A stretch of DNA of 64,000 bases from Sandaracinus amylolyticus (GTDB taxonomy: Bacteria > Myxococcota_A > Polyangia > Polyangiales > Sandaracinaceae), in NCBI RefSeq assembly GCF_000737325.1, contig NZ_CP011125.1:5456001-5520000 (forward strand). The letters run 5' to 3'. Below are positions 1 through 64,000 of this stretch, piece by piece. The position numbers were made by a program, and so were the translations under genes. The first letter of the stretch is position 1, and every line of letters begins with the position of its first letter. The notes beneath the pieces were generated by a model. The model had not been told where the DNA came from and searched no databases. It saw only the letters and a list, made by a program, of their open reading frames with translations.

Positions 1-161
1 TCCTCGAAGATGCTCGCTTGCACGAGCTGCTCGGGATCGGCGCCCGGAGGCACGTCGAGGGCGACGAGCGGCCACTCCGACGTGTCGCAAAGCCAGCGTA
101 CCGACAGGGCCCACCTCCCTTCGTACGGAGAGCGTATCGTGAATCCGATCGCGCCGATCAC
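1..161 (-). CDS. Partial hypothetical protein entering from the left edge
   Basis: On the minus strand an open frame runs off the left edge and can start at a GTG at 161. The translated part (SPYEGRWALSVRW, then CDTSEWPLVALDVPPG) has three tryptophans and mixed composition, unlike the Arg/Ala-rich noise typical of antisense frames in this DNA. The frame stays open upstream into the antisense of the PAP2 gene, so the start is uncertain, and no ribosome binding site is visible. If real, it is transcribed divergently from the phosphatase gene. I recognise no family. Confidence 0.35.
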   Translation of the reverse strand, partial: MIGAIGFTIRSPYEGRWALSVRWLCDTSEWPLVALDVPPGADPEQLVQASIFE

Positions 162-201
162 GAGGGGTTGTGGAGCGCCCGGTGGCTCGCAGATAGCCGA
201 C

Positions 202-1152
202 GTGCGTCTCTCGATACCTCTCGTGCTCTGCGTGACGATCGTCCCCGCGATGCCGATCGCGGCGCAGGACGTCCCGCGTGATCCGGCGCCGCAGCCCGCG
301 ACGGAGACCCAGGTGCGGACGCCGATCTCGCCGGTCGCGCCGTACGCGGCAGGGCTCGCGGTGTGGGCGACCGCGCTCGGGATCGGGCTCTACGAAGCGC
401 CGTGGAGCAACGGCAGGGTCGACGCGGGCTGGGCCGACGCCGCCCTCGTCGAGCCGGTGATCCCGCCGCTCGACGAGCTCGACGACATCGATCGGGACGA
501 GGCGACGCTCCGCACGATCTCCGACGGCACGCTCGTCGGGACGATGCTCTACACGCAGCTGATCGACATCGTGCTGGTGCCGCTGATCCAAGGCGACGTG
601 CACCTCGTGTGGCAGGCGACCTCGGCGCACTTCCTCGCGCTCGGCACGTCGCTCTCGATCGACGCGATCGCGAAGCACGCGACGTCGCGCGAGCGCCCGT
701 ACGGCCAGCGGCTGTGCCCCGACCACCCCGACTTGCCCCAGTGCAACAACGACGATCTCTACGCGAGCTTCTTCAGCGGGCACACCGCGCTCTCGTTCAC
801 GTCGGCGGGCACGTCGTGCGCGCTGCACCTGTCGCGCGGGCTCTACGGGAACCTCGCGGCCGACATCATCGGCTGCGCGATCCCGGTGGCGGGCGCGGCG
901 ACGACCGGCGCGCTGCGCGTCGCATCCGACAGCCACTACGTCACCGACGTGCTGGTGGGCATGACGGTGGGCTTCGTGAGCGGCTACCTGATCACGCTCG
1001 GCGTGGTGCCGTCGCGGGTGCGCGTGCCGGTCGGAGAGGTGGCGCAGGCGAGCTCCGACTTCACGTGGGCGGTGGTGCCGACCGCGTCGGTCTCGCACGA
1101 GCAGGAGGTGGTCCGCACGACGGTCGGCGCGGCAGCGACGGGCACCTTCTAA
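202..1152 (+). CDS. PAP2 superfamily phosphatase, exported
   Basis: A 316-residue protein of the PAP2 (type 2 phosphatidic acid phosphatase) superfamily, which removes phosphate from lipid or isoprenoid phosphates at the membrane or in the periplasm. The three signature segments are present: K-x6-RP (K158, R165, P166), SGH at 192-194, and R239-x5-H245-x3-D249. I chose the GTG at 202 because it opens directly on a signal peptide (RLSIPLVLCVTIVPAMPIAAQ); the upstream in-frame extension from base 10 looks non-coding. A Pro-rich linker precedes the hydrophobic core. The substrate cannot be told from the sequence; undecaprenyl-diphosphate or a phospholipid phosphate are the usual choices. It stands alone ahead of the carboxylase operon. 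Confidence 0.8.
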   Translation: MRLSIPLVLCVTIVPAMPIAAQDVPRDPAPQPATETQVRTPISPVAPYAAGLAVWATALGIGLYEAPWSNGRVDAGWADAALVEPVIPPLDELDDIDRDEATLRTISDGTLVGTMLYTQLIDIVLVPLIQGDVHLVWQATSAHFLALGTSLSIDAIAKHATSRERPYGQRLCPDHPDLPQCNNDDLYASFFSGHTALSFTSAGTSCALHLSRGLYGNLAADIIGCAIPVAGAATTGALRVASDSHYVTDVLVGMTVGFVSGYLITLGVVPSRVRVPVGEVAQASSDFTWAVVPTASVSHEQEVVRTTVGAAATGTF

Positions 1153-1204
1153 CCCCCCGAGAGCTTCGTCATCGCGCGTACTTCCGGGCGCGTCGCCGCT
1201 GCGC

Positions 1205-1210
1205 TACGGT
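1205..1210 (+). promoter_or_regulatory. Putative -10 element for a leaderless accC mRNA
   Basis: TACGGT lies 9 bases before the ATG at 1220, and no Shine-Dalgarno-like sequence lies between. The spacing would put the transcription start at or next to the start codon. No convincing -35 box is visible. One of a set of similar elements in this window. Confidence 0.45.
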
Positions 1211-1219
1211 GCCGCCCTC

Positions 1220-2559
1220 ATGAGCCCAGGGCCCATCTTCCGTCGCCTCTTCGTGGCGAACCGAGGCGAGGTCGCGGTGCGCGTCGCGCGAGCGTGCGAC
1301 GCGCTCGGCATCACGCCGGTGTTCGGCGTGTCCGAAGCGGATCTCGACGCGCCGTACCTGAGCGGGCGCGAGCGCGTCGTGCTCGGTCCGGGGCGCGCCG
1401 CGCTCAGCTACCTCGACATGACGCGCGTGGTGCAGGCCGCGAAGCAGTCGCGGTGCAGCGCGCTCCATCCGGGCTGGGGCTTCCTCAGCGAGAACCCGAC
1501 GTTCGCGGCGCTGTGCGAGCAGCACGGGATCACGTTCGTCGGTCCGCCGGCGCGCGCGATGGCGCTGATGGGCCGCAAGACGCCCGCGAAGGACGCGATG
1601 CGGCGCGCGGGGCTCACGCTCATCCCGGGCAGCGACGGCGTGCTGCGTGATGCGGACGCGGCGCTCGAGGCCGCGGAGCGCACGGGCTATCCGGTGCTCT
1701 TCAAGGCGGAGAGCGGCGGCGGCGGGCGCGGCATGCGCATCGCGCGGTCGCGCGACGAGGTGAAGAGCGCGTTCGACGACGCGCGCGCCGAGGCGACCGC
1801 CGCGTTCGGCGATCCGCGCGTGTACATGGAGAAGCTGCTCGAGGGCGGCCGTCACGTGGAGATCCAGCTCATGGCGGATCGCTACGGCGACGTGATCCAC
1901 GTCGGTGAGCGCGACTGCACGGTGCAGCGCAACCACCAGAAGCTGATCGAGGAGTCGCCCTCGCCCGTGCTCTCGGAGAGCGAGCGCGCGCGGACGCTCG
2001 CGGCGGCGGTGCACGCGACGCGCAGCATCGGCTACGTCGGCGCGGGCACGATGGAGTTCCTCATGGACGAGCAGGGAACGCTGCGGTTCATGGAGATGAA
2101 CACGCGCCTCCAGGTCGAGCACCCGGTGAGCGAGATGCGCAGCGGGCTCGACCTGATGCGCGAGATGATCCTCGTCGCGGCGGGCCACCGGCTGAGCGTG
2201 GAGCAGGAGCAGGTCACGCTGCGCGGCCACGCGATCGAGTGCCGCATCAACGCGGAAGATCCGCACGAGGGGTTCCGCCCGAGCCCCGGCGCGATCACGC
2301 GCTTCGTGCCGCCGGCGGGCGAAGGCGTGCGCGTCGACACGCACGTCGCGAGCGGGTACGTGGTGCCGCCCTTCTACGACTCGCTGATCGCGAAGCTGAT
2401 CGTGCACGGGCGCGACCGGAGCGAGGCGATCGAGCGCGCGGTGAGCGCGCTCGAGTCGTTCGTGGTCGACGGCGTGAAGACGACGATCCCGATGCACCTC
2501 GCGGTGCTCCGTTCCGAAGAGTTCCGCACCAGTCGCTACGACACTCGGAGGATCCCCGG

Positions 2560-2578
<19 letters not shown>
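1220..2578 (+). CDS. accC: Biotin carboxylase subunit of an acyl-CoA carboxylase
   Basis: A 452-residue ATP-dependent biotin carboxylase, the subunit that carboxylates biotin on the carrier protein with bicarbonate. The N-terminal domain opens with [19 protein letters not shown]; the ATP-grasp region has the glycine-rich loop [14 protein letters not shown] and the metal/catalytic segment [28 protein letters not shown] (split here from a longer run); the C-terminal domain has [13 protein letters not shown]. Length matches free-standing AccC proteins (about 450). It is the first gene of a three-gene operon: the carboxyltransferase begins 19 bases before its stop. With its neighbours it forms a complete biotin-dependent carboxylase, probably for propionyl-CoA or a related acyl-CoA rather than the essential fatty-acid enzyme, because the partner is a single-chain carboxyltransferase. 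Confidence 0.93.
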
Positions 2579-4283
<1,705 letters not shown>

Positions 4284-4287
<4 letters not shown>

Positions 4288-4892
4288 GCGGCGCGATCGA
4301 TGGACGTCGCTTCGTCGGCGAGCTCGCGCTGATCGCGCGCGCCGGGGAGAACGGACGCACCGAGCTGCTCGCGCCGCGACCGGGTCTCTTCCGCGCGGCG
4401 CCGCAGGAAGGCGCGCTGTTCGCGCCGGGGATGGTGCTGGGCGAGCTCGAGGTGCTCGGGGCGCGCTACCGGCTGATCGTGCCCGCGAGCGCGCAGGGCG
4501 CGGTGGTCGCGCTGCCGGAAGGACGTCGCGTCGCGCGGCGTCCGGTGCAGCACGGCGAGCGTCTGGTCACGCTCGATCCCGCAGCGGTCGTGGGCGCGTC
4601 GGCGAGCGCGGCCGAGCAGCGCGGCGCGGCGGGCGCGGGCCTCGCGTTCCGCGCGCCGATGAGCGGGCGCTACTACGCGAAGCCGGGCCCCGACGCCGAG
4701 CCGTTCGTGAAGGTCGGCGACGTGATCGAGACGGGGCGCACGATCGCGCTGCTCGAGGTGATGAAGACGTTCAACCGCGTGCAGTACGGCGGCGCGAGCG
4801 TGCCCGAGCGCGCGAAGGTCGTCGCGATCGTCCCGAAGGACGGCGACGACGTGAACGGCGGCGATCCGATCCTCGCGCTCGAGCCGGCCTGA
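4284..4892 (+). CDS. Biotin carboxyl carrier protein with a second, degenerate lipoyl-like domain
   Basis: A 202-residue biotin carrier starting in an ATGA overlap with the carboxyltransferase stop. Residues about 122-200 form the biotinyl domain: [17 protein letters not shown], then [13 protein letters not shown] with biotinyl lysine K161 (EVMK, as in many AccB-like carriers). Residues about 28-100 look like an earlier copy of the same fold ([17 protein letters not shown], then [20 protein letters not shown]) in which the Met-Lys pair is replaced by Leu-Gly, so it cannot carry biotin. It supplies the third part of the carboxylase encoded by the operon. The repeat array begins 11 bases after its stop. 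Confidence 0.88.
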
Positions 4893-4903
4893 ACGGCGTC
4901 GAA

Positions 4904-5236
4904 CATCGGCTCGCCCCCGCCCAGGTCCCTCCGTCCGCGTGCTCCGCACGCTCCCATGCGGGCCCTGCGCACTCCACATCGGCTCGCCCGCCCAGGTCCC
5001 TCCCGTCCGCGTGCTCCGCACGCTCCCGTGCGGCCCTGCGCAGGCGAGCACTGCACATCGGCTCGCCCGCCCAGTCCCTCCCGTCCGCGTGCTCCGCACG
5101 CTCCCGTGCGGGCCCTGCGCAGGCGAGCACTCCCGCTGGGGCTCCAAATCGGCTCGCCCGCTCAGGTCCCTCCCGTCCGCGTGCTCCGCACGCTCCCGTG
5201 CGGGCCCTGCGCAGGCGAGCACTCCCGCCTGGGCTA
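4904..5236. repeat. Four-copy palindromic repeat array filling the gap after the carboxylase operon
   Basis: Four copies start near 4904, 4977, 5056 and 5147 (spacing of the common core 72, 78 and 92 bases). Each holds GCGTGC-TCC-GCACGC and, overlapping it, CCGCACG-CTCC-CGTGCGG (cores at 4944, 5016, 5094, 5186), so the middle segment can pair with either side. Copies 2-4 are also bounded by inverted GCTCGCC and GGCGAGC. Copy 1 lacks the right arm and has a one-base mismatch in the stem. No convincing coding frame crosses it. It resembles REP/BIME-type intergenic elements and could act as a transcript end or mRNA-stabilising structure. Confidence 0.85.
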
Positions 5237-5638
5237 ACACCAGCTGGCGGGCCAGCGATCGAGCCGCGCGACGAGGCGTTCCTCGGTGCGGCGGTGCTCG
5301 AGATCGCGCGCGTCGGCCGAGCCGACCTCGGTCCACGCGACCCCGCGATCCTCGCTGACGAAGAAGCGCTCGCGGCGCGAGCCTTCGTCGGTGTCGTTCG
5401 CGCGCCAGCCCTCGGCGACGCGCGCGAGCAGTCGATCGCCGACGTCCCAGACGTCGACCCCGAACCCGTGCGTCACCGCGAGCCCTCCGACGTGACCCGC
5501 GCCGACCGCGAGATCCTCCGCGATCAGCGCGCGAGACGCGCCTCGCACGCACCACACGTCCTCGCGCGCCGGCTCACCCGCGACCGCGTCGCGGGCCTCG
5601 GTCACGACGAAGACGGCCATCTCGTCGTCGTCCCCCAT
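5234..5638 (-). CDS. Hypothetical protein with an Asp-box-like motif
   Basis: A 134-residue protein starting at the ATG at 5638 and ending at the edge of the repeat array. The only recognisable element is SEDRGVAWTEV near residue 97, which fits the Asp-box pattern S-x-D-x-G-x-x-W found in beta-propeller and sialidase-like repeats. The remainder (GFGVDVWDVGDRLLARVAEG and similar) alternates hydrophobic and polar residues as beta-rich proteins do. One Asp-box alone is too short for a full propeller, so this may be the tail of a decayed larger gene or a small stand-alone protein. No signal peptide is visible. Function unknown. Confidence 0.55.
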   Translation of the reverse strand: MGDDDEMAVFVVTEARDAVAGEPAREDVWCVRGASRALIAEDLAVGAGHVGGLAVTHGFGVDVWDVGDRLLARVAEGWRANDTDEGSRRERFFVSEDRGVAWTEVGSADARDLEHRRTEERLVARLDRWPASWC

Positions 5639-5709
5639 GTGTCGACGATCGCACCAAACTGGCGCGAATACCGCAAGAAACTGCGCAGCGCGCGATGGGT
5701 CGCGGGCGA

Positions 5710-6249
5710 TCAGCGCCGCACGAGGTGCAGCAGCGAGCCGGGCGCGCCGCTCGGAGCGCGCAGATCGGCGAGCGCGGCGCGGACGCAGCCTTCCTCCGCC
5801 GAGCCCCCGAGCTCACCGCCGAGCCCGAGGGTGATCGCGCCCGTCGCGTCCCACTCGACGCGCACGACGACGCGCTCGCTCGAGGCGCACGCGAGCACGT
5901 CCTCGCGTCGTGCATCGAGCGATGCGCGCACCGCGCTCGTCGCGGCGTCGTCGCCGCTCGGCGCGCTCTCGCCGCCGCTCGTCTCGACCGGCGCCGTGGT
6001 CGCGCTCTCCGCGCCCGACGCGTCCGCGAAGCGCACGCGGATGCACTCGGGCTCGTTGTCCGACGTGGTGCACGCGACGTCGACGTGACGGCCGCATCCG
6101 CTCGCGCGCCATGCGCTCTCCGCGCGCTGCACCAGGTCGACGTCGTCGCAGTCGATCCAGTCGCGCGCCCGATCGCGCGCACGCGACTCGGCGTCCCACG
6201 CGCCGCATCCCGCGCACGCGGCGACGAGCGCGACGACGAGCGCCCTCAC
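5710..6249 (-). CDS. Lipoprotein with AgmX/TonB-like C-terminal domain
   Basis: A 179-residue lipoprotein starting at GTG 6249, which overlaps the stop of the upstream SDR gene. The N-terminus (RALVVALVAACAGC) is a lipoprotein signal, with C12 or C15 as the modified cysteine. A cysteine-rich region follows (residues 30-70), then a Ser/Glu-rich linker, then a C-terminal domain of about 75 residues: SLDARREDVLACASS, RVVVRVEWDATGAITLG, GCVRAALADLR. That domain, with cysteines at 121 and 155, has the same pattern as the C-termini of the lipoprotein at 17016 and the pseudokinase at 19520. Probably a periplasmic envelope component; partner unknown. Confidence 0.75.
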   Translation of the reverse strand: MRALVVALVAACAGCGAWDAESRARDRARDWIDCDDVDLVQRAESAWRASGCGRHVDVACTTSDNEPECIRVRFADASGAESATTAPVETSGGESAPSGDDAATSAVRASLDARREDVLACASSERVVVRVEWDATGAITLGLGGELGGSAEEGCVRAALADLRAPSGAPGSLLHLVRR

Positions 6250-7055
6250 GAGCCTTCGCTCGTGCGACGCGTCTTCATCATGTGGCGCACGACCGGCACC
6301 ACGACGCGGTTCGGGATCACGCTCGCGAGCACCGCGCCCGCGCGGTTCACCGCGCCCGGCACCACGATCACCCGGCCCGCCGCGTACCCCGCGAGCGCGC
6401 GCTCGACGGTCTCCTGCGGCGTGAGGACCGCGGCACGCTGCGCCGGCGGGATCTCGATCTTCGCGCGCGTCTGGAACCCGGTCGGCACGGGCCCCGGGCA
6501 GAGCACGCTCACGCGCACGCCGGTCCCACGCAGCTCCTCCGCGAGCGCCTCGCCGAAGCTGCGCACGAACGTCTTCGTCGCGCCGTACACCGCGAACATC
6601 GGCGTCGGCTGGAACGCGGCGGTCGACGCGACGAGCAGCACGCCACCGCGACGGCGCGCCACCATGCCGGGCAGCACGTGGTGCACCACGCCGACGACCG
6701 CCTCGCAGTTGAGCCGCACCATCTCGGTCTGCGAGCGCGTGGTCTCCTCGACGAAGGGGCCCCACGTGCCGTAGCCCGCGTTCGCGACGACGTGATCGAT
6801 CGCGACGCCGAGCGCGTCGAGCTCGCGCAGCAGCGTGTCGAGCCCTGCTGCATCGGCGAGATCCGCGGCGATCACGCGCGCTTGGACGCCGTGCGCGGCG
6901 CCGAGCTGCGCGGCCAGCGCGCCGAGCTTCTCGCGCGAGCGCGCCGTGAGCACGACGTTGCACCCGCGCTCCGCGAGCTGCCGCGCGAGCTCCTCGCCGA
7001 GCCCCGAGCTCGCGCCGGTGATCAGCGCCCATCGACCGCCGAAGAGTCCGTCCAT
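6246..7055 (-). CDS. Short-chain dehydrogenase/reductase (classical SDR)
   Basis: A 269-residue SDR. It has the nucleotide-binding TGASSGLGEELARQL at about residues 13-27, an NAG motif (VVANAGYGTW), and the active-site YGATK (Tyr-x3-Lys). An unusual C-terminal extension (VPGAVNRAGAVLASVIPNR, then VVRHMMKT) is like SDRs of the DltE/YqjQ type and may touch the membrane. I start it at the ATG at 7055, because the longer frame adds a non-SDR tail and because TACGAA lies 9 bases upstream on the coding strand. Its last bases overlap the GTG of the lipoprotein gene. The oxidised or reduced substrate cannot be inferred. Confidence 0.88.
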   Translation of the reverse strand: MDGLFGGRWALITGASSGLGEELARQLAERGCNVVLTARSREKLGALAAQLGAAHGVQARVIAADLADAAGLDTLLRELDALGVAIDHVVANAGYGTWGPFVEETTRSQTEMVRLNCEAVVGVVHHVLPGMVARRRGGVLLVASTAAFQPTPMFAVYGATKTFVRSFGEALAEELRGTGVRVSVLCPGPVPTGFQTRAKIEIPPAQRAAVLTPQETVERALAGYAAGRVIVVPGAVNRAGAVLASVIPNRVVVPVVRHMMKTRRTSEGS

Positions 7056-7064
7056 GCGGCGCCC

Positions 7065-7070
7065 TTCGTA
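7065..7070 (-). promoter_or_regulatory. Putative -10 element for the SDR gene
   Basis: On the minus strand TACGAA lies 9 bases before the ATG at 7055, with no Shine-Dalgarno sequence between. It supports the short start of the SDR and a leaderless mRNA. Weaker than the others because the last base is A, not T. Confidence 0.35.
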
Positions 7071-7092
7071 GCGCGGCGCGCGCTCCGCGACC

Positions 7093-7626
7093 ATGCTCGC
7101 CCCCCGCACGCGCATGAGCTGGCTCGGCGACGACACGCCCCTCGGCTGGGCGATCACCCTCGCCTACGCGATCGCGGCGGGCGTGACGCTCCATGCGGCG
7201 CGCGGCGTGCGCGCCGTCGCAGTGCGCCGCTTCGTGGTGCTGAGCGGGCTCGCGCTCGCGGCGCTCGCGGTCAACAAGCAGCTCGATCTCCAGACCGCGG
7301 TGTTCCGCGCCGGACGCAGCGCGACGTTCGCGCTCGGGCTCTACGAGCATCGCGATCGACTGCACGTGTTCTTCCCGGTGCTCGTAGGAGCGGTGCTGCT
7401 CGTCGTGCTCGTGGTGCTCGCGGTCGCGCTGCGGAGGCACGTGCGCGCGCTCGCGACGATGCTCGCGGGATGGGCGCTCCTCGCCGTCTTCGTGGTGGTG
7501 CGCGTCGCGCTGTTCAGCCACCTCGTGCGCGTGCTCGGATGGACGTGGCTCGAGAGCGCGTGGCCCGCGCTGCTCGAGCTCGGCGCGATCACGCTGATCG
7601 CGATCGGCGCGCGACGCGCCCGGTGA
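7093..7626 (+). CDS. Small polytopic membrane protein
   Basis: A 177-residue hydrophobic protein with about five predicted membrane segments (GWAITLAYAIAAGVTL; FVVLSGLALAALAVN; VFFPVLVGAVLLVVLVVLAV; MLAGWALLAVFVVVRVALF; and a C-terminal AWPALLELGAITLIAIGA). Charged loops are short and no catalytic motif or known family is apparent. Start is either the ATG at 7093 or the in-frame ATG at 7114. It is divergent from the SDR gene and its stop abuts the stop of the gene at 7627 on the opposite strand. Function unknown. Confidence 0.72.
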   Translation: MLAPRTRMSWLGDDTPLGWAITLAYAIAAGVTLHAARGVRAVAVRRFVVLSGLALAALAVNKQLDLQTAVFRAGRSATFALGLYEHRDRLHVFFPVLVGAVLLVVLVVLAVALRRHVRALATMLAGWALLAVFVVVRVALFSHLVRVLGWTWLESAWPALLELGAITLIAIGARRAR

Positions 7627-8907
7627 TCACGGCCCGTTCGGCGGCGCGCACGGCGGCACGACGAAGCTGACGACGTCCTGGCACCAGCTCGGATCCTGCC
7701 CGTTGGACAAGCATTGCTGGGCCTGCGCGCCCCCCGCGAAACGACCGGAGAGCACGACGGTCTCGCCGCAGTTGCGCACGGTGATGCGGTAGTCGACGGG
7801 CCGGCCCTGGATGCAGCTCTCGTAGTGCGCGACGCGCACCGAGTACGTGCCGCGCGGCGCGCGACCGGTCGGCCAGTACACGTGCTCGTTGTCCACGCCG
7901 AGGTTGCCGCTGCACGCGGCGTTGGCGTCGAGATCGAGGTGCCCGCCGCTCACGCCCGTCGTGTTCCCGAAGTACACGGTGTTGCCGGTGGGATCGGTCA
8001 CGTAGAGATCGAGATCGGTCGCTTCGCTCATCGTGAGCGCGACCTCGACGTCGCCGGTGCCCACCGGGAGCACCGAGAGCTCGCGCGTGACCCACGGCGA
8101 CATGCGGCCCTGATCGTCGATCGCCGCGATGCGCGCCACGACGCGGAACGCCTGGCCCGACGACGCGAGCGTTCCGTCCTGACGGATCGGCGCGCCGATC
8201 GTGAAGCGCACCGTCGCTCCGTCGGAGCCGCTCGCCGAGACCACGCCGAGCTCCGTCGGCACCGTCGCGGGCAGGACGAAATGACCGCGGTATCCGTCGA
8301 ACGCGATCGTGTACGCGGTCACGCCCGGACCGCCGCTCGCGTCGGCCGCGCGCACGCGCGCCTCGGCGGGCACGCCCGCGAGGATCGTGAGCGGCCGATC
8401 GGGCTGCTCGCCGACGTCGTGTCCGATGCGCGGCGCGGGCTGTCCGGACGCGCTCGGTGCGGAGCCCGGCTGATAGCGCGCACCGTGCACGATCCACGGC
8501 GTGTCCGCGCTGCGCCCGGATTGCCACGGCTGCGGCAGCGGAGTGCGACCGAGCGCGCGATCGGAGGGGATCATGCCCTCGACGCGAACGTGCGGGCTCG
8601 GCACGTAGCGACGGCGCATCTCGGCGAGGGGATCGCCGGTGGGACGCGGCCCGGTCGGATCGCCCGGCGCGCTCGCCGTGGGATCGCCGGCGGCCGGAGC
8701 GTCCTCGTGGTCGCGCGTGTCGAGCGCCGGCTGCGCGAAGCGCGTCCACGCCCCGGCGACGAGCCCCAATCCTCCCGCGAGCAGCGCGACCGCGAGCAAC
8801 GCGACGACGCACCCGATCGCGACGCGCCGGCCGCCCCCGGTCGGCTCGGGAGGGTCGGTCAGGCGATCGTCGATCCGCGCGCGGCGCTCGGAGGAGGTGC
8901 GAGCCAC
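7627..8907 (-). CDS. Membrane-anchored protein with YfaP/DUF2135-like C-terminal domain
   Basis: A 426-residue protein with one N-terminal membrane anchor (RRVAIGCVVALLAVALLAGG, residues about 29-48) and a large extracytoplasmic part. A low-complexity Pro/Ala/Thr linker follows, then beta-rich sequence. The segment about 320-385 (ATDLDLYVTDPTGNTVYFGN, HLDLDANAAC, DNEHVYWPTGRAPRGTYSVRV) matches what I know of the YfaP/DUF2135 type: a beta-sandwich with an Asp/Asn-rich, probably calcium-binding, loop that reports vectors of the form D-L-D-L-x-V. Start GTG at 8907 is supported by a TAGGAT six bases upstream. Role unknown; likely an outer-surface or periplasmic binding protein. Confidence 0.75.
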   Translation of the reverse strand: MARTSSERRARIDDRLTDPPEPTGGGRRVAIGCVVALLAVALLAGGLGLVAGAWTRFAQPALDTRDHEDAPAAGDPTASAPGDPTGPRPTGDPLAEMRRRYVPSPHVRVEGMIPSDRALGRTPLPQPWQSGRSADTPWIVHGARYQPGSAPSASGQPAPRIGHDVGEQPDRPLTILAGVPAEARVRAADASGGPGVTAYTIAFDGYRGHFVLPATVPTELGVVSASGSDGATVRFTIGAPIRQDGTLASSGQAFRVVARIAAIDDQGRMSPWVTRELSVLPVGTGDVEVALTMSEATDLDLYVTDPTGNTVYFGNTTGVSGGHLDLDANAACSGNLGVDNEHVYWPTGRAPRGTYSVRVAHYESCIQGRPVDYRITVRNCGETVVLSGRFAGGAQAQQCLSNGQDPSWCQDVVSFVVPPCAPPNGP

Positions 8908-8913
8908 GCGGCG

Positions 8914-8919
8914 ATCCTA
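8914..8919 (-). promoter_or_regulatory. Putative -10 element for a leaderless mRNA
   Basis: On the minus strand TAGGAT lies 6 bases before the GTG at 8907, with no ribosome binding site between. Confidence 0.45.
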
Positions 8920-8948
8920 CGCCGGGCGTGGCGCGTTCCTCCGCGGTT

Positions 8949-10250
8949 TCAGCGCGCCGCGCGTGCTGCCGCGAGCATCGGCTCGTACGCCGCGCGCAGC
9001 GCCGGTGCGTCCTCGCGCGCGACCGTCGCGTGCCGTCGCCCGAGGTCGTCGCCGGTGAGCAGCACGAGCTCCTGGAACGCACGCGAGCGCAGCGCCGGCG
9101 AGTCCTGGTCGAGCGCCTCGAGCAGCCACGCGGCGCGTCCTCGCGTGCGCTGCGCGCGCCACCAGAACCGCCAGGGAAGACGATACGCGCCGTGATCGCG
9201 CGCAGTCAGGATGCGCAGCGCATCGCGCGCCGCGGTGGCGATCGGCTCGGCGTCCGCGAGCGCCTCGACGAGGAGCGGCACGCTCGCGGCCTCGCGCATG
9301 CGGCCGAACGTGCGCGCGGCGGTGCGCCGCCAGAACGGAGGCGCGCTGCGATCGACGAGCGCGACGCGCAGCCGGCCGAGCATCGCGGCGAGCGCGGGCT
9401 GGCCCTGGTGCGCGCAGAGCGCGAGCGCGGCGAAGTCCGCGATCGTCGCGTCGTCGTCGGCGAGCGCGCGAACCAGCGGCTCGACGAGCTCGGCCGAGGG
9501 CGCCTGCGCCGCGACGCGCGCCGCGCACACTCGCACGTGCCACGCGTGCCCGGGCGCGAGGAGCGCGGCGAGGTGCGGCCCCGACGCCGTGCCGAACGCC
9601 GCGAGCACCGCGCACGCGGCCGAGATCTGATCGGCGCGCGTGCGCGGCCGCAGGTGCGCGAGATCGAGCCACAGCAGGCCCGGGAACTCGCGGGCGATGC
9701 GCGGCAGCAGCGGCAGCCCCTCGCGCAGCGCGCGCGGGCCGAGCGCCGCGAGGTGATCGGGCCCCGAGCGCGCGATCTCCGACGCGAGCTGTGCGAGGCG
9801 ATCGGGCGGCTCTTCCGGCACGATCGCGGGCGGGCTCGACGCGCGTGCGGTGCGGACGATCGCGGTGGTGGGATCGTCCCGCCTGCGCGGCTTCGGCGCG
9901 CTCGCGCTCTCGGGGCGCACCGCTGCGCGGAACGTGCTGCGCGTGGCCGGCGCAGGCGCCTCGAGATCGGGCGCGCCCAGGTCCGGCGGGCCCAGATCGG
10001 GCCGCAGCGCATCGAGCACCGGGTCGAGCTCGTCGTCGCGCGCGACCTCGAGCGCCAGCCGCGGCGGCTCGAGGCTCACCCGCGCGATCGCGCGCCGCTC
10101 GATGACGCTCTCGTCCTCGGCCTCGCGCACCTGGATCTCGTGCACCTCGATGTCGTGCACCTCGACGTCGCGCACCTCGGCCTCGCGCGCCGCGGCCGGC
10201 GTGTTCGCGCGTGAACGTGGATGCCCGCCCTCGCCGTCCCCCGAGCTCAT
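8949..10250 (-). CDS. HEAT-repeat protein with charged N-terminal repeat
   Basis: A 433-residue cytoplasmic protein. The C-terminal two thirds are alpha-helical repeats of the HEAT/PBS-lyase type (FWRRTAARTFGRMREAASVP, PLVRALADDDATIADFAALA), which normally serve as protein-binding scaffolds. Residues about 20-50 are a run of six-residue units (EVRDVE-VHDIEV-HEIQVR) encoded by an imperfect 18-base repeat. A linker with Arg/Pro separates the two. I chose the ATG at 10250 over the upstream one at 10298 because the extra 16 residues look non-coding. No enzymatic motif; the partner is unknown. Confidence 0.75.
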   Translation of the reverse strand: MSSGDGEGGHPRSRANTPAAAREAEVRDVEVHDIEVHEIQVREAEDESVIERRAIARVSLEPPRLALEVARDDELDPVLDALRPDLGPPDLGAPDLEAPAPATRSTFRAAVRPESASAPKPRRRDDPTTAIVRTARASSPPAIVPEEPPDRLAQLASEIARSGPDHLAALGPRALREGLPLLPRIAREFPGLLWLDLAHLRPRTRADQISAACAVLAAFGTASGPHLAALLAPGHAWHVRVCAARVAAQAPSAELVEPLVRALADDDATIADFAALALCAHQGQPALAAMLGRLRVALVDRSAPPFWRRTAARTFGRMREAASVPLLVEALADAEPIATAARDALRILTARDHGAYRLPWRFWWRAQRTRGRAAWLLEALDQDSPALRSRAFQELVLLTGDDLGRRHATVAREDAPALRAAYEPMLAAARAAR

Positions 10251-10334
10251 GGCGGCGCGAGAAATGCCCGTTCTGCGCGGCGCACGCAAGGACCGCAATC
10301 GGCGATCGCCGGGCGCGATCGGGGACGTCCGACC

Positions 10335-10856
10335 TCAGCCGGAGAGCTCGTGGCGGAACACGCAGGCGTGATCGCCCTTCGAGAGCAGGCGCGTCAGCGG
10401 CACCAGGCGATACCGCGGGTTCAACGCGCGGAACGTCTCCGTTTCGAGCGAGTGCACCAGCTCCGTGCAGATGCGCGGCTCGTGCGTCGCGAGATCGGCG
10501 AACGGACATGCGGTCTCGTGCTTCTCCGCGACCTCGCGCTCGCGCAGCACCCAGTGCCCGGTGACGCACGTGACGCGGTCCTCCCAGTCCTGGATGCGCC
10601 CGAGATCGCCCATGTCCTGCACGTCGATGGAGAGCGCCCGCGCGAGTCGCGGCGCGCGCCAGCGAGCCCAGCGGTTCGCGGTCGCGGTGAGCTCGCGGAG
10701 GACGCGATCGCGCCCGAGCGTCTTCTGCTCGGTGATCGCGACGCGCATCGCGAGCCGCACGCCGCGCACGATGCGCGCGCGCAGCACGGGATCGTGCTCG
10801 GCGCGCTCGGCGAGACGGAACAGGATCTCCTCGACGTCCTCCCGCAGATGCTCCAC
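10335..10856 (-). CDS. Small protein resembling the L-2-amino-thiazoline-4-carboxylate hydrolase (ATC hydrolase) family
   Basis: A 173-residue protein starting at GTG 10856, with an alpha-helical N-terminus (VEHLREDVEEILFRLAERAE) and a C-terminal part carrying ACPFADLATHEPRICTELVH, then FRALNPRYRLVPLTRLLSKG and a final D-HACVF. The spacing of Cys, the P-x-I-C segment, the NP motif and the closing GD-x-x-C resemble proteins annotated as ATC hydrolase-like, a family whose members often have no proven activity. The family call is from memory and moderate. The gene is divergent from the methyltransferase gene with only 11 bases between the two possible starts. Confidence 0.6.
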   Translation of the reverse strand: MEHLREDVEEILFRLAERAEHDPVLRARIVRGVRLAMRVAITEQKTLGRDRVLRELTATANRWARWRAPRLARALSIDVQDMGDLGRIQDWEDRVTCVTGHWVLREREVAEKHETACPFADLATHEPRICTELVHSLETETFRALNPRYRLVPLTRLLSKGDHACVFRHELSG

Positions 10857-10867
10857 GGTGCGGAGCT

Positions 10868-12853
10868 TTGCACGGTGGGCGCGAGCGCGGCCAGTTGCGA
10901 CTCGTCGAGCGCGTCGAGGCGAGCGCGAGAGAGCGTGATGCGACGCTCGATCGCGAGACCGCGCGGACCCGCGGCGTCGTCCACACCCCGGCGGCGATCG
11001 CGCGCTTCGTGGCGCACGCGGCCGATCTCGCGCTGCGCGAGCACCTCGCGAGGCCCGACGGGATCGCGAGCGACGACGTGGTGCTGGTCGATCCCGCGAC
11101 CGGGCCCGGTGTGTTCCTCGCGGCGCTGATCGAGCACGGCATCGCGTCCCGCGCGCGACCCCGCGCGTGCGTCGGGCTCGACGTCGACGGCGACGCGATC
11201 TCGCGCGCCGATGCGATCGTCGGTGCAGCGGCGCGCGACCTGGAATGGCCGCTGCGTCTCGCGCAGGGCGACGCGCTCGCGTCGCTCGCGCCGGTGCGCG
11301 AGCTCGAGGACGACGACGTGGTGCGCGTCGTCGTGGGCAACCCACCGTGGGCCGCGCGCAGCGCGAACCGCGACGCGCGCCTCACGGAAGCGCTGCTCGA
11401 CGACTTCCGTCGCGACGACACGGGCGCGCCGCTCGCGGAGCGAAAGATCGGCGTGCTCTCCGACGACTACGTGCGCTTCGTGCGCTGGAGCGTGGAGCTC
11501 GTGCGACGCGCGCGACGCGGTGGCGTGATCGCGCTCGTCACGAACGCCTCGTTCCTCGACGGTCCGGTGCACCGCGCGATGCGCGCCGCGCTCGCGCGCT
11601 GGCTCGATCGGATCGACGTGATCGATCTCGGCGGGTCGAGCCTGATCGCGCGCGCCCGCGGGATCGACGACGAGAACGTGTTCGGAGTGCGGCCTTCCGT
11701 CGCGATCACGATCGGTGTGCGCGCGCCCGTTCGTCGCGGAGCGACCGCGCTGCGCATCGCGCGCGTCGAGGGCACGCGCGACGAGAAGCTCGACGCGCTC
11801 TCGCGGCGCGCGCTGCGCTGGGAGAGCCACGATCCCACGGGAACGTGGCGCCTCGCGCGCGGCGGTCCCGCGCCTGCGACCTACCGCACGTGGCCGAGCC
11901 TCGACGCGTGGATGCCGTTCCATCGCGAGGGCCTGCAGACGAACCGCGACGAGCTCGTGATCGCGCGCGATCGCGACGCGCTGCTCGCGTCGCTCGAGAC
12001 GTTCGCGCGCGGCGGCGCACGTCGCGCCACGCCGCACTGGGATCCCGAGCGCGCGCGGCTCGTCGCGCGCGAGCTGTTGCGCGATCCCGATCCGCACGTG
12101 CGGCGCATCGCGTACCGACCGTTCGACGAGCGCGTCGCGCTGGTGCACCCCGCGCTGTGCCATCGCCCGCGCCCCGAGCTCGCCCGCGCGCTCGACGCGT
12201 CCGGCCTCGCGCTGATCAGCGCACGCAAGGATCGCGGACAGCTCCCTTGGGCGTGCTTCGGCGCAGCCCGCGTGCTGCCCGACAATTGCTGGCTCTCGAC
12301 GCGCTCCTCGTGCCGCGCGCGCGCGTTTCCGCTCTGCGATCCCGAGGGCGCGCCGAACCTCGATCGCGATCTCGCGCGACGCGCCGAGGACGCGAGCGGC
12401 GCCGCGCTCGACGCGCGCACCTTCGCGACGTGGGCGCTCGCGTGGATGGCGTCGCAGCCCTATCGCGATCGCTGCGACGACGCGCTCCGCACCGACTATC
12501 CGCGCATCCCCGCCCCGCGCGACGGGACCGAGCTCGCCCGAATCGCGCGCCTCGGCGAGGCGATCGTGCGCGCGCTGATCGAGCCCGCGACGCCGCTCGC
12601 GATCACCGTCCACGAGGCCCCGCCGGGACGTGCGCGCGTCCTCGAGGACGAGGGCACGATCGAGCGCGGCGGCGCGCGCTGGATCGAGGGCGTGCCCCCG
12701 CGCGCGCTGCGGCTCGTCATCGGCCACCACGGCGCGCTCGCGTGCATCGGCGACGACCCGGCGGCGATCCTCGGCGCGCTCGACGCCGCCGCGCGCGCCG
12801 TCGACGAGGCGAGCCGCGCGATCGCGGAGCTCGACGTGCTCCACGATGCGTGA
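10868..12853 (+). CDS. Solitary type ISP-like N6-adenine DNA methyltransferase
   Basis: A protein of about 650-661 residues (TTG start at 10868, or TTG at 10895). It has motif X (VVHTPAAIARFV), AdoMet motif I (DPATGPGVFL, D75-L84) and catalytic motif IV NPPW (158-161), so it should methylate adenine N6 in DNA. After the catalytic domain, the half with IAYRPFDERVALVHP and an RPRPELARALDASGLALIS segment resembles the target-recognition part of type ISP restriction-modification enzymes. No helicase or nuclease domain is fused and none is encoded nearby, so it is either an orphan regulator-type methylase or the remnant of a larger enzyme. The neighbouring genes are not defence genes. Start codon is the least certain part. 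Confidence 0.75.
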   Translation: MHGGRERGQLRLVERVEASARERDATLDRETARTRGVVHTPAAIARFVAHAADLALREHLARPDGIASDDVVLVDPATGPGVFLAALIEHGIASRARPRACVGLDVDGDAISRADAIVGAAARDLEWPLRLAQGDALASLAPVRELEDDDVVRVVVGNPPWAARSANRDARLTEALLDDFRRDDTGAPLAERKIGVLSDDYVRFVRWSVELVRRARRGGVIALVTNASFLDGPVHRAMRAALARWLDRIDVIDLGGSSLIARARGIDDENVFGVRPSVAITIGVRAPVRRGATALRIARVEGTRDEKLDALSRRALRWESHDPTGTWRLARGGPAPATYRTWPSLDAWMPFHREGLQTNRDELVIARDRDALLASLETFARGGARRATPHWDPERARLVARELLRDPDPHVRRIAYRPFDERVALVHPALCHRPRPELARALDASGLALISARKDRGQLPWACFGAARVLPDNCWLSTRSSCRARAFPLCDPEGAPNLDRDLARRAEDASGAALDARTFATWALAWMASQPYRDRCDDALRTDYPRIPAPRDGTELARIARLGEAIVRALIEPATPLAITVHEAPPGRARVLEDEGTIERGGARWIEGVPPRALRLVIGHHGALACIGDDPAAILGALDAAARAVDEASRAIAELDVLHDA

Positions 12854-12870
12854 CCGCTTCCCGCCTGGTG

Positions 12871-12876
12871 TACGAT
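12871..12876 (+). promoter_or_regulatory. Putative -10 element for a leaderless lipoprotein mRNA
   Basis: TACGAT lies 8 bases before the ATG at 12885; no Shine-Dalgarno sequence lies between. Only 31 bases separate this gene from the methyltransferase stop, so it would give the lipoprotein its own promoter. Confidence 0.45.
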
Positions 12877-12884
12877 GCGCGCCC

Positions 12885-14498
12885 ATGAGGCTCTGCTTCG
12901 TCTGCCTCGCGCTCGTCGCGCTCACGACCGCCTGCACCGCCGAGACCGCCCCCGGTCGTGGTGTGGCCCTGCGCGACCCGCTGGGGCTGATCGACGACGT
13001 GTACGGCGCGGGCAATTCGCTGCGCCTCTACGTGCTCCCCGCCGGCTCGTTCGCGTGCACGCCCGCGAGCGGCACGGTCCTGCCCGATCCGCCCGACGTG
13101 CAGGAGACCTTCTCCGACGCGGTCGTCGACGTGACGCTCACGCGCGACGATCTCGCGAGCTACTCGGTCGAGCTGCCGCCGGGCGACTACGTCGTGCTCG
13201 CGCGCGGCAAGGGCACCGACCCGGTGAGCGGCCGCATGAACGTCTTCATCGCGACCGGGTGCGCGACGTCGACGGTCGCGGACGGCGAGACCGTCGGCGT
13301 CACGGTGGTGCTCGCGCCGATCGTCGGCATGGGCGAGTGCGGCGATGGCATCCTCAGCCCCGACGAGCAGTGCGAGACCGGCGCGCCCACGTGCACCGAC
13401 TGCCGCACGGTCGCCGAGACGCTCAACACGTCGACCGACGCCGATCAGACCGCGCCGCGCGTCGCGGCGCGCAGCGGCCAGCGCGTGGCGGTCGCGTGGG
13501 AGGACGACGCGACGAACGTTCGCTTCCGCCTCTTCGACCCGAACGGGCGCCCGCTGACCGGCGGGCTCGCCGTGGACACCGAAGCGACGCTCGCGGGTGT
13601 GCAGAACGGCGGCGGCATCGCGGTCGCGCCCGACGGTCGCGTCGCGCTCTCCCTGGTCGACTTCCCGGCCGGCGACGTCAACGCGCGCGTCGTCTTCTAC
13701 AGCCCGTCGCTGATGCAGCAGGCCACGCCCGAGCTGCGCGCCGATCGCACCGGCATCCAGAACGGCCCGGCGATCGCCTATCACTCGAGCGGCGCCGCGA
13801 TGGCGGTGTTCCAGGACGCGTCCTCGCCGACCGGGCTCTCGGGCCGCGCGTTCGCGACCGGCACGACGGCGCCGAGCGGCGCCGAGGCCTTCGAGGTCGG
13901 CACCGGTCAGGCGGGCGGCACCACGCCGGCGATCGCCGCGACGTCGAGCGGGTTCGTCGTTGCGTTCGCGGCGCTCGGTCAGATCTACGTGCAGCGCTTC
14001 GGCACCGACGGCGCGCCCGTCGACGCGGCCGCACAGCCCGTCGCCGACGCCGGCGGCATGCGCACCGCGCCCGCGCTCGCGGCGCTCGCCGACGGGACGT
14101 TCCTCGTCGCGTGGGCGGAGGCGAACGGCGACGGCATGGGATCGGGCATCCGCGCGCGCGTCTTCTCCGACGCCGGCGTCGCGGCCGATGCGCCGTTCAC
14201 GGTCAACTCCACGCTGGCCGGCGATCAGCTCGAGCCCGCCGTCGGGGCCGCGGGCGATCGCTTCCTCGTCGCGTTCCGCAGCGGCAACGCGGTGCGCGCG
14301 GCCGTGCGATCGCCGTCCGGCGATCCGTCGCTCAACCGCGAGCAGCCCCCGACGCTCGGCGACTTCGAGGTCGCCGGCACCGGCGCGCGCCCCGCGGTCG
14401 CGGTCATCGGCGCCGGCGCCGATCAGGCGTGGTGGGTCGTGTACCAGGCGCCCGGCGCGGGTGGGCTCGACATCTTCGGGCGGCGCTTCCCGCTGTGA
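12885..14498 (+). CDS. Lipoprotein with cysteine-rich repeat and beta-propeller-like region
   Basis: A 537-residue exported lipoprotein (MRLCFVCLALVALTTAC, modified Cys17). Residues about 20-145 form a beta domain with a Gly/Pro pattern. Then comes GECGDGILSPDEQCETGAP (residues about 148-166), the CGDG...E.CD.G-type cysteine repeat frequent in Myxococcota surface proteins, followed by CTDC. The remaining about 350 residues are repeated strands of the form RVAVAWEDDATNVRFRLFD and FLVAWAEANGDGMGSGIRAR, spaced about 50 residues apart, consistent with a beta-propeller. Probably displayed on the outer membrane. Binding partner unknown. Confidence 0.8.
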   Translation: MRLCFVCLALVALTTACTAETAPGRGVALRDPLGLIDDVYGAGNSLRLYVLPAGSFACTPASGTVLPDPPDVQETFSDAVVDVTLTRDDLASYSVELPPGDYVVLARGKGTDPVSGRMNVFIATGCATSTVADGETVGVTVVLAPIVGMGECGDGILSPDEQCETGAPTCTDCRTVAETLNTSTDADQTAPRVAARSGQRVAVAWEDDATNVRFRLFDPNGRPLTGGLAVDTEATLAGVQNGGGIAVAPDGRVALSLVDFPAGDVNARVVFYSPSLMQQATPELRADRTGIQNGPAIAYHSSGAAMAVFQDASSPTGLSGRAFATGTTAPSGAEAFEVGTGQAGGTTPAIAATSSGFVVAFAALGQIYVQRFGTDGAPVDAAAQPVADAGGMRTAPALAALADGTFLVAWAEANGDGMGSGIRARVFSDAGVAADAPFTVNSTLAGDQLEPAVGAAGDRFLVAFRSGNAVRAAVRSPSGDPSLNREQPPTLGDFEVAGTGARPAVAVIGAGADQAWWVVYQAPGAGGLDIFGRRFPL

Positions 14499-14611
14499 CC
14501 CGCGCGGGCCTGCACGGCCTTCCAGCGTTGTTTCACGGATCGGTCTGAGCTACGACTGCCGGGAAATTCTGCTGGTTCGCGGACTGATCGCCGCGAGCTT
14601 CGCCCAGGATC

Positions 14612-15097
14612 GTGCCGAGCCCTCCGGAGCCCACTCCCCCGTCGACCGCACCCGCGCCTCGTCCGCCGAGATCGCGCGATGCGAGCCGCATCGGACGCCG
14701 GATCGCGAGCGCGCTCTACGTCGTGCTCGTGATCTACGTGATCGGTGCCGGCCTGATCTCGGCCGTGCCCCAGATCTTCTGGCCCGCGGAAGCGCTCGGG
14801 ATCACGCCCGACTCCGACGCGCACTGCCCGACCGAGCTCGACGCCCTGCGCGCGGATCTGCTCTCCGAGGCCGGAGCCCGCGTCCGCGAGCCGGGCGCCC
14901 AACCGGTCGGCCTCTTCCTCGAACCCTGGGACGAGCGCTATCGTGCGCTCGCCGCGTCGTGCGGCGCCCTTCCCTCTTACGCCCTCCTCGCTCGCCTGCG
15001 GTATCGCGTCGAGGAGCATCTCCTCCGTTACGAGGCCGACGTGGCCTCGCTCGACGAAGACACCCGGCGCGCGCTCGACGAGGACGCGCGCCCCTGA
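14612..15097 (+). CDS. Single-pass membrane protein, hypothetical
   Basis: A 161-residue protein starting at GTG 14612. A Pro-rich N-terminus (PSPPEPTPPSTAPAP) is followed by basic residues and one membrane segment (IASALYVVLVIYVIGAGLIS, residues about 32-51), then a soluble domain of about 105 residues with two cysteines (DAHCPTELDALR and AASCGALP) that could form a disulfide outside the membrane. The C-terminus is helical and acidic. It ends 20 bases before the RNA helicase start, so the two may be co-transcribed. No family recognised. Confidence 0.7.
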   Translation: MPSPPEPTPPSTAPAPRPPRSRDASRIGRRIASALYVVLVIYVIGAGLISAVPQIFWPAEALGITPDSDAHCPTELDALRADLLSEAGARVREPGAQPVGLFLEPWDERYRALAASCGALPSYALLARLRYRVEEHLLRYEADVASLDEDTRRALDEDARP

Positions 15098-15117
15098 GCC
15101 TCGCCTGCGTGACACTG

Positions 15118-17013
15118 ATGACCGAAGCTTCGAGCCAGCCCACGCCGCCCACCTTCGACGCGCTCGATCTCACGCCCGAGGTCCGCAAGGCCGTCGACGA
15201 GATGGGCTTCACCTCGCCCACGCCCGTGCAGCACGCGGTGTTCGAGCCCGCGATCGGCGGCTCGGATCTGATCGTCCAGGCGCGCACCGGCACCGGGAAG
15301 ACCGCTGCGTTCGGTCTCCCGATGGTCGATCGCCGAGTGCGCCCCGAGGGCGGACAGCAGGCGTTGATCCTCGCACCGACCCGCGAGCTCGCGCTCCAGA
15401 GCGCGCGCGAGATCGAGAAGCTCGGCAAACACAAGGGGATTCGCGTCGTCGCGGTCTACGGCGGCGCGCCGATGGAGCGCCAGGTCCGCGAGATCGAAGA
15501 GGGCGCGCAGATCGTCTCGGGCACGCCCGGACGCGTGCTCGATCACCTGCGCCGCGGGACGCTCCGCGGCGAGGACCTGCGGATCCTCGTGCTCGACGAG
15601 GCGGACGAGATGCTCTCGATGGGCTTCGCGAAGGAGCTCAACGCGATCGTCGATCTGCTCCCGAAGTCGCGCCAGACGATGCTCTTCTCGGCGACGCTCG
15701 ACGAAGCCGTCCAGCGCCTCGCGCAGCGGTTCCTGAAGGATCCGGTGCCGATCACGCTGTCGAGCGACGCGGTCGGCGCGCTGACGATCTCGCACTACGT
15801 CTACCTGCTCTCGGGCCTCGGCAAGAGCCGCGATCTGATGCGCATCCTCGAGGTCGAGGATCCCGAGAGCGCGATCGTCTTCTGCAACACGAAGGCGACC
15901 ACCGAGCAGGTCGCGGCGGAGCTGCAGCAGGCGGGCTTCCAGGCCGACTGGCTCAACGGCGATCTGCCCCAGAGCGAGCGCGAGAAGGTGCTCGAGCGCA
16001 CCCGCCGCGGCGAGCTGCGTTACCTGGTCGCGACCGACGTCGCGGCGCGCGGCATCGACATCTCGCACCTCACGCACGTCATCAACTACGACTTCCCGGA
16101 GCAGATCGAGTCGTACGTCCACCGCACCGGGCGAACCGGTCGCGCGGGGCGCACGGGCACCGCGATCGCGCTCGTCACCCCGCAGGATCTCGGGGCGCTC
16201 TACTACGTGCGCCTCGCGTACAAGATCTTCCCGATCGAGCGCACGCTGCCGAGCGCGGGCGAGCTCAAGGCGCGCGCGGAGCTCGATCGCATCGAGATGC
16301 TGAGCGAGGCGTTCGCCGACGGCGCGGTCGAGGCCGATCGCGCGATCGCGCGCCGACTCCTCGTGCACGACGACGCGGAGCGCATCGTCGGCGGCCTCTT
16401 GCGCGCGTTCTTCGGATCGAAGGGGACCGCGCCCGGCGAGGTCGACGAGCAGGCGGCCGCCGCGCGCCGTGCCCGCGCGCCGCGCGCGGTGGTGAGCGCG
16501 CCCGACGCGAGCGACGCGACCACGCCGGGCGTCGAGATCGCCGCGACGAGCGAGAGCGACGCCGACGAGGGCCGCCGTCGCCGTCGTCGGCGCGAGCGCA
16601 CCGGCGAGGTGGAGCGCGTCCCGCCCGCGCAGGACGTGTCGGTCGCGCAGCTCGTCGCGGCGCCGGCGCCCGCCGAGGGACCGCCCGAGCGCATCGAGGA
16701 GCCGCTCGCGCAGCCCGAGGGCGTCGGCGAGGACCCGTCGATGAGCACGCTCTTCGTGAACCTCGGCCGTCGCGACGGCGTGCGGGTGGGCGACATCATC
16801 CGTCTGTTCGAGACGCACGCGAGCCTCGGCAAGGACGACCTCGGGCGCATCCGCATCCGCGATCGCCACACGTTCGTCGGCGTGCCGCGCGAGCGCGTCG
16901 ACGCGGTGCTCGGCGCGCTCAACGGGCAGAGCTCGCACGACAAGGAGCTCGTGGTCGAGGTCTCGCGCGCCGAGACCCAGGCGCGCAGCGCGCCCGACGC
17001 GGCGCAGAGCTGA
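15118..17013 (+). CDS. DEAD-box ATP-dependent RNA helicase, CsdA/DbpA type
   Basis: A 631-residue RNA helicase. The Q motif region (TFDALDLTPEVRKAVDEMGF) is followed by Walker A ARTGTGKT (55-62), PTRELA, GTPGR, DEAD near residue 160, SAT, and the C-terminal helicase motifs VATDVAARGIDIS and HRTGRTGRAG. A long acidic/Arg-rich linker (about 450-540) leads to a C-terminal domain (STLFVNLGRRDGVRVGDIIR, FVGVPRERVDAVL) of the DbpA/CsdA RNA-binding type. Such enzymes unwind structured RNA in ribosome assembly and cold adaptation. The start is the ATG at 15118; an in-frame GTG three codons earlier (15109) is also possible. Confidence 0.93.
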   Translation: MTEASSQPTPPTFDALDLTPEVRKAVDEMGFTSPTPVQHAVFEPAIGGSDLIVQARTGTGKTAAFGLPMVDRRVRPEGGQQALILAPTRELALQSAREIEKLGKHKGIRVVAVYGGAPMERQVREIEEGAQIVSGTPGRVLDHLRRGTLRGEDLRILVLDEADEMLSMGFAKELNAIVDLLPKSRQTMLFSATLDEAVQRLAQRFLKDPVPITLSSDAVGALTISHYVYLLSGLGKSRDLMRILEVEDPESAIVFCNTKATTEQVAAELQQAGFQADWLNGDLPQSEREKVLERTRRGELRYLVATDVAARGIDISHLTHVINYDFPEQIESYVHRTGRTGRAGRTGTAIALVTPQDLGALYYVRLAYKIFPIERTLPSAGELKARAELDRIEMLSEAFADGAVEADRAIARRLLVHDDAERIVGGLLRAFFGSKGTAPGEVDEQAAAARRARAPRAVVSAPDASDATTPGVEIAATSESDADEGRRRRRRRERTGEVERVPPAQDVSVAQLVAAPAPAEGPPERIEEPLAQPEGVGEDPSMSTLFVNLGRRDGVRVGDIIRLFETHASLGKDDLGRIRIRDRHTFVGVPRERVDAVLGALNGQSSHDKELVVEVSRAETQARSAPDAAQS

Positions 17014-17015
17014 CC

Positions 17016-17786
17016 GTGCGGCGCGCGATCGCAGCGCTCGTCCTCGGCACCGCGCTCGTCGCGTGCGGCGGGGACGACGACGGCGAGAGCGCGCCGAGCG
17101 TGACGCGAGGACCGCAGCGCGGCGGCGGCGTCACCACCGAGAGCGCAGTCGCGGGCGGTGCGAGCGAGCCCGCGCGCGTGATGCCCGATCGCGAAGCCGC
17201 GGCGATCCGCGCGCAGACGCGCACGCCGCAGGCGTGGGGCGCGGGCCCGCAGGAGGTCACCGAGACCCGCACCGAGACGACGCCGGGCGCGACGCCCGCG
17301 CGCGATCTCGGCGCGGAGCTGCGGAGCGCGATCGGCACGCCGACGCAGTGCTTCGACGCGCAGACCGCCCGCGCGATGAGCGGCACGGTGCGCATCCCGG
17401 TGCGCGCGTACGTGACGACGACGGGGCGGATCACCCGCTCCGAAGTGGGCGGCAGCGCGCCCGAGCGCGTGCGCGCGTGCATCGTCGACTCGGTCGAGGC
17501 GCTCGCGATGCGCGGACCGGTGGAGGGCGCGCCACGCGAGGTCTCGACCGAGATCGTGCTCGACGTGCGCGCGGACAGCGCACCGACGGCGGTGCCCTCG
17601 CAGGCGCCCGAGGTCCCGCTGCAGCCCGGCGCAGTCGCGCCCGGGATCACCCTGCCCGCGCGCGGCGGCGACGATCCCGCGCCCGGCTTCGTCCCGCCCT
17701 CGAGCACGCTCCCCGCGGTCGGCCCCGACGAGCCCGCGCCCGGCTTCGTCCCGCCCTCGAGCACGCTCCCCGCGCGCGTCTACTAG
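17016..17786 (+). CDS. Lipoprotein with AgmX/TonB-like domain and a Pro-rich tail repeat
   Basis: A 256-residue lipoprotein starting at GTG 17016, two bases after the helicase stop. The signal ends in LVAC (Cys17). A Gly/Thr-rich linker leads to a domain at about residues 98-187 (ELRSAIGTPTQCFDAQ, RIPVRAYVTTTGRITRSEVG, RACIVDSVEALAM) with a cysteine pair at 112 and 155, the same pattern as in the genes at 5710 and 19520. The C-terminus contains two near-identical copies of PAPGFVPPSSTLPA (about residues 221-234 and 240-253). Its stop overlaps that of the convergent M23 gene by 4 bases. Envelope role inferred. Confidence 0.78.
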   Translation: MRRAIAALVLGTALVACGGDDDGESAPSVTRGPQRGGGVTTESAVAGGASEPARVMPDREAAAIRAQTRTPQAWGAGPQEVTETRTETTPGATPARDLGAELRSAIGTPTQCFDAQTARAMSGTVRIPVRAYVTTTGRITRSEVGGSAPERVRACIVDSVEALAMRGPVEGAPREVSTEIVLDVRADSAPTAVPSQAPEVPLQPGAVAPGITLPARGGDDPAPGFVPPSSTLPAVGPDEPAPGFVPPSSTLPARVY

Positions 17787-18577
17787 AGCGCCGACCGCGG
17801 ATCGAGCGCGACGCCCAAGAGGTGCAGCCGCCAGTCGAGGTGCGCGCCCGTCACGCGACCGGTGCGTCCCACACGCGCGATCACGTCACCGCGCCGCACC
17901 ACCGCGCCGATCTCCACGTCGACGCGCGCGAGGTGCAGCAGGCTCGACGTCAGCCCGTGCCCGTGATCGATCACCAGGATCCGCCCGTAGAGCGGCGCGC
18001 TCGCGTCCAGCACCACCACGCCCGCGGCGGGCGCCCGCACCGCCGCGCCTTCCGCGGCCGCGAGATCGACGCCCCAGTGACGATCGCGCGCGCCTCCGTC
18101 GAGCACCCGATGCACCGCGAACGGGCTCGTCACGCGCCCCTCCGCGGGCATCACGAACCCCGACGCGAAGTGCGCGACCGCGCCGTCGCGCGCACGGAGC
18201 ACACGAAGGCGCGCATCGATCGCGTCCTGCGCCGAGCGCAGCGCGCCCCGCAGCACGACCAGCTCGCGCCGCACGCCGGTCAAGCGCTCGATCGGATCGC
18301 GACGCGCCGCGATCGACACTGCGCGCAGTGCGCGACGCCCGTCCACCCCGCGCACGTCGATCCGCAGTGGGCGCATCCGATCGACCGCGGCGCCGAGCAG
18401 CACCTCGCCGCGCGCCGAGACGCGCACTGCGCGGCCGTCGATCCGCACCGTGCTGCCCGGCTCGACGCGCGCGCGCACGAGCGTCCCCGCGAGCGCCGTG
18501 CTCGCCACCTCGATCTGCGCGCGCGCCGGGAGCGCGATCGCGAGCGAGAGCGCGAGGACCGCGATCGCGACCCTCAC
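17783..18577 (-). CDS. Exported M23-family peptidase domain protein
   Basis: A 264-residue protein with a signal peptide (RVAIAVLALSLAIALPARAQ) and a C-terminal LytM/M23 domain, the fold of peptidoglycan endopeptidases. Visible metal-site positions are HWGVD (H-x3-D) and, near the end, AHLDW, where the usual H-x-H is H-x-D. The conserved YGHL segment reads LLHL. An Ala/Arg-rich middle region carries a predicted helix (about residues 95-125). It may therefore be a divergent active hydrolase or a non-catalytic regulator. Start GTG 18577 overlaps the stop of the upstream SIMPL gene (GTGA), so the pair is translationally coupled. Confidence 0.83.
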   Translation of the reverse strand: MRVAIAVLALSLAIALPARAQIEVASTALAGTLVRARVEPGSTVRIDGRAVRVSARGEVLLGAAVDRMRPLRIDVRGVDGRRALRAVSIAARRDPIERLTGVRRELVVLRGALRSAQDAIDARLRVLRARDGAVAHFASGFVMPAEGRVTSPFAVHRVLDGGARDRHWGVDLAAAEGAAVRAPAAGVVVLDASAPLYGRILVIDHGHGLTSSLLHLARVDVEIGAVVRRGDVIARVGRTGRVTGAHLDWRLHLLGVALDPRSAL

Positions 18578-19332
18578 CGCAGCTCGAACACGGTGCGCAC
18601 GACCACCATCACGTCCTTCTCGACCGACGAGCGGTCGTAGACGCCCTCCCACGACACGCTCGTCTCGTTCGCCGCGTTCACCTGCACCACGCCGACGTTC
18701 GCCGACATCAGCGGGCCGAGCGTCGCGCCGCTGTGCTGCGCGACCTGCTCCGCGCGGGCGCGCGCGTCCGCGGTCGCCTCGCCGACCAGGCGGATCTTGA
18801 TCTCGCCGAGATCGCTGTGGATGTACTCGGGCGCGCCCGACACCACGAGCGCGCCGCTCTGGATCAGCTGCGTCACGTCGCGCGCGACGCGGCCCACGAG
18901 CTCCACGTCGCTCGACGTCACCCGCACCGACTGCGTCAGGGCGTAGCCGACGATCTGCTCGGTCCTCACGTTCCCGTCGTCGTCGTAGGCGTAGAGCTCC
19001 TCGGTCGCGACCGCGTCGACGTGCACGTCCGCCTCGGCGACGTGGTTGTCGAGCAGGAACTGCCGCACCCGCGGGACGTCGCGCTCGAGGACCGCGTAGG
19101 CCTCGGCGACCGTCGCGCCACGCGCGTGCACCGATGCCGACCAGATCGCGCGATCGCTCGTGATGCGCTGGGTCGCGGAGCCCGAGACCACGATCCCCTC
19201 GCGCCGGTAGCGCGCGTCGACCCAGTGCCGCAGCCCGAGCACCGCCACCGCCACCGCCGCCACCAGGGCCGCGCTCCACGCGAGCCGTCCGATGAGCTCG
19301 CCCCTGCCGCGAGGCTCCGCCGCGTTCGCCAT
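18574..19332 (-). CDS. SIMPL domain membrane-anchored protein
   Basis: A 252-residue protein with one N-terminal membrane segment (RLAWSAALVAAVAVAVLGLR) and a periplasmic SIMPL (DUF541) domain: GIVVSGSATQRITSDRAIWS, then RQFLLDNHVAEADVHVDAVA, VTQLIQSGALVVSGAPEYI and a DARARAEQVAQHSGATLG helix. Family members are poorly understood envelope proteins linked to oxidative stress or membrane integrity. I choose the ATG at 19332, preceded by GGAGG (five bases before the ATG); the ATG at 19344 is an alternative. It is coupled to the M23 gene by a 4-base overlap and is divergent from the pseudokinase operon. Confidence 0.85.
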   Translation of the reverse strand: MANAAEPRGRGELIGRLAWSAALVAAVAVAVLGLRHWVDARYRREGIVVSGSATQRITSDRAIWSASVHARGATVAEAYAVLERDVPRVRQFLLDNHVAEADVHVDAVATEELYAYDDDGNVRTEQIVGYALTQSVRVTSSDVELVGRVARDVTQLIQSGALVVSGAPEYIHSDLGEIKIRLVGEATADARARAEQVAQHSGATLGPLMSANVGVVQVNAANETSVSWEGVYDRSSVEKDVMVVVRTVFELR

Positions 19333-19503
19333 CTCGACCTCCATCCCGCCGGTCCCATCCGGCGCCGCGCAACGTCGGCCGCGCGCGAGCATGTTCCGCG
19401 ACGACGACGAGAAGCTTCCGCGAGCCGCGTCCCGCCCGCCGTCCCCGAACGGCAGCCCCCCGCGCCATCCACCGAAGCTCTTCCGTCCGCCCCCCCACCG
19501 CGG

Positions 19504-19509
19504 TAGCTT
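19504..19509 (+). promoter_or_regulatory. Putative -10 element of the pseudokinase-sctJ-gdh operon
   Basis: TAGCTT lies 10 bases before the ATG at 19520; the intervening CGACCCCCGC has no ribosome binding site. It would give a leaderless transcript. No clear -35 box. Confidence 0.4.
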
Positions 19510-19519
19510 CGACCCCCGC

Positions 19520-21595
19520 ATGTCCACGTCGACGGCTTCCGCCCGCACGCCTTCCGGCAACCACGGGCTCTCGCCGGGCACTGTCGTCGGGGGCCGCTTC
19601 GAGATCGAGCGCGCCGTCGGCGACGACGCCCTCGGCACGATCCTCGCGGCCCGCGACCAGAAGACCCAGCGTCCCATCGCGCTCCGCGTGCTCGGCCCCG
19701 GCCTGATCGCGACGCCCGACGCGGTCGAGATCCTCCGCGCCGAGATCAAGACCGCCGCCGCGCTCACGCACCGCAACGTCGTCGCGACCTACGGAATGGG
19801 CGCCGAGAAGAGCGGCGCCCGCTTCGTCGCGTGCGAGTGGCTCCAGGGCCAGCCCCTCACCCTCGTCGTCGCGCGCAAGAAGGCCGAGGGCCAGCCGCTC
19901 TCGCTGCGCGGCGCGTACAACGTCATCGCGAACGTCGCCAAGGCGCTCGCCGCCGCGCACGAGAAGGGCACCTCGCACGGCGCGCTGCGCCCGGCGGTCG
20001 TCTGGGTCTCGAAGAACGGCCGCGTGAAGGTGAGCGAGCTCGGCATCGCGCGCGCGATCCTCCGCACCGCCGGTCCCGCCGCGCTCGGTCCGACCGAGCA
20101 GGCGTTCCTCGCCCCCGAGGTCCGCGGCGGCGGCGCGCCCGCGGAGTCGATCGACGCGGCGAGCCGCACCGATGTCTTCGGCCTCGGCGGCCTGCTCTAC
20201 ACGATGCTCACCGGCCGCAGCGCGGGCGACGACTTCGTCGCGCCCTCGCAGGCGCACCCGGAGGCGAGCGCCGAGATCGACGCGATCCTCCTGCGCTGTC
20301 TCGCGACCGATCCCGCCGCGCGCTTCGCGACGCCCGAGGACGTGCGCGCCGCGCTCGCGCCGCACGTCGGCGGCGCCGAGGCGGCCGAGGGCGACGCGGG
20401 GGGCCTCGGCATGGACATCGACGTCGACGTCGACAGCGCGATGTCCGAGGCGCCGCCGCCGGGCTCGGGCGCGAAGGTCGTCACCCCGCCCGCCGCTGCG
20501 CTCAAGGCCCCCGCGCCTCCGAAGCCCGCCGCACCGCCGAAGCCGGCCACCGCCGCGGCGTCCGGCTCGGCACCGCGCCCGATCCCCGCGCTCGCGCCCG
20601 CCGGCGCGCCGAAGGTCGGCCAGCGCGTCTCGATCCACGAGGAGTTCCGCCCCTCGTTCGTCGACGGCATCCCCGGCGCCGCGCCGGCGCCCGCGGCCGC
20701 CGCTGCGCCGGTGCGCGCGGCCGACGTCGACCTCGGCTCGGTGCTCAACAAGATCACCGAGAACGACGCGGCGCGCTGGATGGTCCAGAAGGACAAGCTC
20801 GACCACGGTCCGTTCTCGGGCCGCGAGCTCGTCCAGCTGATCGCGAAGGGCGAGGTCCTCGGCGATCACGGCCTGCTCAACATGGACACCGGGGAGCGCC
20901 GCAAGGTCGCCGATCACCCGGACTTCGTGGAGTTCGTCGAGCAGTACCGCCTCAAGAAGGCCGCCGCCGACGAGAAGCAGGCGATCGTCACCGCGGCGAA
21001 GGTCGAGAAGACCTCGAACGCGGTGAAGTTCATGGTCGCGGGCGGCGTGCTCGTGCTGATCCTCGCGGGCGTCGGCATCTTCTTCCTCACGCGCCAGGCC
21101 GAGCAGGACACCCAGATCGCCGACGCGAACCTCGCCGATCTCTACGAGCGCGGTCAGGTCGAGATCGAAGGCACCGCGGGCATCCTCCCCGATCCTCCGC
21201 GCGGCTCGGGCCGGCGCGGCGGCGGCCGTGGTGGTCGCGCCGGCGCGCCCGGGACGTCGTACGAGGACGCGATGAGCCAGGTCGTCGACATCGGCGACGC
21301 GACCGGCAGCGGCGGCGAAGGACGCCTCTCGCCCTCGCAGGTGGCGGGCGTGATGAACGGCCGCATCAACTCGTTCTTCCCGTGCGTCGGCGAGGAGCTG
21401 CGCGCCGGTCGCTCGCTCGGTCGCGTGCGCATCGACATGGCGATCGCGGGCAGCGGCGCCGTGCTCGGCTCGAGCGTCCGCGCGGGCAGCCCCGAGTTCC
21501 AGCGCTGCGTGCAGGGACGCGTCGCCGCGATCCGCTTCCCGGGCTTCGGCGCGCCGCGCATGGGCGCGAGCTACTCGTTCGACGCGAGCCAATGA
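19520..21595 (+). CDS. Membrane-anchored pseudokinase with GYF-like and AgmX/TonB-like domains
   Basis: A 691-residue modular protein. Residues about 20-285 have the Ser/Thr kinase fold (RFEIERAVGDDALGTILAA ... LAPEVRGG ... DVFGLGGLLYTMLTG), but the catalytic residues are gone: the Lys of VAIK is Arg56, HRDLKP reads HGALRP (153-158), and DFG reads ELG (173-175). APE (198-200) remains. After a Pro/Ala linker comes a GYF-like domain (about 419-477, WMVQKDKLDHGPFSGRELVQ), one membrane segment (about 503-524) and an extracytoplasmic C-terminal domain (about 605-690) with cysteines 622 and 663. It should bind a partner in the cytoplasm and connect it to the periplasm. Its TGA overlaps the next ATG. 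Confidence 0.85.
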   Translation: MSTSTASARTPSGNHGLSPGTVVGGRFEIERAVGDDALGTILAARDQKTQRPIALRVLGPGLIATPDAVEILRAEIKTAAALTHRNVVATYGMGAEKSGARFVACEWLQGQPLTLVVARKKAEGQPLSLRGAYNVIANVAKALAAAHEKGTSHGALRPAVVWVSKNGRVKVSELGIARAILRTAGPAALGPTEQAFLAPEVRGGGAPAESIDAASRTDVFGLGGLLYTMLTGRSAGDDFVAPSQAHPEASAEIDAILLRCLATDPAARFATPEDVRAALAPHVGGAEAAEGDAGGLGMDIDVDVDSAMSEAPPPGSGAKVVTPPAAALKAPAPPKPAAPPKPATAAASGSAPRPIPALAPAGAPKVGQRVSIHEEFRPSFVDGIPGAAPAPAAAAAPVRAADVDLGSVLNKITENDAARWMVQKDKLDHGPFSGRELVQLIAKGEVLGDHGLLNMDTGERRKVADHPDFVEFVEQYRLKKAAADEKQAIVTAAKVEKTSNAVKFMVAGGVLVLILAGVGIFFLTRQAEQDTQIADANLADLYERGQVEIEGTAGILPDPPRGSGRRGGGRGGRAGAPGTSYEDAMSQVVDIGDATGSGGEGRLSPSQVAGVMNGRINSFFPCVGEELRAGRSLGRVRIDMAIAGSGAVLGSSVRAGSPEFQRCVQGRVAAIRFPGFGAPRMGASYSFDASQ

Positions 21596-22356
21596 GCCGC
21601 GCGCGCCTCTGCTTCGCGCTCGCGGCGCTGCTCGCGGGGTGCCGCGCCGAGATCGAGCGCGGCCTGCCCGAGGCGCAAGCCAACGAGGTGCTCGTCGCCC
21701 TCGACGAGCACGGCATCCACGCGGTGAAGGAGCCGGAGCGCGGCGAGGGCTCGTTCGCGATCCTCGTCTCCGGCGACGACGTCGCATCCGCGCTCGCGGT
21801 GCTGCGCGCCGAGGAGCTCCCGCGCGCGCCCGATCCCGGCCTCCACGACCTGTTCGGCACCGCGAGCCTCGTGCCCACCGCGACCGAGGAGCGCGCCCGC
21901 CTCACCGCCGCGCTCGGCGGCGAGCTCGCGCGGACCATCGAGGCGATCGACGGCGTGCTCGACGCCCGCGTCCACGTCGCGCTGCCCGACGCGAGCGAGC
22001 TCCCGCTCGACGCGCCGCCGCCGCGCCCGCGCGCATCGGTGCTGATCCGCCACCGCGGCGCGCGCGCGCCCTACGACGACGCCGCGATCCAGCGCCTCGT
22101 CGCCGGCGCGATCCAGGGCATGGACCCCGGCGACGTCGCGGTCGTCGGCGTCGCCGCGCCCGAGCCCGCCACGCCCGCGGGCGCGCACCTCGCGAGCCTC
22201 GGTCCGATCGCGGTCGCGCGCGGATCGATCGGCACGCTCAAGCTGGTGCTCGGCGTGCTGCTGGGCACCAACGGCGTGCTCGCGCTGCTCCTCGCGCTCG
22301 CGGTGGTTCGCCATCGCCGCGCCGCTCGAACTCACGACGCAGGGGGAACCACATGA
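21592..22356 (+). CDS. sctJ: Type III secretion inner-ring lipoprotein, SctJ/YscJ/HrcJ family
   Basis: A 254-residue lipoprotein of the YscJ/FliF family that builds the inner-membrane ring of type III secretion systems. Signal MSRARLCFALAALLAGC, modified Cys17. The family segments are plain: GLPEAQANEVLVALDEHGIH, an A-LAVLRAEELPR segment, DLFGTASLVPTATEERARL, ELARTIEAIDGVLDARVHVA, LPDASELPLDAPPPRPRASV. It closes with a hydrophobic C-terminal anchor (LVLGVLLGTNGVLALLLALA) and basic tail, as SctJ proteins do. No other secretion gene is in the window. It is overlapped on both sides (ATGA) by the pseudokinase and by glutamate dehydrogenase, so all three are translated together. Confidence 0.9.
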   Translation: MSRARLCFALAALLAGCRAEIERGLPEAQANEVLVALDEHGIHAVKEPERGEGSFAILVSGDDVASALAVLRAEELPRAPDPGLHDLFGTASLVPTATEERARLTAALGGELARTIEAIDGVLDARVHVALPDASELPLDAPPPRPRASVLIRHRGARAPYDDAAIQRLVAGAIQGMDPGDVAVVGVAAPEPATPAGAHLASLGPIAVARGSIGTLKLVLGVLLGTNGVLALLLALAVVRHRRAARTHDAGGTT

Positions 22357-23588
22357 GCTCGGACGCGCTCGAGAACGCCAACCGGTACTTCGAACAGGCG
22401 GCGAAGGTGCTCGACCTCGGGCGCGACGTCGCGGTGCAGCTCCGCACACCTTTCCGCGAGGTGCGCGTCGAGCTCAACGTGCGCATGGACGACGGCTCGA
22501 TCGGCACGTTCGTCGGCTATCGCGTGCAGCACGACAACGCGCGCGGGCCCTTCAAGGGCGGCCTCCGCTACCACCACGAGGTCGACGCGCAGGAGGTCAC
22601 CGCGCTCGCCCAGCTGATGACGTGGAAGACCGCCGTCGCCGGCGTCCCGTTCGGCGGCGGCAAGGGCGGCATCCACGTCGACGCGAGCAAGCTCAGCGTC
22701 GGCGAGAAGGAGCGCATCACCCGCGCCTTCGTCGACAAGATCAACGACATCGTCGGCGATCACACCGACATCCCCGCCCCCGACATGTACACGGGCCCGC
22801 AGGAGATGGGCTGGTTCCTCGACCAGTACACGAAGTACCACGGCTACAAGCCCGGCGTGGTCACCGGCAAGCCCATCGAGCTCGGCGGATCGCACGGGCG
22901 CGCGGCGGCGACCGGGCGCGGCTGTCTCTACGTCACCGAGGAGCTGATGGCGCGCCTCGGCGAGCCCCTCGTGGGCAAGACCGTCGTGGTGCAGGGCTTC
23001 GGCAACGTCGGGGGCTGGGCGGCGCGGCTCTTCGCGGAGCAGGGCGCGCTCGTCGTCGCGATCTCCGACATCTCGGGCGGCTACTACGACCCGAAGGGCA
23101 TCGACGTCGCGGCGGCGCTCGCGTGGGTCGCGAAGCACCGCACGCTCGCGGGCTTCCACGCCGCGAAGAAGGTCGACAACGACGAGCTGCTCACGCTGCC
23201 GTGCGACATCCTCGTGCCCGCCGCGCTCGGCGGCGTGATCACCGAGGAGGTCGCGCGCGGCATCCGCGCGCGCGTGATCGTCGAGGGCGCGAACGGCCCG
23301 ACCACGCCGGGCGCCGACGAGATCCTGTTCGCCAAGGGCGTGCACGTGATCCCCGACATCCTCGCGAACGCCGGCGGCGTGACCGTCAGCTACTTCGAGT
23401 GGGTGCAGAACCTCCAGCACTACTACTGGGACGAAGCGCGCGTGAACGAGGAGCTGCGCCGCGTGATGCGCGCCGCGTTCGACGCGACCTGGGAGCAGAG
23501 CCGCAGCCGCTCGCTCCCGATGCGCATGGGCGCGTACGTCGTCGGCATCGGCCGCGTCTACACCGCGACCCGCATGCGCGGCCTCTAG
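22353..23588 (+). CDS. gdhA: Glutamate dehydrogenase (Glu/Leu/Phe/Val dehydrogenase family)
   Basis: A 411-residue NAD(P)-dependent glutamate dehydrogenase, interconverting glutamate and 2-oxoglutarate plus ammonia. Substrate-binding GPFKGGLRYH, catalytic VPFGGGKGGIHVD, TDIPAPDMYTGPQEM and the dinucleotide-binding VVVQGFGNVGGWAARL followed by ISDISGGYYD are present, with EGANGPTTPGAD near the C-terminus. Length matches bacterial hexameric enzymes of the 410-430 residue class, often NAD-linked; cofactor preference is not certain by reading. The start ATG overlaps the sctJ stop, preceded by AGGGGGA. A hairpin follows 12 bases after the stop. It is unusual to find this housekeeping enzyme coupled to a secretion-ring gene. 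Confidence 0.93.
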   Translation: MSSDALENANRYFEQAAKVLDLGRDVAVQLRTPFREVRVELNVRMDDGSIGTFVGYRVQHDNARGPFKGGLRYHHEVDAQEVTALAQLMTWKTAVAGVPFGGGKGGIHVDASKLSVGEKERITRAFVDKINDIVGDHTDIPAPDMYTGPQEMGWFLDQYTKYHGYKPGVVTGKPIELGGSHGRAAATGRGCLYVTEELMARLGEPLVGKTVVVQGFGNVGGWAARLFAEQGALVVAISDISGGYYDPKGIDVAAALAWVAKHRTLAGFHAAKKVDNDELLTLPCDILVPAALGGVITEEVARGIRARVIVEGANGPTTPGADEILFAKGVHVIPDILANAGGVTVSYFEWVQNLQHYYWDEARVNEELRRVMRAAFDATWEQSRSRSLPMRMGAYVVGIGRVYTATRMRGL

Positions 23589-23599
23589 AGACCGTGGCG

Positions 23600-23628
23600 A
23601 CCGAGCCCGTACTTTTGCGGTGCTCGGT
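23600..23628 (+). terminator. Hairpin after gdhA
   Basis: ACCGAGC (23600-23606) pairs with GCTCGGT (23622-23628), extended inward by CCG/CGG, around a loop containing TTTT. No T-run follows, so it is either a Rho-dependent end or an mRNA 3' structure. Confidence 0.45.
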
Positions 23629-23685
23629 CCGAATCGAAGCGACCCGCGAGTGACGCGTCGCGCGGCGTCGAGTAGCCCTGCGCCC

Positions 23686-24051
23686 ATGATTTTCTACAAC
23701 GGCGTCGGGCTGCTCCTCAGCGTCCTGGCCGCGGCGGTCGCCTGGGGCGCGGTCGGGCCGGAGGACGGTGCGACGATGGCTGCGGTGTGGGCCGCGATCG
23801 TGTGCGTCGCGGGCGCGCTCTACGACCGCCTCGCGCCCGAAGAGGGGCTCCGCGCGTACTACCGCTGGGTGAGCGCGGGCGCGTCGCGCATCGCGCTGAT
23901 GGGCGTCCCGGTCGTCCTCTGGCCCGCGCTCGTCGCGGTCTTCGGCGCCGCGTTCCCGCTGTTCAACGGCCACGCGTTCCCCTCGCCGTGGTTCTTCACG
24001 GTCGCCGTGCTGACGCCGCTCGCCCTCGCGCTCAAGACGCGCCGCGCCTGA
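23686..24051 (+). CDS. Small membrane protein, hypothetical
   Basis: A 121-residue protein with about four hydrophobic segments (NGVGLLLSVLAAAVAWGAVG; MAAVWAAIVCVAGALYDRLA; IALMGVPVVLWPALVAVFG; WFFTVAVLTPLALALKT). Charged residues lie between segments 2 and 3. No family recognised. The start ATG at 23686 follows TAGCCCT at a distance suggestive of a leaderless mRNA, but weaker than elsewhere. It ends at the edge of the 43-bp repeat array. Confidence 0.65.
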   Translation: MIFYNGVGLLLSVLAAAVAWGAVGPEDGATMAAVWAAIVCVAGALYDRLAPEEGLRAYYRWVSAGASRIALMGVPVVLWPALVAVFGAAFPLFNGHAFPSPWFFTVAVLTPLALALKTRRA

Positions 24052-24080
24052 CGCCACGGAGGCTCGAGCCCCCGACCGAC

Positions 24081-24374
24081 CCCCGACTCGCACACCGCAG
24101 GGTGTCTTCCCGATCGACGAGACCCCCGACTCGCACCGCGCAGGGTGTCTTCCCGACCGACGAGACCCCCGACTCGCACCGCGCAGGGCCTCTTCCCGAT
24201 CGGCGAGACCCCCGACTCGCACCGCGCAGGGTGTCTTCCGCACCGGCGAGACCCCCGACTCGCACCGCGCAGGGTCTCTTCCGCACCGGCGAGACCCCCG
24301 ACTCGCACCGCGCAGGTGCTCTTCCCGATCCCGCAGGTGCTCTTTCCGATCTCGCAGCCCCTCTTCTCGACCTC
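24081..24374. repeat. Six tandem 43-bp units followed by 21-bp sub-repeats
   Basis: The common segment CCCCGACTCGCACCGCGCAG recurs at 24081, 24124, 24167, 24210, 24253 and 24296, exactly 43 bases apart, with small substitutions (the first copy reads CACACCG at one point). After the sixth unit a shorter unit beginning GCAGGTGCTCTT follows at 24312 and 24333 and a diverged third at 24354, 21 bases apart. 43 is not a multiple of three, so the reading frame shifts each unit and the array is not coding. It fills most of the 476-base gap between the small membrane protein and glmM; the last 150 bases are unique sequence without a visible gene. Confidence 0.9.
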
Positions 24375-24527
24375 TTCGGGTGTGCGGAATCGCTATCGAA
24401 TTCGCCGAACATCCCCAACCGCGGAGACCGACGACGTGCCTCGTGCGCCGGCACGATCGTGCCCCCTCCACCCACACCGACACCCTTCGCAGCCCCGCGT
24501 CCGGCGTCCATGCTACGGGTCGCGAAC

Positions 24528-25892
24528 ATGGCTCGTACTCTCTTCGGAACCGACGGCATCCGCGGCATGGCGAACGAAGGCGCGATGACGCCCGAGATCG
24601 CCTTCAAGATCGGCGCGGGGATCACCTACCAGCTGCGCCAGCGCGTGAAGCACCCGCCGCGCGTCATCATCGGCAAGGACACGCGCGTGTCGGGCTACCT
24701 GCTCGAGACCGCGCTCGCCGCCGGTGTCTGCACCTGGGGCGGCCGCGTGATGCTCTCGGGACCGATGCCGACCCCCGCCATCGCGCACCTCACGACGAGC
24801 ATGCGCGCCGACGCCGGCATCGTGCTCAGCGCGTCGCACAACCCGTTCGCCGACAACGGGATCAAGATCTTCGGCGGCGACGGATTCAAGCTGCCCGACG
24901 ACGCCGAGGCCCAGCTCGAGCGGCTCATCGAGGACGGCGCGCTCGAGAAGGGGCGCCCGACCGGCAAGGACGTCGGACGCGCCGAGCGCCTCGACGACGC
25001 GCGCGGTCGCTACGTCGCGTTCGTGAAGCAGACGTTCCCGCGCGACCTGACGCTCGAGGGGCTCAAGGTCGTCGTCGACGCCGCGAACGGCGCGGCGTAC
25101 CGCGTCGCGCCCGCGGTGTTCGCCGAGCTCGGCGCGACGGTGATCCCGATCGGCGTCGAGCCCGACGGCTACAACATCAACGAGGAGTGCGGCGCCGTGC
25201 ACCCCGAGTGCTGCGCGCGCGCGGTGCGCGAGCATCGCGCCGACCTCGGCATCGCGCTCGACGGCGACGCGGACCGCGTGATCGTCGTCGACTCCGAGGG
25301 CAAGGAGGTCGACGGCGACGTCGTCATGGCGCTGTGCGCGACGCGGATGCTGCGCGAGGGCACGCTGCGCAAGGGCACGCTGGTGTCGACGGTCATGTCG
25401 AACCTCGGCCTCGAGCGCGCGATCGAGAGCGCGGGCGGCCGCATGGTGCGCACCGCGGTCGGCGATCGCTACGTCGTCGAGGAGATGCGCAAGAACGACT
25501 ACAACTTCGGCGGCGAGCAGTCGGGGCACATGATCTTCCTCGACCACGCGTCGACGGGAGACGGGCTCGTCGCGGCGCTGCAGCTCCTCGCGATGGTGCT
25601 GCGCGAGCAGCACCCGCTCGCCGATCTCGCGTCGAAGGTGATGACGCGCGTCCCGCAGATCCTGGTGAACGCGAAGCTGCCGGCGCGCCGCCCGCTCGAG
25701 GAGATGCCCGCGACGCTCAAGGCGATCCGCAGCGCCGAGGTCGAGCTCGGCAAGAGCGGCCGCGTGGTCGTGCGCTGGAGCGGCACCGAGCCGAAGCTGC
25801 GCGTGATGATCGAGGGCGAGGACGAGACGCGCATCGAGCAGCTCGCGAACGACATCGCCGACGAAGCGAAGCGCGAGCTCGCGAGCGCGTGA
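24528..25892 (+). CDS. glmM: Phosphoglucosamine mutase
   Basis: A 454-residue enzyme that converts glucosamine-6-phosphate to glucosamine-1-phosphate for UDP-GlcNAc and so for peptidoglycan and LPS. Signature segments: MARTLFGTDGIRGMANEG at the start, the phosphoserine loop VLSASHNPFADNGIKIFGGD with catalytic Ser103, metal-binding LDGDADRVIVVD, and RWSGTEPKLRVMIEG near the C-terminus. Length matches the family. The start at 24528 fits the family best; TACGGG lies 8 bases upstream. In many bacteria glmM follows cdaA-cdaR; here it is on the opposite strand about 2 kb away. Confidence 0.95.
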   Translation: MARTLFGTDGIRGMANEGAMTPEIAFKIGAGITYQLRQRVKHPPRVIIGKDTRVSGYLLETALAAGVCTWGGRVMLSGPMPTPAIAHLTTSMRADAGIVLSASHNPFADNGIKIFGGDGFKLPDDAEAQLERLIEDGALEKGRPTGKDVGRAERLDDARGRYVAFVKQTFPRDLTLEGLKVVVDAANGAAYRVAPAVFAELGATVIPIGVEPDGYNINEECGAVHPECCARAVREHRADLGIALDGDADRVIVVDSEGKEVDGDVVMALCATRMLREGTLRKGTLVSTVMSNLGLERAIESAGGRMVRTAVGDRYVVEEMRKNDYNFGGEQSGHMIFLDHASTGDGLVAALQLLAMVLREQHPLADLASKVMTRVPQILVNAKLPARRPLEEMPATLKAIRSAEVELGKSGRVVVRWSGTEPKLRVMIEGEDETRIEQLANDIADEAKRELASA

Positions 25893-25952
25893 CGCGACGC
25901 GAGGCGCGAGCGTGACCCGCTCGCGCCTCGAGATCGGCGATGCTCGGGCGCG

Positions 25953-27683
25953 ATGAGCGAACGCCTCGCCACGATCGGCGCGCTCGTGCTCGTCGCGGTG
26001 CTCGCGACGAGCGAGTCCGCGGATCCCGATCTCGGCTTCCACCTCGCGACGGGGCGCGCGGTGCTCACGACGGGCGCGATCCCCGCGACGAACGTGCTCA
26101 CGTTCGCCGAGCCCGATCACCCGTGGATCAACCAGCAGTGGCTGCCCGCGACGGCGTTCACGCTCGCGTACGAGGCGGCCGGGTTCGCGGGGACGTTGCT
26201 GCTGCGGATCGCGCTGGTGGTCGCGACCGCCGCGTTCGTGCTCGCCGCCGCGCGACGGCTCGACGCGAAGCCCGAGATCGCCGCCGCCGCGTGCGCGCTC
26301 GGCGCGTGGGCCGCGGCGTTCCGCTTCGTCGAGCGACCGCTGCTCGCGTCGAACCTCGCGCTCGCGATCGTGCTCTGGTCGTGCGCCGGTGCGCTGCGAT
26401 CACCGCGCCCGCTGCGGCACGTCGCGGTCGCGGGGCTCGCTGCGTCGGTGGCGGTGCACCTCCACGCGGGCGCGCTCTTCTCGCTGATCGCGATGATCGT
26501 GCTCGCGGTCGCGCTCGCGCTGGAGCCGCTCGCCGCGCGCGTCGTCGGTCGCGACGCGCTGCCGCGTGCACGGGAGGGCGCGATCGCGCTGGTCGCCGCG
26601 ACCGTGGGCGCGGTCGCGCTCGCCGCGATCACGCTCGCGCTCTATCACCCGCACGGCCTCGCGGTGCTCGGCGTGCCGCTGCAGATGGCGTCGGATCCGT
26701 ACCTCGGCGAGCACCTGGTCGAGTTCCGACCGCCGTGGGATCAGCCGCTGCGCGTGCTCTGGCCGTACTGGGCGCTGGTGATCACGAGCGCGCTCGTGGT
26801 GCTCGCGACGTGGCGACGCGCGCCCCTGCCGTACGTCGCGATGATCGCGCTCGGCATCGCGATCTCGCTGCGCCACGCGCGCTTCGCCGACCTCGCGTGG
26901 ATCTTCGTCGCGCCGCCGCTCGCCGCGCTCGCATCGACGCTCCGCATGCCGAGGGCGCTCCCCGTCGTGATCGCGATCGTCGCGCTCGTCGACCGCGCGG
27001 CGATCGCGCCTCCCGCGATCGGCCCGGCCGCGGCGGTGTGGCCGGCGCCGCTCTTCGACGCGATCGACGCGCACCGCATCGTCGGCCCGGCGTACGTGCA
27101 GGACGGCTGGGCGGGGCCGTTCCTCGCGCGCTTCTGGCCGCGCGAGCGCGTGTACTTCCACCCTTCGTTCGAGGCGTACTCGGACGCGCACTTCCGCCGC
27201 TACCAGTCGATCCGCTACGGCGAGCCGGGCTGGGATGACGCGCTCGACGACGCGGGGGTGCAGCTCGTCGTCATGAAGCACACGTCGCCGCGCGAGCGCG
27301 CGTTCCAGGAGGGCAGGCCGAACCTGCGCCAGCACCTCGCAGCGAGCGACGCGTGGGCGTTCGTGGCGTTCGACGAGCTCGGCATGGTGCTGGTGCGCCG
27401 CCACGGACCGAACGCGCCGATCGCGGCGCGCTCACCGAGCTTCGTCGACGCCGATCGCATGGGGTTCACCCGACGTCCGCGCGACTCGCGCGCAGGGCTC
27501 GAGGAGCTCGCGCAGCGAGGCCCGTGGAGCGTGCGCCTCGCGCTGCTCCTCGCGATCGCGCGCGCCGACGACGGCGACGACGAAGGCGCACGCGCCCTGC
27601 TCGAGGCGGCTGCGAGCAGCGCGCGAGGCGATCCACGCATCGACGCCGCGCGACGCGTCATCGAGGCGACGAGACGGCGCTGA
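25953..27683 (+). CDS. Polytopic membrane protein, PMT/glycosyltransferase-like
   Basis: A 576-residue protein with about ten to twelve hydrophobic segments over residues 1-360 and a soluble C-terminal third. The first loop reads ADPDLGFHLATGRAVLTTG, then FAEPDHPWINQQWLPATAF: the acidic D-x-D and the W-x-N-x-x-W-L segment recall the first periplasmic loop of GT-C membrane glycosyltransferases. The late region has a domain with VYFHPSFEAYSDAHFRRYQ and an Ala-rich helical tail. I would call it GT-C-like with low certainty; it may equally be an uncharacterised integral membrane protein. It lies between glmM and cdaR and is convergent with the latter. Confidence 0.7.
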   Translation: MSERLATIGALVLVAVLATSESADPDLGFHLATGRAVLTTGAIPATNVLTFAEPDHPWINQQWLPATAFTLAYEAAGFAGTLLLRIALVVATAAFVLAAARRLDAKPEIAAAACALGAWAAAFRFVERPLLASNLALAIVLWSCAGALRSPRPLRHVAVAGLAASVAVHLHAGALFSLIAMIVLAVALALEPLAARVVGRDALPRAREGAIALVAATVGAVALAAITLALYHPHGLAVLGVPLQMASDPYLGEHLVEFRPPWDQPLRVLWPYWALVITSALVVLATWRRAPLPYVAMIALGIAISLRHARFADLAWIFVAPPLAALASTLRMPRALPVVIAIVALVDRAAIAPPAIGPAAAVWPAPLFDAIDAHRIVGPAYVQDGWAGPFLARFWPRERVYFHPSFEAYSDAHFRRYQSIRYGEPGWDDALDDAGVQLVVMKHTSPRERAFQEGRPNLRQHLAASDAWAFVAFDELGMVLVRRHGPNAPIAARSPSFVDADRMGFTRRPRDSRAGLEELAQRGPWSVRLALLLAIARADDGDDEGARALLEAAASSARGDPRIDAARRVIEATRRR

Positions 27684-27716
27684 CCCACGATCGCGTCGAA
27701 CGCCGCTCCCGACCAT

Positions 27717-27810
27717 GCTCACGTCGACGACCACCCTCACGTCGACGACCACCCTCACGTCGTCGTGGTCGTGGTCGTGGTCGTGGGTCGTCGTCGCGGC
27801 GGTCGTGAGC
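27717..27810. repeat. 18-bp short repeat forming a large hairpin between convergent genes
   Basis: Units starting CTCACGTCGACGACCACC at 27718 and 27736, with a diverged third at 27754, then a GTGGTC run. GCTCACG (27717-27723) pairs with CGTGAGC (27804-27810), and GACGACC pairs with GGTCGTC inside, so the whole segment can fold as one long hairpin. It sits between the stops of the genes at 27683 (plus) and 27813 (minus) and may act as a shared transcription end. Confidence 0.6.
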
Positions 27811-27812
27811 GC

Positions 27813-28775
27813 TCAGCGGCTCGGCATCGCGAGCACGTCGGGCGGCTCCACGTCGACCAGCTCCACGCCCTCGGGGATCCCGCGCACCCGCACCGGCACG
27901 CTCTGGCCGCCGGCAGTGGGCTCGAGCTCGCTCACGTCGACGTACGGCACGACGCCGAGCGCGTCCATTCCGTCGAGCACCTGCGGCGCGCCGCGCACCC
28001 GCACGCGCACGCGCGCCGGACGCAGCTCGCGGACCTCGCCGCCGACCACCGCGACCTCGAGCCGCGGCAGCGATCGCTCCGCGACCTGCGGCGCGATCTC
28101 CACCACGACCGTCACCATCGCCTCGCCCTCGTACTCGGCGTGCGGCGGCAGGTGCATCAGCGTGACGCGACGCTCGTGACGTCCCGCCTCGAGCCCTGCG
28201 AGGTTGATCGGATCCGTCGTGACGTGATCGAGCGGCGAGATCTCCGGCGCCGGCCCCGTGATCACCGCGCTCGGCGGTCGCACCTCGGGCGGGCCCGCGA
28301 GCATCAGCCCGGGCGCCGGGCGGCCGTCGATCGTCGGGTGCACGGGCAGTCGGCGCTCGGCGCGATCCGCCCACTGCAGCGCGATCGTCGCGGGCGCGAT
28401 CTGCGTGATCTCGAGGCCCGCCGGCACCTCGAGGCGCTCGGGATCGAAGTAGTAGAGGCGCGCCCGCGTGTCATCGAGCGTCACCTGGATCGGCGGGATG
28501 TCGTCGCGCCGGATCGAGTTCAGCAGCGACCGCGAGCCGCGCAGCGTGACGCGCACGCGATCCGGGATGTCGGAGAGCAGGATGCGGCCCGTCGACGCGT
28601 CGGGCAGCACCGCCACGACGTCGACGAAGAGCGAGCGCTGTGCGTCCTCGGCGCCGCGCACGAGCGAGAAGAGCGCGAGCGACGCGACGAGCGAGAAGAC
28701 CTTCAGCGGGAAATTCTCGAAGATCAGGTTGCGGACGAACCCGCCTTCGCGCGCGCGAGCCGTGCTCGCGGTCAC
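27813..28775 (-). CDS. cdaR: YbbR-domain regulator of diadenylate cyclase
   Basis: A 320-residue protein with one N-terminal membrane segment (ENFPLKVFSLVASLALFSLV, residues about 19-38) and four consecutive YbbR-type beta domains outside the membrane (VRVTLRGSRSLLNSIRRDD, VKV-like SAVITGPAPEISPLDHVTTD, RVRVRGAPQVLDGMDALGVV). CdaR proteins bind and modulate the cyclase CdaA. Start GTG 28775 overlaps the cdaA stop by 4 bases (GTGA), the usual cdaA-cdaR arrangement. It is the last gene of the ftsH-folP-cdaA-cdaR run and is convergent with the membrane protein at 25953. Confidence 0.9.
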   Translation of the reverse strand: MTASTARAREGGFVRNLIFENFPLKVFSLVASLALFSLVRGAEDAQRSLFVDVVAVLPDASTGRILLSDIPDRVRVTLRGSRSLLNSIRRDDIPPIQVTLDDTRARLYYFDPERLEVPAGLEITQIAPATIALQWADRAERRLPVHPTIDGRPAPGLMLAGPPEVRPPSAVITGPAPEISPLDHVTTDPINLAGLEAGRHERRVTLMHLPPHAEYEGEAMVTVVVEIAPQVAERSLPRLEVAVVGGEVRELRPARVRVRVRGAPQVLDGMDALGVVPYVDVSELEPTAGGQSVPVRVRGIPEGVELVDVEPPDVLAMPSR

Positions 28776-29692
28776 GGTGCGCTCTCTTCCTTGCGCGCGG
28801 TCGCGGTCGGCACCGACGGCGGCGCGAGCGACGGGCGCTCACTCTGCGAGGGCGACGCGCGGCGCGTGGACGCGGTCGCGTCGGTGCGCGTCTTCTTCCG
28901 CACCGGCGTCGAGAACAGACCGAGCAGCGCCTGGCGCAGCGATCCCGCGTCGAGCCCGCGCGCCATGTTGCCGTTGAAGCAGAGCGAGATGCTCCCGCGC
29001 TCCTCGCTGACCACCACGACGACCGCGTCCGTCTCCTCGGAGATGCCGATCGCCGCGCGATGGCGCGTGCCGAGCGAGCGATCGAGCTTCGCGCTCGACG
29101 AGAGCGGCAGGTGCCCGCCCGCCTGCCAGATGCGCCCCTCGCGAATGATCACGGCGCCGTCGTGCAACGGGTTGTCCGCGTGCGGCACGAAGAGCGAGTA
29201 GAGGACCTCCTTCGTGACGCCGGAGTCGATCGGCGTGCCGTGCTCGACGAACTCGTCGAGCGCCGCGTCGCGCTCGAACACGATGATCGCGCCGATGTGC
29301 CGCTGCCCCATGTGCACCGCGGCCTTCACGACCTCTTCGATCGCCTGCACCTCGCGCACGTTGCGCGCGCCGCGGAACCACGGTCTCTGCCCGACGCGCG
29401 CGAGGACGCGACGGATGTCGTTCTGGAAGATGACGACGATCAGCAACACGATGTACGTGAGCAGCGCGTCGAGGATCGTGTAGAGCGTGACGAGCCCGAG
29501 CCGTCGCGCGAGGTGGTACACGAGGAAGACGAGGCCGAGGCCGATCGCCATCTGCATCGCCCGCGTGCCCTTCACGAGCAGCGTCAGGCGATAGAACAGG
29601 TAGGCGACGACGAGGACGTCGGCGACGTCGACGATGATGCGCAGCCGACCCCAGTCGACCATGCCGGTCAGGAGATCGCCGAGCTCAGGCAT
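28772..29692 (-). CDS. cdaA: Diadenylate cyclase CdaA (c-di-AMP synthase)
   Basis: A 306-residue enzyme making c-di-AMP from two ATP. Three membrane segments (about 17-40, 44-64, 74-94) precede the DAC domain with NPLHDGAVII (DGA at 178-180) and GTRHRAAIGISE (RHR at 210-212), the two motifs that bind ATP and metal. The C-terminus adds a Ser/Pro/Thr-rich tail of about 50 residues that is not part of the domain. Start at the ATG at 29692 fits the family; it overlaps the end of folP by 8 bases. c-di-AMP controls potassium uptake and cell-wall homeostasis, and glmM and a KimA-like transporter are in the same window. Confidence 0.95.
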   Translation of the reverse strand: MPELGDLLTGMVDWGRLRIIVDVADVLVVAYLFYRLTLLVKGTRAMQMAIGLGLVFLVYHLARRLGLVTLYTILDALLTYIVLLIVVIFQNDIRRVLARVGQRPWFRGARNVREVQAIEEVVKAAVHMGQRHIGAIIVFERDAALDEFVEHGTPIDSGVTKEVLYSLFVPHADNPLHDGAVIIREGRIWQAGGHLPLSSSAKLDRSLGTRHRAAIGISEETDAVVVVVSEERGSISLCFNGNMARGLDAGSLRQALLGLFSTPVRKKTRTDATASTRRASPSQSERPSLAPPSVPTATARKEESAP

Positions 29693-30557
29693 CGGCGCGC
29701 GTCTCCTTCCCGCGTGAGGCGCTGCGCGGCGGGCGCATCGCGAGCGCGACGAGCGCCGCCTGCCGCGAGACCGCGACGTCGTGCACGCGCACCGCGTGTG
29801 CGCCGCCGAGCACCGCGGCCGTGACCGCGGCGAGCGATCCACCGAGCCGTGCGTCCGGCGCGGGCGCGGCGCCCGACGCGTCCGGCGCGAGCTGACCGAT
29901 GAACGACTTGCGCGACGCACCGACGAGGACGCGATGTCCGCTCGCGACGAAGCGCGACGTCGCGCCGATCAGCGCCGCCGACTGCGCGGGCGTCTTCGCG
30001 AAGCCGACGCCGGGATCGATCCAGATCCGCTCCGCGCGCACGCCGCGCGACAGCGCGCGCGCGATCGCGGCGCGCAGCTCCGCGAGCACGTCCTCGACGA
30101 CGTCGCGGTACGCGGTGGTCGTCGCATCGACGCGCCCTCCGCCGCGCGAGTGCATCAGCACGAGCTCGGCGCCGCGTCGCGCGACCGCGTCGAGGAGCGC
30201 GTCGTCCGCGCCCATCGTCACGTCGTTGACGATCGACGCGCCGCGCGCGAGCGCTGCGTCCGCGACCTCGCCGCGCGCGGTGTCGATGCTCACCCGCATC
30301 CCGCGCGCGACGAGCGCGTCGATCACCGGCGCGACGCGCGCGATCTCCTCGCTCGGCGCGATGTCGGGCGCGCCCGCGCCGTACGTCTTGCCCGCGGGCC
30401 GCGACGACGCGCCGCCCACGTCGATCACGTCCGCGCCGTCGGCACGCATCCGCTCCGCGTGCTCGATCGCCGCACCGAGCGCGACGAACCGCCCGCCGTC
30501 GCTGAACGAGTCGGGCGTCACGTTGAGCACGCCCCAGATCTCGACGGGCGCGCTCAT
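29685..30557 (-). CDS. folP: Dihydropteroate synthase
   Basis: A 290-residue enzyme that joins p-aminobenzoate to the pterin in folate synthesis. Family segments are clear: GVLNVTPDSFSDGGRFVALG, DVIDVGGASSRPAG, MRVSIDTARGEVADAALARG, VNDVTMG, ELVLMHSRGG, IDPGVGFAKT, VGASRKSFIGQLA and a final VHDVAVSRQA. A GGAGG lies five bases before the ATG. It sits between ftsH (138 bases away, with a hairpin in the gap) and cdaA (8-base overlap), the common folP-cdaA order. Confidence 0.95.
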   Translation of the reverse strand: MSAPVEIWGVLNVTPDSFSDGGRFVALGAAIEHAERMRADGADVIDVGGASSRPAGKTYGAGAPDIAPSEEIARVAPVIDALVARGMRVSIDTARGEVADAALARGASIVNDVTMGADDALLDAVARRGAELVLMHSRGGGRVDATTTAYRDVVEDVLAELRAAIARALSRGVRAERIWIDPGVGFAKTPAQSAALIGATSRFVASGHRVLVGASRKSFIGQLAPDASGAAPAPDARLGGSLAAVTAAVLGGAHAVRVHDVAVSRQAALVALAMRPPRSASRGKETRADA

Positions 30558-30581
30558 GGGGCCTCCGGACGGAACACGAAC

Positions 30582-30612
30582 GGGCCGCCACGCTCCATTC
30601 GCGTAGCGGCCC
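30582..30612 (-). terminator. Hairpin in the ftsH-folP gap
   Basis: GGGCCGC (30582-30588) pairs with GCGGCCC (30606-30612), extended past one mismatch by ACGC/GCGT, around a 7-base loop. No T-run follows in the direction of transcription. It may attenuate read-through from ftsH into folP rather than end it fully. Confidence 0.45.
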
Positions 30613-30695
30613 TCGTTCGCGGGCTCTTCGTCGTCTCGGAGACCCCCACCCTACTCCCGGCGCGGCCCTTCACACCGCGCTGCGATCCACCGACG

Positions 30696-32618
<1,923 letters not shown>

Positions 32619-32666
32619 GTGCACCTCGTTCACGCGACTCGCGCACGCCGTCGCCACCGGACGACG

Positions 32667-32718
32667 ACGTGACGATCACGTGGATCCCGGAGAGCGGGCC
32701 TGCTCCGGGTCACGTGAC
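32667..32718. promoter_or_regulatory. Palindromes flanking a hairpin upstream of ftsH
   Basis: ACGTGA-CGA-TCACGT at 32667-32681 and GTCACGTGAC at 32709-32718 share the TCACGTGA-like core and flank CCGGAG/CTCCGG (32687-32692 with 32703-32708). On the minus strand TAGTCA (32720-32715) overlaps the second palindrome and could be a -10 element. The arrangement suggests an operator for an unknown regulator of ftsH. Confidence 0.45.
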
Positions 32719-32785
32719 TAGGGTGGCACACACTCTCCAGGCCGACAATCATTCGAGCTTCAGCTTTCCTCGGGTTCACGCTTCT

Positions 32786-33772
32786 TCATCGACCCGCTGA
32801 ACGCACGTTCGAAGAGGAGCCGAAGGGGGTCGGATCGTGCGTCGCGCGCAGCGCGCCACCGACGACCGAAGCGGTCCAGCCAGCGGGGAGCCGAGCGTTC
32901 CCTCTTCCCTGGAGCGCGACCTCCATGGCGTCCAGGTGTGCACGGCGAATCGTGCCGCCAGTGCGCGCGTGAGCCCAGATGCGCAGCGCCTCGCGACGCG
33001 CCGCGAGCGGCGCGCGAGAGAGCAGCTCCGCGTCGAGCGAATCGCCGTCTTTCGCGGCTCTCGCGAGCAGATGTCGCGCGTGCTTGCGCGCGAGCGCGTC
33101 GAGAGCGCGCGTGTCGTCGGCGATGTGCGCGAGGTGCCGCGCGATCGCCGGGCTCTCGATCGCGAGCGCCGGGAGGATCGCGTGACGCACTCGCGCGCGC
33201 TGGAACCTCGGATCGACGTTGCTGGGATCGTCGACGATCGTGAGGCGATGCGCCTCGATCCACGCGCGGACCTCGGCGCGCGTCGAGTCGATCAGAGGTC
33301 GCACGACTCCGTCGGCGCGACGGGGCGCGATGCCCGCGAGCCCGCGCGCGCCGCTGCCTCGCATCATGCGCGCGAGCACCGTCTCCGCTTGATCGTCGAG
33401 CGTGTGACCGACCGCGATGCGCGAGGCGCCGAGCTCGCTCGCGAGCGCATGGAGGAGCGCGTAGCGCGCGGCGCGCGCGCGGTCCTGGAGCGAGCCGCGC
33501 TTCGTGGGCAGCGTCGCGCGCAGCGGATGGAACGGCAGACCGAGCGCGCTCGCGTGCGCCGCGACGAGCTCGACCTCGCGCTGCGCTTCGGCGCGCAGCC
33601 CGTGATCGACCGATGCGACGTGCAGCTCGAGCGCGAGCTCGGGCGCGATGCGCGCGAGCACGTCGAGCATCGCGGTGGAGTCGGGCCCGCCGCTGACCGC
33701 GACGACGACGCGCTCGCCGCGCCGGAGCAGACGTCGCTCTCGGATCGTGCGTCGCACGCGCGCGAGGAGCAT
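32786..33772 (-). CDS. tilS: tRNA(Ile) lysidine synthetase
   Basis: A 328-residue ATPase that converts cytidine 34 of one tRNA(Ile) to lysidine. The PP-loop VAVSGGPDSTAMLDVLARI is near the N-terminus, followed by ASVDHGLRAEAQREVE, KRGSLQDRARAARYALLHAL and VGHTLDDQAETVLARMMRGSG, all typical. The protein is shorter than the about 430-residue E. coli enzyme and keeps only part of the C-terminal substrate domain. I take the ATG at 33772, because TAGTGT lies 8 bases before it; an in-frame GTG at 33784 would start inside that element. Located upstream of ftsH as in many bacteria. Confidence 0.92.
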   Translation of the reverse strand: MLLARVRRTIRERRLLRRGERVVVAVSGGPDSTAMLDVLARIAPELALELHVASVDHGLRAEAQREVELVAAHASALGLPFHPLRATLPTKRGSLQDRARAARYALLHALASELGASRIAVGHTLDDQAETVLARMMRGSGARGLAGIAPRRADGVVRPLIDSTRAEVRAWIEAHRLTIVDDPSNVDPRFQRARVRHAILPALAIESPAIARHLAHIADDTRALDALARKHARHLLARAAKDGDSLDAELLSRAPLAARREALRIWAHARTGGTIRRAHLDAMEVALQGRGNARLPAGWTASVVGGALRATHDPTPFGSSSNVRSAGR

Positions 33773-33780
33773 CGGATCGC

Positions 33781-33786
33781 ACACTA
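33781..33786 (-). promoter_or_regulatory. Putative -10 element for a leaderless tilS mRNA
   Basis: On the minus strand TAGTGT lies 8 bases before the ATG at 33772. It decides that start against the GTG at 33784. Confidence 0.45.
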
Positions 33787-33848
33787 GCAGCCGCGCCCGG
33801 CGATGCTCGGCACGATGGGACGAGCGCCACGGCTCGGACGACCCACGC

Positions 33849-33854
33849 TATGCT
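33849..33854 (+). promoter_or_regulatory. Putative -10 element that decides the start of the MopE-like gene
   Basis: TATGCT lies 7 bases before the GTG at 33862. The upstream in-frame ATG at 33850 is inside the element, so the GTG is the more likely start. Confidence 0.45.
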
Positions 33855-33861
33855 CAGGCCC

Positions 33862-35214
33862 GTGCTCCGCCGCGCCACCGTTCTGATCGCTCCGCTCCTC
33901 TTCGTCGTGCTCGGCGCCGCCGGGCCGTTCGAGGGCTGCGACGAGCGCGACGGGGACGACCCACGCCCGCTGCCACGCGACGTCGGCGGGACGTGCTTCT
34001 TCGACGAGGACTGCGTCCCCGCGGGGTGCGAGGCGTTGCGTTGCCTCGCCGGCGCGTGCGTCGAGGTCGCGCCGATCCGCGATGCCGACGGCGATGGTCA
34101 TGCGCCGCCCCCGTGCGGCACGGACTGCGACGATCGCGTGGTGACGGTCTCGCCCGACGCGACCGAGGTCTGCGATCTCGTCGATCAGGACTGCGACGGA
34201 GCGGTCGACGAGGACGCCGCGCCCACCGCGATCCGCTTCGACCTCACGACGCTCGATCCGACGATGAGCGCGACGAGCTGGGGCGATCGCGTGATCGTGA
34301 GCGACGGCGAGTTCACGGCGCGCGGCGTGCGCACGCGGCGCCTCGGGCTCGACGGAGCGCTCGGCACGGTCGAGCCGCTCTACGACACCGAGCGCGCGCC
34401 GATCGCGATCGACGCCGCGCCCACCGAGGAGGGCGCGTGGTTCGTGATCGCGCTCGAGCCCGCGACCGATGCGAGCGCGACGATCGTGCTGGTCGAGCTG
34501 GAGCGCGACGACGAGGGCGCGGTGATGCCGGTCGGAGCGCCCGTGACGCGCGACGTCGACGGCGTGACCGCGATGGTCGCGATCACGATCGACGACGTGC
34601 CCTACGTCGCGTGGGACGCGGAGGACACGTCGCGCTTCGTGTGGACGCCGGCGTGGGCCGCGCCGGTGCGCGTGGGCGACGGGCTCGTCGCGGGCATCGG
34701 TGCGCTCGATCTCGCGAGCGACGGCGCGAACGTCGTGGTCCCGAGCGGCGCGCGCGAGCTCACGTTCCTCGCGACGGCGGACGGCTCGGTGGTCGGCACC
34801 GTCGTGCCCGACGGCGAGCTCTCGCCGGGGCATCCGCTCGCGTCCGACGAGGGACACGTCTGGGCGCTGGTGCGCGACGCGTTCGATCACTCGCTGCAGC
34901 CGATCACGTCGAGCGGCACGAGCCCGGTCACGACGCTGCCGACGGGCGGGGGCAGCGTGCAGCTCGGGATCGATCGCACGTCGGACGGTCTCGTGATCAC
35001 GCGCGGCGACACGAGCAGCCTGCGCGCGTGGGTGCTCGACGCGGAGATGCCGTCGACGATCCGCCGCACCTTCGGTCCCGACGAGATCAGCGGGACGGGC
35101 CGGGCCATCGTGGGCGTCGACGTCGCGGCGACGACGCAGGGCACGGCGATCATCACGAATTTCGGCGCCGGGGGCAGCAGCCTCGCGGTGCTCGCGTGCG
35201 GCGCGGGGAGCTGA
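33862..35214 (+). CDS. Exported MopE-like metal-binding-motif protein
   Basis: A 450-residue exported protein with an N-terminal signal (LRRATVLIAPLLFVVLGAAG) followed by a Cys that might be lipidated, though the lipobox is not canonical. Cysteine-rich sequence (TCFFDEDCVPAGCEALRCLA) leads to the MopE/PF11617-like putative metal-binding repeat (CGTDCDDRVVTVSPDATEVC, then DLVDQDCDGAVDED) common in Myxococcota surface proteins. The remaining about 330 residues are beta-rich with repeated strands, probably a propeller. Gene is divergent from tilS and ends three bases before the oligoribonuclease start, so the two are likely co-transcribed. Ligand unknown. Confidence 0.78.
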   Translation: MLRRATVLIAPLLFVVLGAAGPFEGCDERDGDDPRPLPRDVGGTCFFDEDCVPAGCEALRCLAGACVEVAPIRDADGDGHAPPPCGTDCDDRVVTVSPDATEVCDLVDQDCDGAVDEDAAPTAIRFDLTTLDPTMSATSWGDRVIVSDGEFTARGVRTRRLGLDGALGTVEPLYDTERAPIAIDAAPTEEGAWFVIALEPATDASATIVLVELERDDEGAVMPVGAPVTRDVDGVTAMVAITIDDVPYVAWDAEDTSRFVWTPAWAAPVRVGDGLVAGIGALDLASDGANVVVPSGARELTFLATADGSVVGTVVPDGELSPGHPLASDEGHVWALVRDAFDHSLQPITSSGTSPVTTLPTGGGSVQLGIDRTSDGLVITRGDTSSLRAWVLDAEMPSTIRRTFGPDEISGTGRAIVGVDVAATTQGTAIITNFGAGGSSLAVLACGAGS

Positions 35215-35217
35215 TCG

Positions 35218-35772
35218 ATGCCGGTCGAGAGCGATTTGTTGGTGTGGATGGACCTCGAGATGAGCGGGCTCGCGATCGAGCGCGAGCGCATCCTCGAGAT
35301 CGCGGTGATCGTCACCGACGGGCAGCTGGAGATCCTCGCGGAGGGCCCGGAGATCGTGGTGCACCAACCCGACTCGCTGCTCGACGCGATGGACGACTGG
35401 AACAAGCAGCACCACGGCGCGTCGGGGCTCGTCGATCGCGTGCGCGCGTCGACGATCTCGGAGGCCGAGGCCGAGCGTCAGGTGCTCGAGTTCGTCGCGG
35501 CGCACGTGCCGGCGCGCGCGGCGCCGCTCGCGGGCAACAGCGTCCACCAGGATCGCCTCTTCCTCGCGAAGTACATGCCGCAGGTCGAGAAGTACCTGCA
35601 CTACCGCAACGTCGACGTCTCGACGCTCAAGGAGCTCGTGCGTCGCTGGCACCCGCAGGCCTACGCGGGCCGTCCGACGAAGCGCGGCTCGCACCGCGCG
35701 CTCGGCGACATCCGCGAGTCGATCGACGAGCTGCGCTACTACCGTCGCGCGGTGTTCGTTCCGTCGACCTGA
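35218..35772 (+). CDS. orn: Oligoribonuclease
   Basis: A 184-residue 3'-5' exonuclease of the DEDDh class that degrades 2-5 nt RNA and the linear products of cyclic dinucleotide breakdown. Acidic residues are visible in WMDLEMSGL (Asp12, Glu14), in GNSVHQDRLFLAKYMPQVEK and in SHRALGDIRESIDELRYYR (His and Asp). Length and motifs match Orn closely. It starts three bases after the MopE-like gene and ends ahead of a strong hairpin shared with the convergent gene. Confidence 0.95.
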   Translation: MPVESDLLVWMDLEMSGLAIERERILEIAVIVTDGQLEILAEGPEIVVHQPDSLLDAMDDWNKQHHGASGLVDRVRASTISEAEAERQVLEFVAAHVPARAAPLAGNSVHQDRLFLAKYMPQVEKYLHYRNVDVSTLKELVRRWHPQAYAGRPTKRGSHRALGDIRESIDELRYYRRAVFVPST

Positions 35773-35782
35773 CGGAACGAGA

Positions 35783-35818
35783 ACGAGCGGCGCAGCCAGT
35801 CGGGGCCGCGCCGCTCGT
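35783..35818. terminator. Bidirectional hairpin between convergent genes
   Basis: ACGAGCGGCGC (35783-35793) pairs perfectly with GCGCCGCTCGT (35808-35818), an 11-bp stem with a 14-base loop, between the stops at 35772 (orn) and 35831. No T-run follows on either side. Confidence 0.6.
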
Positions 35819-35830
35819 CGTCGGGACGAC

Positions 35831-36634
35831 TCAGAACGAGCCGCTGATCACGGGCACGTTCACGTCGGTGCTCGGCGCGAGGCGGAGCGCCTCGCTCTCC
35901 GCGACCGTGAACGACGAGCGCGTCTGGACCATCGGCAGGCCGAGCAGCACCTGACGGCCCATCCCATCGAAGCGCAGGATGCCGGGCCCACCCGCGAGCA
36001 GACCGCGGACCTGGCGCTGCACCGCGCTGCTGCCGCCCTCGGTGGCGTCGCCGGCGTCGTCACCCGCGGGCTCGGGCGGCGGCGTGTCGCCGTTGCCGCC
36101 CTCGACCGGCTCGTCGCCGAACTCGCCCTCGACCTGCACCGCGTCGGTCGTCGTGCCGTCCTCGTAGGTCGGCTCTTCCTCGGCCTGACCGCCGTCGTCG
36201 CGCGCGACCGCGTCCTGGCCGGGGTCGTACGCGGTCAGCGCGAGGGTCGCGACGAGCGTCGGCACCACGAGCGCGAGTCCGACCGCGAGGAACGCGACGT
36301 CGACTTCCGGCGAATTCTGCGTCTCCTGCTCCATGAAGTAGCCGCCGATCGCGCCCGCGGCCGCGCCGACCACCGGGAACACGAGGTAGGGCCACCACTC
36401 GTTCGTGCCCGCCGCTTCCTGGACGAGCGCCGGGATCACGAACCCGAGCTCCGCGCCGATCAGACCGAGACCGACGATGCCCTTGCCGTCGGGCGAGACG
36501 CGCGAGCAGGTCGGGCTGGGCATGCACTGCGCTTCGGCGCGCGATGGACCGACCGAGACGGAACCGACGACGATCGCGCTGGCGAGCGCGGCGGTGATCA
36601 TCGCTCGCGCGAAGAACTGACCCTTGGAGCTCAA
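35831..36634 (-). CDS. Exported membrane-associated protein, hypothetical
   Basis: A 267-residue protein starting at TTG 36634. The choice rests on a strong GGGGAGG seven bases upstream and on the signal peptide it creates (SSKGQFFARAMITAALASAI ... AEAQ). Mature part: two hydrophobic segments (IVGLGLIGAELGFVIPALVQ; YLVFPVVGAAAGAIGGYFM; VAFLAVGLALVVPTLVATLA), a long acidic Gly/Thr-rich linker, then a short beta-rich C-terminal domain (GGPGILRFDGMGRQVLLGLP). No family recognised. It is convergent with orn and divergent from the marR operon. Confidence 0.7.
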   Translation of the reverse strand: MSSKGQFFARAMITAALASAIVVGSVSVGPSRAEAQCMPSPTCSRVSPDGKGIVGLGLIGAELGFVIPALVQEAAGTNEWWPYLVFPVVGAAAGAIGGYFMEQETQNSPEVDVAFLAVGLALVVPTLVATLALTAYDPGQDAVARDDGGQAEEEPTYEDGTTTDAVQVEGEFGDEPVEGGNGDTPPPEPAGDDAGDATEGGSSAVQRQVRGLLAGGPGILRFDGMGRQVLLGLPMVQTRSSFTVAESEALRLAPSTDVNVPVISGSF

Positions 36635-36757
36635 GCTCGCCTCCCCTGCCGGCGGGCGCGACACGCGCGCGCGGCGATCGGAATCAATCGGCGCGCAGAC
36701 TGACATATGGCCCACGCCGCGGGCAACCGCGGGACGGGGCCCACACGGCCATGCCTC

Positions 36758-36796
36758 TTGACCGTCATCCGCGACCCGAATATTACGCATGCGAAA
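36758..36796 (+). promoter_or_regulatory. Sigma-70 promoter with overlapping palindromic operator for the marR operon
   Basis: TTGACC (36758-36763) and TATTAC (36781-36786) are 17 bases apart, matching the -35/-10 consensus at 5/6 and 4/6 positions. CGCATGCG (36786-36793), with flanking TT and AA giving a 14-base imperfect palindrome at 36783-36796, covers the -10 and predicted start. This is where a MarR dimer would block transcription. The AT-rich local sequence stands out. Confidence 0.6.
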
Positions 36797-36834
36797 CATC
36801 TCGCTCGTGGGCCACGAGCGGGAACGAGTGAACC

Positions 36835-37344
36835 GTGGCGCAATCCGAGCAGGGCGTTCAACGAGGCAGCGACATCGACCGCATCGTCGAGACGATCCTC
36901 TATCTCTACACGGAGAGCCGCAGGGTCACGAAGACGGTCGCGCGCGGGATGGGGCTCACCGGTCCGCAGGTCACCGCGCTGAAGATCCTCGAGGCGGTCG
37001 GCGAGATCTCGCTCTCCGAGCTCAGCGAGCGGATGAGCGCGCGCAACTCGACGATCACCGGCATCGTCGATCGCATGGAGCGCGACGGGCTCGTGGTGCG
37101 CGAGCGCAGCGAGACCGATCGGCGCGTCGTGAAGATCCGCGCGACCGAGCGCGGGTCGCAGATCGCGCGCGGCGTTCCGGTCACGGCGATGGAGCTCTTC
37201 GGCAGCGCGCTCAGGTCGCTCTCGGCGAGCGATCGCGCGGAGCTGCGGCGCATCCTCGCGAGGCTCGCGGACCGCGTGCGCATCGAGATCGAGGAGCGCG
37301 AGAAGATGGGTGGCGCGGACACCGCCGCGCGCGACGGGGATTGA
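36835..37344 (+). CDS. MarR-family transcriptional regulator
   Basis: A 169-residue winged-helix regulator. Helix GMGLTGPQVTALKILEAVGE precedes the HTH (ISLSELSERMSARNSTITGI) and the wing (ERDGLVVRERSETDRRVVKI), then the C-terminal dimer helices. MarR proteins usually repress neighbouring catabolic or efflux genes and release DNA on binding an aromatic or CoA ligand. Start is GTG 36835. It is the first gene of an operon with the BKACE-family enzyme and the enoyl-CoA hydratase, and a palindrome overlaps the promoter, so autoregulation by an acyl-CoA-type ligand is likely. Confidence 0.9.
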   Translation: MAQSEQGVQRGSDIDRIVETILYLYTESRRVTKTVARGMGLTGPQVTALKILEAVGEISLSELSERMSARNSTITGIVDRMERDGLVVRERSETDRRVVKIRATERGSQIARGVPVTAMELFGSALRSLSASDRAELRRILARLADRVRIEIEEREKMGGADTAARDGD

Positions 37345-37361
37345 GACCGAGGAGGATCGAC

Positions 37362-38285
37362 ATGGGCTTCGAGGACAAGGTCGTCGTCACCTGCGCGCTC
37401 ACCGGCGTGCTCGCGAATCGCAAGCAGTGCCCGGGCATCCCGTACACGCCGGTCGAGATCGCCGAGGACGCGAAGCGCGCGTACGACGCGGGCGCGAGCG
37501 TGGTGCACATCCACGCGCGCAACGACGACGGCACGCCGACGTTCGAGCCGAGCGTGTTCGCGCGCATCAAGGACGAGGTGCGCAAGCGCTGCCCGATCAT
37601 CCTGAACTTCTCGACGGGCGTGCTCGGCGACGACGTCTCGCAGCCGGTCGAGATCATCAAGACGGTCCGGCCCGAGATCGCGGCGCTCAACATGGGCACG
37701 ATGAACTACGCGAAGTACTCGGAGTCGCGGAAGCAGTTCATGTTCGACATGATCTTCCCGAACCCGTACTCGAAGATCCTCACGCTGCTCGAGGCGATGA
37801 ACGAGGCGGGCGTGAAGCCCGAGCTCGAGTGCTTCGACACCGGGCACAACGCGGGCATCAAGCCGCTGCTGCACATGGGCGCGCTGCGCGAGCCGTATCA
37901 GTTCTCGTTCATCGTCGGCGTGCTCGGCGGCATCCCGCAGAGCGTCGAGTCGCTGCAGCTGCAGACGAAGATCATGCCCGCGGGGAGCGAGTGGGAGGTC
38001 ATCGCGATCTCGCACGGCCACTGGCGCATGCTCGCGACGGCGCTGGTGCTCGGCGGGAACATCCGCACCGGGCTCGAGGATCATCTCTATCTGCCGAACG
38101 GACAGATGGCGAAGAACAACGGCGAGCTCGTCGAGGTCGCGGTGCGCATGACGCGCGACGTCGGGCGCGAGCCGGCGACGGTCGAGGAGGCGCGCGAGAT
38201 CCTGCGCCTGAACGAGCTCGCCGCGGGCCGCGAAGCGGCGCGCGACGTGGGCCACACGATCGCCAGCCACAGCGCCGCGAGCTGA
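37362..38285 (+). CDS. Beta-keto acid cleavage enzyme (BKACE/Kce family)
   Basis: A 307-residue TIM-barrel enzyme of the BKACE (formerly DUF849) family. Members cleave a beta-keto acid with acetyl-CoA to give acetoacetate and an acyl-CoA; the first described, Kce, acts on 3-keto-5-aminohexanoate in lysine fermentation. Metal-binding ASVVHIHARNDDG (H-x-H), NFSTGVLGDDVSQPVEI, PELECFDTGHNAGI and the C-terminal GGNIRTGLEDHLYLPNGQMA are typical. GGAGGA lies eight bases before the ATG. Substrate not determined by the sequence; the pairing with an enoyl-CoA hydratase suggests a CoA-based catabolic route. Confidence 0.9.
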   Translation: MGFEDKVVVTCALTGVLANRKQCPGIPYTPVEIAEDAKRAYDAGASVVHIHARNDDGTPTFEPSVFARIKDEVRKRCPIILNFSTGVLGDDVSQPVEIIKTVRPEIAALNMGTMNYAKYSESRKQFMFDMIFPNPYSKILTLLEAMNEAGVKPELECFDTGHNAGIKPLLHMGALREPYQFSFIVGVLGGIPQSVESLQLQTKIMPAGSEWEVIAISHGHWRMLATALVLGGNIRTGLEDHLYLPNGQMAKNNGELVEVAVRMTRDVGREPATVEEAREILRLNELAAGREAARDVGHTIASHSAAS

Positions 38286-38290
38286 GCGTC

Positions 38291-39082
38291 ATGGAGGCGC
38301 GCGCGTATCGGACCTTGCTCGTCGCGCAGACGGGCGCGGTGGCGACGATCACGATGAACAAGCCCGAGCGGAAGAACCCGCTCGGGCCCGAGATGGTGAA
38401 CGAGCTCTGCTGGGCGCTCGACGACGCGAAGGACGACGCGTCGGTGCGTGCGATCGTGCTGACGGGCGCAGGCGGCGCGTTCAGCGCGGGCGGCGATCTC
38501 AAGCAGATGTCGGGTGGCGCGGACGGCGGGGCCGAGCCGCTCGCGCCGCGCGGCGACTACGTCGATCTGCTCTTGCGCTTCACGACGGTCGGGAAGCCGA
38601 CGATCGCGCGCGTGCCGGGGATCGCGATGGGGGGTGGGCTCGGGCTCGTCGCGTCGTGCGACTTCGCGATCGGGTGCGAGAGCGCGACGTTCGGGACGCC
38701 CGAGATCAAGCGCGGGCTCTTCCCGATGATGATCATGGCGGTGCTGCGTCGCGTCGTGAGCCGGCGACGGCTCATGGAGATGATGCTGCTCGGCGAGAAG
38801 CTCGATGCGCGCGAGGCCGAGCGCATCGAGCTGATCTCGAAGTGCGTGCCCGACGCGGAGCTCGACGCGTCGGTGAGCGCGCTCGCCGAGAAGCTCGCGG
38901 CACAGTCGCCGACCGCGATGCGCATGGGGCTCGCCGCGTTCCACGCGCAGGCGGATCGTGATCTCGCGAGCGCCCTGCCCTACTTGCGTGATCAGCTCGT
39001 CGCGATCCTCGGCACCGAGGACGCGCGCGAGGGCCTCATGGCGTTCATGGAGAAGCGCACGCCGCAGTGGACCGGTCGCTGA
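38291..39082 (+). CDS. Enoyl-CoA hydratase/isomerase family protein
   Basis: A 263-residue crotonase-fold protein. Oxyanion-hole segments are AGGAFSAGGDLKQMSGG and VPGIAMGGGLGLVASCDFAI; the loop FGTPEIKRGLFPMMIMAVL is where catalytic glutamates usually lie (a Glu is present at TPEIKRG). It could hydrate or isomerise an enoyl-CoA or catalyse another crotonase reaction. It starts five bases after the BKACE stop and its end overlaps the following lipoprotein gene by 16 bases, so it belongs to the same operon. Confidence 0.9.
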   Translation: MEARAYRTLLVAQTGAVATITMNKPERKNPLGPEMVNELCWALDDAKDDASVRAIVLTGAGGAFSAGGDLKQMSGGADGGAEPLAPRGDYVDLLLRFTTVGKPTIARVPGIAMGGGLGLVASCDFAIGCESATFGTPEIKRGLFPMMIMAVLRRVVSRRRLMEMMLLGEKLDAREAERIELISKCVPDAELDASVSALAEKLAAQSPTAMRMGLAAFHAQADRDLASALPYLRDQLVAILGTEDAREGLMAFMEKRTPQWTGR

Positions 39083-39921
39083 TCGCAGCCGCGCTGATGG
39101 TGATGGGCTGCGGGGGTGCGCCACCTCCGCCGCCCGCGCCTGCGCCCGAGCCCGTCGTCGAGCGTGCACCGCCTCCACCGCGCGTGCACACGATCGTGCT
39201 CTCCGCCGCGCTGCCTCGCGCGACGCGAACGAACAGCGGGCTCGCGCCGGACGGGACGCTCTATTGCCGGCAGACGTACTTCGCGACGCCGCCGAGCGAC
39301 GAGCGGGCGTGTGTCGCGGACGGGTACGGGATCACCGCGCCCGTGATGCACGCGATCGATCCGACCGGCGCCGCGCTGCGTTACGTCGATGGGCCGCTCT
39401 CGATCGTGCGCATCGACGACTGCGGGAACGGCGAGCGACCGGTGCGGAGGCCGCCGGCGTCGCTCGTGCGGAGGCTCGCGCCCGAGCTCGCCGCGGCGCC
39501 GCGCTCCGAGACGATCGATCTGCGCGCGGTGCAGTTCGCGTCGTGCCCGCTCGCGGATCTCGCGCTGCGCGTGCCCGACGGCGTCGAGCTCACGGCGCGC
39601 GGCGCCGTGCTGCGGATGCACGCGAGCGAGCCTGCCGACATCGAGCTGGCGGTCGCGGGCGAGACGCGTCACGCGTGGTCGCTCGACGCCGCAGGCGACC
39701 TCGAGCTCGAGGTGCTCTGCAACGAGCGGTTCGTGGTGGTCGCGGCGGGGATCGTCGCGGACGACGAAGCGTCGCGCGCGACGACGCGCGAGCAGACGCT
39801 GGCATGCACGCCGACGGTGCGCGCGTGGCGCTCGTTCGAGCGCATCCGGATCGATCGTGAGCGCGGCGTGGTGACGCCGGTGGAGATCGTCGCGCCGACC
39901 TTCTCGACCGCGCTGCGCTGA
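39067..39921 (+). CDS. Lipoprotein, hypothetical
   Basis: A 284-residue lipoprotein starting at GTG 39067 inside the end of the hydratase gene. The signal DRSLIAAALMVMGC ends at Cys15, followed by a Pro-rich linker (PPPPPAPAPEPVVERAPPPP). The mature domain is beta-rich with several cysteines (LYCRQTYF, ERACVADGYG, DDCGNGERP, FASCPLADLALR, EVLCNERF, LACTPTVRA), which may form disulfides. No known family. A 6-bp hairpin follows two bases after the stop. It may be coupled to the hydratase only by overlap rather than function. Confidence 0.75.
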   Translation: MDRSLIAAALMVMGCGGAPPPPPAPAPEPVVERAPPPPRVHTIVLSAALPRATRTNSGLAPDGTLYCRQTYFATPPSDERACVADGYGITAPVMHAIDPTGAALRYVDGPLSIVRIDDCGNGERPVRRPPASLVRRLAPELAAAPRSETIDLRAVQFASCPLADLALRVPDGVELTARGAVLRMHASEPADIELAVAGETRHAWSLDAAGDLELEVLCNERFVVVAAGIVADDEASRATTREQTLACTPTVRAWRSFERIRIDRERGVVTPVEIVAPTFSTALR

Positions 39922-39922
39922 C

Positions 39923-39946
39923 GCGCGCCTCTTGCCTCTTGCGCGC
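39923..39946 (+). terminator. Weak hairpin after the lipoprotein gene
   Basis: GCGCGC (39923-39928) pairs with GCGCGC (39941-39946) around a 12-base pyrimidine-rich loop, right after the stop at 39921. Confidence 0.3.
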
Positions 39947-40086
39947 CGCGGCGCACGGACCCACCACCGAGGCGCACGACGCACCTCCGCTGGCCCACCC
40001 GCACGCACTGCACATCGGTGCTGGGTCGCACCCGCACGTCCGGGGAGCCCCGGGACCGCACAGTGGACGACGCGGGCGGGACGGCA

Positions 40087-40092
40087 TACGGT
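40087..40092 (+). promoter_or_regulatory. Putative -10 element for a leaderless RND/MMPL mRNA
   Basis: TACGGT lies 10 bases before the ATG at 40103, with no ribosome binding site between. The element is identical to that of accC. Confidence 0.45.
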
Positions 40093-40102
40093 GCGCGCCC
40101 CG

Positions 40103-42583
40103 ATGTTCGCCCGCTGGTTGGACGCTCTCGCGGCCGTGGTGACGGCGCGGCGCCGAACGGTGCTGCTCGTCGTCGCGATGTTCGTGACGTTCGCGGCGAT
40201 CCAGCTGCCGCGCCTGCAGACCGACTCGTCGCCCGAGAACCTGCTGATTTCGTACGGCGGGTACGCAGATCGCGCGCGCGTGTTCCGCGAGTCGTTCGGC
40301 GACACCGACAGCGTCGTCGCGATCCTCGTCGAGGCCGAGGACGCGACGCAGCTCGAGCCGCTGCGCTACGTGCACAGGCTTTCGAAGCACCTCGCGTCGC
40401 AGGACTACACGGTGCGCGTCGAGAGCCTCACCGTCACGCCGCTGCCGGGCGCGCGCGTCGAGGCCGAGGCCACGCTCGACGATCTCGAAGGGCTCGACGA
40501 TCTCGAGCAGCCCGAGGACGGCGCGGATGCGCGCGCCGAGGCCGCGCTGCAGGTGCTCGTCGCGGCGGAGCCCGAGCGGTTCCCGATGGGCCTCTACAGC
40601 GTCGCGGAGCGCGTGGGTGATGGCGAGGCCGACACCCGCGCGGTCGTGCAGGGCGACGAGGTCACCGAGGACGAGGCCGCCGCGATCCGCGCTGCGATCG
40701 AGGATCTTCCGCTGGTCGACGGTCGCCTCGTGTCGCGCGATCGCACGCTCGCGTCGGTCGTCGCGTTCCTGGATCCCGCGCTCGGCACCGGTCAGCACCG
40801 CCTCGAGGCCGTGCACCGCATCGACGCGTGGCTCGCCGCGAACCCGCCGCCCGCGGGGATCACCGTGCATCCCGCGGGCATCCCGCACCTGCGCGCGAAG
40901 ATCAGCGACGCGATGATCGAGGATCAGACGATCCTCGTCCCGCTCTCGCTGCTCGTCTGCATCGCGCTGCTCTACGCGTCGTTCCGGTGGTGGCCGGGCA
41001 CGCTGCTCACGCTCGCGACCGTCGGTGCATCCGTCGTGTCGGTGCTCGGGATGATGGCGCTGCTCGGCGAGCCGCTGACCATCCTGATGAACACGCTCCC
41101 GACGCTGCTCATCATCATGGGCATATCGGAAGCGGTGCACGTCGTCGCGCGCTACGTCGAGGAGACGCGGCGCTCGCCCGATCGTGTGGCCGCCGCACGT
41201 CGCGCGATCCGTCAGCTCGCGGTCGCGTGCTTCCTGACGTCGTTCACGACCAGCGTCGGCTTCGCGTCGCTGCTGGTCGCGCAGACCGAGATGCTGCGTC
41301 GCTTCGGGCTCGTCGCGTCGCTCGGCGTGATGGTCTCGTACGCCATCCTCGTGACGTTCGTGCCCGCGGCGCTGACGTTCTTCCCGACGCCCACCGAGGG
41401 CCAGGTGAAGGGCGACGACCCGCTGCCGCGCGGCAAGCTCGAGGGGCTGCTGGTGCGCATCACGGCGTTCGTCGTGCGCCACGCGAAGGCGGTGCTCGTC
41501 GTCGCGGTGCTGATCACGATCCCGTGCGCGTGGGCGTACAGCGCGATCCAGGTCGACACGTCGCTGCGCGACACCTTCGATCCGAGCGATCCGATCGTGC
41601 GCGCGACGCAGCTCGTCGACGAGCGCCTCGACGGGATCCGCCCGCTCGAGGTGATGATCGAAGCGCACGAGGAGGGCGCGCTGCGCGATCCGCGCGCGCT
41701 CGAGACGTTCGATCGCATCGCGCGCTGGGCCGCGACGCAAGACGGCGTGCTGCGCACCACGACGCCCGGTGACTTCCTGTGGGAGACGTGGCGTCGCATC
41801 GCGGGCATCGAGCGCGACGACGCGCGCACGCCCTTCCGCTCGAGCGAGCAGGTGGACGCGCTGCTCGCGCTGCTCGATCGCCTCGAGCGGAGCCCGGTCG
41901 ACGCGTACCTGACGGACGACGGACGGCGCGCGCGCATCGAGATCCGCCTCGGCGACATCGGCGCGCAGCGCAGCATCCGGCTGATCCGCGCGATCGAGCA
42001 GAAGCTCCAGGAGGAGCTCGCGCCGCTGCACGTGACCTATTCGACGTTCGGCGAGGCGTACATCGGCTCGCACGGCGCGGACGCGGTCGTGCAGGACATG
42101 TTCGGGAGCCTCTCGCTCTCGGCGCTCGTGATCTTCGCGACGATCGCCCTGCTCTTCCGCAGCGTGAAGCTCGGTCTGCTCGCGATCCCCCCGAACGTGA
42201 TCCCGCAGATCGCGACGGTCGCGTGGATGGTCGTGCGCGGCATCCCGCTCAACGCGAGCACCGCGATCGTGTTCTCGGTCGCGATCGGCGTGAGCGTCGA
42301 TCTCACGATCCACGCGTTCGCGCGGCTCGTCGAAGAAGAAGAGCGCGGCTTGTGGCGGCGCGCGGCGCTGGTGCGCGCGGCGCGCGGGACCGGTCGCGCG
42401 ATCGTCGTCTCGTGCGCGACGCTCGTGATGGGCTTCGGTGTCCTGCTGCTGAGCGGCTTCGTGCCGGTGCGCCAGTTCGGTGAGCTCATCGCGGTCGCGC
42501 TCTCGACGTCGCTCGTCGCGACGCTGATCTTCCAGCCCGCGCTCATGATGCTGGTCGGTCGGCTCCGTCGCGCGAAGGCGTGA
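40103..42583 (+). CDS. RND superfamily (MMPL-type) lipid or hopanoid exporter
   Basis: An 826-residue protein with the duplicated RND layout: an N-terminal membrane segment (VLLVVAMFVTFAAIQLPRLQ), a large periplasmic domain, a five-helix bundle (TILVPLSLLVCIALLYASFR ... IMGISEAVHVVARYVEETRR), and the same pattern repeated in the C-half (LRDTFDPSDPIVRATQLVDE, VIPQIATVAWMVVRGIPLNA, GVSVDLTIHAFARLVEEEER). The GISEAVH and GVSVDLTIH segments are hallmarks of MMPL/HpnN-like transporters of hydrophobic molecules such as hopanoids or lipids. Substrate unknown. A DedA-family gene follows; a second RND/MMPL gene is at 48877. Confidence 0.88.
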   Translation: MFARWLDALAAVVTARRRTVLLVVAMFVTFAAIQLPRLQTDSSPENLLISYGGYADRARVFRESFGDTDSVVAILVEAEDATQLEPLRYVHRLSKHLASQDYTVRVESLTVTPLPGARVEAEATLDDLEGLDDLEQPEDGADARAEAALQVLVAAEPERFPMGLYSVAERVGDGEADTRAVVQGDEVTEDEAAAIRAAIEDLPLVDGRLVSRDRTLASVVAFLDPALGTGQHRLEAVHRIDAWLAANPPPAGITVHPAGIPHLRAKISDAMIEDQTILVPLSLLVCIALLYASFRWWPGTLLTLATVGASVVSVLGMMALLGEPLTILMNTLPTLLIIMGISEAVHVVARYVEETRRSPDRVAAARRAIRQLAVACFLTSFTTSVGFASLLVAQTEMLRRFGLVASLGVMVSYAILVTFVPAALTFFPTPTEGQVKGDDPLPRGKLEGLLVRITAFVVRHAKAVLVVAVLITIPCAWAYSAIQVDTSLRDTFDPSDPIVRATQLVDERLDGIRPLEVMIEAHEEGALRDPRALETFDRIARWAATQDGVLRTTTPGDFLWETWRRIAGIERDDARTPFRSSEQVDALLALLDRLERSPVDAYLTDDGRRARIEIRLGDIGAQRSIRLIRAIEQKLQEELAPLHVTYSTFGEAYIGSHGADAVVQDMFGSLSLSALVIFATIALLFRSVKLGLLAIPPNVIPQIATVAWMVVRGIPLNASTAIVFSVAIGVSVDLTIHAFARLVEEEERGLWRRAALVRAARGTGRAIVVSCATLVMGFGVLLLSGFVPVRQFGELIAVALSTSLVATLIFQPALMMLVGRLRRAKA

Positions 42584-42644
42584 CGCGGTCGTCGCACAGT
42601 CGCGCGTTGCCGCTGGGGGCGCGCAGTGATAGCCGGGGTGCACG

Positions 42645-43301
42645 ATGGATGCGCTGATTGGTCTGTTCCACTCCCTGATCGAGATCATCCGGAACCCGGG
42701 GCACCTCATCGAGTGGGGCGGCTACCCGGGCATGGCGCTCATCGTCTTCCTCGAGACGGGCGCGCTCGTGTTCTTCCTGCCCGGCGACTCGCTGCTCGTC
42801 ATGGCCGGGCTCTACGCGGCGCAGGGCTCGCTCGATCTCGGATTGCTGAACCTGATCCTGATCCCGTGCGCGATCATCGGTGACGCGACGTCGTACTGGA
42901 TGGGCGCGAAGACCGGGCCGCGCATCTTCAGCCGACCGAAGTCGTTCTTCTTCGATCCGAAGCACGCGCTCGCGGCGCGCGACTTCTACGAGAAGCACGG
43001 CGGCAAGGCGATCATCATCTCGCGCTTCATGCCGCTGGTCCGCACGTTCGTGCCGGTGATCGCGGGGGTCGCGCAGATGCCCTATCGCCGCTTCGCCATG
43101 TACAACGTGATCGGCGCCGTCTCGTGGGTCGCGTCGATGACGATCATCGGGTACGCGCTCGGTCAGGTGCCGGGCGTCATCCAGCACATCGAGAAGATCA
43201 TCATCCTCGTCGTGCTCATCTCGGTCGCGCCCGGCGTGGTGCAGTGGCTGCGCACGCGCATGGCCGCGAAGCGCGCGGCGACCGAGTCGACGCCGAGCTG
43301 A
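42645..43301 (+). CDS. DedA family membrane protein
   Basis: A 218-residue integral membrane protein of the DedA (SNARE-associated/VTT) family. Family sequences are evident: ALIVFLETGALVFFLPGDSL, IPCAIIGDATSYWMGAKTG, FYEKHGGKAIIISRFMPLV, RTFVPVIAGVAQMPYRRF, ALGQVPGVI. DedA proteins are implicated in undecaprenyl-phosphate or phospholipid recycling across the membrane. Upstream TTGCCG and TAGCCG are 17 bases apart and the latter lies 9 bases before the ATG, a weak promoter. It could help the neighbouring RND protein in lipid traffic, but that is inference. Convergent with recJ, eight bases between stops. Confidence 0.92.
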   Translation: MDALIGLFHSLIEIIRNPGHLIEWGGYPGMALIVFLETGALVFFLPGDSLLVMAGLYAAQGSLDLGLLNLILIPCAIIGDATSYWMGAKTGPRIFSRPKSFFFDPKHALAARDFYEKHGGKAIIISRFMPLVRTFVPVIAGVAQMPYRRFAMYNVIGAVSWVASMTIIGYALGQVPGVIQHIEKIIILVVLISVAPGVVQWLRTRMAAKRAATESTPS

Positions 43302-43309
43302 ATCGCGGC

Positions 43310-45082
43310 TCAGAGGACGGCGGCGAGGCGGAGCTCGACGGCTTCGCCGCCCGTCCAGTCGTCGGGGCGGAGCGTGCCGATCACGTCGACCTGGCGGCCG
43401 ATGCGCTCGAGCGACGCGCCCATCTCCCAGCCGAAGCAGCGCAGCTTCGTGCCGCCGAAGCGCACGACCATCTTGAGGTGCCCGTCCCCGACCGGCTGCG
43501 CATCCTCGACGCGCGCGCCGTGCACCGCGACGACGGGCTCCTGGTTCGATGCGCCGAGCGGCTCGAGCAGCGCGAGCTCCGACGCGCGCGGCAGCGGGTA
43601 GCTCGCCGCGTCGAGCACGACGTCGATGCGCTTCGACGTGTCCACGTCCCCGCGCTGCGCGCGGAGCGTGCGGCACGTGTCGTCGAACGCAGCGCGCAGC
43701 GCGTCCACGCGCGGCGCACGCACGCTGAGCCCTGCTGCGGCCTGGTGCCCGCCGAACGTGACGAGCTCGCCGCGGCACGCCTTGATCGCGTCGTAGAGCG
43801 GGAAGCCCGCGGGCGTGCGCCCGCTGCCGTGCCCGACGCCGTCTTCGATCGCGATCGCGAGCACCGGGGCGTCGAACAGGTCGACGAGGCGCGCCGCGAC
43901 GATGCCGACCACGCCGCGGTGCCACCCTTCGGACGCGACCACGATTCCGCCGTCGTGACGGCCGTCGTAGATCTCGCGCACCTGCGCGACCGCTTCCTCG
44001 GTGATGCGCCGGGTGATCGCCTTGCGCTCTTCGTTGAGCGCCTCGATCGCGATCGCGTGGGCGCGCGCGTCGACCATCGTGCGCGCGCGCAGGAGCGCGA
44101 CGGTGATCGCGGGATCGCCGAGCCTGCCCGCTGCGTTGAGGCGCGGCGCGAGACGGAACGCGACGTCGATGCCGCCGAGCGAGCCACCCGCGCGCATCTT
44201 CGCCTGCTCGCGCAGCGCGACGAGGCCCGGCCGCGTCGGCTGTGCGAGACGCACCAGGCCCGCGCGCACCAGGCGTCGGTTGTCGCCGTCGAGCGGCGCG
44301 ACGTCGGCGATCGTGCCGAGCGCGACGAGATCGAGCAGCTCGCGCAGATCGAGCTTCGCGCCGAGCACCGCACGCACCGCGGCGGCGAGCGAGAGCGCGA
44401 GGCCCGCGCTCGACAGGCCCTTGTAGGGGAACGCGCAGTCGGGCCGGTGCGGGTTGAGGAACGCGTTCGCGGGCAGCGGCTCGGCCGGAACGAGGTGGTG
44501 ATCGACGACGATCACGTCGATGCCCGCGGCGCGCGCCGCGGCGACGCGCGCGTGGTCGCTCGAGCCGCAGTCGCACGTGACGAGCAGCGTCGCACCGGTC
44601 GCGCGCACCCGCTCGAGCGCCGGCGCGCTCAGGCCGTAGCCACCCGCGAAGCGGCTCGCGACGAGCGCGACGACGTCGCCGCCCATCTGCTCGAGCGCGT
44701 CGCACAGGATCGCGGTGCTGGTCGTGCCGTCGACGTCGTAGTCGCCGAACACCGCGATGCGCTCGCGCGCCCGGATCGCCCGCGCCAGACGATCGGCGGC
44801 CGCGCTGCGATCGATCATGCCGTCGGGGATCGTCAGGCCCGAGAGGCGCGGCTCGAGGTACTCGCGCGCGACCGCGGGATCCTGCAGGCCGCGGTGGATC
44901 AGGATCTGCGCGATCGTCGGCGAGATCCCCAGCGCGCGCCCGAGCTCCAGCGCCGCCGGCGGATCGTTCTCGGCCTCGCGCCACGCAGCTTTTGCTGTGT
45001 TTTCTGGGCTTTTCGGCGCTGGAACGGAAGAAGGGCGAGAGAGGGCGACGCTGTCGCCCATGCTCTCGCCCCTCGCGGCCAT
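43310..45082 (-). CDS. recJ: Single-stranded-DNA-specific exonuclease RecJ
   Basis: A 590-residue 5'-3' exonuclease for single-stranded DNA in recombination and mismatch repair. Catalytic motifs: VFGDYDVDGTTSTAILCDAL (114-119 DYDVDG), LLVTCDCGSSDH, IVVDHHLVP (DHH 194-196), and in the DHHA1 half FRLAPRLNAAGRLGDP and SGRTPAGFPL, VTFGGHQAAAGLSV. Length matches RecJ. It starts at 45082 (an in-frame ATG at 45061 is an alternative), 36 bases after the secF stop, and is the last gene of the yajC-secD-secF-recJ operon, a common order. A Ser/Pro-rich N-terminal stretch is not part of the fold. Confidence 0.94.
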   Translation of the reverse strand: MAARGESMGDSVALSRPSSVPAPKSPENTAKAAWREAENDPPAALELGRALGISPTIAQILIHRGLQDPAVAREYLEPRLSGLTIPDGMIDRSAAADRLARAIRARERIAVFGDYDVDGTTSTAILCDALEQMGGDVVALVASRFAGGYGLSAPALERVRATGATLLVTCDCGSSDHARVAAARAAGIDVIVVDHHLVPAEPLPANAFLNPHRPDCAFPYKGLSSAGLALSLAAAVRAVLGAKLDLRELLDLVALGTIADVAPLDGDNRRLVRAGLVRLAQPTRPGLVALREQAKMRAGGSLGGIDVAFRLAPRLNAAGRLGDPAITVALLRARTMVDARAHAIAIEALNEERKAITRRITEEAVAQVREIYDGRHDGGIVVASEGWHRGVVGIVAARLVDLFDAPVLAIAIEDGVGHGSGRTPAGFPLYDAIKACRGELVTFGGHQAAAGLSVRAPRVDALRAAFDDTCRTLRAQRGDVDTSKRIDVVLDAASYPLPRASELALLEPLGASNQEPVVAVHGARVEDAQPVGDGHLKMVVRFGGTKLRCFGWEMGASLERIGRQVDVIGTLRPDDWTGGEAVELRLAAVL

Positions 45083-45118
45083 TCAGAAGCCTTGTACCAG
45101 CGTTCGGCGTCGGACGGA

Positions 45119-46300
45119 TCAGGTTCCCGACGCAGCGGCGCGCCCGCGCGCTGCCGCGGCCGCGCGCTCACGCGCCTTCGCGAACACGACCTTGTCGAAC
45201 CACTCGGTCACCGGCGCCGCGATGTAGATCGTCGAGTAGACGCCCGCGACGAAGCCGATGAAGAGCGCGAACGCGATGTCCTGGATGACCTGGGTGCCCC
45301 AGACGAAGAACGGGATGATCGCGAGCAGCGTCACGCCCGACGTCACGATGGTGCGCGAGAGCATCTCCGACGTGGAGATGTTGATCAGCTCCGCCATCGT
45401 CTTCCCGCGGTGGCGCGCCGTGTTCTCGCGGATGCGGTCGTAGATGACGATCGTGTCGTTGATCGAGTAGCCGATGATCGTCAGCAGCGACGCGATCGTC
45501 GTCAGGTTGAACTCGCGCTGGACCAGCACGAACACGCCGACCGTGATCACCGCGTCGTGGATGAGGGCGATGATGCCGCCCGGCGCGAACCGCAGATCGA
45601 AGCGGAACGCGACGTACACCATGATGAACGCGATCGCGTAGAGCAGCGCCTTGAGCGCCGAGTTGCGCAGCTGTTCGCCGGCGCGCGGGCCGACCCACTC
45701 GATGCGCAGCGGCTCCTCGGGACCACGCTCGCCGAGCTGCTCCTCGAGCTGCGCGACCAGGCGGTCCGCGACGCCCACGAGGTTCGCCTCGTAGCGGAAG
45801 TCGCTCTCGGGACCGAAGCGCACGACGTCGCCACGGAGGCTCACGCCCGACGCCTCGAGCGCGCTGCGGATCTGCGCCGGGTCACCCGACGCGCCGAGGC
45901 GCACCGACACCTTGTCGCCACCGGGCGAGACACGCAGCGCGATCACCTCTGTGTCGCCCAGCGCGTTGCCGAGCTCGGTGCGGATCCGCTCTTCGATGTC
46001 CGCGGGGAGCGCCGAGACCTCGCGCACGCGAACGATGTACTCGTTCGCAGCGCCCTGGACCGCGATCACGTCGGGGCTCTCGTACTCGAGGCCCTCGAGC
46101 GTCTCGCGCAGCTCGGCGGTCGAGATGTCGCCGCGGAAGCGCAGCTGGACCTCGGTGCCACCGGTGAAGTCGATGCCGAAGTTGGGCCCCGGCCAGAAGA
46201 GCGAGAGCACGCTGAGGAGGACGAGGATCGACGACGTGGCCACCGCGGCGGTGCGGTAGCGCATGAAGTCGAACACACGACCGGGCTTGATGAACTCCAT
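45119..46300 (-). CDS. secF: Protein translocase subunit SecF
   Basis: A 393-residue accessory subunit that with SecD pulls proteins through the Sec channel using the proton gradient. N-terminal segment RTAAVATSSILVLLSVLSLF is followed by NFGIDFTGGTEVQLRFRG, a large periplasmic domain longer than usual (about 190 residues; E. coli SecF is about 320 total), then the five C-terminal membrane helices with RENTARHRGKTMAELINIST and MLSRTIVTSGVTLLAIIPFF. Starts seven bases after the secD stop. Confidence 0.95.
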   Translation of the reverse strand: MEFIKPGRVFDFMRYRTAAVATSSILVLLSVLSLFWPGPNFGIDFTGGTEVQLRFRGDISTAELRETLEGLEYESPDVIAVQGAANEYIVRVREVSALPADIEERIRTELGNALGDTEVIALRVSPGGDKVSVRLGASGDPAQIRSALEASGVSLRGDVVRFGPESDFRYEANLVGVADRLVAQLEEQLGERGPEEPLRIEWVGPRAGEQLRNSALKALLYAIAFIMVYVAFRFDLRFAPGGIIALIHDAVITVGVFVLVQREFNLTTIASLLTIIGYSINDTIVIYDRIRENTARHRGKTMAELINISTSEMLSRTIVTSGVTLLAIIPFFVWGTQVIQDIAFALFIGFVAGVYSTIYIAAPVTEWFDKVVFAKARERAAAAARGRAAASGT

Positions 46301-46307
46301 CTCTCTG

Positions 46308-48134
46308 TCACCCCACCGGAAGCCGGCGGACCTTCAGCCCGCGAACGACCCAGTCGAACACGACCTTCGAGCAGAACACGCCGGTGAAGAGCGACGTGAC
46401 GATGCCGATCATCAGAGTCACGGCGAAGCCGCGGATCGGGCCGGTGCCGTACTGATAGAGGACGACGCCCGCGATGAACGTCGTGAGCTGGCTGTCGAAG
46501 ATCGACGTGAACGCGCGCTGATAGCCGAGCTCGACCGCGGAGCGCGGCGACTTGCCGAGGCGCATCTCGTCGCGGATGCGCTCGTTGATCAGCACGTTCG
46601 CGTCGACGGCCATACCGATCGTGAGCGCGATGCCCGCGATGCCGGGCATCGTCAACGTGGCCTCGAACGCGGCGAGCACCGCGAGCAGGAAGAGCACGTT
46701 GAGGAACACCGCGACGTCCGCGACCAGGCCGCCGACCTGGTAGTAGAACGCCATGAAGAGCAGGACGAGGAGCACGCCGAGGCCGGCTCCGATCGCGCCC
46801 TGCACGATCGAGTCGGCGCCGAGCGTCGGGCCGATCAGCTGCTCGTTCGCGGGGCGGATCGGCGCGGGGAGCGCGCCGGCGCGCAGCACGATCGTGAGCT
46901 GGTTCGCCTCGTTGAGGATCTGGTTGTAGTCGCGGAACCCGCCGAGCGTGATCTGCGCGCGGCCACCGCCGATGCGCTGCTGGATCACCGGCGCCGAAGC
47001 GACGCGGTCGTCGAGCACGATCGCCATGCGGCGCTTCACGTTCGCGCCGGTGAGGCGCTCGAACGCACGCGCGCCCGCGCCGTTGAAGACGATCGAGACG
47101 TACGGCTGGTTGTCCTGGGGATCGACGGCGACCGACGCGTCGTCGATCGCGTCACCCGTCAGCTCGGCGCGGTCGTAGAGGTAGTACGTGCGCCACGCCT
47201 CCTGGACCTCTTCGCCCTCTTCGACCTCGCCCTGATCGGCCTGGCCGATCGCGAGCTGGTGGTCCTCGGGGATCTGCCCCGAGTCGCGCAGCGAGAGGAC
47301 GTACTGCTGGAGGCGGTCGCGCGAGCCCTCGCCCGACGCGGTGAGGTAGTAGACGATCTCCTGCGGGTTCTCTTCGCCCGCGGAGACGACCTCGCTCGCG
47401 CGCTCGATGCCCTCCGGGAGATCCTGCAGGCCCTGCACGAAGTCCGCGAGGTCGTCGACGACCTTGAACTCGAGGCGGGCGGTGCGCGCGATGATCTCGC
47501 GCATCTGCTGGAACTGCGCTTCGCTCGCGCCCGGCAGCTCGACGATGATGTCGGTGTCGCGCGTCATCACCGACGCCTCGCGCAGACCCATCTCGTCGAT
47601 GCGGTTGCCGATCGTCTCGCGCGCCTGCTCGACCGCGGTCTCGCGAAGGCGCTCGAGGCTGTCGTCGCGCAGCTCGAGCGTGACGTTCGTCTCGGTGCGC
47701 TGCGCCTCGCGGAGATCGCCGAAGCTCGTGATCAGATCGCGATCGAGCTCCGCGACGTCCTCGGGGTTCGTGAACGTGACGCGGAAGCCCTGCTCGCCCG
47801 ACGTCTGGACGCGCACGCGCTCCGCCGTCTCGTCGAGCTGCTCGCGCGTCGGCGGCTCGTTCTCCTCGCAGATCTCGAACTGCTGGCAGAGGCGTTCCAC
47901 CACCTGCTGCGCGCGGAAGTCACGTCGATCCGCGACCGCCTCGTCGACCTCGACCTCGTACTGCAGGCGCAAGCCGCCGCGGATGTCGAGACCAGGCGCG
48001 ATCTGGTGGGTGAACGTGCTCTTCACCCACTCCGGCGCAGGAATCCATGCGTCCACGCTCGGCCAGAGCGCGAGCCAAGCCGCCACGACGCACGTGACGA
48101 CGAACCCCAAACGAAGGTACCAGCCCCTGTCCAT
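46308..48134 (-). CDS. secD: Protein translocase subunit SecD
   Basis: A 608-residue subunit of the SecDF complex. It opens with one membrane segment (LGFVVTCVVAAWLALWPSVD) and the signature APGLDIRGGLRLQYEVEVDE, a large periplasmic region with IGNRIDEMGLREASVMTRD and IIVELPGASEAQ, then five C-terminal helices including GVLLVLLFMAFYYQVGGLVA, AIGMAVDANVLINERIRDEM and QRAFTSIFDSQLTTFIAGVV. Its length and layout match SecD. It is 57 bases downstream of yajC and seven bases upstream of secF. Confidence 0.96.
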   Translation of the reverse strand: MDRGWYLRLGFVVTCVVAAWLALWPSVDAWIPAPEWVKSTFTHQIAPGLDIRGGLRLQYEVEVDEAVADRRDFRAQQVVERLCQQFEICEENEPPTREQLDETAERVRVQTSGEQGFRVTFTNPEDVAELDRDLITSFGDLREAQRTETNVTLELRDDSLERLRETAVEQARETIGNRIDEMGLREASVMTRDTDIIVELPGASEAQFQQMREIIARTARLEFKVVDDLADFVQGLQDLPEGIERASEVVSAGEENPQEIVYYLTASGEGSRDRLQQYVLSLRDSGQIPEDHQLAIGQADQGEVEEGEEVQEAWRTYYLYDRAELTGDAIDDASVAVDPQDNQPYVSIVFNGAGARAFERLTGANVKRRMAIVLDDRVASAPVIQQRIGGGRAQITLGGFRDYNQILNEANQLTIVLRAGALPAPIRPANEQLIGPTLGADSIVQGAIGAGLGVLLVLLFMAFYYQVGGLVADVAVFLNVLFLLAVLAAFEATLTMPGIAGIALTIGMAVDANVLINERIRDEMRLGKSPRSAVELGYQRAFTSIFDSQLTTFIAGVVLYQYGTGPIRGFAVTLMIGIVTSLFTGVFCSKVVFDWVVRGLKVRRLPVG

Positions 48135-48191
48135 GCCGCCTTCTTGCTGACTCGAAACGAGCCCTCGCTGCGATCGCCGACGCGCGGCGGA

Positions 48192-48626
48192 TCAGCCGCG
48201 CGCCTCGTCGGGCTTCTTCGCGCCCTTGTCCTCGGTGGTCTTCGCGTCCTTCGTCTCCGTGCTCTCGCGCTTCTCGGGCTCGGGGCCGGCGATGTGCGAG
48301 CGGAGCACGTTGATGCGGACCTTGTCGGCGACCGCGAGGATCACCGTGTGCTCGTCGATGCTGATGATCTCGCCGAGGATGCCGCCCGTCGTGCGGACCT
48401 TCATCCCCTTGCGGAGCGACTTGAGCAGCGCCTCGGCCTCGTCGCGGCGCTTCTGCTCAGGCCGGATCATGAAGAAATAGGTGAAGAGCAGTACGGCGAC
48501 CATGATGCCCGCCTGCATCATGCAGTACTGCGAGCCGCCACCGCCGCTACCGCCACCGGATCCACCCCCGGAGCCCGTCGCCGCAGGCTGGAGCCACAGG
48601 AGGAGCTGTACGAAGGAGAGGATCAC
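48192..48626 (-). CDS. yajC: Preprotein translocase subunit YajC
   Basis: A 144-residue SecDF-associated protein. One membrane segment (MMQAGIMVAVLLFTYFFMIR) is followed by the conserved RPEQKRRDEAEALLKSLRKG and MKVRTTGGILGEIISIDEHT, then a charged tail. The N-terminus adds a Gly/Ser-rich stretch before the helix. I place the start at GTG 48626, preceded by GAGGTG, since the longer frame adds an Arg-rich non-family sequence. First gene of the yajC-secD-secF-recJ operon; a sigma-70-like promoter lies about 115-140 bases upstream. Confidence 0.92.
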   Translation of the reverse strand: MILSFVQLLLWLQPAATGSGGGSGGGSGGGGSQYCMMQAGIMVAVLLFTYFFMIRPEQKRRDEAEALLKSLRKGMKVRTTGGILGEIISIDEHTVILAVADKVRINVLRSHIAGPEPEKRESTETKDAKTTEDKGAKKPDEARG

Positions 48627-48739
48627 CCGGACACCTCGACGACAGACCCACGTTGGGCCGCGTGTCTTCCCAGGAGGGCCACGGCATCTGCGCCGCGCCG
48701 GGCGCACGGACGCGCACGGGCCACCCCGGAGAGCGCGGG

Positions 48740-48768
48740 TTTGTACTGCGATGGGTGGAAACCGTCAA
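48740..48768 (-). promoter_or_regulatory. Sigma-70-type promoter of the yajC-secDF-recJ operon
   Basis: On the minus strand TTGACG (48768-48763) and TACAAA (48745-48740) are separated by 17 bases, matching the consensus at 5/6 and 4/6 positions. The predicted start near 48733 gives a 5' leader of about 105 bases before yajC. Confidence 0.6.
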
Positions 48769-48876
48769 CCACGTCCCTTCCGCGCCCATCGCGCTTGAAA
48801 TCAGAGCCTGCCTGAGCCCACGCTCCGCCGCTCGATCGCGGGCCGGACGCGGTCTCGGGAGCCGGCGGACAGAGGT

Positions 48877-51336
48877 ATGTCGAGCGAGCGCACTCCTTCT
48901 TCTCTCGAGCGAGGCCTCGCGCGGCTCGGTCGCGTCACGCACCGGCACCCGTGGGCGATCGTGCTCGTGCTCCTTGCATCGATGGTGCCCGCCGGTTGGC
49001 TGGCGTCGGGGCTGTCGATCCGATCGTCGTTCCTCGATCTCCTGCCCGAGGATCGGCCCGCCGTGCGCCAGCTGCACGACGTCCTCGATCGCGCGCAGGT
49101 CACGTCGAACGTCCTCGTCGCGATCGACAACGAGGACCCCGAGGCCGCGCGCCGCTTCGCGCAGGCGATGGCGGCGCGCCTCGCGAGCGAGCCGCTGGTG
49201 CGCGCCGTCGACGCGCGCTTCGACGTCGAGTTCTTCGAGGAGCGCCAGCTGCTGTTCGTAGAGGAGTCGGAGCTGCGCTCGATGGTCGATCGCGCGCAGG
49301 AGGCGATCGACGACGAGGTGATGCGCGAGTCGGGCTTCGATCTCGGGCTCGACGAGGACGAGGGCGAGCGAGAGGACGTCGCGTCGCCGACCGAGCTGCT
49401 CGAAGAGGCGGCGCGCCGCGCGCCCTCGCTGCAGTCGTGGGCGGTCACGCGCGACGGACGCTGGCTCTGCATGTGGGTCGTCTTCTCGGGCGCGAGCGGC
49501 GATCTCGACTTCGCGCGCGAGGCGCACGGCGTGGTGGCGCGCGCCGAGCAGGACGTGCGGCGCGACGGCGGGTTCGATCGCGGCCTCGAGGTGCGCCTCG
49601 TCGGAGGCATCGCGCAGCGCCTCGACGATCACGAGCGCATCGTGGGCGATCTCGCGCTCGCGGGGCCGATCGGGTTCCTCGCGGTGGTGCTGCTGATCGT
49701 CGGCACGCTGCGCTCGCCGCGCGCGCTCGCGCTGCTCGCGCTGCCGCTCTTCGTCGGGCTCGTGTGGACGTTCGCGTTCGCGCGCGTCTCGGTGGGAAGC
49801 CTCAACATCATCAGCGGCTTCCTGTTCTCGATCCTCTCGGGGCTGGGGATCGAGTACGGCATCCATCTCCACCACCGCTTCGTCGAGATGCGGCGCGAGG
49901 GGCTCACGCTCGAGCAGGCGACCGAGCGTTTGCTCGGCACGACCGGTCGCGCGCTCGTCGCGATCGGGATCACGAACGCGAGCGTGTTCCTGGTGAGCGC
50001 GCTCGCCGACTTCTCGGGGTTCAACGAGTTCGGGCGCATCGCCGCGGCGGGCATGATCCTCACGCTGATCGCCACCCTGCTCGGGTTCCCCGCGCTCAAC
50101 GTGATCTCGGAGCGCTGGCGGCCCACGCCGATCCCGCCCGAGGACCAGCGCGAGGTGCGCGCGATCGTCGTTCCGCGCGCGGTGCGCCGCGGGATCCTCG
50201 CGGCGGTGCCCGCGTTCGCGATCGGATCGCTGATCGTGATCGCGACCGGCGGCGTCCGCTTCGAGGGCAACTGGCGCGTGCTGCAGGGCGACAGCGAGAC
50301 GACGCGCTTCGACGAGTACGTGCGCGAGCAGCTCGAGGGCACGTTCACCAACGCGGTGATCTGGGTGCGCGATCGCCGCGAGGCCGCGGTCGTGGTGGAG
50401 GCGGTGCGCGAGCTCGGGGCGGCGCGCCCTGCGGATCGCTGGGACGTGGCGGAGATCCGCGGGCTCGACGACGTGGTGCCGCCCGCCGAGGCACAACGCA
50501 CGCGCGCCGCGCTCGCCGCGGAGCTGCGCGTGCAGCTCGAGCGAGTGCGCCCGGAGCGCCTCGACGAGCGCGGTCGCGAGCGGCTCGCCGAGGCGCTGCG
50601 GCTCACGCACGTCGAGCCCTTCGGCGTCGACGACGTGCCCGAGTCGTTCGTGCGCGCGTTCCGCACCATCGGCGACGACGGAACGCTGCTCGTGGTCCGC
50701 ACCGCGCGGACCTACCGCGAGACCGACGAGATCGTGGGCTGGGCCGAGCAGGTGCGCGCGATCTCGGACGAGCTCGCGCGGCGCGGGCTCACGGTGTCGA
50801 TCCTCAGCGAGAACTGGATCGCGGGGGAGATCTTCACGACGATCTTCGCGGACGGGCCCTTCCTGCTGATCGGCACGCTGCTCGTCGTGTTCGTCGTGCT
50901 GCTGTTCGATCTGCGCGGCTTCCGCGCGGCGGCGGTCGTGCTCGGGTCGGTGCTGATCGGGCTCGCGGGGCTCGGCGGCGCGATGGCGCTCTCGGGCGTC
51001 GACCTGAACTTCATGAACGCCGGGATCCTGCCGATCTGCGTGGGGATCAGCCTCGACAACGCGCTGCACATCTACCACCGCTATCGCGCCGAGGGACGCG
51101 ACGCGATCCCGGTCGTGCTGCGCCGTACCTCGAGCGCGAACCTGCTCTCGTCGATGACGAACCTCGTCGGGTTCGGCGCGCTCGCGCTGGCGCGTCACGA
51201 GGGGCTGCGCTCGGTCGCGTTCCTCGCGGTGCTCGGCGTGGCGCTCACGTACGTGTCGACGAGCGTGTTCTTCCCGCTCGCGCTGCAGGCGTTCGGACGC
51301 ATCGATCGCCCGTCGGGCGAGCCGCTCGTCGACTGA
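48877..51336 (+). CDS. RND superfamily (MMPL/HpnN-like) transporter
   Basis: An 819-residue protein with the same duplicated RND layout as the gene at 40103: N-terminal helix (PWAIVLVLLASMVPAGWLAS), DLLPEDRPAVRQLHDVLDRA, a first helix bundle with LGIEYGIHLHHRFVEMRREG, and a second with GISLDNALHIYHRYRAEGRD and TSSANLLSSMTNLVGFGALA. This matches HpnN-like RND proteins that move hopanoids or other lipids between membranes. An AGAGG lies just before the ATG. The gene is divergent from the yajC operon. Both copies in the window are alone, without membrane-fusion or outer-membrane partners. Confidence 0.88.
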   Translation: MSSERTPSSLERGLARLGRVTHRHPWAIVLVLLASMVPAGWLASGLSIRSSFLDLLPEDRPAVRQLHDVLDRAQVTSNVLVAIDNEDPEAARRFAQAMAARLASEPLVRAVDARFDVEFFEERQLLFVEESELRSMVDRAQEAIDDEVMRESGFDLGLDEDEGEREDVASPTELLEEAARRAPSLQSWAVTRDGRWLCMWVVFSGASGDLDFAREAHGVVARAEQDVRRDGGFDRGLEVRLVGGIAQRLDDHERIVGDLALAGPIGFLAVVLLIVGTLRSPRALALLALPLFVGLVWTFAFARVSVGSLNIISGFLFSILSGLGIEYGIHLHHRFVEMRREGLTLEQATERLLGTTGRALVAIGITNASVFLVSALADFSGFNEFGRIAAAGMILTLIATLLGFPALNVISERWRPTPIPPEDQREVRAIVVPRAVRRGILAAVPAFAIGSLIVIATGGVRFEGNWRVLQGDSETTRFDEYVREQLEGTFTNAVIWVRDRREAAVVVEAVRELGAARPADRWDVAEIRGLDDVVPPAEAQRTRAALAAELRVQLERVRPERLDERGRERLAEALRLTHVEPFGVDDVPESFVRAFRTIGDDGTLLVVRTARTYRETDEIVGWAEQVRAISDELARRGLTVSILSENWIAGEIFTTIFADGPFLLIGTLLVVFVVLLFDLRGFRAAAVVLGSVLIGLAGLGGAMALSGVDLNFMNAGILPICVGISLDNALHIYHRYRAEGRDAIPVVLRRTSSANLLSSMTNLVGFGALALARHEGLRSVAFLAVLGVALTYVSTSVFFPLALQAFGRIDRPSGEPLVD

Positions 51337-51477
51337 TCGCGACATCGCGCCTCGCGCGGGCTGCGCGCGTGGGACGGGCGGCGCCGCGCGGCCGCGATCC
51401 ACGTCGCGCACGCTGGTGCGAAGGGCCGCGCACGGGCGCAGTCGCGCACGGTATGTCCGTTGCTGAGCACGTGGCGC

Positions 51478-53427
51478 ATGTCGCTCGTGCACCTGCTGTT
51501 CGGACGACGGCTCGCCACCGAAGAAGACGAGGGTGAGCGCGTCGGTCCGATCGCCGGCGTGCCGATCCTCGGGCTCGACGCGCTCGCGTCCGCGTCGTAC
51601 GGCCCCGAGGCGCTGCTCACGGTGCTGATCGGGCTGGGCACGCTCGCGACGCAGTACGTGCCGTGGATCACGCTGCTGATCGTCGGGCTGCTCGGGATCC
51701 TCTACGTCTCGTATCGCCAGACGATCGCGGCCTATCCGAGCGGCGGGGGCGCGTACAGCGTCGCGAAGGAGAACATGGGGACGAACGCGTCGCTGCTCGC
51801 CGCGGCGGCGCTCGCGATCGACTACGTGCTCAACGTCGCGGTCGCGGTGTCGGCCGGCATCGGCGCCTTGGTCTCGGCGGTCCCGACGCTGCTGTCGTAC
51901 ACGGTCGAGCTCTGCCTGGGCGTCGTCGCGCTCCTCACGATCGTGAACCTGCGCGGCGTGCGCGCGTCGGGCGCGGCGTTCGCGATCCCGACGTACGTGT
52001 TCGTGGCATCGCTCTTCGCGGTGATCGCGATCGGCGTGGCGCGCACGGTCGCATCGGGTGGCGCTCCCGTGCCGGTCGATCCGCCGCACCTCGCCACTCC
52101 GCACGCGACGACGTCGCTCGTGTCGCTCTGGCTCCTGGTGCACGCGTTCTCGAGCGGCTGCACCGCGATGACCGGCGTCGAAGCGGTGAGCAACGGCGTG
52201 CCGATCTTCCACCCGCCCGCGTGGGTGGGCGCCCGGCGCACGCTCACGCTGATCGTCGGGATCCTCGTCGTGCTCCTGCTCGGCGTCGCGTTCCTCTCGC
52301 GCGCGTACGGGATCACGGCGACCCCGCCCGGCACCGCACAGTACGAGAGCGTGCTCTCGCAGATGGTCGCCGCGGTCGTGGGGCGCGGGCCCTTCTACTA
52401 CGTCGCGATCGGGAGCGTGGTCGCGGTGCTGTGTCTCTCGGCGAACACGAGCTTCGCGGACTTCCCGCGCCTGTGCCGCATCATCGCGGTCGATCGTTTC
52501 CTGCCGGAGATGTTCGTGCATCGCGGGCGGCGGCTCGCGTACTCGTTCGGCATCCTCGCGCTCGCGACGACGTCCGCCGTGCTGCTCGTGGTCTTCGAGG
52601 GGATCACCGATCACTTGATCCCGCTCTTCGCGATCGGCGCGTTCCTCGCGTTCACGACGTCGCAAGCGGCGATGGTCGCGCACTGGTGGCGGGTGCGCGG
52701 TCCTTCGTGGTGGAGGCACCTCGCGGTCAACGCGCTCGGCGCGGTCGCGACGGCCACGACGCTGATCGTGATCGCGATCTCGAAGCTCGAGGACGGCGCG
52801 TGGATCAGCGTGGTGCTCGTCGCGGGATCGATCCTGCTCTTCAAGCGCGTGCGCGCGCACTACGACTTCGTCGCGCACGCGACCGCAGCGCGCGACGTGA
52901 CGCTCGACTTCCGCAAGAGCGAGCCTCCGATCGTCGTCGTGCCGATGCTGCGCTGGGATGCGGTCACCGTGAAGGCGCTGCGCTTCGCGATCGGTTTCTC
53001 GCCCGAGGTGATGGCCGTGCAGGTGCTCACCGGCGATCGCGACGCCGACGACCTCACGTCGCGATGGCGTCACCTCGTCGTCGAGCCGGCGGACCGGCTC
53101 GGCGTGCCGGCACCGCGGCTCGTCGTGATCCACTCGCGCTATCGCGAGCTGCTGCGCACGCTCGTGCGCTTCGTGCGGCACGTCTCGTCGCGGCACCCGG
53201 ATCGCGAGATCGCAGTCGTGGTGCCGCAGCTCGTCGAGCCGCGCTGGTACCAGTGGCTGCTCCACACACCGATCGCGTCGCTGCTCAAGACGGCGCTCCT
53301 GCTGCGCGGCGGACCGCAGATCGTCGTGATCAACACCCCCTGGTACCTCGACGCGTGGATCCCCGAGCAGCGCCGGCTCGCGGCGCCCCCGATGCGAGGG
53401 GGCCTCGGCGACGCTGCGCCCACGTGA
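51478..53427 (+). CDS. KimA-like potassium/APC-superfamily transporter
   Basis: A 649-residue transporter resembling KimA (YdaO), a high-affinity potassium importer inhibited by c-di-AMP in Bacillus. Shared features: LDALASASYGPEALLTVLIG, SYRQTIAAYPSGGGAYSVAK, DYVLNVAVAVSAGIGALVSA and a TGVEAVSNGVP segment. Asp34, Tyr41, Asp115 and Glu235 fall at positions equivalent (within two residues) to the potassium-path residues I recall for KimA. About 12 helices are followed by a cytoplasmic C-terminal domain (PPIVVVPMLRWDAVTVKALR ... VVVPQLVEPRWYQWLL) of USP type, which in KimA binds c-di-AMP. I prefer the ATG at 51478; a TTG at 51460 is possible. Confidence 0.85.
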   Translation: MSLVHLLFGRRLATEEDEGERVGPIAGVPILGLDALASASYGPEALLTVLIGLGTLATQYVPWITLLIVGLLGILYVSYRQTIAAYPSGGGAYSVAKENMGTNASLLAAAALAIDYVLNVAVAVSAGIGALVSAVPTLLSYTVELCLGVVALLTIVNLRGVRASGAAFAIPTYVFVASLFAVIAIGVARTVASGGAPVPVDPPHLATPHATTSLVSLWLLVHAFSSGCTAMTGVEAVSNGVPIFHPPAWVGARRTLTLIVGILVVLLLGVAFLSRAYGITATPPGTAQYESVLSQMVAAVVGRGPFYYVAIGSVVAVLCLSANTSFADFPRLCRIIAVDRFLPEMFVHRGRRLAYSFGILALATTSAVLLVVFEGITDHLIPLFAIGAFLAFTTSQAAMVAHWWRVRGPSWWRHLAVNALGAVATATTLIVIAISKLEDGAWISVVLVAGSILLFKRVRAHYDFVAHATAARDVTLDFRKSEPPIVVVPMLRWDAVTVKALRFAIGFSPEVMAVQVLTGDRDADDLTSRWRHLVVEPADRLGVPAPRLVVIHSRYRELLRTLVRFVRHVSSRHPDREIAVVVPQLVEPRWYQWLLHTPIASLLKTALLLRGGPQIVVINTPWYLDAWIPEQRRLAAPPMRGGLGDAAPT

Positions 53428-53457
53428 TTCGCGCCGCCGCGCCCACGGCGCGCGCGG

Positions 53458-53463
53458 TACGCT
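53458..53463 (+). promoter_or_regulatory. Putative -10 element for a leaderless glnE mRNA
   Basis: TACGCT lies 6 bases before the GTG at 53470 (12 before the ATG at 53476); no ribosome binding site is visible. Confidence 0.45.
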
Positions 53464-53469
53464 GCGCGC

Positions 53470-56439
53470 GTGCCCATGCTCCCGCTCGCTCGTGAGATCG
53501 ACACGCCCGCCGCGCGCGCGGCGATCGACGCGTTCGCCGCGGCGGGAGGAGACGCGTCGCACGAGGGCGCGCGCGCGCTGGTCGGGGTGCTCGGCGAGCA
53601 CGCGCCCGCGCTCCTGCCGCTCGCGCTCGGCGATCCGACGCTGCCCGGCGACGTGCTGCGGATCGGGCTCGCGCGGCGCGCGCGCGTCGCCGCGCTGATC
53701 CGGCAGTTCGGCGCGGCGACGCAGGGCATGGAGGACGGGCCCGAGCTGCGGCGCGCGATGCGCCGGCTGCGGCACCGTCACATCGTGCGCATCGCGCTGC
53801 AGGAGATCCTGCGGCTCGCGGACATCGACTCGACGAGCGCGGAGATGGCGGCCCTCGCGGCGGCCGCGTGCGACAGCGCGCTCGAGGCGGCGAAGCGCAC
53901 CGTCGAGAAGCGCTTCGGCGTGCCGGTCGGCGAAGGTGGCGCGCCGATCGGCCTCACGTGCCTCGGCATGGGCAAGCTCGGCGGCTGGGAGCTCAACCTC
54001 GGCAGCGACGTCGATCTCTGCTTCTTCTACGAGACCGACGACGGCGAGGTGCCGGGCGACGCGATCTCGGTGCACGAGCACCACGCGCGCACGACGGCGC
54101 GCTGCGTCGCCGCGATCTCCGACGTGACCGAGGACGGGTTCTGCTTCCGCGTCGATCTGCGGCTGCGCCCCGAGGGCACGCGCGGCCCGCTGGTGAACTC
54201 GCTCGCGAGCGCGGAGCGCTACTACGAGAGCTGGGGGCGGACCTGGGAGCGCGCGGCGCTGCTGCGCGCGCGGCCGATCGCGGGGGATCGCGCGCTGGGG
54301 CGCCGACTGCTCGATGCGCTGCGTCCGTTCGTGTTCCGTCGCACCGTCGATCCCGGGATCGCGCGCGAGATGGCGCAGATGCTCGAGCGCTCGCGTCGCG
54401 AGCTCGCGGTCGACGAGGCGCGCGACGTGAAGCTCGGGCGCGGCGGCATCCGCGAGGCCGAGTTCTTCGTGCAGACGCTGCAGCTCGTGTGGGGCGGGCG
54501 GAACCCGCAGCTCCAGGTGCCGGGCACGATCCAGGCGCTCACGCGGCTCGAGGCCGCCGGGTTGGTGCGCGAGCGCGAGGCGCGCGCGCTCGCGGCGGCA
54601 TGGGCGCGGCTGCGCCGCATCGAGCACCGCATCCACGCGTGGTCGGGCTACCAGACGCACCAGCTGCCGCCCGAAGGCGCCGAGCGCGCGCGCTTCGCAC
54701 GCTCGCTGGGCTACGACGACGATCACGCGCTCGAGCGCGTGATGCGCGAGGATCGCGCGCGCATCGCCGAGCTCTTCGACTCGCTGATGCCCGAGGGCAC
54801 GAGCGGCCGGCGCGAGCGCACGGCGCGCGAGGAGCAGCTCGAGGCGCTCTGTGATCGCATCGCGTCGGGGGCCGACGTCGACACCGTCGCGGAGCTCGTC
54901 GCGCCGCTGCTCCCGGTGGGCGATCCCCACGAGGCCGCGGAGCACCTCTGTCGCCTCGCCCGGCGCGCCGACGCACCGCTCGGCCCGGTGATGCGCGAGA
55001 CCGATCCCGAGCTCGGCCCGCGCCTGCTCGAGGAGGTCTCGAGCGTCGCCGATCCGATGGCGAGCCTGCGCCACCTCGCGGAGTTCTTCGCGCGCCTGCG
55101 CGGGCTGTCGCACGAGCGGAGGCTCTTCGAAGATCCGCTGCTGCTCCGGCGCCTCGTCGCGCTCTTCGGCACGTCGGTCACGCTCTCGAGCGGGCTCATC
55201 GGGCACCCGGAGGAGCTCGATCTCCTCCTCGCGCCGGGTGTCGTCGACGCGCGCGAGGTCGACGCGCTGCACGCCGAGGTCGACGCGCTGATCGCGCGCG
55301 ACGACGAGGTCGACGCGGAGGCCGTGGTCGCGGCGATGCGGCGCGCCAAGCGCGGCGCGACGCTGCGCGCGGGGCTCGCGCTCGCGGCCGGCGAGCTCGC
55401 GCTCGACGACTGCATGCGCGTGCTGACGCTCACCGCGGAGCGACAGATCCGCGCCGCGGTCGCGCTCGCGACGCGCGAGTCGATCGCGCGCTTCGGACCG
55501 CCGGCGATCGGCGCGAACGGCGAGCGCGCATCGCTCGTCGTGGTCGCGATGGGGAAGCTCGGCGCGCGCGAGCTCGGCTTCGGCGGCGACCTCGATCTGA
55601 TCTTCCTCTACGACGAGGACGGCGACACCGAAGGCGCGCGCTCGATCGGCCACGCCGAGCTCTTCTCGCGCATCGCGCAGCGCACCGTCCGCGTGCTCTC
55701 GCAGCCCGACGGCGAGGGCCCCGGCTACGCGACCGACACCCGCCTCCGCCCCAGCGGCGCGCAAGGCACGCTCGTCGTCTCGCTCGCGTCGTTCGATCGC
55801 TACCACCACGAGAACGCGGCGCCGTGGGAGCGACAGGCGCTGCTCCGCGCGCGCCCGATCGCGGGCGAGCCCGCGCTCTGCGAGGCCGTCCGCGCGCGCA
55901 TCGCCGCGATCACGGTCGGCGGCGAGCCGCCTCCGCCGCCCGAAGCGCTCGCGGAGATGCGCGCGCGCATCCAGACCGAGCTTGCTGGCGAGAGCCGCGA
56001 TCGATACCATCCCAAGCTCGGCTTCGGGGGTCTGGTGGACGTCGAGTTCCTCGCCCAATGGCTTCAGATGGAGCAGCGACTCCGGACGGAGCCCGAGGCG
56101 GTCCCCACCACGCCGGGCCTCGTCGCCGCGCTCGCGAGCGCGGGGCGCATCTCGCGCGCCGACGCGGACGCGCTGATCGAGGGCTTCGCGTTCCTGCGCG
56201 CGATCGAGCAGACGCTGAAGCTCCTCGACGAGACGCGCGAGCCCGTCCTGCGACCGGGATCGCGCACCGCGGAGCAGCTCGCGCGACGGCTCGGCATCCG
56301 AGAGCGCGACGGGCACGATCCCGCGCGCGTGCTGACCTCGTCGTACCAGCGCACCGTCGAGGAGATCCGCGCCGTGTTCGAGCGCGTCATCGCGCCGGTG
56401 CCGGCGCCCTCGCCGTGGTCTGCGGAGGCGAGCGCGTGA
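53470..56439 (+). CDS. glnE: Glutamine synthetase adenylyltransferase/deadenylylase
   Basis: A 989-residue bifunctional enzyme that adds AMP to, and removes it from, glutamine synthetase. Two nucleotidyltransferase domains are present: LGMGKLGGWELNLGSDVDLC near residue 163 and VAMGKLGARELGFGGDLDLI near 692, each with a G-S/G-D-x-D motif, plus the linking helical regions with FVQTLQLVWGGRNPQL, LRLRPEGTRGP-type and DTRLRPSGAQGTLVVSLASF. Length is close to the about 950 of family members. Start GTG 53470 (ATG 53476 possible). Its TGA overlaps the GTG of the next gene. gdhA, elsewhere in the window, serves the same nitrogen branch. Confidence 0.94.
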   Translation: MPMLPLAREIDTPAARAAIDAFAAAGGDASHEGARALVGVLGEHAPALLPLALGDPTLPGDVLRIGLARRARVAALIRQFGAATQGMEDGPELRRAMRRLRHRHIVRIALQEILRLADIDSTSAEMAALAAAACDSALEAAKRTVEKRFGVPVGEGGAPIGLTCLGMGKLGGWELNLGSDVDLCFFYETDDGEVPGDAISVHEHHARTTARCVAAISDVTEDGFCFRVDLRLRPEGTRGPLVNSLASAERYYESWGRTWERAALLRARPIAGDRALGRRLLDALRPFVFRRTVDPGIAREMAQMLERSRRELAVDEARDVKLGRGGIREAEFFVQTLQLVWGGRNPQLQVPGTIQALTRLEAAGLVREREARALAAAWARLRRIEHRIHAWSGYQTHQLPPEGAERARFARSLGYDDDHALERVMREDRARIAELFDSLMPEGTSGRRERTAREEQLEALCDRIASGADVDTVAELVAPLLPVGDPHEAAEHLCRLARRADAPLGPVMRETDPELGPRLLEEVSSVADPMASLRHLAEFFARLRGLSHERRLFEDPLLLRRLVALFGTSVTLSSGLIGHPEELDLLLAPGVVDAREVDALHAEVDALIARDDEVDAEAVVAAMRRAKRGATLRAGLALAAGELALDDCMRVLTLTAERQIRAAVALATRESIARFGPPAIGANGERASLVVVAMGKLGARELGFGGDLDLIFLYDEDGDTEGARSIGHAELFSRIAQRTVRVLSQPDGEGPGYATDTRLRPSGAQGTLVVSLASFDRYHHENAAPWERQALLRARPIAGEPALCEAVRARIAAITVGGEPPPPPEALAEMRARIQTELAGESRDRYHPKLGFGGLVDVEFLAQWLQMEQRLRTEPEAVPTTPGLVAALASAGRISRADADALIEGFAFLRAIEQTLKLLDETREPVLRPGSRTAEQLARRLGIRERDGHDPARVLTSSYQRTVEEIRAVFERVIAPVPAPSPWSAEASA

Positions 56440-58742
56440 TCCCGCTCTCCGTGTTCGTCGTGCATCCCGACGCCGCGATCGCGGCGCGCATCGCGAGAGC
56501 GGTCGCGGTCGCGGGCCACGCGCCCGTCATGCTCGCGGACGGCGAGCGCGCGATCGACCGCTTCGTGCAGGAGCCGGCCGACGTGGTCGTCGTCGACTTC
56601 TTCCTGCCGGGGCGCGACGGCGTGGCGACGATCGAGTCGATCCGCTGGGCGCCCGGCGGCCGCGACGCGCACGTGGTGCTGCTCGGGGAGCGCAACCCCG
56701 AGAGCGCGACGCTCTACGAGCTCGGTCGGCGCGTGGGCGCGACCGCGACGCTGCTCGGACCGCTCGACGACGACGCGATCGAGCGCCTCGTCGACGTGCT
56801 CGCCCGCCCGCCCGGCGAGAGCACGCGCGTCGCGAGCGCCGACGAGATCGGCGGACAGCTCGAGCGCCTGCTGCTCCCGACCGACGCGTTCGCGCAGCGC
56901 CCGACGATCACCGACGCGAAGCGCGAGGACGCGGGCGACACCGACGAGCCGCCCGCCGGCGACGACGCGGCCGCGGCGTGGCCCGTGGTCGAGACCGTGA
57001 TGGCGAACGCGTCGCGCGCGCCGACGCGCGAGGCGCACCACGACCTCGAGGACGGCGGCTCCGGCGTGCTGCGTCGTCCCACGTCGGGCCGCCTCACGAC
57101 GCCGCCGCCCGCGATGCGCACCCCGGAGATCACGCCCGCTCGCGAGATCCCGCCCGAGGCGGATGCCGCGCACGCCGGTGCTCGCGAGGTGTTCGCCGAT
57201 GCCGCCGCGCTCGAAGAAGGCCGTCACGTCGGCGCCGACGCGCGCGCGAGCGAAGAAGGCTCGCAGCGCATCATGGGCACCTTCGAGGAGGCGAGCTTCG
57301 CCGCGCTCCTGCGGCGCCTCGCCGATCAGCGCGCGAGCGGCGCGCTCGTGTGCGTCGCCGAGGGGCTGCGGCGCGAGACGACGACGGGCGATCCACCCAC
57401 GAAGGTCGTCTACTTCCGCGCCGGGGTGCCGACCCACGTGCGCTCGAACCTGCTCGACGAGTGCCTCGGTCAGATCCTCCTGCGCCGCCGCCGCATCGGC
57501 GCGGCGACGCTCGAGGAGTCGATCCGCCGCATGCGCCTCGGGCACGGCCTCCAGGGCGAGATCCTGATCGACATGGGCGCGCTCGCGCCGCTCGAGCTCG
57601 GCGAGGCGCTCGCCGATCAGGCGCGCGACAAGCTCTTCGACGTGTTCGGCTGGATGCGCGGGACCTATCGGTTCTCGACCAAGCTCGAGCCGCCCGCGGG
57701 CTCGGTCGGCATCGAGCTCGGGCTCGCGGAGATCGTCTACGAGGGCGTGTGCGCGGCGATGCCCGCGACGCGCCTCTTCGAGCTTCTCTCGCCGCACCTC
57801 GCGCGGTACCTCGTGCCCGATCCGGTCCAGCTCGCGCGCTTCGTGCGCGTGCGCCTCGTGCCCGAAGCGCGGCAGGTGCTCGGGCGCGTCGACGGCAAGC
57901 TCACGCTGCGCGAGGTGCTCTCGATGGGCACGCGCCCCGGCGCGGTCGCGCAGCTCGTCTACGCGATGGAGTGCCTCGGCGCGGTGCACTACGCCGAGAC
58001 GCCCGGGCGCGCGCTGCGCTCGAGCGAGACACGCGGGCTGCCCTCGAGCCGCAGCGTGCCGACGCCGCTCTCCGCCGAGGACGCCACCGGCGACGACGCG
58101 ATGGAGCAGATCGCCGACGAGGCGACCGAGCCGCCGCACGGCGTCCTGCTCCCGCCCCGGCATGCGGGCGGCGAAGGCGCGGGCGAAGCGTGGGACGACG
58201 CGACCTCGCCGGCGCGCGGGCGCGTGGTGCCCGACGCCCGCCCCGGGATGGCGCGCGGTGACGCCTCGGGCATGCTCGCGACGCCCGAGCACGACGAGCG
58301 TCGCGAGCCCGCGCCCATCGCCGACGAGGACGACGAGACGGCGCCGCCGACCGGTCTCGACGCGCGCGTCGACGAGCTCTTCGAGGCCGAGCGCCACTTC
58401 CGGCGCGGCAACCGCGCGCTCGATCGCGGCAAGGTCGCGGAGGCGCTCGGCGCGTTCTCGAAGGCGTACGAGATCTGTCCGGACCAGGGCGAGTTCCTCG
58501 CGTACGTCGGCTGGGCGCGGCACTGCCTCGCGCCGGAGGACCGCCGCTCGAACGACGCCGCGCTCGCCGAGCTCGCGCAGGCGCGCGATCTCTCGCCCGA
58601 GCTCCACGTGACGCACCTGCTCCACGCGCGCGTGCTCGCGAGCGCGGGCCGCACTGCCGAGGCGCACGGGGCGTACCTGCGCGTGCTGCAGATCGATCCC
58701 GGCTGCGCGGAGGCCCGCGCCGCGATCGACGCGCTCGTGTGA
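56436..58742 (+). CDS. Receiver-DUF4388-TPR protein coupled to glnE
   Basis: A 768-residue cytoplasmic protein beginning at GTG 56436 inside the glnE stop. Residues about 1-120 are a receiver domain (LSVFVVHPDAAIAARIARAV, ADVVVVDFFLPGRDGVAT with phospho-acceptor Asp near 50). After a low-complexity linker, a DUF4388/PATAN-like domain spans about 280-525 (FEEASFAALLRRLADQRASG, VVYFRAGVPTHVRSNLLDEC, KLFDVFGWMRGTYRFSTKLE). The C-terminus has TPR helices (GNRALDRGKVAEALGAFSKA, LHARVLASAGRTAEAHGAYL). Such proteins are typical of Myxococcota signalling and motility. Translational coupling to glnE suggests joint dosage, though a functional link to nitrogen control is only an inference. Confidence 0.85.
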   Translation: MIPLSVFVVHPDAAIAARIARAVAVAGHAPVMLADGERAIDRFVQEPADVVVVDFFLPGRDGVATIESIRWAPGGRDAHVVLLGERNPESATLYELGRRVGATATLLGPLDDDAIERLVDVLARPPGESTRVASADEIGGQLERLLLPTDAFAQRPTITDAKREDAGDTDEPPAGDDAAAAWPVVETVMANASRAPTREAHHDLEDGGSGVLRRPTSGRLTTPPPAMRTPEITPAREIPPEADAAHAGAREVFADAAALEEGRHVGADARASEEGSQRIMGTFEEASFAALLRRLADQRASGALVCVAEGLRRETTTGDPPTKVVYFRAGVPTHVRSNLLDECLGQILLRRRRIGAATLEESIRRMRLGHGLQGEILIDMGALAPLELGEALADQARDKLFDVFGWMRGTYRFSTKLEPPAGSVGIELGLAEIVYEGVCAAMPATRLFELLSPHLARYLVPDPVQLARFVRVRLVPEARQVLGRVDGKLTLREVLSMGTRPGAVAQLVYAMECLGAVHYAETPGRALRSSETRGLPSSRSVPTPLSAEDATGDDAMEQIADEATEPPHGVLLPPRHAGGEGAGEAWDDATSPARGRVVPDARPGMARGDASGMLATPEHDERREPAPIADEDDETAPPTGLDARVDELFEAERHFRRGNRALDRGKVAEALGAFSKAYEICPDQGEFLAYVGWARHCLAPEDRRSNDAALAELAQARDLSPELHVTHLLHARVLASAGRTAEAHGAYLRVLQIDPGCAEARAAIDALV

Positions 58743-58753
58743 GCGGCGCGCGC

Positions 58754-58783
58754 TTGAAAGAACGGCGTCGCGGCCGATAGATA
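58754..58783 (+). promoter_or_regulatory. Putative promoter of glk
   Basis: TTGAAA (58754-58759) and TAGATA (58778-58783) are 18 bases apart; the -10-like hexamer ends 6 bases before the ATG at 58790, so the mRNA would be leaderless. Confidence 0.4.
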
Positions 58784-58789
58784 GGCGCG

Positions 58790-59794
58790 ATGGTGACGAT
58801 CGGAACGCGGGTGCTCGCCGGGGACGTGGGCGGCACCAAGACCGCTCTCTCGCTCTGCGAGCGGCACGAGCGGGGCTGGATCGAGGTCGCGACGACCACC
58901 TTCCCCAGCGCGGACCACGCCGGGCTCGAGGCCCCGGCGCGAGCGTTCCTCCAGACCGTCGGCGGCGCGCCGATCTCCGCGGCCGCCTTCGGGGTCGCGG
59001 GGCCGGTGAAGGACCACCGTGTCTACACCACCAACCTGCCCTGGCTCGTCGACGGGCCCTCGCTCGCCGTCGCGCTGGGCGCGCAGCGCGTCGCGGTGAT
59101 CAACGACTTCGAGGCGACGGCGCGCGGGCTCCTCGAGCTCGGCCCCGAGCACGTCGCGGTGATCCAGGAGGGCGTCATCGACCCGATGGGCCCGATCGCG
59201 CTGCTCGGCGCCGGGACCGGCCTCGGCGAGGCCACCGTGGTGCGCACGCCCGCGGGAGTGCGCGTGCTGCCGAGCGAGGGCGGGCACACCGACTTCGCGC
59301 CGCGCGACGAGGTGGAGGACGGGCTCCTGCGCTTCCTGCGCCGCCGCCATCCCGATCACGTCTCGTACGAGCGCGTCGTCTCCGGCATGGGCCTCGCGGC
59401 GATCCACGCGTACGTCGTCGAGAGCGGCCTCGCGACGTGCCATCCGTCGACGCTCGCGCGTCTGGTCGACGAAGACCCCGGCGCGGTGATCGGCGAGCTC
59501 GGTGCCTCCGGCAGCGACCCCGCATGCGCGCACGCGGTGGCGATGTTCGTGTCGCTCTATGGCGCCGAGGCCGGCAATCTCGCGCTCAAGACGCTCCCGA
59601 CGGGCGGGCTCTTCGTCGCGGGCGGGATCGCGCCCAAGCTGCTCGGCGCGATCCGCGGCGGCGCGTTCCTCTCGTCGTTCCTCGCGAAGGGACGGATGCG
59701 CCCGGTGCTCGAGACGATCCGCATCTCGATCGTCGTCGAGCCGCGCGTCGGGCTGCACGGCGCGCGCGCGCTCGCGGCCTCGCTCGTGGAGTGA
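58790..59794 (+). CDS. glk: Glucokinase
   Basis: A 334-residue ATP-dependent glucose kinase of the Glk (not ROK) family. ATP-binding LAGDVGGTKTALSLCE at about 9-24, AAFGVAGPVKDHRVYTTNLP, INDFEATARGL with the catalytic Asp, GAGTGLGEATVV, VLPSEGGHTDFAPRDEVED, and the C-terminal GLFVAGGIAPKLL. Length and order match. It would feed glucose into glycolysis. It follows the receiver/TPR gene by 47 bases with its own promoter-like sequence. Confidence 0.93.
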   Translation: MVTIGTRVLAGDVGGTKTALSLCERHERGWIEVATTTFPSADHAGLEAPARAFLQTVGGAPISAAAFGVAGPVKDHRVYTTNLPWLVDGPSLAVALGAQRVAVINDFEATARGLLELGPEHVAVIQEGVIDPMGPIALLGAGTGLGEATVVRTPAGVRVLPSEGGHTDFAPRDEVEDGLLRFLRRRHPDHVSYERVVSGMGLAAIHAYVVESGLATCHPSTLARLVDEDPGAVIGELGASGSDPACAHAVAMFVSLYGAEAGNLALKTLPTGGLFVAGGIAPKLLGAIRGGAFLSSFLAKGRMRPVLETIRISIVVEPRVGLHGARALAASLVE

Positions 59795-59862
59795 TCACGC
59801 GACGTTCGACACGCTCGGACGCGGCGGGTACCCTCGCGCGTCACCCACCGGAACACGCTTCG

Positions 59863-62397
59863 ATGGACGTCACCTGCGAGCGCTGCGGGACCGAGTACGA
59901 GTTCGACGAGACGCTCGTCGCGGCGCGCGGGACCACGGTCAAGTGCACGAACTGCGGGCACCTCTTCAAGGTGTTCCGCCCGGGCGCCGCGGCAGCGTCG
60001 AGCGCGCCCGGCGACGCGCGCGTGTGGACCATTCGCCGCGCCGGCGGCGGGCCGAGCGAGAGCATCGCGTCGCTGAAGGAGCTGCAGCGCCGGATCACGC
60101 TCGGTCAGCTCACGCCGGACGACGAGATCTCGCGCAGCGGCGAGGGCTGGAAGCGCCTCGGCGACATCGCCGAGCTCCAGACGTTCTTCGCGGCGGCGCA
60201 CGCCGGCCGCGGCGAGCGTCGCGACGCGACGGGCACCCAGCGCCGCGAGCCGACCGGCGCGAGCGCGACGCGGCGCGAGCCTGCGGGCCGCGAGCCTGCG
60301 GGCCGCGAGCCGACCGGCCGCGAGCCGACCGGGCGCGAGCCGACCGGCCGCGAGCCGACCGGCCGCCAGCCCACGGGGCGCGGCGACGATCGCCGGGCGT
60401 ACGCGCCGACGATGGAGATGGCGGGCCCGGCACCGAGCGCGCCCCCCGCGGGCCGCGGCCAGGGCGCCGGCAAGTCGACGATGCTGGGCATGGGCGGCGC
60501 GAGCGCGCCGCCGCCGCGGCCGTCGTCGCAGCCGCTGCCCGCGGTCGACGAGATCAAGGGGCGCACCCTCGAGATGGCGGTGCCCCCGCCCGCCGGCGCA
60601 CCGACGCCCTCGCAGGCGCCTCGGAGCGGCTCTGCGTCCGCGCCGCGCCCGGTGTCCGACGCCCACGCGACCACGCCCGGCGGCGCGCGCGCGCCCTCGG
60701 CGCGACCGCCCGCCCCGCCGCGCGCCGCGCCCCCGACGTCACGCCCGCCCGCGCCCACGCTCGGCGCGACGACGCCGGCGCCCCTGCCGCCTCCGCCGCA
60801 CGCGCCGGCGAGCCCGTCCACGCCGGCGCCCCGCACGGCGACGCCGACGCCCTCGGGCGAGAAGCGCCCGTCGTTCCGCCCGCTCCACGTCGACGAGGAC
60901 GACGATCAGCCGGCACGCCCCCGCGCGCGCAGCCGCAGCGGGCTCTGGGTCGCGCTGGTCGTGCTGCTCGCGATCGGCGGCGGCGTGGCGGCGGGATGGG
61001 ACGGGATCGCGGCGCTGCTCGGCGGCGGCGAGGAGGCCGATCGCGCCGCGCCGTTCGTGGCCGCGGGCGACGAGGCGCTCCGGCTCGATCACGAGGACGC
61101 GTACGACGACGCGATCGCGCACTACACGAAGGCGCTCGCGTTCCGCGAGCACGACGCGCGCGCGCTCACCGGTCTGTCGCGCGCCCACGCGCTGATCGCG
61201 CAGCAGCACACGTTCGACGCGATCGATCTCGAGGCGCGCGCCGAGGCCGACGCGACGCTGCGCGGCGAGGCCGCGACGCTGAGGCGCGACGCGCGCGAGC
61301 ACGCCGAGGATGCGCGCGAGCACGCCGAGGCGGCCGCGCGACACGGCGCGGGCGACGCCGACGCCGAGATCGCCCTGAGCGACGCGCTGCGGCTCGCCGG
61401 AGACCCGACGCTCTCGCGCTCGCGGCTCGATCGTGCGCGCACGCTGCGCAGCGCGCCGTCGGCCGAGGGCCTGCGCGTCGAGGCGCTGCTGGTCGCCGAT
61501 CAGGCGGGCGCGATCGCGGCGGCGCGTCCGCTCGCCGAGCGCGCGATCGCGGAGGACCCGGGGCTCGTGCGCGCGCGCCTGCTGCTCGCGCGGGCCCACC
61601 TCGCGGCGGGCGACGTGAGCGCGGCGCAGCTCCAGCTGCAAGCCGTGCTCGATCGCGTCCCCGAGCACCCGATCGCCACCGCGATGCGCGCCGCGATCGA
61701 CGCAGGACGTCCGCCCGCCGCGCCCGTGGTGGCGAGCGCCGACGCCGGCACGCCCGTCGCGGTGGCGCCGCCTCCCACGCCGACGCCTCCGCCGCCGACG
61801 ACCACGACCAGCACCCCGCCGCCGACCCCGACGGTCGCGTCCCCGCCCACGACGCCGGCCGAGCCCGCGATGCCGCGCGGCTACGACGCGCTGGTGCGCG
61901 AGGCCGAGCAGCGCCTCGAGAACGGCGACACGCGGCGCGCCCGCGCGCTCTACGAGCAGGCGCTCCGCGAGCGCGCCGGGCCCGAGGCGAGCGCGGGGCT
62001 CGGCTTCGTGATGCTCGCCGAGGGCAACGTCCGCGGCGCGCTGACGCAGCTCGAGACCGCGGCGGATCGCGGGTACGCCGACGCGCTGATCGGCGTGGGC
62101 GACGCGCACCGGCGGCTCAACCAGCGCGAGCAAGCGCTCTCGGCGTACGAGCGCTACCTCGAGCGCGCGCCGAACGGCAGCCGCGCGTCGATCGCGCGCC
62201 GCCAGGCGGACCGACTGCGCACCGAGCTCGGCGCCAGCAGCGCTCCCGAGCCCACGCCGACGCCGCAGCCGACGCCCGAGCCGAGCGAGCCGGCGCCGGA
62301 CACGACGCCGACCACCGCGCCCGACGAGCTCCCGGGACCGCGGGGCAGCACCGCGCCGCCGCCGAGCGACGTCCCCGCGATCGACTCCGAGCCCTGA
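59863..62397 (+). CDS. Zinc-ribbon/GYF-like membrane protein with TPR region
   Basis: An 844-residue modular protein. Residues 1-40 are an MJ0042-type zinc ribbon (CERCGTEYEFDETLVAARGT then KCTNCGH), followed by a GYF-like domain (about 55-110, WTIRRAGGGPSESIASLKEL) similar to that of the pseudokinase at 19520. A seven-unit REPTG-type repeat (138-172) and a long Pro/Ala linker lead to one membrane segment (about 361-378, LWVALVVLLAIGGGVAAG). The extracytoplasmic part has two TPR-like regions (about 390-570 and 640-745) separated by a Pro/Thr linker, and ends in a Pro-rich tail. Such zinc-ribbon/TPR proteins are known from myxobacterial gliding and envelope machinery. Partner unknown. Confidence 0.82.
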   Translation: MDVTCERCGTEYEFDETLVAARGTTVKCTNCGHLFKVFRPGAAAASSAPGDARVWTIRRAGGGPSESIASLKELQRRITLGQLTPDDEISRSGEGWKRLGDIAELQTFFAAAHAGRGERRDATGTQRREPTGASATRREPAGREPAGREPTGREPTGREPTGREPTGRQPTGRGDDRRAYAPTMEMAGPAPSAPPAGRGQGAGKSTMLGMGGASAPPPRPSSQPLPAVDEIKGRTLEMAVPPPAGAPTPSQAPRSGSASAPRPVSDAHATTPGGARAPSARPPAPPRAAPPTSRPPAPTLGATTPAPLPPPPHAPASPSTPAPRTATPTPSGEKRPSFRPLHVDEDDDQPARPRARSRSGLWVALVVLLAIGGGVAAGWDGIAALLGGGEEADRAAPFVAAGDEALRLDHEDAYDDAIAHYTKALAFREHDARALTGLSRAHALIAQQHTFDAIDLEARAEADATLRGEAATLRRDAREHAEDAREHAEAAARHGAGDADAEIALSDALRLAGDPTLSRSRLDRARTLRSAPSAEGLRVEALLVADQAGAIAAARPLAERAIAEDPGLVRARLLLARAHLAAGDVSAAQLQLQAVLDRVPEHPIATAMRAAIDAGRPPAAPVVASADAGTPVAVAPPPTPTPPPPTTTTSTPPPTPTVASPPTTPAEPAMPRGYDALVREAEQRLENGDTRRARALYEQALRERAGPEASAGLGFVMLAEGNVRGALTQLETAADRGYADALIGVGDAHRRLNQREQALSAYERYLERAPNGSRASIARRQADRLRTELGASSAPEPTPTPQPTPEPSEPAPDTTPTTAPDELPGPRGSTAPPPSDVPAIDSEP
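60274..60378 (+). repeat. Seven in-frame 15-bp units in the zinc-ribbon/TPR gene
   Basis: Units encode REPAG twice, REPTG four times and RQPTG once (residues 138-172). The period of 15 keeps the frame, so copy number can change without breaking the protein. It lies in the linker between the GYF-like domain and the Pro-rich region. Confidence 0.9.
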
Positions 62398-62436
62398 AAC
62401 GACGGCGAGACCGGGCACGCCATCGCCAGGGCGGCA

Positions 62437-62694
62437 CCGGACACGCGGCCGAGGGCTCCCACACATTCTCCGCGCGGCCCCGGACACGCCGCCGGCGCCT
62501 CCGACACGTTCTCGCGGGGCCCCCGGACGCGCGGCGGAGGCCGCCCTGCGAATCCCCGGAACGCACCGGACACGCGGCGGGGGCCGCCCTGCGAATTCCA
62601 GGAACGCACCGGACACGCGGCGGAGGCCGCCCTGCGAGTCCCAGGAACGCACCGGACACGCGGCGGGGGCCGCCCTGCGAATCCCAGGACGCGT
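62437..62694. repeat. Six tandem 43-bp units between the TPR gene and sppA
   Basis: The segment CCGGACACGCGGC, or close variants, recurs at 62437, 62480, 62523, 62566, 62609 and 62652, exactly 43 bases apart; the first two copies are diverged and the last four nearly identical. Each of the last four contains a GGCGG/CCGCC mini-hairpin and the core GCCCTGCGA. It fills most of the 379-base gap (62398-62776). No coding frame is convincing, since 43 is not a multiple of three. The array shares its unit length and copy number, but not its sequence, with that at 24081. Confidence 0.9.
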
Positions 62695-62761
62695 CCCGCC
62701 GAGCGTCCGGTGCCACCTCGTCGATCGATCGGGCCCGCGAGCGCTCGGGACGCGCTGGCCC

Positions 62762-62767
62762 TACCAT
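62762..62767 (+). promoter_or_regulatory. Putative -10 element for a leaderless sppA mRNA
   Basis: TACCAT lies 9 bases before the ATG at 62777, with no ribosome binding site between. Confidence 0.45.
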
Positions 62768-62776
62768 CGCGTTCGC

Positions 62777-64000
62777 ATGCGTCGCGCGCCCACCCCGCTC
62801 ACCGCTCTCTTCGTCCTCGCCGCCTGCGGCGGCGATCCCGCCGCCGTCGACACCGAGACCGACGCGAACCCCGCGCGCCGCGAGCTCCGCGAGATCGTCC
62901 TGCTCGCGCCGCCCTCCGAGTCGGCGCAGCCCACGTTCTTCGAGCCGCCGCAGCCCGCCCTGCGCGACGTCGTGCAGCGCATCGACGACGCGCGCACCGA
63001 CGAGCACGTCGTGTCGCTCTTCCTGCGCCTCGGCCCGATGGGCGGCGCGTGGGGCCGCATCGACGACGTCCGCGAGTCGCTCCAAGCGGTGCGCGACGCG
63101 GGCAAGCCCGTCCACTGTCACTTCGAGACGATCGACAACGCGGGCTACCTGCTCGCCGCGTCGGCGTGCGACCGGATCACCGTCACGCCCGCGGGCATGC
63201 TCGACACGGTCGGCGTCGCCGCGCAGGTCTTCTACGCGCGCTCGCTGCTCGACTCGATCGGCGTGAGCGCGGACCTGCTCCAGGTCGGCACGTTCAAGGG
63301 CGCGGCCGAGCCCTTCACGCGCCAGGACATGTCGCCCGAGATGCGCGAGTCGCTCGGCACGCTGCTCGACGATCTCCAGGCCGGCCTCGTGCAGGCGATG
63401 GTGACCGGCCGCGGCATGGACGCCGCGCACGCGCAGCAGGTGCTCGACGGCGGCCCGTACGACAGCGCGGGCGCGCTCGAGGCGCACCTCGTCGACGCGA
63501 TCGAGTACGACGACGAGGCGCGCACCCGCGCCCGCGAGGCGGGCGGCGCGACGCGCAACGTCCGCGTCCGCCTCACGCCGGAGCAGGAGGACGTCACGAT
63601 CGGCGACCTCATCGGCGCGCTCACGTCGGGCGAGCCCCCGGAGGGCGAGCCGGTCGGCCCGCACATCGTGCTCGCGTACCTCGACGGCGAGATCACCGAC
63701 GCCGAGGAGAGCGGCACCGGCACCGGTCAGTCGGGGCCCTTCGTGCGCCGCATGCGCGAGCTCGCGGAGGACGAGGACGTGAAGGCGGTCGTGCTGCGCA
63801 TCGACTCGCCCGGCGGGTCGGCGCTCGCGAGTGATCGCATGTGGCACGCGGTGCGGCGCATCGCGGGGCGCAAGCCGGTGATCGTCTCGGTCGGCGACAT
63901 GGCGGCGAGCGGCGGCTACTACATCGCGTCGGCGGGCCACGACATCGTCGCGCACCCCGGCAGCATCGTCGGCTCGATCGGCGTGGTCGGCGGCAAGGTC
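62777..64000 (+). CDS. sppA: Signal peptide peptidase SppA, long type, cut by the right edge
   Basis: 408 codons of an open frame that runs off the window. MRRAPTPLTALFVLAACGGD is a lipoprotein signal (Cys17), unlike the membrane helix of E. coli SppA. Both halves of the long (67-kDa-type) enzyme are seen: the N-half with GTFKGAAEPFTRQDMSPEMR, where the Lys is the general base, and the C-half with VKAVVLRIDSPGGSALASDR and VSVGDMAASGGYYIAS, where the Ser is the nucleophile. SppA degrades cleaved signal peptides. The remaining C-terminus is outside the window. Confidence 0.92.
   Translation, partial: MRRAPTPLTALFVLAACGGDPAAVDTETDANPARRELREIVLLAPPSESAQPTFFEPPQPALRDVVQRIDDARTDEHVVSLFLRLGPMGGAWGRIDDVRESLQAVRDAGKPVHCHFETIDNAGYLLAASACDRITVTPAGMLDTVGVAAQVFYARSLLDSIGVSADLLQVGTFKGAAEPFTRQDMSPEMRESLGTLLDDLQAGLVQAMVTGRGMDAAHAQQVLDGGPYDSAGALEAHLVDAIEYDDEARTRAREAGGATRNVRVRLTPEQEDVTIGDLIGALTSGEPPEGEPVGPHIVLAYLDGEITDAEESGTGTGQSGPFVRRMRELAEDEDVKAVVLRIDSPGGSALASDRMWHAVRRIAGRKPVIVSVGDMAASGGYYIASAGHDIVAHPGSIVGSIGVVGGKV

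Follow-up and report, generated by a model that had tools for sequence, protein, structure and literature searches.

A conserved pseudokinase–sctJ gene pair in Sandaracinus amylolyticus and a probable dispersed type III secretion core in the Polyangiales

The sctJ locus

Sandaracinus amylolyticus is a soil predator bacterium, and the stretch of its DNA analysed here (the window, 64 kb) comprises positions 5456001–5520000 of the single 10,327,335-bp contig; gene positions below are counted within the window. Three genes follow one another on the forward strand. The first (19520–21595), assigned from its open reading frame, profile searches and alignment, encodes a 691-amino-acid protein with a pseudokinase domain, a GYF-like domain, a single transmembrane (TM) segment and a TonB-like tail. 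The second is sctJ (21592–22356), encoding a 254-residue inner-membrane-ring lipoprotein that is the sole YscJ_FliF protein of the genome. The gene 3′ of it (22353–23588) encodes a glutamate dehydrogenase (GDH) of 411 residues, recognized by profile search as an ordinary member of its family (ELFV_dehydrog, E 6e-80). As the initial annotation had described, the reading frames are joined by ATGA stop/start overlaps, which can be read from the sequence at 21592–21595 (+, pseudokinase/sctJ) and 22353–22356 (+, sctJ/gdh), and a Shine-Dalgarno-like AGGGGG lies a few bases 5′ of the latter.

Neither a sigma-70-like promoter nor a terminator-like site was found on the coding strand of the operon, and no Rfam family was found in the 64-kb window. 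The absence of an export ATPase or another export-core gene from the window was borne out by tblastn, which found no homologue of sctV, sctU, sctR, sctS, sctT, sctQ or sctN there. A small lipoprotein-like gene on the same strand (17016–17786), located 3′ of a DEAD-box helicase gene, is peripheral and may not belong to the group, and the order helicase, lipoprotein, pseudokinase, sctJ, gdh is also found in the relatives L092, L096 and L097.

SctJ

SctJ matches PF01514 (YscJ_FliF) with an E-value of 3.7e-24 and 86 bits, above the cut-off of 24.4. Its best NCBIfam model is TIGR02544 (SctJ), with 150.5 bits, just below the cut-off of 161.95, while the FliF model gives 44.9 bits. The protein contains a lipobox, LLAGC, with Cys17, and a TM segment at its C-terminal end, and a lipobox-like Cys is present in the SctJ of all relatives checked (20/20). 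These features are shared with PrgK of Salmonella and MxiJ of Shigella, to which the profile match extends over at least ~190 residues (E 1.6e-28 for the PrgK structures and 3.1e-24 for MxiJ). Unlike these proteins, SctJ of S. amylolyticus is not surrounded by an sct cluster, and no SctD/PrgH gene was recognized adjoining it.

The family search of the whole genome revealed one SctJ and no flagellar FliF. The possibility that the protein is a remnant of FliF was rejected, since the FliF proteins of relatives score ~200–220 bits with PF01514 while SctJ proteins mostly give ~75–98 bits, and the genome encodes no FliF. The relatives of SctJ retrieved by a degenerate pattern were mostly FliF-like proteins of the Nocardioides and Sphingobium type and were left out.

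The pseudokinase protein

The cytoplasmic kinase-fold domain (residues ~25–290) is recognized by the Pkinase profile with an E-value of 4.4e-17. The VAIK lysine is replaced by Arg, the HRD aspartate by Ala and the DFG motif by ELG, and the domain is thus a kinase fold with neither the catalytic Lys nor the HRD Asp, that is, a pseudokinase. Both residues are missing from all full-length copies aligned, and DFG is kept in a few, for example in L100 and L110. Only the C-lobe is present in L102, L107, L130, L136 and L137, and the protein of L129 starts near the GYF-like part. The constant part of the family is therefore the GYF-TM-tail region, to which the dead kinase is a usual, although not universal, extension.

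The GYF-like domain (residues ~412–475) is followed by the TM segment (residues ~503–523), a Gly-rich linker and the tail (residues ~604–686), in which Cys622 and Cys663 are invariant in the family alignment. The TM segment does not contain the histidine of the classical TonB energy motif. The tail scores 24.1 bits with NF033768, the model of the AgmX/PglI C-terminal domain, for which the cut-off is 40 bits, and the E-value of this match is below 0.01 in 11 of 17 aligned members. The GltJ and GltG equivalog models did not match the pseudokinase protein at E 0.01, the GltG model being weakly matched by three of the 17 members.

A model of the tail alone, predicted from the single sequence (pLDDT 69), was matched by Foldseek to the C-terminal domains of TonB and TolA with E-values of 0.014–0.2, and superposition on such domains by VIA-align gave Z up to 6.0 with an rmsd of 3.2 over 92 residues. 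These values are modest but in line with the sequence matches to AgmX/PglI and TonB_C found in relatives. An SctD-like ring-building motif was also considered for the tail and appears less likely, as both Foldseek and VIA-align gave TonB/TolA domains and SctD was not among the matches listed.

Conservation of the gene pair

The neighbourhood of sctJ was compared at 44 Polyangiales sctJ loci, the S. amylolyticus genome itself excluded; the set was picked for usable contigs, contains some congeneric members and is not random. A homologue of the pseudokinase gene is located 5′ of sctJ on the same strand in 34 of the 44, within ~0.4 kb in 33 of them and at 1.4 kb in L102. Because the pair recurs in so many other genomes of the order, its pairing is not a matter of chance. 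The link is present at 27 of 28 loci outside family f11 and at 7 of 16 within it. A recheck of the ten unlinked relatives, nine of which belong to f11, with HMMs for the kinase, GYF and tail regions did not change this count, and at the level of gene order the link is not obligatory. The stop/start overlap between the two genes (−4 or −1) recurs in several genera, and the pseudokinase and SctJ make up a conserved envelope module that is probably co-transcribed.

The gene 3′ of sctJ is more variable. GDH occupies this position in 13/44 relatives (families f1, f2 and f4), and its overlap with sctJ was seen only in the genus Sandaracinus among the loci read. Most f11 loci have genes of the Mla ABC transporter, involved in lipid transport, in its place. 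As the upstream gene is constant while the downstream gene varies, it is the pseudokinase protein that is singled out as the partner of SctJ. GDH is common but dispensable, with Mla genes found instead elsewhere, and it is therefore unlikely to be a part of the assembly and is better described as a neighbour. The shared envelope assembly of the pseudokinase and SctJ suggested by the initial annotation, which had proposed conservation of the triplet in relatives as a check, is supported by the conserved gene pair.

Dispersal of the sct core

Whole-genome family searches located the other core genes of type III secretion, each in a single copy: sctU at 1.959 Mb, sctS at 5.745 Mb and adjoining it sctT at 5.746 Mb, sctV at 5.797 Mb, sctR at 7.980 Mb, sctQ at 9.104 Mb and an sctN-type ATPase at 9.785 Mb. 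Together with the single-copy sctJ at 5.478 Mb, the eight core genes are found at seven loci (sctJ and six others), 51 kb to several Mb apart. All eight proteins are better matched by the Sct than by the flagellar NCBIfam model, although SctS is almost tied (88.9 v 88.3 bits). The genome thus contains the complete set of SctRSTUV, SctN, SctJ and SctQ in the non-flagellar type, SctS with this narrow difference, and these are the eight genes (SctNJQRSTUV) that were used by Abby and Rocha for their concatenated T3SS tree (PMC3459982).

SctJ is lone at its locus, where it has no sct neighbour, but not in the genome, and an orphan SctJ was rejected because the remaining core genes are found elsewhere. 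A full sct cluster far from the locus, which had been left as a possibility, is the wrong picture for both the genome and the order, as the core genes are dispersed. Within the examined loci of the genome, tblastn gave no match to SctI, SctL, SctK or SctO of the type found in f28, a lineage of the same phylum. The neighbours of the sct genes are unrelated to secretion according to the gene calls, with recR/dnaX at sctV, priA 3′ of sctU and dnaJ 5′ of sctN, and GDH beside sctJ follows the same pattern.

SctU of the genus Sandaracinus does not contain the NPTH self-cleavage motif and has VGAG or AGAG instead, which makes it unlikely that cleavage of SctU switches the substrate from needle to effectors here. 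The motif is also lost in G146 and G147, and it is intact in G084, G093 and f28. In a comparison of S. amylolyticus with G181, dN/dS was 0.18 for the pseudokinase gene, 0.21 for both sctJ and sctV and 0.39 for sctU, with values of 0.03–0.14 for neighbour genes, and the four genes are therefore under purifying selection. The loss of NPTH and the faster evolution of sctU would be compatible with partial degeneration.

Among 183 surveyed genomes of the order Polyangiales, PF01514 is present in 136 and PF00771 in 141, flagellar copies counted in. SctJ-type and SctV-type matches are widespread in the order beside separate flagellar copies, and some genomes, for example those of genus g22, contain no SctJ at all. 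In relatives assembled in few contigs, sctJ and sctV are 336 kb (G181), 218 kb (G146), 210 kb (G147), 247 kb (G084) and 158 kb (G110) apart, and sctU of the same genomes is at yet another place. No further sct gene was found in 20 kb around sctV of eight relatives or in 20 kb around sctU of G084, G146, G181 and G093. At the sctJ loci of 24 Polyangiales relatives (7–20 kb each), tblastn found neither SctV, U, R, S, T, Q or N nor f28-type SctI, K, L or O. In f28 itself, sctI-J-K-L-N-O are clustered, with a cluster of sctR-S-T-U at another place, and sctI is still 5′ of sctJ in other families of the class. The simplest history would lead from clusters through sctI–sctJ pairs to full dispersal in the Polyangiales, and the gene positions indicate that this dispersal is old and retained in the order.

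Proposed machine and alternative explanations

We consider it probable that the operon contributes the inner-ring component to a non-flagellar type III secretion core with genes dispersed over the chromosome, of the myxobacterial type that by analogy would be needleless, with the TonB/TolA-like pseudokinase as the conserved partner of the inner ring and GDH as a neighbour. From what is known of T3SS biology, the export gate of SctRSTUV would be encircled on the periplasmic side by an inner ring of SctJ, with SctQ and SctN as the cytoplasmic platform. The pseudokinase protein may dock on the SctJ ring, and in the cytoplasm the dead kinase and the GYF-like domain may serve as a scaffold or receive a phospho-signal. 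Its topology suggests that the protein passes once through the inner membrane, by its TM segment, and that the TonB/TolA-like tail extends through the periplasm in the direction of the outer membrane, the region occupied in injectisomes by SctD, rod/needle and secretin. GDH would be on the same message by genome context, like recR, priA and dnaJ beside sctV, sctU and sctN. The leading guess for the function, by analogy with the T3SS* of Myxococcus xanthus, is envelope export or contact-dependent lysis of prey. The fuller proposal, that the pseudokinase on the SctJ ring has replaced the whole outer half (SctD, rod, needle and secretin) to give a working, dispersed, needle-free secretion or prey-lysis machine spanning the envelope, is tentative and rather doubtful.

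The scatter of the genes could also mean that an old T3SS of the Polyangiales is breaking up, the dispersed genes being relics and their neighbourhoods accidental. The absence of NPTH from SctU of this genus, G146 and G147, the faster evolution of sctU and the genomes of the order without SctJ, such as genus g22, are in line with such decay. It nevertheless appears unlikely, given that eight full-length, single-copy open reading frames are kept, that dN/dS is ~0.2 for sctJ and sctV, that PF01514 and PF00771 are so frequent in the order, even with flagellar copies counted in, and that the partner gene is conserved.

Separation from every other sct gene would equally fit an SctJ that has left secretion and works only with the TonB/GltJ-like pseudokinase in another envelope machine, for gliding-type motility or outer-membrane maintenance, independently of the Sct proteins. 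The resemblance of the partner to bitopic proteins of the GltG/GltJ type and the Mla genes 3′ of sctJ in many relatives point in this direction, but the same genome keeps the remaining export core and the homologous sctJ of the sister lineage f28 sits inside the sctI-J-K-L-N-O cluster, which makes this re-use quite improbable. A functional unit of all three genes, in which envelope sensing by the pseudokinase and SctJ regulates or anchors GDH, for example to direct amino acids of the prey into metabolism, would account for the translational overlap at both junctions and for GDH beside sctJ in three families. We regard it as very unlikely, since GDH is missing from the locus in 31/44 relatives, its overlap is restricted to this genus among the loci read, Mla lipid-transport genes take the position in other families and other sct genes of this genome also adjoin unrelated housekeeping genes.

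Relation to known systems

The needleless T3SS* of M. xanthus (MXAN_2434-2464) is needed for contact lysis of prey and acts together with the Kil pilus (PMC12075869, PMC10433427). This “Myxo” non-flagellar T3SS comes from the same phylum and has the same SctRSTUV, the ATPase SctN, the C-ring protein SctQ and the lipoprotein SctJ, but it is encoded by one cluster together with SctD, SctI and SctL, whereas in S. amylolyticus the eight core genes are at seven loci, with the pseudokinase/TonB-like partner at sctJ, and the sctJ loci of 24 relatives contain no other sct gene. The sctU-bearing genomes of group f38 were rejected for comparison with the Myxococcus T3SS*, since they carry flagellar clusters. 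The partner protein recalls GltG and GltJ (PglI/AgmX) of the M. xanthus gliding machine, which are also bitopic membrane proteins; GltG combines a cytosolic signalling domain with a TonB-like motif (PMC3169522). The domain of GltG is an FHA domain, whereas the protein described here has a pseudokinase and its gene adjoins sctJ rather than glt genes.

The Myxo type, which branches early and has no secretin, was found by Abby and Rocha in 2012 only in Cystobacterineae (PMC3459982), a later survey reported conservation of contact-predation functions in Myxococcaceae alone (PMC11821767), and SctV and SctR have been noted in Polyangia and T3SS* in bradymonads (PMC11509652). No description of a dispersed T3SS core in the Polyangiales was found in the literature searched, in which subscription journals have limited coverage, and the order-wide, gene-by-gene scatter with a pseudokinase partner is apparently new. 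A retained T3SS with nearly one gene per locus across the Polyangiales would widen the range of these systems beyond Cystobacterineae and would explain why it had escaped searches based on gene clusters. The conserved partner could help to show by what route a needleless T3SS gets to the outer membrane, a question also for the predation machine of M. xanthus.

Division of the core genes among several loci throughout a lineage is also seen in the non-flagellar T3SS of Chlamydiales. In Chlamydia there are at least four loci, three of them with core genes, and a secretin (PMC3459982), and the dispersal in the Polyangiales, with nearly one gene per locus, is more extreme.

The T3SS of f28, a lineage that appears to be Bradymonad-like, has homologous SctJ, SctN and SctU and differs in its two clusters. 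In two of its members (L139 and L140), a kinase with an AgmX-type tail adjoins the T3SS cluster and has VAIK, HRD and DFG intact; given the many kinases in such genomes, this location could be due to chance.

The SctU protein of S. amylolyticus, encoded at 1.959 Mb of the chromosome (G000:C1; L058:9490-10560), lacks the NPTH self-cleavage motif, as do its homologs in the related genomes G181, G146 and G147 (loci L170, L169 and L156, respectively). The NPTH-less SctU is spread over two separate genera and other relatives have kept the motif, which indicates that this export-switch motif was lost repeatedly. Genome G174 carries the sctJ, pseudokinase and GDH genes (L092), and no FHIPEP (SctV) match was found in this 96% complete genome, which might indicate either loss of the export gate or a gap in the assembly.

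In the sister lineage f28, a Ser/Thr kinase gene on the minus strand (L139:14231-16462 and L140:14072-16168) directly adjoins the sctI-J-K-L-N-O cluster. The kinase possesses the VAIK, HRD and DFG motifs and an AgmX/TonB-like tail; it is apparently catalytically active and may represent the active-kinase counterpart of the Polyangiales pseudokinase.

In family f11 of the Polyangiales, the Mla-type phospholipid transport genes mlaF and mlaE often lie 3' of sctJ (L102, L105, L106, L107, L108 and L174-L186), with an ATGA overlap at the junction in some cases.

Elsewhere in the window, an 844-amino-acid protein (59863-62397) contains an MJ0042 zinc ribbon, a weak GYF_2 match and TPR repeats, and its N-terminus weakly matches GltJ. 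The gene following that of the DEAD-box helicase (17016-17786) encodes a lipoprotein-like protein with repeated PPSSTLPA-type segments, for which the family search returned no match, and is syntenic with sctJ in several relatives.
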